A stretch of 36,761 nucleotides of DNA from Acidimicrobiia bacterium (GTDB lineage Bacteria; Actinomycetota; Acidimicrobiia; Spongiisociales; UBA4744): assembly GCA_024763085.1 (NCBI GenBank), contig JANTGE010000005.1, forward strand, positions 1 to 36,761, read 5' to 3'. Shown one piece after another: positions 1 through 36,761 of this stretch (position 1 is the stretch's first letter; each line of letters opens with the position of its first letter). Made by a program: the position numbers and the translations under genes. The notes beneath the pieces are model-generated. The model was not told where the DNA came from. It worked only from the letters and a program-made list of their open reading frames with translations, and did not search any database.

Positions 1-356
1 CCGGCGTTGACGACCGTCAGGCTTCGGACGCGATCAGGATGATCGACAGCGATCTGGAACCCGACCATCCCGCCGAGTGAGAGACCGACGAAGTGGGCGG
101 ATTCGATGTGCAGGGCATCGAGCAGCCCGATCACATCTTCGGCGAACATCGGGATGGTGTAGGGGCCCGGAGGTCTGCCGGATCGGCCGTGGCCTCGCAG
201 ATCGACAAAGATGACACGGTATCGCTCGGAGAACGGATCCCGCTGGTAGGGCCATCCGGCGCCAGTCGAGCCGAGGCCGTGCAGGAACACCACCGGTTCT
301 CCCGATCCCAGCTCTTCGTAGTGCAGGTCGATGCCTGCGACGGATACCGACGGCAT
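1..356 (-). CDS. alpha/beta hydrolase (partial; C-terminus lies beyond the window start)
   Basis: Reverse-strand reading MPSVSVAGIDLHYEELGSGEPVVFLHGLGSTGAGW...VDLRGHGRSGRP...FVGLSLGGMVGFQ: oxyanion HG motif and nucleophile elbow GLSLGG. ATG at 356 is preceded by TAGGAT with 7-nt spacing; an alternative in-frame ATG is at 365. Confidence 0.85.
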   Translation of the reverse strand, partial: MPSVSVAGIDLHYEELGSGEPVVFLHGLGSTGAGWPYQRDPFSERYRVIFVDLRGHGRSGRPPGPYTIPMFAEDVIGLLDALHIESAHFVGLSLGGMVGFQIAVDHPDRVRSLTVVNA

Positions 357-463
357 AGCCGGCATCCTATGCGAGACGTCGCCGTCCTGCATCGACGAGC
401 CGGCCCAGGAGACCGGTGGAGGGCAGACGGCGCGGCCCGGCGCCGGTCCGATATGGTGAGGGT

Positions 464-751
464 GTGTACTTCGCCGAACGGCAGATCGAAGAGGCCATAG
501 AACGAGGCGAGTTCGATGACCTCGAAGGAGCAGGCAAGCCGATTCCCGACCTCGACGGTGACTACGACCCGCTCTGGTGGGTGCGGTCGTTCGTTCAGCG
601 GTCCCGGGCCCAAGAGGCAGCGTGGGCCCTCCGCCGGGAAATCCGGCGAGCTCGCGTCCACGGTGATGTCGATCGTCTCCGAACGCTGCGTGATGCCGTG
701 GCCGAAGTGAACCGGCACCTCGACCCTGATGAACGCCTCGAGCCGTTGTAG
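464..751 (+). CDS. DUF1992 (DnaJ-homologue subfamily C member 28-like) domain protein
   Basis: Motif AERQIEEAIERGEFDDLEGAGKPIPDL is typical of DUF1992. GTG at 464 preferred over the ORF-track start 416 because TATGGT lies 6 nt upstream. Confidence 0.8.
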   Translation: MYFAERQIEEAIERGEFDDLEGAGKPIPDLDGDYDPLWWVRSFVQRSRAQEAAWALRREIRRARVHGDVDRLRTLRDAVAEVNRHLDPDERLEPL

Positions 752-760
752 GGTGCTCAT

Positions 761-1726
761 ATGAACATCCTGGTTCTCGGAGGCACGTCGTTCTTTGGCA
801 GCGCCATCGTTCGCCGGCTTCTCGACCGTGGCGATCAGGTCACGGTCTTCTCCCGGGGAGCGGTCCGGCCGGAGTGGTGGGACCGGGCCGACCATGTCAC
901 CGGCGATCGGTTCGACGCCGCGTCCCTCGAGCAGATCCGAGGGCGGACATTCGACGCGGCCATCGACAACATCGCCTACACGGGCCGGGACGTCTCCATC
1001 CTTCTGGATGTGCTGTCGGCCGGGCGCTACATCCTGACATCGAGCTCGGCGGTCTACTCGACCGTCGCCGGGTATCCGCCATATCGGGAAGACGACGTCG
1101 ACCTCTCGTTTCGGCCACCGAAGGACGAGGCCGATTCGCCCCGATGGTCCTACACGGTTGGCAAGCTCACCGCGGAGCAGGCAGTGGTCGAACGATGCCA
1201 CTTGCCGTGGACGATCATTCGGCCTCCGATCGTGCTCGGCCCGCACGATCCCACGTTGCGCGGCTGGTACTACTTCCAGCGACTCCTCGACGGCGGCCCG
1301 ATCCTGGTTCCCTGCTGCGGTGAGCGAAGCTTCCGGATCGTCTACTCGGAAGATCTCGCCGCGGGGTACCTCCTCGCTCTAGACGCCCCGGTGGCCGCCG
1401 GCCGCACCTACAACATCGCCCAACAGGAGATCGTCCGCCTCTCCGACTTCCTGACCGCCGCTGCAGCAGGGCTTGGCGCCGACGTCGAACTGGTGGAGGT
1501 AACCAGGAACGAGTTGAAGAACGCCGGGGTGGTCGGGCCGTACGATCGGATGTCCAACTTCATTCCCAATGTGTCCAGTGCCGTCACCGAACTCGGTTAC
1601 CGGTCGTCGCCGTTCGACGAGTGGGTCGCGGCGACCGCCCGTTGGTACCGGGATGACTACGACGGCCCCGACGCCCCCGGGTATGAGCATCGCGACGTCG
1701 AGCTACGGATCGCCGCAAGCCGCTGA
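761..1726 (+). CDS. NAD-dependent epimerase/dehydratase (extended SDR)
   Basis: N-terminal MNILVLGGTSFFGSAIVRRLLDRGDQVTVFSRG Rossmann motif; YTVGKLTAEQ; WTIIRPPIVLGP. Confidence 0.9.
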   Translation: MNILVLGGTSFFGSAIVRRLLDRGDQVTVFSRGAVRPEWWDRADHVTGDRFDAASLEQIRGRTFDAAIDNIAYTGRDVSILLDVLSAGRYILTSSSAVYSTVAGYPPYREDDVDLSFRPPKDEADSPRWSYTVGKLTAEQAVVERCHLPWTIIRPPIVLGPHDPTLRGWYYFQRLLDGGPILVPCCGERSFRIVYSEDLAAGYLLALDAPVAAGRTYNIAQQEIVRLSDFLTAAAAGLGADVELVEVTRNELKNAGVVGPYDRMSNFIPNVSSAVTELGYRSSPFDEWVAATARWYRDDYDGPDAPGYEHRDVELRIAASR

Positions 1727-1755
1727 GGCCGGCGCGAACCGTATAGAGTGACTCG

Positions 1756-3084
1756 ATGCAGATCGTCATCGTCGGTGCCGGCGCCGTCGGCTCCTATCTC
1801 GCCGAACGGTTCTCGCTGGAGGGTCAGGACGTCGTCGTCATCGAGTCCGACCCGGCCCGAGCGGCCCAGGTGCAGGCGGCCCTCGACTGTCTCGTCATTA
1901 CCGGCAACGGCGCATCCGCCGCCACGATCGAACAGGCCGGTTCCGGCGCCACCGATCTTCTCGTAGCGGTCAGCTCGTCAGACGCCGTCAACGTGCTGGC
2001 CTGTAACTCGGCGACGAAACTGGGGATCCCACATACGGTGGCCCGGGTCGAAGACCCCGGACTGAAGCCCGAGGTGGAAGCCCTCGGTGTCGATCTCGTC
2101 ATCGACCCAGATGAGGCCGCCGCCCGCGATCTCCTGCGGCTGGTCGGGACCGGCCACGTCGCCGAACTGGTCGAATTCGCCGACGGGCAGCTTGTTCTCG
2201 TCGGCGCCTACGTCGACGCCGACTCGCCGATCGTCGGTGTGACACTGGCCGAGCTGCGACAGGGTGTCGAAGGGTGGAACTGGTTGGTCCTCGCCATCGT
2301 GCGCGGCGGAGAGACCTCGATAGCGAGAGGAGACTCGACCCTGCAGCCCGGTGATCATGTGATCCTCATGGCCACGGCCGAAAGCACCCGGGAGCCGTTC
2401 CGGCTCCTCGGGCTCAGCGACCGTCCCGCCGACAAGGTCGTCATCCTTGGCGCAACCAGGCTGGCGCAGGTCACCGCAGCGCTGCTCGCCCGCCACGGCC
2501 ACCGGACCACCCTCGTCGACGAGGACCAGGATCGATGCGTCCTGCTCGCCGAGTCCCTTCCCGACACGGTTGTTGTCTGCGCCGATCCCGCAGACCCGCG
2601 AGTCTTGGAGGAGATAGGCATCGACGACCGTGACGCCGTGCTGGCGCTCACCGGCTGGGACGACCGGAACGTCCTTGGTTGCCTCGTCGCCCGTGCCCTC
2701 GGCGCAGGGGAAGTCATCGCGCGCTTCACGAACATCGATCTGGTCGGGGTCCTCGGCGGATCGGGCATCGACGCCATGATCAGTCCCAGGCTGTCTGCCG
2801 CCAATGAGATCCTCCGATTTGTGCGACGTGGTGTCGTCTACTCCGCGGTGACCATCCCGGGATCGGATGCCGAAGTCCTCGAACTGGCGGTCGGTCCGGA
2901 ATCGCCGGCGCTTGGCCGCACGCTTGCCGAGATGAGCCTTCCGAAGTCGGTCGTGATCGGCGGGGTGGAACGTGACGGTGAGTCGTTTGTCCCCAGGGGA
3001 GCCACCCGTATCGAGGAGGGAGACCGGTTGATCGTCGCCGCGCTGCCCGAGGGAATCCGGCTGGCGGAAGAACTGTCCGGCTGA
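1756..3084 (+). CDS. trkA: Trk system potassium uptake regulatory subunit TrkA (two RCK_N/RCK_C halves)
   Basis: MQIVIVGAGAVGSYLAERFSLEGQDVVVIESDP plus second nucleotide-binding half VVILGATRLAQVTAALLARHGHRTTLVDED; followed by trkH. Confidence 0.93.
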   Translation: MQIVIVGAGAVGSYLAERFSLEGQDVVVIESDPARAAQVQAALDCLVITGNGASAATIEQAGSGATDLLVAVSSSDAVNVLACNSATKLGIPHTVARVEDPGLKPEVEALGVDLVIDPDEAAARDLLRLVGTGHVAELVEFADGQLVLVGAYVDADSPIVGVTLAELRQGVEGWNWLVLAIVRGGETSIARGDSTLQPGDHVILMATAESTREPFRLLGLSDRPADKVVILGATRLAQVTAALLARHGHRTTLVDEDQDRCVLLAESLPDTVVVCADPADPRVLEEIGIDDRDAVLALTGWDDRNVLGCLVARALGAGEVIARFTNIDLVGVLGGSGIDAMISPRLSAANEILRFVRRGVVYSAVTIPGSDAEVLELAVGPESPALGRTLAEMSLPKSVVIGGVERDGESFVPRGATRIEEGDRLIVAALPEGIRLAEELSG

Positions 3085-4535
3085 TGCGGCTTCGGCATCT
3101 GCTCCACGTCGTCGGAGCCGTCGTCGCAGCCGTGGGCCTGTCGATGGTCGCGGCCGTCGTGGCCGCTCTGCTCCACCGTGAGTGGCAGGTGGCGCTCGGC
3201 ATCGGAGGAGCCGCAGTCACCACCGCACTGGTCGGATTGGCGGTGTGGAGGCTGTTCGACCGGCCGGGCGAGTTGAACACCAAAGAGGGCTTCGCCGCCG
3301 TCGGCCTCGCCTGGATTGCCATCTGTCTGTTCGGTGCGCTTCCCTACCTGTTCACGGGAACCATCGGGAACGTCACCGACGCCGTGTTCGAGGCGAGTGC
3401 CGGCTTCACCACCACCGGTGCCTCGATCATTCCCGATCCGGGCCTACTTCCCAGAGGCATCCTGCTGTGGAGGTCGCTCACCCAGTGGATCGGCGGCATG
3501 GGGATCATCGTGCTTTCCATCGCCATCCTTCCGTTGCTCGGCATGGGAGCTGTGCAGCTCGCGAGAGCGGAGAGCCCAGGTCCTGCCCCTGATCGGCTGA
3601 CCCCACGATTCCGCGAAACGGCCAAGCGGCTGTGGTTGGTCTACGTTGCGTTCACGCTGGCCGAGGTGTTGCTGCTATGGGCCGGCGACATGACGCTCTT
3701 CGAGGCGGTCAACCATGCGTTCACCACCATGTCCACCGGAGGGTTCAGCACCGACGCCGGATCGCTCGGCGCCTTCTCGGCCTACTCCCAGTGGGTGGTC
3801 ATCTTGTTCATGGTGATCGCCGGAGCATCCTTCGCGCTGCACTTCCGGGCGCTGCGCCGACCCTCCGAGTACGCCAGAAGCGCCGAGTTCCGCCTGTACC
3901 TGGCCATCATCGCCGCCGCATCGATCATGGTGATCCTCGGCGAGTGGGGAGGTCACATCCATGACACCATTCGGGGCGCCATCTTCACCGCGGTCTCCAT
4001 CATCACCACCACCGGGTACGCCACCGTCGACTTCGGAGGGTGGGGTCCGGCCTTGCAGATCATGATCGTCGGACTGATGTTCGTCGGTGGCATGGCCGGG
4101 TCGACCGCCGGTTCGGTCAAGACGTACCGCCTCGAGGTGCTGTTCGAAGCTTCACGCGCCGACGTACGGCGGCTCATCTACCCGCGAGGGGTATTCCCGA
4201 CCCGCATCGGAAAGCGAGGCGTCGTCCCCGACGCGATCGTCGAAGCCGTCCAGACCTTCTTCCTGCTCTACATGTTCGCCTTCATGACCGGCACGTTCCT
4301 GCTTGCGGTCGTCTCTACCCTCAGTGGATCCCCCCTCGACGTCATCTCGTCGGCATCGGCGGTGGCATCGTCCCTCGGCAACGTCGGGCCGGGCCTCGGC
4401 ATGGTGGGGCCCAGTCGCCACTACCTTGCAGTGCCGGCGGCCGGCAAGTGGCTGCTGTCGTCACTGATGATCGTCGGACGGTTGGAAATCCTGCCGATCC
4501 TCATGCTGTTCAACCGGGACTTGTGGCGCCGCTAG
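3084..4535 (+). CDS. trkH: Trk-type potassium transporter TrkH
   Basis: Selectivity-filter-like repeats FTTTGAS, FTTMSTGGFST, ITTTGYAT, SSLGNVGPG; TGATG overlap with trkA. Confidence 0.93.
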   Translation: MRLRHLLHVVGAVVAAVGLSMVAAVVAALLHREWQVALGIGGAAVTTALVGLAVWRLFDRPGELNTKEGFAAVGLAWIAICLFGALPYLFTGTIGNVTDAVFEASAGFTTTGASIIPDPGLLPRGILLWRSLTQWIGGMGIIVLSIAILPLLGMGAVQLARAESPGPAPDRLTPRFRETAKRLWLVYVAFTLAEVLLLWAGDMTLFEAVNHAFTTMSTGGFSTDAGSLGAFSAYSQWVVILFMVIAGASFALHFRALRRPSEYARSAEFRLYLAIIAAASIMVILGEWGGHIHDTIRGAIFTAVSIITTTGYATVDFGGWGPALQIMIVGLMFVGGMAGSTAGSVKTYRLEVLFEASRADVRRLIYPRGVFPTRIGKRGVVPDAIVEAVQTFFLLYMFAFMTGTFLLAVVSTLSGSPLDVISSASAVASSLGNVGPGLGMVGPSRHYLAVPAAGKWLLSSLMIVGRLEILPILMLFNRDLWRR

Positions 4536-5127
4536 TCGCACCGGCTCCGACCATCGATCCGAGCGACGTCAGACCGGCGGCGGCAAGCAGATGCCAAACC
4601 GCATGCCCCTGGAGTGGCGAATCCGGAAAGCACAACGGGCCGCCGGTGCTGCTGGACGCATAGACGAGCAGGCCGGCGGCGAGCAGCCCCAGGCCGGGGA
4701 GCGCTCGTCGGCGGTGAGGGCTGCGGAACAGCTGCACGGCGGCGAAGCCGATGGCGAGGCCGGTGACGACATGCCGGGAAGCCGGGAACGCAACCATGAG
4801 TGCCGTAGCGGTAGCGGCCCCGGCTATCCACCCCAGGCGCCCGGTACGACCAAGCCGCGCACCGGTCGAGGCCCCGAGCCACGTCGCGAGCGCCACGACC
4901 GTCGCCGACTCGATCGGTGCGGTCCACGGCTGTGCCGACGCGTGGAACAGCAGGCTGGACGCGCCGACGGATGCCAGCAGCACTCCGTACCAGCGGCGGT
5001 CCCGGTCGGTGGCACGGGCGGCCACCCACACACCGGCGCCGACGAAGCCGAGGGCCGAGAGGGCATCGACGGGCTGGGCGAGCAGCCCGGCGTGGATCGT
5101 CTCGCAGTCGCCGGCCTGAGGGATCAT
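4510..5127 (-). CDS. alkaline ceramidase-like / CREST-superfamily membrane protein
   Basis: Membrane protein with DCETIHAG, SLLFHAS and HAVWHLLAA motifs resembling the CREST superfamily; convergent with and overlapping the trkH 3' end by 26 nt. Confidence 0.6.
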   Translation of the reverse strand: MIPQAGDCETIHAGLLAQPVDALSALGFVGAGVWVAARATDRDRRWYGVLLASVGASSLLFHASAQPWTAPIESATVVALATWLGASTGARLGRTGRLGWIAGAATATALMVAFPASRHVVTGLAIGFAAVQLFRSPHRRRALPGLGLLAAGLLVYASSSTGGPLCFPDSPLQGHAVWHLLAAAGLTSLGSMVGAGATSGATSPG

Positions 5128-5157
5128 GCCCCCATTCTGGCCGGGTAACGTAGGCAC

Positions 5158-6171
5158 ATGCAGCGTCCTGGGTTCCTTTTCAAGGTCATCGTTGCGGTCG
5201 TTCGCGCCGTGGCAACCCAGATCGTGCATCGACTCCTGTGCGGACCGTTGGTGTCGACCTGGCCGTGGAGCGTCGAGCTGCGGGTGGTGGCGTTGCGGGC
5301 CCTCTTCCAGGCCGGGTCGATGGATCGCAAGGCCCGCAAGAGCGCCGAGATTTTCATCGACCCGCCGCTTCCCCGCCGACTCAAGGGGATCATGGAACGT
5401 ATTCCGGCCGTTCTGGGAGATCGTCCCGGCGAGTGGCTGGTCCGCAAAGGGACCGACCTCGACGATGTCGCCACCGTCCTGTACTTTCACGGTGGTGGCT
5501 ACTTCGGCGGCAGTCCGGGCACGCACCGGTACTTCACGTCGACGCTGGCGTGGGAGACCCACACCACGTTGTTCTCCCTCGACTATCGACTCGCCCCAGA
5601 GCACCGGTTCCCTGCAGCCCTCGACGACGCCTACGCCGCCTACTTGGATCTGCTGGCCGCCGGGACCGATCCGGCCCGTCTGTTCCTCTCCGGGGACTCG
5701 GCCGGGGGAGGGCTCGCCCTGGCGCTCTTGCTCCGCCTACGAGACGAGAGCAAACCGATGCCGGCCGGCGCTTTCGTGTTCTCGCCCTACACCGACCTCG
5801 CCCACACCGCCGAGTCGATCCGCATGAACGCCAAGACGGACTACCTGTCGATCGCCCCGAGCCTCGATCGGATACCGCCGAACCTGCTGTATCTCGGCGA
5901 CACCGACCCGCATCATCCGTGGGCGTCTCCCCTCTATGGGGACTTCGCAGGGCTTCCCCGTCTGCTGCTGTTCGCCGGTGGGAAGGAGATGATCCTCGAC
6001 GACTCGGTGAGGGTGGCCGAGAAAGCCGCGGCTGCCGGGGTCGAGGTGACGCTGCACATCGAAGACGACATGATGCACGTATGGCCGGTGGTGGTGCCGG
6101 AGCAACCTGCGGCGAAGCGGGCGCTGGCAATCGCCGCAGAGTTCGTCGCTCGCCGGGAGACAGCCGAGTAG
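5158..6171 (+). CDS. alpha/beta hydrolase fold-3 (hormone-sensitive lipase-like esterase)
   Basis: YFHGGGYFGGSPGTHRYF oxyanion motif, FLSGDSAGGGLALAL nucleophile elbow, C-terminal HVWPVV His. Confidence 0.92.
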   Translation: MQRPGFLFKVIVAVVRAVATQIVHRLLCGPLVSTWPWSVELRVVALRALFQAGSMDRKARKSAEIFIDPPLPRRLKGIMERIPAVLGDRPGEWLVRKGTDLDDVATVLYFHGGGYFGGSPGTHRYFTSTLAWETHTTLFSLDYRLAPEHRFPAALDDAYAAYLDLLAAGTDPARLFLSGDSAGGGLALALLLRLRDESKPMPAGAFVFSPYTDLAHTAESIRMNAKTDYLSIAPSLDRIPPNLLYLGDTDPHHPWASPLYGDFAGLPRLLLFAGGKEMILDDSVRVAEKAAAAGVEVTLHIEDDMMHVWPVVVPEQPAAKRALAIAAEFVARRETAE

Positions 6172-6266
6172 CTGCGGAGGCCGGGTTTCCGGAGGGTCGT
6201 CGCCGGCGCTCGACGGCAACGTGAGCGCCGTCTGGGCGATCACGTGCGGCGTCGGCTGCAGCCGTC

Positions 6267-7328
6267 TTAGGAGTTCGCCTCGTCTTCGTCTTCGCCGCTG
6301 CCGAGACGGACAAGGCCGCACTCATCGCACACGCGGCGAACGATCCCGACTCCTGACGTGACGACTCGCCACGTGTGCTGATGGCCGGGCGGGATGTACC
6401 TTCCGTTCAAGGCAGGCAGGTGGTCGAGCGGCCAGATGCCGGTCTGACGGAGACCGTCGAGGAGGCGTGCCCATTGCCAACCGAGCTTGGAGCGGACCAC
6501 CGCCATGCGGCTCGGGCCGTGAGGCAAGGTCGGCTCCGGCTCGGGTTCCGGCGCAGGCTCTGGTTCGGCTGTGGCGGCTTCCTCCCGGGCCGAAGGTTCG
6601 GGATGTACGATCTTTCGTCGACGGAATCGAGGAGGCTGAGGAGGTGCCGGCTGCGGGGCCTCTGGTGCGGTTGTGGTCCAGGGGTCGGCGGGCAGCTCTG
6701 ACGGCGGGTGAGGTGGTTCGAGTTCCGTCGGTTCCTCTGGCGCAGGTGGTGCCGGAGGCTGCTCGACGATCGGGGGCGAAGGTTGCGGCCTCGCCTCGGG
6801 TGCCGGCTGCGGCAGTTCGCGGGTCGGTGCGGGTTCCGCCGGTGCCGCCGGCGGTTGGTCGAGCAGGGGTCCAGGGGAAGGCTGGTCGAGGAGCGGCTCG
6901 GACGTAGCCGACGGTTGGTCGAGCATCGGTGCGGGTGTCGGCGGCGCGGCTCGTTGATCCGAAGGCGTTGCCGTGCCCGTCGGTTCCGCTTCGAGCCGAC
7001 GCTGGGCCTTCTCCATCTTGCGGCGCCGCTTCTCCTCCCTGGCGAGACGTTTCCGTTCCTTCTTGGTGAGTGGTGGAGGCTCTTGCACGAGCGGGAACGC
7101 CGCGAATGCCGCCGGGTTGTCGGGGAGGAAATGCACCCGATCGTCGCCGATGACGAGTTCGAACCGGCCGTGGCCCAGCCGGTAGATGGTCACCGCATCC
7201 TTCGACCATGAGCCCAGAGTCTCGGTTCTCCCGGCGACGGTCAGGGTGTCGCCGTCGACGCGCATGACGGCCGACAATGACGATCCGGGGTCGTCTGGGA
7301 GCTCGATCGTACCGGTGAACCTGATCAT
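6267..7328 (-). CDS. uncharacterised protein: N-terminal beta-rich (PH-like) region, Lys/Arg-rich linker, long Pro-rich segment, C-terminal HxH...CxxC putative zinc ribbon
   Basis: Continuous ORF; KKERKRLAREEKRRRKMEKAQRR, repeated LLDQPS in a Pro/Glu-rich stretch, C-terminal GHQHTWRVVTSGVGIVRRVCDECGLVRLG. Confidence 0.75.
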   Translation of the reverse strand: MIRFTGTIELPDDPGSSLSAVMRVDGDTLTVAGRTETLGSWSKDAVTIYRLGHGRFELVIGDDRVHFLPDNPAAFAAFPLVQEPPPLTKKERKRLAREEKRRRKMEKAQRRLEAEPTGTATPSDQRAAPPTPAPMLDQPSATSEPLLDQPSPGPLLDQPPAAPAEPAPTRELPQPAPEARPQPSPPIVEQPPAPPAPEEPTELEPPHPPSELPADPWTTTAPEAPQPAPPQPPRFRRRKIVHPEPSAREEAATAEPEPAPEPEPEPTLPHGPSRMAVVRSKLGWQWARLLDGLRQTGIWPLDHLPALNGRYIPPGHQHTWRVVTSGVGIVRRVCDECGLVRLGSGEDEDEANS

Positions 7329-7358
7329 GGAAGTCCGTTCTCGCGCCTCGCGGCGTCG

Positions 7359-7387
7359 TTGTCAAGCGCGGCAGCGTCCTCTATGCT
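7359..7387 (+). promoter_or_regulatory. sigma70-like promoter TTGTCA-N17-TATGCT
   Basis: -35 TTGTCA at 7359-7364, 17-nt spacer, -10 TATGCT at 7382-7387; start codon 11 nt downstream. Confidence 0.65.
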
Positions 7388-7398
7388 GCCGAAGCTTC

Positions 7399-8022
7399 AT
7401 GTCCGACTCTTTCATTCTGCCGTCCCCCTGGAGTATGGCGCGCCAGGGTTTCCCCCGCCTGGTCGAGGCAACGCTCGTTCCGCTGGCCCTCTTCTATGGG
7501 TTCCTGCAACTCGCCGGCGTCGCCGGCGGTCTGGCCGCGGCGCTGATCTGGTCGTATGCAGCGCTTGGCCGCAGATTGTTGACCGGCAGGCCTGTCACCG
7601 GCGTCCTGTTGCTCGGCGTCGCGGGAATCACCGTCCGCACCGCTATTGCATTCGTCACCAACAGCGTCTTCGTGTACTTCCTCCAACCGACCCTCGTTAC
7701 CGTCGCCATGGGTGTCGCGTTTCTGGTTTCGCTTGCGATGGGCAGGCCGCTTGCGCAGCGGCTCGCGGACGACTTCGTTGTACTTCCGGATGAGATATCG
7801 ACCGACCCGAAGGTCCGCCGTTTCTTTCATCAGATTTCGATGCTGTGGGGCGTTGTGCTGCTTGGCACCGCGGCAGGGAGCCTCTGGCTGCTCTCGACGC
7901 AGCCGATCGGGACGTTTCTCGTCGCGAAGACGGCTTTGTCGATCGGGGTGACCGGCCTTGCGGTCACCTATTCGTGGGCTGTGTTCCAGAGGCTCCTTCG
8001 GCGCCATGCCGTCGTCTTCTGA
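7399..8022 (+). CDS. VC0807-like / septation-A-like integral membrane protein
   Basis: Multi-TM protein MSDSFILPSPWSMARQGFPRLVEATLVPLALFYGFLQLAGVAGG...; TTGTCA-17-TATGCT promoter just upstream of ATG 7399. The ORF-track start 7186 is an unlikely extension. Confidence 0.65.
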   Translation: MSDSFILPSPWSMARQGFPRLVEATLVPLALFYGFLQLAGVAGGLAAALIWSYAALGRRLLTGRPVTGVLLLGVAGITVRTAIAFVTNSVFVYFLQPTLVTVAMGVAFLVSLAMGRPLAQRLADDFVVLPDEISTDPKVRRFFHQISMLWGVVLLGTAAGSLWLLSTQPIGTFLVAKTALSIGVTGLAVTYSWAVFQRLLRRHAVVF

Positions 8023-8047
8023 TCTCACCCCAGCGAAAAGACGACGG
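8009..8047. terminator. bidirectional hairpin between convergent genes
   Basis: Perfect 10-bp inverted repeat CCGTCGTCTT (8009-8018) / AAGACGACGG (8038-8047), 19-nt loop holding both stop codons. Confidence 0.55.
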
Positions 8048-8759
8048 TGAGGGTGACGGTCACCGTTTGGGTGCCCGGTTCGATAGGCGTCACCGTGTCC
8101 TCGGCGATGCCCTTGTAGACAGGATACGGCACCGGTCCACCGCCGAAGGTCTCCGAGATCGACATGGCCGGACCGAGGGGGAGGCCCGCGAGATCCGCGA
8201 GCTGCTGGGCTTTGGCCTTGGCGTCGTTCCACGCCTGCTCTCGTGCCGCTTTCAAGAGAGCCGAGTCCTCCTCGATGTTGAAACTGACTCCGTTGACGAT
8301 GGTGCTGTCACCGCCGGCGGCCACGGCGTCGTCGATGATGCGGCCGGCCCGGTCGACGTCGCGGATCTTGACCCGCAGTGTGTTGCTGACCCGGTAGCCG
8401 ACGATCTGTGGCTGGTCGTTCCGATAGTCATACTCGGGGTTGATCGAGTAGTTGGCGGTGCTGATGTCGTCCCTACCGACGCCGTTGGACGTCAGGGCAT
8501 CGATGACGGCCGTTGCCAGCTCGGCGGCGTCCCTCGTGGCCTCGCCAACCGACTGCCGGGACAACGAGATGCCGAGGGTAAGCACCAGCGTGTCCGGGGT
8601 GCCGGAAACCTCTCCTGTTCCCGTGACGGTGATCCCCATCTGGGTTTGCGCTCCGGCAGGTTGCACATTGACCACAGGGCGCTGCACCTGCGCAGTGGGG
8701 ACACTGCATGCTGTCGCCACCAGGGCGATCGCCGCAGCCATGGCCAAGGCTCGACGCAT
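8025..8759 (-). CDS. SIMPL (DUF541) domain lipoprotein
   Basis: MRRALAMAAAIALVATACS lipobox; ITVTGTGEVSGTPDTLVLTLGIS and A..QAWNDAKAKAQQLADLAGLPLG typical of SIMPL proteins; AAGGAGG Shine-Dalgarno upstream. Confidence 0.9.
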   Translation of the reverse strand: MRRALAMAAAIALVATACSVPTAQVQRPVVNVQPAGAQTQMGITVTGTGEVSGTPDTLVLTLGISLSRQSVGEATRDAAELATAVIDALTSNGVGRDDISTANYSINPEYDYRNDQPQIVGYRVSNTLRVKIRDVDRAGRIIDDAVAAGGDSTIVNGVSFNIEEDSALLKAAREQAWNDAKAKAQQLADLAGLPLGPAMSISETFGGGPVPYPVYKGIAEDTVTPIEPGTQTVTVTLTVVFSLG

Positions 8760-8812
8760 GAGGAACCTCCTTCTTCGATCTTTGGACGTCGGGCTGCCGC
8801 TCGTCGGTTCCC

Positions 8813-9340
8813 TCATTTGACGATCTCGGCGTCGAACCGGTAGAGGCGAACGGGTTCACCCGGTGTGATGCCTGCCTTTTGAGACGCGATGGCCACCTGC
8901 AGCTTCGGGTCGTCCACGCCGGGCAAGTCGGGGAGCAGCAGGCCTCGTCTGCCGTCCGTGGCCTCGACAATGACCCCGTACCGTTTCGGATCGAGCTCGT
9001 CCAGGCTGCGAATCGGCTCAGGTTCGCCGAGCAGATATACGGTGACGTCGAGGTCGTCGACCTCGTCGAGCGTCAACGGACGGAACCGGGGGTCGGAGAC
9101 GGCCGCGTTGACGGCTTGGCGAGCGATTTCACCGAACAGGGTCGGTTGGGTACCGCCGACACTCCCGATGCATCCTCTGAGAGGACCTTCTTCGGCGCCG
9201 GGCGGTGCCGGTTCATGGAGTGACACGAAGACGCCTTGTGCGGGGCGGTCTCCCGGCAGACCGGATACGTCGAGGAGGCGGCCGGTGGTGAGGTAGTGAC
9301 GGATGGCGTCCCTCGCCAGCCGCACGTACGGGTGTTCCAT
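8813..9340 (-). CDS. AMMECR1 domain protein
   Basis: GVFVSLHE...LRGCIGSVGGTQPTLFGEIARQAVNAAVSDPRFRPLTLDEVDDLDVTVYLL matches the AMMECR1 signature (LRGCIG); TAGCCT 7 nt before ATG 9340. Confidence 0.93.
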   Translation of the reverse strand: MEHPYVRLARDAIRHYLTTGRLLDVSGLPGDRPAQGVFVSLHEPAPPGAEEGPLRGCIGSVGGTQPTLFGEIARQAVNAAVSDPRFRPLTLDEVDDLDVTVYLLGEPEPIRSLDELDPKRYGVIVEATDGRRGLLLPDLPGVDDPKLQVAIASQKAGITPGEPVRLYRFDAEIVK

Positions 9341-9398
9341 GGGCAGAAGGCTACCGAAAACACCACGTGGAGCGGTACGAGGCCTAGTCTCGATCTTC

Positions 9399-11372
9399 GT
9401 GGCATCGCGCACGACTCCGCTGATCCGGCCGGGCAACGTCACCGGCATGATGACCGTCTCGGCGGCGGTGGGTGCCGCTGCCGGGCTCGGCGCGGTGCTG
9501 CTCATCAAGTCGATCGAATACATCGAAGCACAGGTTGTTCGGCTCGACAACGGGTTCCCCTGGGCGCTCGTGCTGATTCCGGCCGCCCTGTTCACGTCGT
9601 GGCTCCTGACGCAACTCTTTGCCCCAGAAGCGGCCGGACATGGCGTCCCTCAAGTGCTGGCCGCGATCACGGTCGCCGGAGGGGCCATCAGGTGGGTGGT
9701 CGCACCACTCAAACTGGTCGCCACCGCGATCACCATCGGTGCGGGAGGCTCGGCCGGTCGGGAAGGACCGATCGCCCAGATCGGCGCCGCCATCGGCTCA
9801 CTCGCCGGACGCTGGCTGAAGATGCACGAAGGAGCGATCATCAGTCTCGTCGCCGCGGGCGCCGGGGCCGGCATAGCGGCGACCTTCAACGCACCGATCG
9901 CGGGGATGTTCTTCGCCATGGAGGTGATCCTCGGCAGCTTCGCCGTTCGGCATCTGCATACGGTCGTCATCGCCACCGTCTCGGGTGCCGTGGTGTCGCA
10001 TACGCTCATCGGGGAAGGGCTGACATTTCAGCTCGGGAGCACGCACCGCATGCACCACCCTGCGGAACTGCTCGCCTATGCGGCGCTCGGGCTGCTGGCG
10101 GTCGGCTTCGCGCTCGTTTTCCTGTGGTCGCTCGACTTCTTCGAAGAGCAGCCGGCGAAGCTGCGGAGTTGGCGTCGACCGCTGGTTGTGTCCCTTGCCG
10201 TCGCTATCCCGGTGGCGGTCTTCCCTCAAGTCGCCGGCACCGGTCAGCGCTTCATCAACGAAGTGCTGAACGGCAGGGTCTCGGAGGCATGGTGGCTCCT
10301 GGTGGTTTTGGCGCTCATCAAGCCGATTGCCACCGCAGCAACGTTTGGGGCCAGAGGATCGGGCGGTATCTTCATGCCGTCGCTGTTCATCGGCGCCCTG
10401 GTCGGGACCGGCTTTGCCCAGGTGCTGGCCCCGGTTTGGGGGTTCTCCGTTCTCGAGCCCGCTGCGTTCGGACTTGTCGGAATGGCCGCCGTGTTTGCTG
10501 CCGTTGCCCGGGCTCCGCTCACCTCCATCCTCATCGTGTTCGAGATCACCGGCGACTACGGCCTCGTGCTGCCGCTGATGGTGGCGACTTCGATCGCCGT
10601 CCTCCTGGCTCCGCGGCTCTATCCGGAGAGTGCCTACACGAAACCCCTCACGAGGATGGGGATCCGTCTCACCCGCGGCGGCGAGATCGACCTGCTGGAC
10701 ACGGTACGCGTCGCGGACGCGATGACGACCGAGGCAATGGCGGTTCCCGTCGACACGACGCTGGCGCAGCTTCAGGGGATTCTGGACCGTCACCGCCTCC
10801 ACGGGGTGCCGGTCGTCGACCTCGAAGGGAAACTCGTCGGGGTGTGCACGGTGTCCGACATTCTGCGCGCCGGGGGCCCGTCGGACCAGGTGACCGCCGG
10901 GGACGCGATGACGCCGAATCCGGTGACGGTCACCCCCGACACGCCTGCGTCTGAAGCAATGGAGCGGATGGCGGCGCTTGGCGTCGGACGGATCCCCGTC
11001 GTCGCCACGGACGATCCGACCCGAGTAGTGGGCATGTTCAGACGGGAGGATGCCGTGGGCGCGTATCACCAAGCGCGGGGAGCCCAGGTGCGTCAGGCGG
11101 CGGAGCGGGAGCATCACCGCCTGCGGACCAAGGTCGGGCCACACTTCTTCGACTTCACCGTGCAGGAAGGGTCGCTGGCCGTCGGCCGACAGATCAGAGA
11201 GATCCCGTGGCCGGAAGGTTGCCTCGCCGTGTCACTGCTGCGAGGCGACGAGGCTCTGGTGGCCTCCGGCGACACGGTCGTGCAGGCAGGCGATCGGATC
11301 ACCTGTTTCGGGGACGAGGTGATGCGTGAGCGGCTGCTCCGGCGTCTTCGCCCTCGAGAAGGGGAGGCCTGA
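9399..11372 (+). CDS. ClC-family chloride channel/antiporter with two CBS domains and C-terminal RCK_C/TrkA_C-like domain
   Basis: GSAGREGPIAQIGAAIGSL, GARGSGGIFMPSLFIGA; CBS pair from VADAMTTEAMAV; tail TVQEGSLAVGRQIREIPWPEGCLAVSLLRGDEALVASGDTVVQAGDRITCFG. GTG 9399 start is tentative. Confidence 0.9.
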   Translation: MASRTTPLIRPGNVTGMMTVSAAVGAAAGLGAVLLIKSIEYIEAQVVRLDNGFPWALVLIPAALFTSWLLTQLFAPEAAGHGVPQVLAAITVAGGAIRWVVAPLKLVATAITIGAGGSAGREGPIAQIGAAIGSLAGRWLKMHEGAIISLVAAGAGAGIAATFNAPIAGMFFAMEVILGSFAVRHLHTVVIATVSGAVVSHTLIGEGLTFQLGSTHRMHHPAELLAYAALGLLAVGFALVFLWSLDFFEEQPAKLRSWRRPLVVSLAVAIPVAVFPQVAGTGQRFINEVLNGRVSEAWWLLVVLALIKPIATAATFGARGSGGIFMPSLFIGALVGTGFAQVLAPVWGFSVLEPAAFGLVGMAAVFAAVARAPLTSILIVFEITGDYGLVLPLMVATSIAVLLAPRLYPESAYTKPLTRMGIRLTRGGEIDLLDTVRVADAMTTEAMAVPVDTTLAQLQGILDRHRLHGVPVVDLEGKLVGVCTVSDILRAGGPSDQVTAGDAMTPNPVTVTPDTPASEAMERMAALGVGRIPVVATDDPTRVVGMFRREDAVGAYHQARGAQVRQAAEREHHRLRTKVGPHFFDFTVQEGSLAVGRQIREIPWPEGCLAVSLLRGDEALVASGDTVVQAGDRITCFGDEVMRERLLRRLRPREGEA

Positions 11373-11373
11373 C

Positions 11374-12420
11374 CTAACCCTCGGGCCAGGTGCCGATCAC
11401 GACCTCGACCTGGAGGGTTTCGTCGCCGCGGACCACGTCGACCGTCGCCCTGTCACCGGGGCTGGTGCGGCCGACAGCGGCGATCAGGTCGGCGGAGTCG
11501 CCGATCGCCGACCCGTCGAAGCCGACGATGACATCGTGGGGTTGCAGGCCGGCAGCGTCGGCAGGGCTTCCAGGAACCACCCTGCCGACGATGGCGCCCG
11601 AATCCACCGACAGCTGCAGCTGGTCAGCGATGATCCGGTTGTTGTCTCCCAGTTCCACCCCGAGGAACGGTTCACCGACCCCGGCGGCGAACCTGTCCAG
11701 CACCTGTTTGGCCGAGTCGATCGAGATGGCGAAACCGACGTTCTGGGCGTTACCCGCCAGGGCCGTATTGATGCCGACGACTTCACCGGCCGCGTTGAGG
11801 AGCGGGCCGCCCGAGTTGCCCGGATTGATCGCCGCGTCGGTCTGCACGGCGTCGTAGATCACCCCTGAGGGGGTTCTGACGGTTCGATGCAGGGCGGAGA
11901 CGATGCCGGCCGATACGGTCGGCTCCGCGGCGTCGAGGGCAAGAGCGTTGCCGATGGCTATCACCGGGTCGCCGACCGAGAGCGCTTCAGAGCTGCCCAG
12001 GGGGAGGGGCTCGAGCCCCGAAACGTCGTCGACGAGGAGCAGGGCCAGGTCCCGGTTCGGGGCCCGGGCCACCACCTGCGCCGTGCGGTCTACCCCGTCG
12101 CTACCCGTCACGATGATCGTGGTGGCGCCTTCGACCACATGGAAGTTGGTGAGGATGTGGCCTGCAGCGTCGATGACCACCCCGGTGCCGGCGCCCGCCG
12201 GGACCTCCTGCGGGTTGCCCACCATGTCGGTGATGACCTGTTCCTGGAGCACGGCGACGACGCCGGCCCGGGCATGGTCGACGAGCGGGGAGACGTCATA
12301 GAGGTCCAGTTCTCCGGGAGGGTTCGTTGTGGGCGGTGACGGCTCGGGGCCGGCTGCGGGGACGGTGCATGCGGCGGCGACGAGAGCAATGGCAGTGACG
12401 ATCGAGAGCGTACGGCGCAT
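11374..12420 (-). CDS. HtrA/DegP-like trypsin-type serine protease lipoprotein with PDZ domain
   Basis: Lipobox IALVAAACT; TNFHVVEGA (His), DLALLLVDD (Asp), INPGNSGGPLLN (Ser); PDZ VVPGSPADAAGLQPHDVIVGFDG. Confidence 0.93.
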   Translation of the reverse strand: MRRTLSIVTAIALVAAACTVPAAGPEPSPPTTNPPGELDLYDVSPLVDHARAGVVAVLQEQVITDMVGNPQEVPAGAGTGVVIDAAGHILTNFHVVEGATTIIVTGSDGVDRTAQVVARAPNRDLALLLVDDVSGLEPLPLGSSEALSVGDPVIAIGNALALDAAEPTVSAGIVSALHRTVRTPSGVIYDAVQTDAAINPGNSGGPLLNAAGEVVGINTALAGNAQNVGFAISIDSAKQVLDRFAAGVGEPFLGVELGDNNRIIADQLQLSVDSGAIVGRVVPGSPADAAGLQPHDVIVGFDGSAIGDSADLIAAVGRTSPGDRATVDVVRGDETLQVEVVIGTWPEG

Positions 12421-12443
12421 GGGGGCCACGATAGATCGTTCTC

Positions 12444-12586
12444 GAGTCTTGGGTCTCGGGTCACGGGTGTCGGGTCTCGGGCAAGAGCGCGGAGCGGCTG
12501 GGAACCGAGGACCCAAAACTCAAGACTCAAAACCCAAAACTCAAGACTCAAAACTCAAAACTCTGAGCCCAGAACTCAAGACCCAA
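12444..12586. repeat. heptanucleotide tandem array A, two oppositely oriented halves
   Basis: Left half GAGTCTT GGGTCTC GGGTCAC GGGTGTC GGGTCTC (12444-12478). Right half GACCCAA AACTCAA GACTCAA AACCCAA AACTCAA GACTCAA AACTCAA AACTCTG AGCCCAG AACTCAA GACCCAA (12510-12586). Confidence 0.9.
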
Positions 12587-12633
12587 AGGAGTCCCCGCTC
12601 GCTGCTCGGTCACGCCTGGTTACCATCCTCGCC

Positions 12634-13371
12634 ATGTCGTGGGTCACCATCGTTGCGCTGTTGGCAGCCGGGATGGCCGCCGGGTTCGTCAACACGGTCG
12701 CCGGCGGCGGGTCGGTGATCTCCCTGCCGGTGCTCGTCGAGCTGGTGGGGGCCAGCGTCGCCAACGGCACGAACCGGGTGGCGATCCTGCTGCAGAACAT
12801 CGTCGGAGTCTCGTCGTTCCATCAAGGCAAGAAGGTGCCCTGGCGTTTCGTGCTGCCGCTGCTCGCCCCGACGCTTGCGGGTGCCGGGGTCGGTGCCTGG
12901 GTGGCGACCCTGCTCTCTGCCGCAGCCATGAAGAAAGTGTTCGCTGTGGTGATCGTGCTGGTTGCGCTCTCGGTGTTGGTCCGGCCAAGCCGGTGGATGC
13001 GGGAGGGAGAGTCGAAGCTGCGTGAACCGTGGCGAAGCCTCGCGTTCTTCGGTATCGGGCTCTACGGCGGTTTCGTGCAGGCAGGAGTTGGCTTCCTCAT
13101 GCTGGCGGGTCTCGTACTCGGCGGAGGCCTCGGTCTGGTGAGGGGCAACGCAGCGAAAGTGGTGTTGATCCTGGCCTACACGCCGTTGGCGCTCTACCTG
13201 TTTTTCCGAGCCGGCCAGGTGGACCTCGCGGCCGGGCTCATCCTGGGGGTCGGCAACATGGCCGGAGCCTTGATCGCCTCCCGTCTGGCGATCGCCAAGG
13301 GCGCCGGCTGGATCAGGTGGGTGCTGGCCGTCGCCGCGGTCGCCGCCGCAGGCCGGATGCTGTTCTTCTAG
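12634..13371 (+). CDS. TSUP family (TauE/SafE-type) membrane permease
   Basis: AAGMAAGFVNTVAGGGSVISLPVLVELVG...ANGTNRVAILLQNIVG typical of TSUP; multi-TM. Confidence 0.88.
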   Translation: MSWVTIVALLAAGMAAGFVNTVAGGGSVISLPVLVELVGASVANGTNRVAILLQNIVGVSSFHQGKKVPWRFVLPLLAPTLAGAGVGAWVATLLSAAAMKKVFAVVIVLVALSVLVRPSRWMREGESKLREPWRSLAFFGIGLYGGFVQAGVGFLMLAGLVLGGGLGLVRGNAAKVVLILAYTPLALYLFFRAGQVDLAAGLILGVGNMAGALIASRLAIAKGAGWIRWVLAVAAVAAAGRMLFF

Positions 13372-13380
13372 GAACCGCCT

Positions 13381-13905
13381 CTACTTGCGGACCCGTGACG
13401 ACCGGCGGGCTCGCACCTCCGGGGTGAAGATGTCTTCGAGCGTGACGAACGCCTCCGGATTGATCCGGCGGACGATCTCCAACACCTCCGGCACCCGTCT
13501 GCGAGGTACAACCGTGAATGCGAGCCTGACTTCGCCGTTGAGGCCTTCGGCGTTGACGACGGTCACGCCGAAGCCGGCGTCTCGCAGTGCCGGAGCCACC
13601 TCGGGTGAGTCATAGGGCGTGATGATGCGCATCACCGCCTTTCCGACGGCGAGGCGCCGCTCAATGGTCGAACCGAGCACGGTCCCGGTTCCGAACCCGA
13701 GGGCGAACGCCACCATCCGGACAGGGTCGTCCAGATTGGAGAAGACCAGACCGGCAGCCACGACCCAGGTGAGCGATTCGAAGAAGCCGAGCAGCCCCGC
13801 AATCCACCGTTCCTGACGAACCAGCATGACGATGCGGATGGCACCGATCGACACGTCGACCAACCGCAAGGCGAACACCGCCAGGGCACCGAGCAACACA
13901 GACAC
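13381..13905 (-). CDS. DUF2179/UPF0316-type membrane protein
   Basis: ALRLVDVSIGAIRIVMLVRQERWIAGLLGFFESLTWVVAAGLV...FGTGTVLGSTIERRLAVG; GTG 13905 preceded by GGAGGAGG. Confidence 0.82.
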   Translation of the reverse strand: MSVLLGALAVFALRLVDVSIGAIRIVMLVRQERWIAGLLGFFESLTWVVAAGLVFSNLDDPVRMVAFALGFGTGTVLGSTIERRLAVGKAVMRIITPYDSPEVAPALRDAGFGVTVVNAEGLNGEVRLAFTVVPRRRVPEVLEIVRRINPEAFVTLEDIFTPEVRARRSSRVRK

Positions 13906-13981
13906 CGAACCTCCTCCGTCGGGACGAGTGTACGCCGTGTCGAGATTGGTAAAGCCCCGCAGTGATGCCAACATTGGCGTC

Positions 13982-14428
13982 ATGCGAACGATGACGCTTC
14001 TCCTGCTCGTCGCGCTGGTGCTGTCCGCATGCTCCGGCGGGACTGCGCCGGTGACGGCCACGACGGCGACCGGCGGCGCGTGCGACAATGTTGCCTACAT
14101 CATCCCCAGTTCCCCCGACGCCCTCCGCATGATGGCCGGCATGTATGAGTTCCTGCAGACGGAACATCCGGAGGTGAAGAACCAGCAGTTCGACGCCGAG
14201 CTGCTCCAGATCACCCGGCAACGGGCCTGGGACCTGATGACGGTGCAGTTCAGCAACGACCTTGGTGTCGTCCTGTTTGTCAACAAGCCGGGTGACGAGT
14301 GGGCGATCGGTTGGGAGGGTTCGGCGTCGAGTGCCGACGAAATCCGCCGTGCCTTGCAGTCGTCCTACCCCGATCTGCCTGAAGAGCTCCTCGACTGCCA
14401 CGACTTCTCCCCGTTTCTGGAGGGGTGA
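13982..14428 (+). CDS. small secreted lipoprotein of unknown function
   Basis: MRTMTLLLLVALVLSACSGG lipobox; no recognisable family. Confidence 0.7.
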   Translation: MRTMTLLLLVALVLSACSGGTAPVTATTATGGACDNVAYIIPSSPDALRMMAGMYEFLQTEHPEVKNQQFDAELLQITRQRAWDLMTVQFSNDLGVVLFVNKPGDEWAIGWEGSASSADEIRRALQSSYPDLPEELLDCHDFSPFLEG

Positions 14429-14456
14429 GGCGCTAGCGTGACCGCCGGAGGTCACG

Positions 14457-15593
14457 ATGGCGATACCACATCCCAGTTTCACCGTCGGGATCGAAGAGGA
14501 GTACATGCTCGTCGATCTCGAGACGAGAGCGCTCGTCCCAGACCCGCCTGAGGAGATGATGGCCGAGTGCCAGGCCTTGCTCGAGGGCCAGGTGGGGCCC
14601 GAGTTCCTCAGGTCCCAGATTGAGATCGGCACTCGGGTGGCGTCGACGGTGGCCGAAGCCCGCGAAGATCTGGCTCGGCTGCGAAGTGTCGTCGCCACCG
14701 TCGCGAAGGCCCATGGCATGGCGCCGATCGCCGCGTCGACCCATCCGTTCACCCACTGGGGCGACACGCTCATCACCGACAAGGAACGCTACCAACTGAT
14801 CGCGAGGGAGCTCGAAGCCGTCATCCGACGTTTCGTCATCTCCGGGATGCACATCCACGTCGGGATCGACGACGACGACCTGCGCATCGATCTGATGGGA
14901 CAGTTCACCTACTTCCTGCCTCACCTGCTGGCGCTGAGCACCTCGTCGCCGTTCTGGCATGGGAACCACACCGGCCTGCGCAGCTACCGGCCGGCCGTGT
15001 TCAAGGCGCTACCCCGGACAGGCCTGCCGGAGCACTTCTCGAGCTGGGGCGAATACCGCCGCCATGTGGGGGTCCTCGTAGACGCCGGCATCATCGAAGA
15101 TGCGACCAAGCTGTGGTGGGATCTTCGGCCCAGCGAGCGCTATCCGACCCTCGAGATTCGGGCGATGGACCTCTGTACCCGGCTGGACGACGCGATCGCC
15201 ATCGCGGCGCTGTCCGTGTCGCTGCTCCATCTGCTCTACCGCCGGCGAACCCAGAACCAGCGGTGGCGGACGTATGCCAACATGCTGATCTCCGAGAACA
15301 TGTGGCGGGCCCAGAGGTACGGCATCAACGAGTCGCTCATGGACTTCGGACGAGGGGAACTGGTGCCGTTCGCCGACCTGCTCGACGAGATCATCGAGTT
15401 GGTACGGCACGACGCGGAAGAGCTGGGCTGCTGGACGGAGGTGCAGTCCGCCAGGGAGATCCTCGTACGCGGGACGAGCGCAGACCGGCAAGTGGCGGTG
15501 TATCACGCGGCGCTCGCCGACGGTGCCGACGAGCGCGAAGCACTCCAGGCCGTGGTCGACTTCCTGGTCCGGGAGACGGTGACCGGGCTCTGA
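14457..15593 (+). CDS. YbdK-type carboxylate-amine ligase (GCS2 family)
   Basis: FTVGIEEEYMLVDLETRAL; AASTHPFTHW; GMHIHVGI; LEIRAMD; SD-like CCGGAGG upstream. Confidence 0.93.
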   Translation: MAIPHPSFTVGIEEEYMLVDLETRALVPDPPEEMMAECQALLEGQVGPEFLRSQIEIGTRVASTVAEAREDLARLRSVVATVAKAHGMAPIAASTHPFTHWGDTLITDKERYQLIARELEAVIRRFVISGMHIHVGIDDDDLRIDLMGQFTYFLPHLLALSTSSPFWHGNHTGLRSYRPAVFKALPRTGLPEHFSSWGEYRRHVGVLVDAGIIEDATKLWWDLRPSERYPTLEIRAMDLCTRLDDAIAIAALSVSLLHLLYRRRTQNQRWRTYANMLISENMWRAQRYGINESLMDFGRGELVPFADLLDEIIELVRHDAEELGCWTEVQSAREILVRGTSADRQVAVYHAALADGADEREALQAVVDFLVRETVTGL

Positions 15594-15668
15594 GTTTTGA
15601 GTCTTGAGTTTTGAGTCATGGGTTGCGCGCTCTCGCTCCTACCCATAACTCACAACTCCAAACTGCCG
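15591..15668. repeat. heptanucleotide tandem array B, two oppositely oriented halves
   Basis: TGAGTTT TGAGTCT TGAGTTT TGAGTCA TGGGTTG, 15-nt spacer, ACCCATA ACTCACA ACTCCAA ACTGCCG; starts on the TGA stop codon of the upstream gene. Confidence 0.85.
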
Positions 15669-15692
15669 GCTGTCCGTAAGCGGCAGCCGGCA
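15664..15692. terminator. strong hairpin between convergent genes
   Basis: TGCCGGCTG-t-CCG taag CGG-CAGCCGGCA: 12 bp with one bulge and a 4-nt loop. Confidence 0.7.
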
Positions 15693-15697
15693 CCGGA

Positions 15698-17968
15698 TCA
15701 ATGGTCCTTCGTCTGCGCGTCCAGCACCGCAATCGCGGTCAGGTTCACGATGTCGCCCACCTCGGCGTCACGCTGCAGCACATGCACCGACCGGGAGAAT
15801 CCAGTGAGAATCGGGCCGATGACCTGGGCACCGGCGATCCTCCAAAGGATCTGATAGGCGGCGTTGCCCGCCGCCAGGTTCGGGAACACCAGCACGTTGG
15901 CAGGTCCCCCCAGGCGGTTGAATCCATGGAGTCGCTGCAGCAGATCCTCGTCGACCGAGGTTCGGGCGTGCATCTCGCCGTCGAGGGGCAGGTCTGGCCG
16001 ACGCTTCCAGGCGATCTCGACGGCTTCCCTGACCCGTTCGGGTTCCTCTCCCGACGCCGAACCGAAGTTGCTGTAAGACAGCAGCGCAACCCGAGGCTGC
16101 ACATCGAACATGTCGTGGGCCAGGTCCGCGGTCGAGATGGCGATCTCGGCCAGCTGGTCGGCTTCCGGCAGGATGTTGACCGCACAGTCTGCGAAGAAGT
16201 ACGGCCGGCCCTGCACGATCACCACATACACCGCCGACACGATCGAACGGTCCTTTTCCAACGGCAGCACCTGAAGCGCCGGACGGATCGTCGTCGGATA
16301 CGAGGTGGTCAGTCCGCCAAGGACGGCGTCGGCGTCGCCCTGCTGAAGCATCATCGCCGCATACAGGTCCGGGTCGAGGATGGCTCGGCGAGCATCGGTT
16401 GGTGTGACACCCTTTCGGCCCCGCAACTCGAAGTAGACGTCCGCGTACCGTTGACAGGTTTCCGGCTCCTCATGCGGGTCGAAGATCTGCACTCCGTCGA
16501 GTTCGATGTCGTGGGAGTCGGCAAGGGCCATGATCTTTTCTGGGTTGCCGAGGAGGATCGGTTCGGCGATCCGTTCGTCGATCACTCTCCTGGCCGCCCG
16601 GATGATGCGCACGTCGGCCCCGTGCGGGTAGACCACCCGCATCGGACGCTCTTGTGCCTTTGTCGTCACCGTGTGGGTGAGCCCGTAGGTGGCCTGGAAC
16701 CGTGCCTGCAACTGCTCTCGATAAGCATCCACACTCTCGAACGGTTTGCGGGCGAGCCCTTCGTCGACCGCCGCCTTGGCGACCGCCGGCGCTACGTGCC
16801 ACAGCACCCTCGGGTCGAACGGCTTCGGAATGATGTAGTCGGGGCCGAAGCTCAGATGGTCCAGGTTGTACGCTTTCAGCACGGCGTCCGGTACCGGCTC
16901 CCGCGCCAGGTCGGCGAGCGCGTGGGCGGCAGCGACCTTCATCTGCTCGCTGATGCTCTTGGCGCGCACATCGAGCGCACCCCGGAAGATGAACGGGAAG
17001 CCAAGGACGTTGTTGACTTGGTTCGGGTAGTCGGAGCGGCCGGTTGCCACGATCGCATCGGGTCGTGCCTCCCTGGCAACTTCGTAGCGAATCTCCGGAT
17101 CCGGATTGGCGAGTGCGAAAATGATCGGCCGATCCGCCATTGAGCGAACCATTTCGGGAGTTACCACATCGGCGACGGAGACCCCGACGAAACAGTCGGC
17201 ACCTTCGAGCGCCTCTGCCAAGGTCCGTTTGTCCGTGGGACGGGCGAACTCGGCCTTGTGGCCGGTCATGCCTTCGGTGCGTCCCTCATAGATGACGCCT
17301 CGTGAATCGCACATCAGGATGTTCTCGGGGCGTACCCCGAGACGAATGAAGAACCGGGCACAGGCGATGCCTGCCGCTCCGGCGCCGTTGAACACCACTT
17401 TGGTGTCTTCGATGGTGCGGTCGGTCAGGTCGATCGCGTTGAGGAATCCGGCGCCGGCAATGATCGCCGTGCCGTGTTGATCATCGTGGAACACCGGGAT
17501 GTCGAGGCGTTCCTTGAGGGTGTCTTCGATGAGGAAACACTCGGGAGCTTTGATGTCTTCGAGGTTGATGCCCCCGACGGTCGGGGAGAGCAGCTCACAG
17601 AAGCGGATGATCTCCTGAGGGTCTTCCGAGTCGACTTCGATGTCGAATACGTCGATGTCGGCGAACCTTTTGAACAGAACCCCTTTGCCCTCCATGACCG
17701 GTTTGCCGGCCAGGGCACCGATGTTGCCCAGGCCCAGCACTGCGGTTCCGTTGCTGACCACCGCGACCAGATTGCCCTTTGCGGTGTACCGAAATACCTC
17801 CTCGGGGTTTGCGGCGATCTCGAGACAGGGTTCGGCGACACCGGGCGTGTAGGCGAGTCCCAGATCCGATTGGGTCGCTGTCGGTTTCGTCGGCCGGACT
17901 TCGATCTTGCCGGGGCGGCCCTTGGAGTGGTACTCGAGGGCCTCGCTGAAATGCTTACCTTCCGCCAT
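15698..17968 (-). CDS. maeB: NADP-dependent malic enzyme fused to phosphotransacetylase-like domain
   Basis: [52 protein letters not shown]-terminal PTA-like half ending in the [28 protein letters not shown] region. ATG 17968 preceded by GAGGAGG. Confidence 0.93.
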
Positions 17969-18055
17969 GACGGCCTCCTCTTGCCACTCGAAGACTACCG
18001 TCATCGATCGGGCCCTCCGCCGCCGCAGCGGCAGGAGGCGGAATAGGGTAGGAGC

Positions 18056-18673
18056 GTGCACGAACCCGATGCCACCCTTGCACTCTGGGACTACCGGCGC
18101 AAAGTCGCCGACACATACGCAGCCGTGCGCGCGGCAGGTGGTGGCATCGATGCGTGGGAACGCTGGAGGGCGTTCCGTGACGACCTGTTTCGTACCCACT
18201 CCCAATCGCCGCTTTCCCGCGCGCGCAGAGCCGGCTTCGAGGGCGTGCCGTACTTCTCCTACGACCCGATGTGGCGCCTGGAGGTCGAAGTGGTCCCGTT
18301 GGAGGATGAACAGGAGTCCCTGGCTCACAGTGGCGCAGGAGCCACCACTTTCCGCCGGTTCGGCCGTGTCGACATCCCGGCGGCGGGCGTCGTGTCCACG
18401 CTGACGCTCTACTGGCTCGAGGGCTACGGAGGAGGCGTGTTCCTTCCTTTCCGGGACGACACCAACGGTGAGTCCACCTACGGCGGTGGCCGCTATCTGC
18501 TCGACACGGCCAAAGGCGCCGACCTCGGTCATCGGGGCCGCCGACTGGTGCTCGACTTCAACTTCGCCTTCCACCCGTCATGCGTCCACGACGACCGCTG
18601 GTCGTGTCCGCTGCCGCCGCCGGGCAACCGGATCAACGGCTTGGTGGAGGCCGGGGAACGGTTGAGACGCTGA
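18056..18673 (+). CDS. DUF1684 family protein
   Basis: [22 protein letters not shown]...[28 protein letters not shown] typical of DUF1684. Confidence 0.9.
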
Positions 18674-18705
18674 CGTCCGGCCGCACCGGCTGTGTGGATG
18701 AGCAT

Positions 18706-18830
18706 GAACCCAGAACCCAGAACCCGAACCTAGAACCCAAAACTCAAGACTCAGAACTCAGAACTCAGAACTCAGAACTCAGAACTCAGAACTCAAGACT
18801 CAAGACTCAAGACTCAAGACTCAAAACCCT
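18706..18830 (+). repeat. heptanucleotide tandem array C
   Basis: GAACCCA x2, GAACCC, GAACCTA, GAACCCA, AAACTCA, AGACTCA, (GAACTCA)x6, (AGACTCA)x4, AAACCCT; single orientation. Confidence 0.95.
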
Positions 18831-18872
18831 TCACCCGTGGACCGGCGTCTCGGAGACTTCTAGGCTCCGACC

Positions 18873-20036
18873 ATGACCACCATCACCTTTCCGGAAGGGT
18901 TCCGTTGGGGAACCGCTACCGCCGCGCACCAGGTCGAAGGAGGCAACGTCAACAACGACTGGTGGGCGTGGGAGCATGCCGAGGGCACACCCTGCGTGGA
19001 GCCGTCGGGAGATGCCTGCGACCACTATCACCGGTTCCGTGACGACCTTCGCCTGCTCGGCGACCTCGGGTTCGACACCTACCGCTTCTCTGTGGAGTGG
19101 AGCCGCATCGAACCGGCACGGGGCGAGTCTTCGCTCGCCGCGCTGCGGCACTATCGGGCCATGGCGGCGGCATGCCGTGAAGCAGGCCTCGAACCGGTCG
19201 TGACGCTTCACCACTTCACCAGTCCCCGTTGGCTCGAGGGTGGATGGACGGCCCAGGCAACCGCGGCACGCTTCGCCCGGTACGTCGAGTTTGTCGTAGA
19301 CGGACTCGAAGGCCTTGTCGACATCTACTGCACAATCAACGAGCCGAACATCGTCGCCACCATGGGCTACCTCACCGGCTTGTTTCCGCCAGGCCATCAG
19401 GATCCGGCCGAACGGCTGGCAGCCAACGATGTGCTCATCGAAGCCCATCGGGGCGCGGTCGAAGCGATTCGCCGGCTGGCCCCTCAGGCGAAGGTAGGGC
19501 TGACCCTGGCCATGTCCGAATGGACGGCGGTGGACGGGGGCGAAGCCACCCTCGAGATGCTGCGCGAACCGATGGAGGATGTCTTTCTGGAGGCAGCCCG
19601 TGACGGCGACTTCATCGGGGTGCAGACGTACTCGCGGCACCGCGTCGGTCCAGGCGGGTACCTGGGGCCCGAGCCGGGTGCAGAGCTCACCATGATGGGG
19701 TACGAATACCGGCCGGAGGCACTCGAGGCGACGATCCGGCGGGCTGCTGCCGTGACCGGTCTGCCGGTGTGGGTGACCGAGAACGGCATCGCCACCGCCG
19801 ACGACCGCCGCCGCATCGATTTCGTCACCGAAGCGCTCCGAGGGGTCCACGACTGCCTGACCGACGGTATCGACGTTGTGGGGTACACCTACTGGTCGGC
19901 GCTCGACAACTTCGAGTGGGCGCTCGGATACGCGCCCACCTTCGGGCTGATTGCCGTTGACCGAGACACCCAGCTCCGTACGGTCAAACCGTCAGCGCAC
20001 TGGCTGGGTTCGGTGGCGAGAGCCAACGCCCTCTGA
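18873..20036 (+). CDS. glycoside hydrolase family 1 (beta-glucosidase-like)
   Basis: FRWGTATAAHQVEGG; YRFSVEWSRIEP; acid/base CTINEPN; nucleophile VTENGIAT. Confidence 0.93.
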   Translation: MTTITFPEGFRWGTATAAHQVEGGNVNNDWWAWEHAEGTPCVEPSGDACDHYHRFRDDLRLLGDLGFDTYRFSVEWSRIEPARGESSLAALRHYRAMAAACREAGLEPVVTLHHFTSPRWLEGGWTAQATAARFARYVEFVVDGLEGLVDIYCTINEPNIVATMGYLTGLFPPGHQDPAERLAANDVLIEAHRGAVEAIRRLAPQAKVGLTLAMSEWTAVDGGEATLEMLREPMEDVFLEAARDGDFIGVQTYSRHRVGPGGYLGPEPGAELTMMGYEYRPEALEATIRRAAAVTGLPVWVTENGIATADDRRRIDFVTEALRGVHDCLTDGIDVVGYTYWSALDNFEWALGYAPTFGLIAVDRDTQLRTVKPSAHWLGSVARANAL

Positions 20037-20074
20037 AGTCGTCGTCGAAGGCCGGGCCTTCTACGATGCCCCCC

Positions 20075-21739
20075 ATGAACGCATACACCCTCTCCGACCA
20101 GCTCCTCGACGAGCTGCTCGCACTCTCGCCGATCAGCTGCACGTACCTGGGTGTTCCCGGCAAGGACCATGAGTGGGACGACCTGTCCTGCGCCGGTGTC
20201 GCCCGTCGGCGGGGCGTCTTCGAACGGTATCGCGAAGCCTTCGCCGCACTTCCGGAGCCGGAGGAGCGGTGGGAGCGGCTCGCCTACCGGGTGGCCGACG
20301 CGATGATCGATGAAGAACTGGACCGCTACGCCCACCTCGAACACCTCCGGGACCTCAACAGCATCGCTTCGACCTTCCAGAACCTTCGAGAAGTGTTCGA
20401 CCTCGCCGACCTGGAGACCGACGACGGGTGGGACAACGCCATCACCAGATTGGAGACGATCGACCGTCCGCTGAGTGGCTATCGAGAGTGTCTCGACGAG
20501 GGGCGGGAGAGAGGCGTCGTGGTCGCCAAGCGCCAGGTGAGGGCCGTGGTCGTGGAGGCGCTGACCACGGCGGGTGACGACGGGTTCTTCCGGCAGCTGC
20601 CCGCTCGCCTGGAGGCGACTCCGGCGGCCACCCCGGAGCGGATGGCGCGTTTGCGGGCCGCGGTCGACCATGCCTGCGCTGCGTATGTCGAGTTCGCCGA
20701 GTATCTCGAGGAGAGCTACCTGCCGGACGCCACCGACGTCGACGCCGTCGGCGAACAGCGCTACATTCGGGCGGCCCGGCGATTCCTCGGAGACGTCATC
20801 AGCCCCGTCGAGACTTACCACTGGGGCTGGGAACAGGTGAAGCGACTCCGCGGACTCATGATCGAGACCGCCTCCCAGATAGACCCCGAGAAGTCGCTGG
20901 ATGCGGTGATTGGGCTGCTCAAGTCCGACCCCGAACGGTCGGCCCGATCGAGGGAGGCGTTCGTCGAGTTCATGAAGGCACGGCTGGCCAAGGCGGTCGG
21001 GGATCTCGACGGCACCATCTTCGAGATTCCGGAGCCGATCAAGCGGGTCGACGTGAAGCTGGCACCTCCGGGCGGCTCGCTGGGTGCCTACTACCTGCAG
21101 CCGTCTGAGGACTTCTCGAGGCCGGGAAGTGTCTGGTGGTCGGTCGGCGACCAGCAAGTCTTCCCGCTCTGGGACGAGGTGAGCACCGTCTACCACGAGG
21201 GCTTTCCTGGCCACCATCTCCAGGTCGGGATCCAGGTGGCGCTCTCCGACCGACTGAGTCGCCTCCACCGGCTCCTCATCTGGTACCCGGGGTACGGCGA
21301 AGGGTGGGCGCTCTACGCCGAGCTGCTCATGAACGAACTCGGCTATCTGGAGCTGCCCGAGTATCAGCTCGGGATGTTGGCCGCCCACATGTTGCGGGCC
21401 TGCCGGGTCGCCATCGACATCGGTTCGCACCTCGATCTCCCGATCCCCGACGACTCCGGGTTCCACCCGGGGGAACAGTGGACGTTCGAGACTGCGGTCG
21501 AGCTGCTGACCGACTATGCATTTCTCGAGCAGGCCTACGCCGAGTCCGAGGTGACCCGCTACCTTGGCTGGCCCGGGCAGGCCATCTCCTACAAGGTGGG
21601 CGAGCGGGTCATCCTCGAGCTTAGGGAGACGCTCAGGGAGCGCCGCGGCCCTGCGTTCACGCTCCGCGACTTCCACGAGCGGGTACTCGGCTCGGGTCCC
21701 GTCGGGTTGGCGCTGCTTCGGGAACTCGTGCTCGGCTAG
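20075..21739 (+). CDS. DUF885 family (putative metallopeptidase-like) protein
   Basis: VYHEGFPGHHLQVG, YGEGWALYAELLMNELG, PGQAISYKVGE typical of DUF885. Confidence 0.92.
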   Translation: MNAYTLSDQLLDELLALSPISCTYLGVPGKDHEWDDLSCAGVARRRGVFERYREAFAALPEPEERWERLAYRVADAMIDEELDRYAHLEHLRDLNSIASTFQNLREVFDLADLETDDGWDNAITRLETIDRPLSGYRECLDEGRERGVVVAKRQVRAVVVEALTTAGDDGFFRQLPARLEATPAATPERMARLRAAVDHACAAYVEFAEYLEESYLPDATDVDAVGEQRYIRAARRFLGDVISPVETYHWGWEQVKRLRGLMIETASQIDPEKSLDAVIGLLKSDPERSARSREAFVEFMKARLAKAVGDLDGTIFEIPEPIKRVDVKLAPPGGSLGAYYLQPSEDFSRPGSVWWSVGDQQVFPLWDEVSTVYHEGFPGHHLQVGIQVALSDRLSRLHRLLIWYPGYGEGWALYAELLMNELGYLELPEYQLGMLAAHMLRACRVAIDIGSHLDLPIPDDSGFHPGEQWTFETAVELLTDYAFLEQAYAESEVTRYLGWPGQAISYKVGERVILELRETLRERRGPAFTLRDFHERVLGSGPVGLALLRELVLG

Positions 21740-21767
21740 CTGCCGGCCGCCGGGACGCTGCTAGCCG
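21733..21767. terminator. bidirectional hairpin with both stop codons in the stem
   Basis: Perfect 8-bp inverted repeat CGGCTAGC (21733-21740) / GCTAGCCG (21760-21767) around a GC-rich 19-nt loop. Confidence 0.55.
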
Positions 21768-22681
21768 CAGGCTTTCGCCAGCGCCGGGTAGGGGTTTACC
21801 GCCGGGCCGTCGTCGGGATGCACTTCGAAGTGCAGGTGGGTGCGGGACCCATAAGCGTTTCCGGAGTCGCCCACATATCCGATGACCTCACCGGCGTGAA
21901 CCCTGCCGTCGGCCCCGAACCTGTCGAGATGGCTGCCGATGTAGCGGACCCCGTCGTCACCTTCGAGCACGAACTGGTTGCCGCCGATCGAGCCCACGAC
22001 CTGGCGAACGATGCCGGATACCGGTGCAAGGACGGGTGTGCCCCGGGGAGCGAACAGGTCGTTGCCTTCGTGGGTACGGCCACCTGATCTGGGGAATCCC
22101 CAATCGTTGAAGAAGCTCGCACCCGGCACCGGACAGAGCCAGCCGCCGTCGGTGACGGTGAGCACCTGGCCGATGTAGATACGGTTCGGGTTCGAGATCC
22201 CATTGGCGTCGGCGATGGCGGTGACGGTAGTGCCGAATCTGGCGGCGATCTTCGACAGGGTGTCGCCGCGCTTCACCGTATAGGTGGACGCGGAGCCGGT
22301 CTCTGGCTGGAACGGTGCCGGTGCCTCCCCGGAGATACGGAGGCTGGTGCCGACGTAGATACGGTTCGGATTGGTGATGCCGTTGGCGTCCGAGATCGCT
22401 TTGACCGTCGTGCCGAACTTCGCGGCGATGCGTTCCAGCGAATCGCCCGGCTGGACCACATATGTGCCCGAAGATGAGGGGATGATGAGCTCCTGGCCGA
22501 CGTAGATGTGGTTCGGATTCTCGATGCCGTTGGCCTCCACAAGGGCCGCAACCGTGGTGTGCTGCTCCTCGGCGATCTTCGAGAGGTTGTCGCCGCGCTT
22601 GACGACGTAGGAGCCGCTGCCCGCCGCAACGACGAGTACCAGCAGGAAAAGAGCTAGGTAGGTCTTGATCTTGATGGGCAC
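21761..22681 (-). CDS. secreted protein with three LysM domains and C-terminal M23 peptidase
   Basis: Three [39 protein letters not shown] LysM units each ending NPNxIYxGQ; M23 motifs [17 protein letters not shown] and [16 protein letters not shown] start abuts rlmN stop. Confidence 0.93.
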
Positions 22682-23734
22682 CTATCCAATGTCGGCGTTC
22701 GGAGCGGCGGTCTTGAGCTGCTCGTCTGCCTGTATGGCTCGCAGCTGCCCACACGCCGCATCGATTTCCTGTCCGCGATTGATGCGCTTCGTTGCGTTGA
22801 CGCCCGACCGGCGTAACCGAGCCAAGAACCGGTCGATGCGAGACGAAGGCTGGAGCGCGCTCAAAGGGGTCGGGTTCATTTCGATGACGTTGACGTGGGC
22901 GTGCAGACGCCGGGCAATGGCGGCGAGTCCATCTGCCTGCTCGTCGGTGTCGTTCACGCCATCCATGAGCGTCCACTCGATCGACACCCGCCTGCCTTTG
23001 GTCTCGAAGTAGTGGGCCGCGGCGGCTTCGACCTCGGCGATCGGGTAGCGGGCATTGATGGGAACGAGGCTGGTGCGCAGTTCGTCGTCGGCGGCGTGCA
23101 GTGAGACCGCAAGGTTGACCGGCCAGGGCTCTTCGGCGAGGCGTCGCATGCCGGGGACGAGACCGACCGTGGAGACGGTGATCGAGCGCGCCGACATGCT
23201 CATCTCCTCCACGATCCTTCGAATGGCTTCCCGGACCCGGTCGTAGTTGGCGAGCGGCTCTCCCATGCCCATGAACACGATGTTGGTCAGGCGTCGAGGC
23301 ACTCCGGCGAGGCCGACCGTGCGAAGGTGAGCGGCGGCGTAGGCGACCTGGGCGACGATCTCGCCGGCATCGAGGTGACGCTCGAAGCCGAACTGTCCGG
23401 TCGCGCAGAAGGTGCAGCCGAGCGCGCAGCCGGCCTGTGACGAGATGCAAACGGTGGCGCGGTCGGGATAGCCGATGAGAACCGCCTCCATGGCTGCGCC
23501 GTCAGGAGCGCGAAACAGCCACTTGACCGTCTGCCCCGCGTCGGCTGTCTGCTCGACCTCGACATCGAACGGCCACAAACGAAGCCGGTTCCTGGCCTCA
23601 AGCGGCAGGTTGGTCATGTCGTCGGTGCGCAAGACGGGGGTTCGGTAGAGCCAACGACGGAGCTGCGTAGCCCGGTAGGTCGGCTCTCCTTCGAGGAGAT
23701 CGCCGAGTCGGTCGGGAGGAGTGAGATAGGGCAC
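22682..23734 (-). CDS. rlmN: 23S rRNA (adenine(2503)-C(2))-methyltransferase RlmN
   Basis: Radical-SAM CISSQAGCALGCTFCATGQFGF; NIVFMGMGEPLANYDRV; SLHAADDELRTSLVPINARYPI. GTG 23734 preceded by TACCAT at 6 nt; upstream in-frame ATG 23752 is the alternative. Confidence 0.93.
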   Translation of the reverse strand: MPYLTPPDRLGDLLEGEPTYRATQLRRWLYRTPVLRTDDMTNLPLEARNRLRLWPFDVEVEQTADAGQTVKWLFRAPDGAAMEAVLIGYPDRATVCISSQAGCALGCTFCATGQFGFERHLDAGEIVAQVAYAAAHLRTVGLAGVPRRLTNIVFMGMGEPLANYDRVREAIRRIVEEMSMSARSITVSTVGLVPGMRRLAEEPWPVNLAVSLHAADDELRTSLVPINARYPIAEVEAAAAHYFETKGRRVSIEWTLMDGVNDTDEQADGLAAIARRLHAHVNVIEMNPTPLSALQPSSRIDRFLARLRRSGVNATKRINRGQEIDAACGQLRAIQADEQLKTAAPNADIG

Positions 23735-23794
23735 CTGTCCATGGTACGACATGCCTGCCCGGAGCACCGTTCGGAGCCCTAGACTGCGCCGGGC

Positions 23795-25168
23795 ATGAAG
23801 GGGAGCCGACGCAGACAGATGGCCGTCGCCCGGCCGGGCGCAGAGCTGAGCGCCGTCGATATTACGGCCTGGTGGGCGGCGATGACGATCGGAATCCCCG
23901 CCGTTGTGGTCGGCTACCGGATCGGCAGCTCCGCCGCCGGTGGGTTCGGCCTCACCCCGGGACAACTCCTGCTGGTGATTCCACTCGGCGTGGTCATCAC
24001 CGTCGGCCTGCTCTGGTTGGCGGCGAGGCCGGCGGGAGCCTACACCGAGGGCACCCTGGTGCTGCTACGCCCGTCGCTGGGCTTTCTCGGCGCCTGGGCC
24101 TACCTGCCGGTCCATCTTGTCATCATCGTGGTGCTCGCAGCGCTGGAGCTGCGACTCGTCGGGGTCGCCATCGCCGGGGGGCTCGAAAAACTCGGGGTCC
24201 TCGTCCCGGTCTGGCTGCCTGTGGTGGCCGCCGGAGCCATCACGATCACGGTGCTGGCCCTCGGGCTGCAAACGGCCCGCCGTCTGCTGCGGGCGGTTGG
24301 CTTCTGGGGCGGCCTTGCCGTCGGGCTGTGGGCCCTCTGGCAGTTTGCCTCCTCGGCGACGCTCACCGAAGTGGCTGCCCGGCCCCCGTCTCCATATGCC
24401 TGGCGAGCCGTCGACCTGATCATGGGACTGGCGGCGCTCTACTTTCCGTTCATCGCCGATTCCGGAAGGCTCGTCAGGGACGATCGGGCGGTGGCGCCGG
24501 GCATCGGTTCCGGCTTCGGGGTGGCTGCGCTGGTGGCGCTGCTGGCAGGAGGACTCGCCGGCGTGGCGACGACCGGCAGCCTCGATCCGGAGTCCGCACT
24601 GCTGGCGCTTGCCGGAGGTGGAACGGTCGCGGCCGGGTTACTGCTGATCGCGTGGGCGCTCGCCGGAGAGGCCGACCAGCCGGCCCTCATGCTGCTGCCC
24701 GGCACCGAAGCCACGGCCGACCTGTTTCGCGATCTACGACCCGAGTTTCTCCGCGTCGGTGTTCCGCTGGTCGCCACCGCGCTCGCTGTCGCCGTTGGCG
24801 GAGAAGATCTGTTCGGCGTGGTCTCCACCGTCATCACGTTGTTGGTGCCGCTGCTCGGAGTGTTCCTCGCCGATGCGCTGCTCGTGCATCGCAATGGCTA
24901 CCTTTCTGACGGCCTCTACAACCCCCGGGGCGCCTACCGGGGCTTCAACATTCCGGCGTATCCGGCCCTCCTCGCCGGGTTTGTGATGTACCAGTGGGCG
25001 TCGCCGTATGGCGGTGACTGGTGGGTGTCATTCGTGAACACCTGGCCGGGCGCCCCGTTGGGGCTGCCTCCGGTGCTCACATCGCTGGCGGTCTCGTTTG
25101 CCGTCTACGGGGTCCTGGCCCGGTTCTTCCGCCGCCAGGAGGTCTACATCAGCAAGCTTCGCGTCTGA
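23795..25168 (+). CDS. NCS1-like (purine-cytosine permease-type) transporter
   Basis: Multi-TM protein with LSAVDITAWWAAMTIGIP N-terminus and YRGFNIPAYPALLAGFVMYQW; family assignment by general resemblance. Confidence 0.6.
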   Translation: MKGSRRRQMAVARPGAELSAVDITAWWAAMTIGIPAVVVGYRIGSSAAGGFGLTPGQLLLVIPLGVVITVGLLWLAARPAGAYTEGTLVLLRPSLGFLGAWAYLPVHLVIIVVLAALELRLVGVAIAGGLEKLGVLVPVWLPVVAAGAITITVLALGLQTARRLLRAVGFWGGLAVGLWALWQFASSATLTEVAARPPSPYAWRAVDLIMGLAALYFPFIADSGRLVRDDRAVAPGIGSGFGVAALVALLAGGLAGVATTGSLDPESALLALAGGGTVAAGLLLIAWALAGEADQPALMLLPGTEATADLFRDLRPEFLRVGVPLVATALAVAVGGEDLFGVVSTVITLLVPLLGVFLADALLVHRNGYLSDGLYNPRGAYRGFNIPAYPALLAGFVMYQWASPYGGDWWVSFVNTWPGAPLGLPPVLTSLAVSFAVYGVLARFFRRQEVYISKLRV

Positions 25169-25181
25169 GGCGCTCCGGCTG

Positions 25182-26483
25182 CTACAGCACGTTGGCGGCC
25201 ATCTCTGCAAGTGGTGACCGTACCGTCTTCTCCAGCGACACGTGGCCGAACAGTTCGGATCCTTTGAACCGCTCCACGAGGGCGGCGAGCCCGCCGAACG
25301 GAGAGATATACGGGTTGTCTACCTGGGTGAAGTCTCCGCAGAACACCACCTTGGCATCCCGGGACATCCGGGTGAGAATCACCTTGAGCGTCGAGAGCTC
25401 GAGGTTCTGGGCCTCGTCGATGATGACGAACTCTCCGGTGATCGACCGGCCCCGCAGATAGGTGATGGCAGCGAGTTCCAGCACGTTGCGTTCGGTCAGT
25501 TCGGTGATCGCCTCCCGGGCGGCTTGAGGTCCACCGTCGGAGAAGAGGGCGTAGAGGTTGTCGTGCACCGCCGCCATCCACGGGGCGAGCTTCTCGGACA
25601 GGTCGCCGGGCAGATAGCCGACTTCCTGGCGGCCCACCGCGACGAGGGGACGGTAGACGGAGACCCGGCGGTAGACGCCCGCTTCCAGGACCTGCTCCAG
25701 CCCGGCGGCGAGCGCCAGAAACGTCTTGCCGGTGCCTGCCATGCCCATGAGCGACACCGCCGGGACCGACGGGTCGAGGAGGAGGTCGAGGGCGAAGGAT
25801 TGACGGACGTTCTTCGGTTCGACGCCGAACGCCCTCCGGTTCGACGGGACCCGGGCCACGGTCGTGTGGGGGCGGGTCTCGACGACCCGTCCGAGTGCCG
25901 ACTGGGACGGACCTCCGTGCAGCACCACGTACTGGTTGAGCAGCAGTTCGTTGCCGAGCGGCACCTTGCCGTCCCGGTAGATGGTGTCGACGATGTGGGG
26001 ATCGACGGTCAGGTCGATGACACCCGAATAGAGCTCGTCGACGGGGACCGTGTCTGCCCGGTAGTCCTGGACGGCGACGCCAAGCTGTGCCCCTTTGATC
26101 CTGAGGGCGGCGTCTTTGGTGACGAGTACCGGCTGCCGCCCTGCGTCGTCGAGGTTCAAGCAGGTGGCCAAGATCCGATGGTCGGAGGTTGAGGGGTCGA
26201 GCGCCGAGGGAAGCCGGTCGGAGCGAGTCCCGTTGAGCTCGATGCGGAGCGTGCCGCCGCTCGGCAGATCCACGGCGTCGCGGAGCCCTCCACGTTGTGA
26301 GGCGCCGAGTTTCTCGAGCAGCCGCAGCGCTGCTCTCGAGTTGGTGCCGACGTCGTCGAGTCGGGTCTTCTTCCGGTCCAGCTCCTCCACGACGACGAGT
26401 GGAAGCACGACGTCATGTTCATCGAATCGGAGCGGTGCATTGGGATCGGCCAGTAGGACGCAGGTGTCGAGGACGTAGTCCAC
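25182..26483 (-). CDS. PhoH family ATPase with N-terminal PIN domain
   Basis: PIN: YVLDTCVLLADPNA...VVVEELDRKK; PhoH: SLMGMAGTGKTFLALAAGLEQ (Walker A), FVIIDEAQNLE (Walker B), GDFTQVDNPY. GTG start with AAGGAG SD. Confidence 0.93.
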   Translation of the reverse strand: MDYVLDTCVLLADPNAPLRFDEHDVVLPLVVVEELDRKKTRLDDVGTNSRAALRLLEKLGASQRGGLRDAVDLPSGGTLRIELNGTRSDRLPSALDPSTSDHRILATCLNLDDAGRQPVLVTKDAALRIKGAQLGVAVQDYRADTVPVDELYSGVIDLTVDPHIVDTIYRDGKVPLGNELLLNQYVVLHGGPSQSALGRVVETRPHTTVARVPSNRRAFGVEPKNVRQSFALDLLLDPSVPAVSLMGMAGTGKTFLALAAGLEQVLEAGVYRRVSVYRPLVAVGRQEVGYLPGDLSEKLAPWMAAVHDNLYALFSDGGPQAAREAITELTERNVLELAAITYLRGRSITGEFVIIDEAQNLELSTLKVILTRMSRDAKVVFCGDFTQVDNPYISPFGGLAALVERFKGSELFGHVSLEKTVRSPLAEMAANVL

Positions 26484-26547
26484 TCAAAGTCTCCTTGGTG
26501 CCGGCTGGCCCCTAGCCTCGACGGTTGGGCGTCGAATTACAAGGAAA

Positions 26548-26886
26548 TCAGATGTTGGTCTGGAGCTCGGCTGCCTGATCGACCCACGACTCGACCTGGG
26601 CCGGTGTCGCCCCGACCTGCTCGGCGAGCTTGGCCGGGTCCTGGACGGCGAGCTGCGCGAACGTGGTGATGCCCGCCTGCTGCAGTCGCGAGGAGAACAC
26701 CGGACCGATCCCGTTGATGCGAGTGAGGTCGTCGCCGGCTACGGCCAGTTCCGGCCCTGGCCCGACCCGAAAGGTTGGCGGCTCAGGTTCCCGCGGCAGA
26801 GCGACCGAGATGAGGCGGTCTCGCATGAGCCAGATGGCGGCGCCGAGGCCGGCGAACAGTCCGGTCAGCTTGAGGAGTCTCTTCAT
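26548..26886 (-). CDS. small helix-hairpin-helix (HhH) domain protein
   Basis: DDLTRINGIGPVFSSRLQQAGITTFAQLAVQDPAKLAEQVGATPAQVESWVDQAAEL; N-terminal TM segment. Confidence 0.85.
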   Translation of the reverse strand: MKRLLKLTGLFAGLGAAIWLMRDRLISVALPREPEPPTFRVGPGPELAVAGDDLTRINGIGPVFSSRLQQAGITTFAQLAVQDPAKLAEQVGATPAQVESWVDQAAELQTNI

Positions 26887-26903
26887 GGGACGATGCTACC
26901 GCC

Positions 26904-27506
26904 TCATCCGTTCCAGCAAGTCCAGTGGGACCAACCGCCGGCGTGATAGCGCAGCCACGCGGCGACCGCGACGTTTGCGTACGGGTCGTAGATGTCGGCG
27001 CCTTCCCAGCCGGCCTTGACGCTGCGCTCGGCCCAATAGCGGGGGAGATGCTGGAACAGGCCGGCGGCTTTGGTCTGCTTGTTCGTAGCGTTGGGGTTGA
27101 AGGTCGACTCGCACCAGGCGATCTTCAGGGCGGTCTCGACGTCTCGAGGTTTGAAGAACAGCGAGATGAGGCTGCGCACTTCGTCACGGGTGAGGTATCG
27201 GGAGGTGTCGATGACCGGCAGGGTCGTTGTGGTCGGAGGGTCGAGGCGCCGATCACCGAGCATGTCGGCCACCACCGGATCCCCGGGAGGGGCGTTCACC
27301 GCTGCAGTTGTCGGTTCGGTAAAGGCGTCGGCCGCGGCGCGTGCCAGCACCTGTCCGCTCGTATCGCCGCGGGCAGGCAGGGTGGTCGATGTCGGGGTTG
27401 TGGTCGTTTCGGCAGTTGGCTCCGGCGAGAATGCCGCAAAGCCGGCGACTGCCAGCATCGCGACGGTCACCCACAGGACGACCGCCACGAGACGAGACAC
27501 ACGCAT
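26904..27506 (-). CDS. secreted lytic transglycosylase-like (SLT/lysozyme-like) protein
   Basis: Signal anchor MRVSRLVAVVLWVTVAMLAVAGF; catalytic-type WCESTFNPNATN, AAGLFQHLPRYW, YDPYANVAVAAWLRYHAGGWSHWTCW. Confidence 0.85.
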   Translation of the reverse strand: MRVSRLVAVVLWVTVAMLAVAGFAAFSPEPTAETTTTPTSTTLPARGDTSGQVLARAAADAFTEPTTAAVNAPPGDPVVADMLGDRRLDPPTTTTLPVIDTSRYLTRDEVRSLISLFFKPRDVETALKIAWCESTFNPNATNKQTKAAGLFQHLPRYWAERSVKAGWEGADIYDPYANVAVAAWLRYHAGGWSHWTCWNG

Positions 27507-27531
27507 GTGATTCACTCCGCCTCTCAGCTGT

Positions 27532-27558
27532 GACGGGTCCATAGCGCCAGGACCCGTC
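27532..27558. promoter_or_regulatory. perfect inverted repeat in divergent intergenic region
   Basis: GACGGGTCC (27532-27540) - atagcgcca - GGACCCGTC (27550-27558). Confidence 0.7.
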
Positions 27559-27636
27559 GACGAAACGATAGAGCACGCGGTCTGGTACCTGCAACCCGGA
27601 TGCTGGAAGTATGTGGTCGACCTGTAGGATCGGGTC

Positions 27637-28626
27637 GTGCGCCTCGACTACTACCTTCCCGACGGATTCCCGGACGAGGCCAGATCACATGGTGTGCTGG
27701 CGGCGAGGCTCGGCTTCGACGGCATCATGGCGTCGGAGACACGGCACGATCCTTTCGTGACGCTGGCCTCGGCACGGCAGGTCGGCATGGATCTGGGGAC
27801 ATCGGTGGCTATCGCCTTTGCCCGATCGCCGATGGTGACGGCGATGGCTGCCTGGGACCTGGCGGCGACGAACCGGGTCACCCTCGGATTGGGGACCCAG
27901 GTGAAGGTCCATGCGATTCGCCGCTTCGGCGTCGAATGGGATCCGCCGGTGCCGCGGCTACGCGGCTACATGGGAGCGCTGCGCGCTATCTGGCAGGCCT
28001 GGCAGACCGGCGAACCGCTGCGCTACGAGGGAGAGTTCTACCGGCACACACTGATGACGCCCTTCTTCGATCCCGGACCGATCGCCAGGCCCGACATCCC
28101 CATCTATGTCGCCGGAGTCGGTCCTGCCATGCTCAGGCTGGCGGGCGAGGCCGCCGACGGTTTGCATGTGCATCCGTTCCACACCGTCCGGTATCTGGAC
28201 GAGGTGGTCCGTCCCACCGTCGACGAGGCCGCGAGAGCTGCGGGACGATCCGGACCGGTGTCGCTGGCGGCGAGCGTACTGGTGGCCACCGGCCGAGACC
28301 GGGCCGAACTGGCCGCCGCCGTCGAAACCGTTCGACGGCAGATCGCCTTCTATGCGTCGACGCCGTCCTACCGCAGAGTGCTCGAACTGCACGGCTGGGA
28401 CGTGGGAGCGAGCCTGTCGGCGCTGGCCCGACGTGGACGGTGGGAGGAGATGGTCGTGGACGACGAGATACTTCACACGGTCGCGGTGGTCGGTTCTCCC
28501 TCCGAGGCCGGGGCCGAACTGCGCCGCCGGTACGGAGAGCGGCTCGACCGGGTGGGCATCTACCCGGCCTTCGGACTTGCCGAGGATGTCTGGGAGGAGG
28601 TCCTACGGGGCCTTCGAGGGGGTTGA
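27637..28626 (+). CDS. LLM-class (likely F420-dependent, TIGR03617-like) oxidoreductase
   Basis: ARLGFDGIMASETRHDPFVTLASA, RVTLGLGTQVKVHAIRRFGVEWDPPVPRLRGYMGALRAIW. Confidence 0.9.
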   Translation: MRLDYYLPDGFPDEARSHGVLAARLGFDGIMASETRHDPFVTLASARQVGMDLGTSVAIAFARSPMVTAMAAWDLAATNRVTLGLGTQVKVHAIRRFGVEWDPPVPRLRGYMGALRAIWQAWQTGEPLRYEGEFYRHTLMTPFFDPGPIARPDIPIYVAGVGPAMLRLAGEAADGLHVHPFHTVRYLDEVVRPTVDEAARAAGRSGPVSLAASVLVATGRDRAELAAAVETVRRQIAFYASTPSYRRVLELHGWDVGASLSALARRGRWEEMVVDDEILHTVAVVGSPSEAGAELRRRYGERLDRVGIYPAFGLAEDVWEEVLRGLRGG

Positions 28627-28662
28627 CGAGGGGATCGGCCTTCGTGTCATGTTGGCAGGTGA

Positions 28663-30546
28663 CTAGATCTCGACCTGCACGCCGATCTCGAGGCTCTGCT
28701 TCGCCGGTAGATGGAAGAACAATGCGGCGTTGGTGGCGTTGCGCGCCATGAACGCGAACAGCCGTTCCCGCCACATCGCCATCCCTTCCTTCTCGGTGGC
28801 AAGGATCGTCTCCCGGCCGAGGACGTAGGTGGCGGCGTCCCAGTCGATGTCGAGGCCGGGGTGGCTCACCCGGCGAAGATCGTCGGGCACGTCAGGCTCC
28901 TCCATGAACCCGTAGGTGATGGTGACCTGGAAGAAGCCCATCCCGAGTGGCCACAGTTTCGTGCGGCGCTCCGGTTCGACGCGGGGGACCCCCGCGGTGA
29001 GCACGGAGACGGCGAGCACCGTCTCATGCAGCACTCCGTTGTGTCCGAAGTTGTGCAGCAGCGCCGGCGGGGTCGCCCCGGGCCGGGACGACAGGTAGAC
29101 GGCGGTTCCAGGAACCCGGGTCGCCCTTTGCGCGGCAATCGTCCCGATGAAACGTTCGATAGACAGCTCGCCGTGGTGAAGGCGCATGGCGAGGAGTTCC
29201 CGGCCTCGCTTCCAGGTGGTGACGATCGCGAAGACAATGCCGCCCATGATGATCGGGAACCACCCGCCGTCCGGCACCTTGAACAGGTTGGCGCCGAAGT
29301 ACGACAGGTCGACGAACAGGAACGCGGCGGTGGCGCCGACCGCCGCCGCTGTCGGCCACTGCCAGAGGTTCCTGGTCACGCTGAAGAAGAGGAGAGTGGT
29401 GATCACCATCGTCGTCGCCACGGCGACTCCGTAAGCGGCCGCCAGATTGCTCGACGAACGGAAGCCGAGCACCAGGCCGACGGTGGCGATCATGAGTGCC
29501 CAGTTGATCGACGGGATGTACACCTGACCGATCTCTCGCGCCGAGGTGTGCAGGATCCTGACCCGGGGGAGATAGCCGAGCTGGACGGCCTGCATGGTGA
29601 GCGAAAACGCACCGGAGATGAGCGCCTGCGAGGCGATGATGGTGGCGACGGTGGCAAGCACGACGAGGGGATAGAGCCCCCACGATGGGGCCATCCGGTA
29701 GAAAGGCGAGTCGATCGCCGACGGATCGGTGATCACCAGGGCTCCCTGCCCGAAGTAGTTGAGAACCAGTGCCGGCAGCACGATCCCGAACCATCCGATC
29801 TGGATCGGGCGTTTCCCGAAGTGGCCCATGTCGGCGTACAGCGCCTCCGATCCGGTGACGACCAGGAAGATCGAACCCAACGACAGGAACGCGTGGAATC
29901 CGTTGTCGGTGAAGAACCGGAGCGCGTGGATCGGGTTGAGGGCGGTCAGCACCGTCGGTTCGCGCACGATCTGGGCAATGCCGAGAACCCCGAGCACGGT
30001 GAACCACAGGAGCATGATGGGTCCGAAGATCGACCCGACCGTGCCGGTGCCGTGCCGCTGGATCGAGAAGAGACCAATGAGAATGGCGATGGCGGCAGGG
30101 ATGACGTACGGCTCGAGGACCGGGGTGGCGACTTTGAATCCCTCGACGGCGCTCAAAACCGAGATGGCGGGGGTGATCATGCCGTCGCCGTAGAGGAGGG
30201 CGGTGCCGAACAGGCCGATGAGGATCAGCAGCCGTCGGCTCGATCGAAGATGCCGTCGGGCGCGCGGCACCAGCAGCGAGGTGAGGGCGAGGATGCCGCC
30301 TTCACCGTTGTTGTCGGCGCGCATCACAAATGCCAGATACTTGATGGAGATGACGATCATCAGCGACCAGAAGATCAACGACAGCACGCCGAGCACGTTC
30401 TCTCGGGCTACGGCGATACCTTCGTGGGCGAGGAACGACTCACGCAGCGCATAGAGCGGGCTGGTGCCGATGTCGCCGTAGACGATCCCGAGCGCGCCCA
30501 GGGACAGCAGCGCGAGGTACCCGGGGGTCTGCTTGCGGTTCTCCAT
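28663..30546 (-). CDS. kup: KUP-family potassium uptake protein
   Basis: ALGIVYGDIGTSPLYALRESF; LFGTALLYGDGMITPAISVLSAVEG; SEALYADMGHFGKRPIQ; YFGQGALV. Confidence 0.94.
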   Translation of the reverse strand: MENRKQTPGYLALLSLGALGIVYGDIGTSPLYALRESFLAHEGIAVARENVLGVLSLIFWSLMIVISIKYLAFVMRADNNGEGGILALTSLLVPRARRHLRSSRRLLILIGLFGTALLYGDGMITPAISVLSAVEGFKVATPVLEPYVIPAAIAILIGLFSIQRHGTGTVGSIFGPIMLLWFTVLGVLGIAQIVREPTVLTALNPIHALRFFTDNGFHAFLSLGSIFLVVTGSEALYADMGHFGKRPIQIGWFGIVLPALVLNYFGQGALVITDPSAIDSPFYRMAPSWGLYPLVVLATVATIIASQALISGAFSLTMQAVQLGYLPRVRILHTSAREIGQVYIPSINWALMIATVGLVLGFRSSSNLAAAYGVAVATTMVITTLLFFSVTRNLWQWPTAAAVGATAAFLFVDLSYFGANLFKVPDGGWFPIIMGGIVFAIVTTWKRGRELLAMRLHHGELSIERFIGTIAAQRATRVPGTAVYLSSRPGATPPALLHNFGHNGVLHETVLAVSVLTAGVPRVEPERRTKLWPLGMGFFQVTITYGFMEEPDVPDDLRRVSHPGLDIDWDAATYVLGRETILATEKEGMAMWRERLFAFMARNATNAALFFHLPAKQSLEIGVQVEI

Positions 30547-30570
30547 GGCGGAGGAAACCCTAGTAGCAGA

Positions 30571-30661
30571 GGGTCTCGGGCTTTGAGTTCCGAGTTTTGG
30601 GTTTTGGGTTTTGGGATTAGGACCGGGGATCAGGTACCAGGTACCGGGTACCAGGTACCGT
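30571..30661. repeat. heptanucleotide tandem array D with change of unit
   Basis: GGGTCTC GGGCTTT GAGTTCC GAGTTTT GGGTTTT GGGTTTT GGGATTA GGACCGG GGATCAG GTACCAG GTACCGG GTACCAG GTACCGT: 13 units in unbroken 7-nt register, ending at the stop codon of the next gene. Confidence 0.88.
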
Positions 30662-31318
30662 CTAGGGGCGTTGCAGGAACGGCATCTCGGCGTCGCCGAG
30701 GAGGTCGGGAGGCAGGTGGCCGACGTCGTTGAAACCGACGAGGGTGGGCCCGGGGAAGCCGAGCGTGGTGATCGAGGCGTTCCAGGGCAACGACAGGCGG
30801 ACCTGATAGAGGTTGCCACGCGGGCGAAGACCGACCGCCCACGAAGCAGCGGCAAGGGTGGGTCCTCCATGGGTGCCGACGGCAACCAGCTCGCCGTCAC
30901 CAAGGTCGTCGGCGTGCTCCCGCAGGGCGCCGACGACCCTTCTGCGGACGTCGGCCCACCGTTCACCGCCGGGACGGGCCACGTCGTCGCCGGCCCGGTA
31001 GCGAGCCCACACGTCCGGCCAACGGGCAGCTACCTCGTGGGCGTAGAGTCCCCGCCACTCGCCGTTGTCGATCTCCCGCAGCCTTCGGTCCGTCTCGATC
31101 GGGACGCCGAGCTGGTCGGCAGCCGGAGCGATCGTGTCGACCGCCCGACGCAGGTCGCTGGCGATGAACCGGCGAACTCCCAGGGCGACGAGTCGTTCCG
31201 ACACGGCTGCCGCCTGACGTCGACCACGTTCTGACAGCGGTACGTCCATCTGGCCGATGAACCGGTGGTCGCGGTTCCCGTCGGCTTCGCCGTGGCGGAC
31301 GAGCAGGAGGGCTCCCAT
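30662..31318 (-). CDS. histidine phosphatase (phosphoglycerate mutase-like)
   Basis: LLVRHGEADGNRDHRFIGQMDVPLSERGRRQA; VGTHGG. TGATG overlap with the GGT gene. Confidence 0.92.
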   Translation of the reverse strand: MGALLLVRHGEADGNRDHRFIGQMDVPLSERGRRQAAAVSERLVALGVRRFIASDLRRAVDTIAPAADQLGVPIETDRRLREIDNGEWRGLYAHEVAARWPDVWARYRAGDDVARPGGERWADVRRRVVGALREHADDLGDGELVAVGTHGGPTLAAASWAVGLRPRGNLYQVRLSLPWNASITTLGFPGPTLVGFNDVGHLPPDLLGDAEMPFLQRP

Positions 31319-32853
31319 CAGCCCACCGTCGCCGAAGTGGTCTCGACCCTCGGATCGGCGGCCGCAACGTACCGGCCTTCGGGGCTTCGCCTGATGATCG
31401 ACACCGGACCCCAGCCAGGCTGCAATCCATCGAGCCTTTGGACCCGGTGCCCTCGGCCTTCGAGCTCGTCGAGCGCCGGTAGGCCGGGTTCGGCGAGAAC
31501 CGCGGACGGCGCCGAAGGGCCAAACTCCTCGAGGGTCCATCGAGACAACGACTGCGCCTCGGCCGGATCGAGCCCCAGCAGAAAGACGGCGGCGGCCATT
31601 TGGAGGAGAAGCTGCGGTTGGTAGGCGCCACCGCGTGTGCCCAGCAGCGTGTCGAGCCGGCCGTCGACGGTCCACAGTGTCGGCGCGAGGGTGTGGAGGG
31701 GCCGCTTGCCGGGAGCAAGACGGTTGGGATGTCCCGGTGCGAGTGTGAAGCCGGCACCTCGATTCTGGAGGAAGAACCCGGCTGCCCCGATGCCGCTGCC
31801 AAACCCCGTGTAGTTCGACTGGATGAGTGACACCCCCATCCCATCGGTATCGGCAGTGCACAAGTAGGCCGTGCCGCCCGGGGCCTCCTCGGGGCTCGGC
31901 CATCGTCCTGCCCGTGCCGGGTCGACGGCTTCGACGCGAGCGCGCAGGCGGTCGGGAGCGACGAGGTCGTTGGGTGGCAGTGGTGCGAAGTCGAGGTCGG
32001 CTACCACGTCGTCCCGTTCCCAGGCGACCGACCGGTAGGCCTCGATCTGGAGGTGAAGGTAGTCGGGATCATCGGCTCGCCGCGGCGGTTGGAGCTGCTC
32101 GAAGATCCATCCGGACGCGAGGGCGAGGTAGCCCTGCGAGTTGGGCGGGATCGTCCAGCCGGTTCTCCCGAAGACCTCGGCGCCGAGCGGTTCCACCCAG
32201 TCGGCCTGTCGTCGAGCCAGGTCGGCTTCGGTGATGCGACCGTCGACGGCTTCGATGATGGCCCGGCCGGCGGCCCCGGCATAGAAGCCGTCCCGTCCCC
32301 GGTCGGCGACGGCCTGCAAGACCGCGGCGAGGCGGGGCCGCCTGACCGTCGCACCTGCCGCCGCAGGCGTCCCGTCCGGATAGAACTCGGACGCGTCGAG
32401 CCTTCTTCGGACGAGGGCCCGGGCCAGCTCCGGTGACACTTCGAAACCCCCGGCAGCAAGTTCGATGGCCGGCTGCAGCAGCGTGGCGAGAGATTTCGTG
32501 GCGAAGCGGTCGGCGAGTGCCACCCAGCCGTCGACGCACCCCGGAACGGTCACCGATAGAGGATGGTCGAACGGGATCCGTGACTCGTCGGACAGCTCTG
32601 CCGGATCGACCTTCGACCCCGCTCTCCCCGACGCGTTGAGGGCGGCCGCCCGGGCGTCGCCGGGGCGATAGATGAGCGCAAAGAGGTCCCCGCCGACCCC
32701 GCATGTCTCGGGAGCGACCACTCCCTGGACGGCGTTGGCGGCGATCGCCGCGTCGACGGCGTTGCCTCCTTCGGCGAAGATCTGATTGGCCGCGTCGGTC
32801 GATGCGGCATGCGGAGTTGCGACCGCGTCGCCGAAGCCCTCGGCGCGGCGCAT
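31318..32853 (-). CDS. gamma-glutamyltransferase family protein
   Basis: ATPHAASTDAANQIFAEGGNAVDAAIAANAVQGVVAPETCGVGGD; TAYLCTADTDGMGVSLIQSNYTGFGSG (processing Thr); RGGAYQPQLLLQ. Confidence 0.92.
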   Translation of the reverse strand: MRRAEGFGDAVATPHAASTDAANQIFAEGGNAVDAAIAANAVQGVVAPETCGVGGDLFALIYRPGDARAAALNASGRAGSKVDPAELSDESRIPFDHPLSVTVPGCVDGWVALADRFATKSLATLLQPAIELAAGGFEVSPELARALVRRRLDASEFYPDGTPAAAGATVRRPRLAAVLQAVADRGRDGFYAGAAGRAIIEAVDGRITEADLARRQADWVEPLGAEVFGRTGWTIPPNSQGYLALASGWIFEQLQPPRRADDPDYLHLQIEAYRSVAWERDDVVADLDFAPLPPNDLVAPDRLRARVEAVDPARAGRWPSPEEAPGGTAYLCTADTDGMGVSLIQSNYTGFGSGIGAAGFFLQNRGAGFTLAPGHPNRLAPGKRPLHTLAPTLWTVDGRLDTLLGTRGGAYQPQLLLQMAAAVFLLGLDPAEAQSLSRWTLEEFGPSAPSAVLAEPGLPALDELEGRGHRVQRLDGLQPGWGPVSIIRRSPEGRYVAAADPRVETTSATVG

Positions 32854-33470
32854 CAGCGTCGCAGCTGCGGGATGTGCCGGTTGATCGCGTCGAGGACGGC
32901 CCTCACCGCCGCCTGGGAGGTCTCTTTGCCGACGAGCGCCGACCCGACCATCGTACGCTCCTCACCTGCCGACACGACGACCACCTGGGCGATGGCCACC
33001 TGCCGGTTGCCCACCGTCGGGGTTTCCAGGGCGGCGAGCGCCAGGCCGATTTCTCCGCCGATTGCCGCTTCGAGGGCTCGCAGGGTCGCCTCGCCGATGA
33101 GCCGCAGGCGGGTCGCCGACGCCGCCGGCCCGGCCGCCTCGCCGACGAACACCTCGCCCTGCCAACCGAGGGTCACCGCAGCGTCGAGACGGGCACCCTC
33201 AGTCGTCTCGCGGATGTCGAGAATGGAGGGGCGTTCCCCACCTTCTCGTTCGCCGCGTTCGATCTGCACCACCGACACGGTGCGCCGGTCGATGTTGATG
33301 CCGTAGGAGGCCATGGCGAGGGATTGCACGTCGCGGACGACCTGTTTGGCGGGCTTCGCCGGGGCCGCGAGCACATGGACTTCTTCGATCCTGCCGTTGG
33401 TGCCGACGATCCGCACCGCGTCGACGGACGGCAGCCGGCAGAGCGCTTCTTCGAGTTCGTGGTACTGCAC
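32853..33470 (-). CDS. conserved uncharacterised protein (two-part: VRDVQS...IDRRTVSVVQIE and RLRLIGEATLRALE...)
   Basis: ORF with GTG start at 33470 preceded by TACGCT at 6 nt; TGATG coupling to GGT; no recognised enzyme motif. Confidence 0.78.
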   Translation of the reverse strand: MQYHELEEALCRLPSVDAVRIVGTNGRIEEVHVLAAPAKPAKQVVRDVQSLAMASYGINIDRRTVSVVQIERGEREGGERPSILDIRETTEGARLDAAVTLGWQGEVFVGEAAGPAASATRLRLIGEATLRALEAAIGGEIGLALAALETPTVGNRQVAIAQVVVVSAGEERTMVGSALVGKETSQAAVRAVLDAINRHIPQLRR

Positions 33471-33545
33471 GGCGTCAGCGTAGCCCCGCCGGAGGTGGCG
33501 ATGGTGAATTTGAACCCTTGTTTCCGCACCCGGTGTGCTGCTAAC

Positions 33546-33554
33546 TTATCCACA
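33546..33554 (+). promoter_or_regulatory. perfect DnaA-box consensus TTATCCACA
   Basis: Exact 9-mer TTATCCACA overlapping a putative promoter TTGTTT (33518-33523) - N18 - TAACTT (33542-33547). Confidence 0.5.
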
Positions 33555-33752
33555 GTCGCCACACTGCGTGGCGGGTTGGTGCGCTGCCAACCGGTGAGGT
33601 GGGAAGTAGGGGCCTCTCCTTGACAACAGAGTTTCCCCGGGAGCACCGGGGAGGCAGGGCGCCCGGGCTCGCACGACTGCCCCCGAGTTCAAGCGAAGCG
33701 AACTGCGCGTCGGACCCACGGTTCGGCATTGCAGACGTTGGAGGAACTCCAT

Positions 33753-33842
33753 TTGAAGGGCAAGATCGTCAAGCTGATTGCGATTGCCAGCAGCCTGGCG
33801 GCGATGATCGTCGCCGGCAGTGCCACATTCAAGATCGGGTAG
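33753..33842 (+). CDS. putative 29-aa single-TM microprotein MKGKIVKLIAIASSLAAMIVAGSATFKIG
   Basis: TTG start with GGAGG 8 nt upstream; hydrophobic centre; below the ORF-track length cutoff; directly precedes an HD-domain membrane protein gene. Confidence 0.5.
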   Translation: MKGKIVKLIAIASSLAAMIVAGSATFKIG

Positions 33843-33879
33843 ACGAGCGGGCCCGGCGCACACCAGGAGGAACGCAACG

Positions 33880-35208
33880 GTGGCGAGGCGCACAACGAAG
33901 ATACGTGTGGCGACGGTCTACGCCCTAGCGGGCGCAGGGATGCTCGCCTATTTGTGGTCCTCTGAGACCCCCCCGCCGCTCGGCCTCTGGGCGCTCTTCG
34001 CCGCCGCGTTCGCCTTCCTCGACTGGCGCTCTGTCGAGGTGAACGAGCGACTGCTCATGAGCCCAACCGTGATGGTGGCCCTCACCGCAGCGGTCGCTTT
34101 CGGTCCCGGCCACGCCGCCCTGGGGGTGGCCACAATGGCGGTGCTCGGGGCGGTGAGTGCCCGGGACGTCAGGCAGCGACGTCTGTTTCAACCGGTAGCC
34201 AACTTCGGCCAGATGGTGGTCACCGCCGGGACGTCGGCGCTCGTGCTCGAGCAGTTCCTGGTGCGGGCCGAGGCCGCCGGCGGGGGCGCCTTCTGGAGCT
34301 GGGCCGCACTCGGAAGCGCTGCCGCGGCCATCGTGTATGTCGTCGTCAACTATGCCATGGTGGCCTTTGCAGTCCGGGTGGTGTTCCGGCAGAACCTGAA
34401 GGCCTGGTCACATCTGGGCGAGCTGCTTCCGTCCTACGTCGCCATGGGCTTCGTGGGCGGTTTGCTCGGCGCAACCATCACCCGGACCGAGGTGGTGCTG
34501 CCTCTCGTGTTCATCGTCTTCCTCATCGGCTACCAGAACATCGCCTCCTTCGGGCAGCTCCGCGAAGCCCACGCCGCCACCTTGCGCGGCTTCGTCAAAG
34601 CGCTCGAAGCCAAAGACCTCTACACGCGGGGTCACACCGAGCGGGTCGCCGAGTTCAGCGCGCTCACCGGCCAGGAGCTGGGATTCCGAGGCACCCGGTT
34701 GGAGCGGCTCCGCTGGGCGGCGCTCATCCACGACGTCGGCAAACTCGCCGTCCCCCGCGAGCTGATCCGCAAACGGGGCCGGCTCACCACTGACGAGTAC
34801 GAAGAGTTGCAGCGGCATGCCCACATGGTCGAAGAGATCCTCGCCGAGGTCGACTTCCTGCAGCCGATGGTGGAGATCGCGTCGGCGCACCATGCCAACT
34901 ACGACGGTTCCGGCTATGGCGGACGCGGGCACAACGAAGGGCAGCGCCCTTCTGTCGAGGCGTCCATCCTTGCCGTAGCCGATGCCTTCGATGCGATGAC
35001 CAGCACCCGTTCGTACCGGATGGCCCTCAGCCAGTCCTACGCCTTCTCGGAGCTGCGCCGCAACGCCGGCAAACAGTTCGACCCGGAGGTCGTGGAAGCG
35101 TTCATCCGGGCCATCGAGAAGACCGGTCACACGTTCGGTTCGCCGTTCCTCGACGATCCGGAACAGGCGCGACTGCTTGCCGAAGGGAAGGTAGACGCCC
35201 ATGGGTGA
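33880..35208 (+). CDS. membrane protein with N-terminal multi-TM sensor-like region and HD-GYP-type phosphodiesterase domain
   Basis: AKDLYTRGHTERVAEFSALTGQELG; LIHDVGKLAVPRELIRKRGRLTTDEYEELQRHAHMVEEIL; HHANYDGSGYGGRG; VADAFDAMTSTRSYR. GTG 33880 with AGGAGG SD. Confidence 0.9.
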   Translation: MARRTTKIRVATVYALAGAGMLAYLWSSETPPPLGLWALFAAAFAFLDWRSVEVNERLLMSPTVMVALTAAVAFGPGHAALGVATMAVLGAVSARDVRQRRLFQPVANFGQMVVTAGTSALVLEQFLVRAEAAGGGAFWSWAALGSAAAAIVYVVVNYAMVAFAVRVVFRQNLKAWSHLGELLPSYVAMGFVGGLLGATITRTEVVLPLVFIVFLIGYQNIASFGQLREAHAATLRGFVKALEAKDLYTRGHTERVAEFSALTGQELGFRGTRLERLRWAALIHDVGKLAVPRELIRKRGRLTTDEYEELQRHAHMVEEILAEVDFLQPMVEIASAHHANYDGSGYGGRGHNEGQRPSVEASILAVADAFDAMTSTRSYRMALSQSYAFSELRRNAGKQFDPEVVEAFIRAIEKTGHTFGSPFLDDPEQARLLAEGKVDAHG

Positions 35209-36451
35209 ACCACGGTTTCGGATCGGGCTGCCCTTCGTCCCGATCGCTGCCGGCGTAGGCGCCGTCGCCCTCGTCGTGTTGCTGCTCCCGCAGGCTGCCG
35301 TCTCACCCATCGTGCTCGCCATCTGGGCGCTACTGTTCGCCGAAGCAGGGCTCGTGCGGGTGCCGGCGGCGTCGGGCAACCGGCTGTCGCTGGCGTTCAT
35401 CATCGGCGCCGCCATGCCGATCCTGCTGCGCGCACCGGACAGCTTCCTCCCCGACGCGGCATCGGTCGGGGTCGTCTATGCAGCCGGCGTGTTCCTCCTG
35501 GCGATCGTCAGGCTGCTCCGCCACGATGACCTGTCGCGGGTGAGCGCCGACGGCCTGCGGCTGGGTTTCGGTCTGGCCGTCTACGCCACGGTGTACTCGC
35601 TCGTGCTCCTGTCGCTGGAGATCTCGGTGGAGGTGCCGTGGTCGGCCGATCCGTGGAACCGCTTCGCTTCGTTCGCGGTCGCAGCCGCGCTGTGGGTGAT
35701 CACCGAAGCCGGCCTTTGGGCGCTCATGACCGAAGCTCGGGACGGCATCTCCAAACGGTACCTGTGGCTGCTTGGCCTTGGCGACTGGATGGTGATGCTG
35801 AGCCTACTCGCCACCGGAGCCCTCTTCGGGTTCGCCTGGGATGAGATGGGGATGTGGGCGATCCTGGTCGCCGGCCTCCCGTATGCGTTCGCCCATGTAG
35901 CGTTCTTCCGCTACCTCGAGGCTCGGTCTACCTACGGACAGACGATCCGGGCGCTGTCCCGGATTCCCGAGGTGGCCGGCCTGTCCCTCGATGGCCACTC
36001 GGACCGGACCGCCGGGTTGGCCGTAGAGACCGCCCAGGAGCTCGGGATGACGCCGCGTGAGGTCGACGAAGTCAGATACGCGGCGCTCATGCACGACATC
36101 GGGCGGATCACCCTCAACGAACCGAACATCCTGCGGCGGGGTTTCACCGATGAGGACCTCGCCCGGTGGGGGGCGGAGATCGTCGCCGAGGCGCCCTATC
36201 TGCGAAAGGTGGCCGGCCTCGTGAGGCGCCAACACGAGCCGTACCGCCGACCGGGAGAGGAACGCGACCCTTCGCTGCCGATGGCGTCCAAGATCATCAA
36301 AGCCGCCAGTGCGTACGATCAGGCGTCGATGGAGCTTGGCTTCTCGTCGCTGGAGGCGCTCGAGGTGCTGCACCGAGGTGCCGCCTACGACTTCGATCCC
36401 AACGTCGTGCGGGCGGTGCGGAAGGTGCTGACTCGCCGGGGTGTGGTCTAA
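35201..36451 (+). CDS. second membrane protein with divergent HD(-GYP)-type domain
   Basis: LDGHSDRTAGLAVETAQELGMTPREVDEVRYAALMHDIGRITL; VRRQHEPYRRPGEERDPSLPMASKIIKAASAYDQAS; overlaps the upstream gene by 8 nt. Confidence 0.85.
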   Translation: MGEPRFRIGLPFVPIAAGVGAVALVVLLLPQAAVSPIVLAIWALLFAEAGLVRVPAASGNRLSLAFIIGAAMPILLRAPDSFLPDAASVGVVYAAGVFLLAIVRLLRHDDLSRVSADGLRLGFGLAVYATVYSLVLLSLEISVEVPWSADPWNRFASFAVAAALWVITEAGLWALMTEARDGISKRYLWLLGLGDWMVMLSLLATGALFGFAWDEMGMWAILVAGLPYAFAHVAFFRYLEARSTYGQTIRALSRIPEVAGLSLDGHSDRTAGLAVETAQELGMTPREVDEVRYAALMHDIGRITLNEPNILRRGFTDEDLARWGAEIVAEAPYLRKVAGLVRRQHEPYRRPGEERDPSLPMASKIIKAASAYDQASMELGFSSLEALEVLHRGAAYDFDPNVVRAVRKVLTRRGVV

Positions 36452-36556
36452 GAGCCGCCGGCTACCAGCTACCAGCAGGAGGCCTTGCTCGGCCACCGTT
36501 GGTGGGAACGCTCCGCCGGTCGCCGGCTGCTGGCCGCCGGCCGCTGGCCGCCGGCC
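36452..36556. repeat. heptanucleotide arrays E (GCTACCA-type and GCYGGCC-type, opposed)
   Basis: GAGCCGC CGGCTAC CAGCTAC CAGCAGG (36452-36479), then GCCGGTC GCCGGCT GCTGGCC GCCGGCC GCTGGCC GCCGGCC (36515-36556). Confidence 0.8.
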
Positions 36557-36557
36557 A

Positions 36558-36761
36558 TCACATCCGGGTCGCGCTTCCGCCCTCGGTGCTGAACCCTTCC
36601 TTGAACCAGCGAACCGGCTTACGGAGTTCGTCTTCGAGGAACCGGCCGAGCCCGACGGCAAGCAAGACGTCGCCGAGAGAGATGACCTGCCCTTGCCCGA
36701 AGATCCGGAGGGGGATCACATCTGCGAGGAATGCCAGCTTCGTCGAAAGGTCGAGCGGCAC
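36558..36761 (-). CDS. DUF5317-like membrane protein C-terminus (partial, start outside window)
   Basis: KLAFLADVIPLRIFGQGQVISLGDVLLAVGLGRFLEDEL resembles the DUF5317 C-terminal region; the reading frame runs to the window edge. Confidence 0.6.
   Translation of the reverse strand: MPLDLSTKLAFLADVIPLRIFGQGQVISLGDVLLAVGLGRFLEDELRKPVRWFKEGFSTEGGSATRM

Follow-up and report, generated by a model that had tools for sequence, protein, structure and literature searches.

A tandem array of heptamers stands directly upstream of a GH1 gene in an Acidimicrobiia bacterium, within the stretch of 36,761 nucleotides analysed here as a whole (the window; contig JANTGE010000005.1). The locus raises the question of whether such an array sets the activity of the neighbouring promoter or is a product of mutation that is tolerated where it lies. 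The array spans positions 18706 to 18827 of the forward strand and is composed of 17 units of the class RRACYCA, equivalent to CYCRRRA. TRF detects it in the window with a period of 7 and 17.6 copies. Read from 18706, the units are GAACCCA, GAACCCA, a 6-nt GAACCC, GAACCTA, GAACCCA, AAACTCA and AGACTCA, followed by (GAACTCA)6, (AGACTCA)4 and a terminal AAAC. TRF and the reading of the sequence both agree with the initial annotation, which had described about 17 heptamers with one 6-nt slip around a (GAACTCA)6(AGACTCA)4 core. The array had also been called the longest of its kind, which holds within the window; an array on contig C10 of the same genome equals it with 17 units.

The length of this tandem 7-nt repeat is beyond chance. 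Its lag-7 identity of 0.88 is the top value of all 122-nt stretches in the window, whose first 12,000 positions reach a maximum of 0.39. A run of at least six identical units accompanied by a second run of at least four was found in none of 200,000 random draws from the unit pool of the same genome. The units are contiguous, with an identity of only 0.15 at lag 11 against 0.88 at lag 7, which rejects a SARP binding site, where the heptamers are separated by 4 or 15 nt (PMC8780764).

The GH1 gene (18873 to 20036, forward strand) codes for a beta-glucosidase-like protein of 387 amino acids (PF00232, E 7e-80; TIGR03356 below cut-off). Genes were called with a purpose-written codon-usage caller whose start codons are approximate. 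A DUF1684 gene (18056 to 18673, forward strand; PF07920, E 1e-38) precedes the array. Two further neighbours of GH1 are conserved in synteny, a maeB-like malic enzyme/phosphotransacetylase gene (15698 to 18004, reverse strand; PF01515, PF00390 and PF03949) and, downstream of GH1, a DUF885 gene (20075 to 21739, forward strand; PF05960, E 4e-133). The hexamer TAGGCT at 18861 to 18866 (forward strand), 6 nt before the GH1 ATG, is the predicted -10 element of a leaderless transcript. Among 187 genes with an upstream gap of at least 50 nt, 27 have the motif TANNNT 6 nt before the start, 15 have it at 7 nt and 10 at 8 nt, and it is rare at adjacent distances. The four other genomes of the same family each have a GH1 gene at 66-72% identity, and all four carry TANNNT 6-7 nt before its ATG. 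The leaderless -10 proposed for GH1 is thus well supported as a sequence-based prediction, by the genome-wide peak and by its retention in the relatives. A consensus scan found no sigma-70-type promoter at the GH1 locus, including upstream of the array, nor was an intrinsic terminator found there; no known RNA family was found in the window.

The same four genomes bear on the origin of the array. The order maeB-GH1-DUF885 is kept in all of them, with DUF1684 in between in one, and none has an array upstream of GH1 (the intergenic sequence of G004 includes a stretch of N). The simplest reading is therefore that this lineage gained the array, and since the relatives keep the -10 without it, the promoter core exists independently of the array. 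Its placement directly upstream of GH1 was correctly annotated; the interval to the -10, given as 30 nt, is about 34 nt when measured from the array end at 18826/18827 to TAGGCT, and 46 nt separate the array from the GH1 start.

These distances weigh on the proposal that copy number tunes the GH1 promoter, in the manner of the heptamer number at hmw1A of Haemophilus influenzae. There, too, 7-bp tandem repeats lie upstream of a gene, and a higher number of repeats lowers hmw1A expression (PMC8262952). The hmw repeats are positioned between the predicted promoters P2 and P1 of a single contingency locus with a shown effect on expression, whereas for the array studied here the sigma-70 consensus scan found no second promoter upstream; it stands upstream of the -35/-10 core and belongs to a genome-wide family. 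Together with the orthologous GH1 promoters, which retain their -10 and lack the array, and with the placement of the sister arrays described below, this speaks against the proposed tuning and makes it very unlikely that array copy number sets GH1 expression.

Related arrays are found throughout the genome (G000 hereafter). Two occupy the gap between the divergent htrA-like and tauE genes of the window, one of CCCGAGA type at 12440 to 12481 on the reverse strand and, on the opposite strand, one with CTCAAGA, CTCAAAA and CCCAAAA units organized in a 21-nt super-unit at 12498 to 12588. A CCCAAAA array (30574 to 30615, reverse strand) lies upstream of a kup-like potassium transporter gene, and the same gap contains a TRF array of a different unit, CAGGTAC (30631 to 30659). 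A further sister array (15581 to 15629, reverse strand) overlaps the GCS2 stop codon in a convergent gap; with an inverted partner it forms a hairpin between the convergent genes (15581 to 15680, z = -2.7), possibly a bidirectional terminator. A pattern search in the 1.94-Mb assembly returned 89 overlapping matches to CYCRRRA triples. A 405-kb sample of G000, made up of stretches around array sites and control stretches, contains 39-40 non-redundant arrays of at least three units, none within a gene.

The intergenic location extends to heptamers of other sequence. All 61 period-7 TRF arrays of the sampled stretches are intergenic, whereas arrays with periods of 9, 12, 15 and 18 are mostly coding. 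The period-7 units besides CYCRRRA include ACCAGGT, AGCAGCC and ACCGAGT, so that the sequence varies more than the period does. Over the three genomes with large expansions of the family (G000, G024 and G098; see below) none of 85 arrays lies inside a gene. In G098, period-8 arrays accompany those of period 7 in stretches L210-L216 (nine arrays, eight of them intergenic), compared to one in the much larger G000 sample. Several arrays are also found near the ends of G000 contigs C72, C82, C109, C182 and C195, and the array sequence at the end of C109 recurs at the start of C182; arrays therefore probably interrupt the assembly and are probably undercounted.

The position of the arrays relative to genes follows a different pattern from that expected of promoter elements. 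Arrays are in excess between convergent genes, where promoters are not to be expected, when G000, G024 and G098 are taken together (odds ratio 3.1, Fisher p = 4e-4), and in G000 the excess persists among gaps that have 20 nt or more beyond the array itself (odds ratio 4.9, p = 0.001). Distances from array to start codon in G000 range from 3 to 622 nt. In codirectional gaps of the three genomes pooled, 17 arrays are in sense and 13 in antisense orientation. The arrays near starts in G000 are mostly in one orientation, which speaks for a promoter tuner. The C-rich strand of G000 arrays tends weakly to be sense near starts (p = 0.03) and antisense near stops (p = 0.001). The tendency near starts is reversed in G024 and is overall not significant. 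Different tests for a rule linking array strand to gene direction were suggestive in G000 (p = 0.001 to 0.10), but the rule did not hold consistently once G024 and G098 were added. The convergent excess, the scatter of distances and the lack of a consistent strand rule across genomes make a common promoter role unlikely.

Alternatively, a sequence-specific regulator or a nucleoid protein could bind the arrays, with the CYCRRRA consensus under selection. In favour of such a role, about 40 loci share one unit class, which occurs in both orientations, and the inner units are close to the consensus. It is nevertheless highly improbable, given that other heptamers also build arrays in G000, that most relatives in the family and order have none, that the favoured unit differs in each expanded genome and that arrays vary freely in their number of units and in their distance to genes.

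The distribution among relatives is sporadic. Any CYCRRRA triple is present in 16 of the 138 genomes of the order and large expansions in three, each with its own favoured unit: G000, G024 (CCCAAGA) and G098 (CTCGAGA/CTCGGGA). Scans at the phylum and class levels revealed no further large expansion, the biggest number being 17 overlapping matches in G200 (three places among the matches listed). The 21-mer GAACTCAGAACTCAGAACTCA is found, among the matches listed, in Cyanobacteria, Bacteroidota, Planctomycetota, Acidobacteriota and others. Comparison of the three genomes separates what is constant, period 7 and the intergenic location, from what varies, namely unit sequence, strand and spacing to genes; this favours a mutational rather than a regulatory origin.

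The internal organization of the arrays indicates how they grow. Local amplification by slippage or unequal exchange, put forward from the runs of identical units, gains support from those homogeneous runs, from an identity of neighbouring units above that of shuffles and from super-units. With all units counted, lag-1 and lag-2 unit identity exceeds both global and within-array shuffles in G000, G024 and G098; with exact consensus units only, the lag-1 identity is not significant in G098. The inner units of G000 arrays fit the consensus better than the edge units (6.7 against 6.1 of 7 positions), and TRF and unit reading identify super-units of 14 and 21 nt. From the excess of unit identity, the better-fitting inner units and the super-units we infer that arrays grow by one to three units at a time.

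The reading preferred here, held with a probability of about 0.8, is that the array is a heptanucleotide long simple sequence repeat (LSSR) that expanded through slippage or unequal exchange and is tolerated because it is non-coding, next to a GH1 promoter that is independent of it. The array would have arisen in this lineage and would have grown in steps of 7, 14 and 21 nt through replication slippage, unequal exchange or both. It would persist in non-coding DNA, where a length change of 7 nt is nearly harmless, whereas within a gene it would cause a frameshift. GH1 would most likely be transcribed from a leaderless -10 promoter without help from the array. Slippage at each locus alone accounts neither for the unit class common to some 40 loci nor for the period of 7, and the weak strand-position tendency of G000 also tells against this reading.

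The array matches the heptanucleotide LSSRs known from the work of Mrazek, Rehm and MacGregor. Those of Mrazek et al. 2007, as summarised in two later papers (PMC4679880, PMC4692102), are sporadic across genomes including Actinobacteria, and polymerase slippage was proposed for them. The arrays described here share with them the 7-nt unit, a length above chance and the sporadic distribution, while the unit class CYCRRRA and the host lineage are not named in those summaries. The repeats GGGAATC/GGGGAYT of Xanthomonas and Nostoc (Rehm et al. 2015, PMC4692102) likewise form many dispersed intergenic arrays of degenerate units on both strands. The likeness extends in part to a strand-position tendency in G000, where the G-rich strand tends to be the non-coding one close to starts and the coding one close to stops; as noted, the former is reversed in G024, and no strand rule is consistent across the three genomes. 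The Xanthomonas and Nostoc heptamers favour aligned genes, whereas the arrays of the present family favour convergent gaps. The TAACTGA repeats of Beggiatoaceae, Cyanobacteria and Bacteroidetes (MacGregor 2015, PMC4679880) are also dispersed in intergenic DNA and scattered phylogenetically. In Beggiatoaceae most of them share one orientation and lie only several nt from a start codon, unlike the arrays of G000; the GH1 array has another unit and ends 46 nt from the start, and many of its sisters are in convergent gaps. The present genome, with its dense CYCRRRA heptamer family, adds one to the few described; its GC content, leaderless promoters and NucS are in keeping with the Actinomycetota.

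Formation of a structure such as a G-quadruplex or hairpin was proposed for the GGGNATC heptamers of Xanthomonas and Nostoc, and some sister arrays in G000, which read (GGGTTTT)n on one strand, are compatible with it, as is the hairpin of the convergent 15581 array with its inverted partner. Neither strand of the GH1 array core contains a GGG tract (the G-rich one reads TGAGTTC/TGAGTCT), so that four consecutive units with GGG are not found and this array does not qualify as G-quadruplex-forming, in contrast to the Xanthomonas and Nostoc heptamers. As single-stranded DNA it folds to 0 kcal/mol, with no hairpin or other single-strand structure predicted. That it acts as a structural element is extremely improbable.

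Since homeologous recombination in M. smegmatis rises when the mismatch-repair protein NucS is inactivated (PMC5290159), the order was searched for this protein (PF01939). A match is missing in 14 of the 138 genomes, including G024 and G098, whose sister species do have NucS. A hypergeometric calculation made by hand puts the chance that at least two of the three expanded genomes are among these 14 at about 0.03, a figure that ignores kinship and assembly completeness. G000 has a full-length NucS reading frame of 219 amino acids on contig C98 (L178:6096-6755); NucS loss is therefore not required, and was rejected as the necessary cause for this genome. It is unlikely that the heptamer bursts reflect a change in DNA maintenance, for example a loss of NucS that would relax recombination between imperfect repeats and convert short scattered heptamers into a homogenised genome-wide family. 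The NucS gene of G000 is itself located about 500 nt from a heptamer array.
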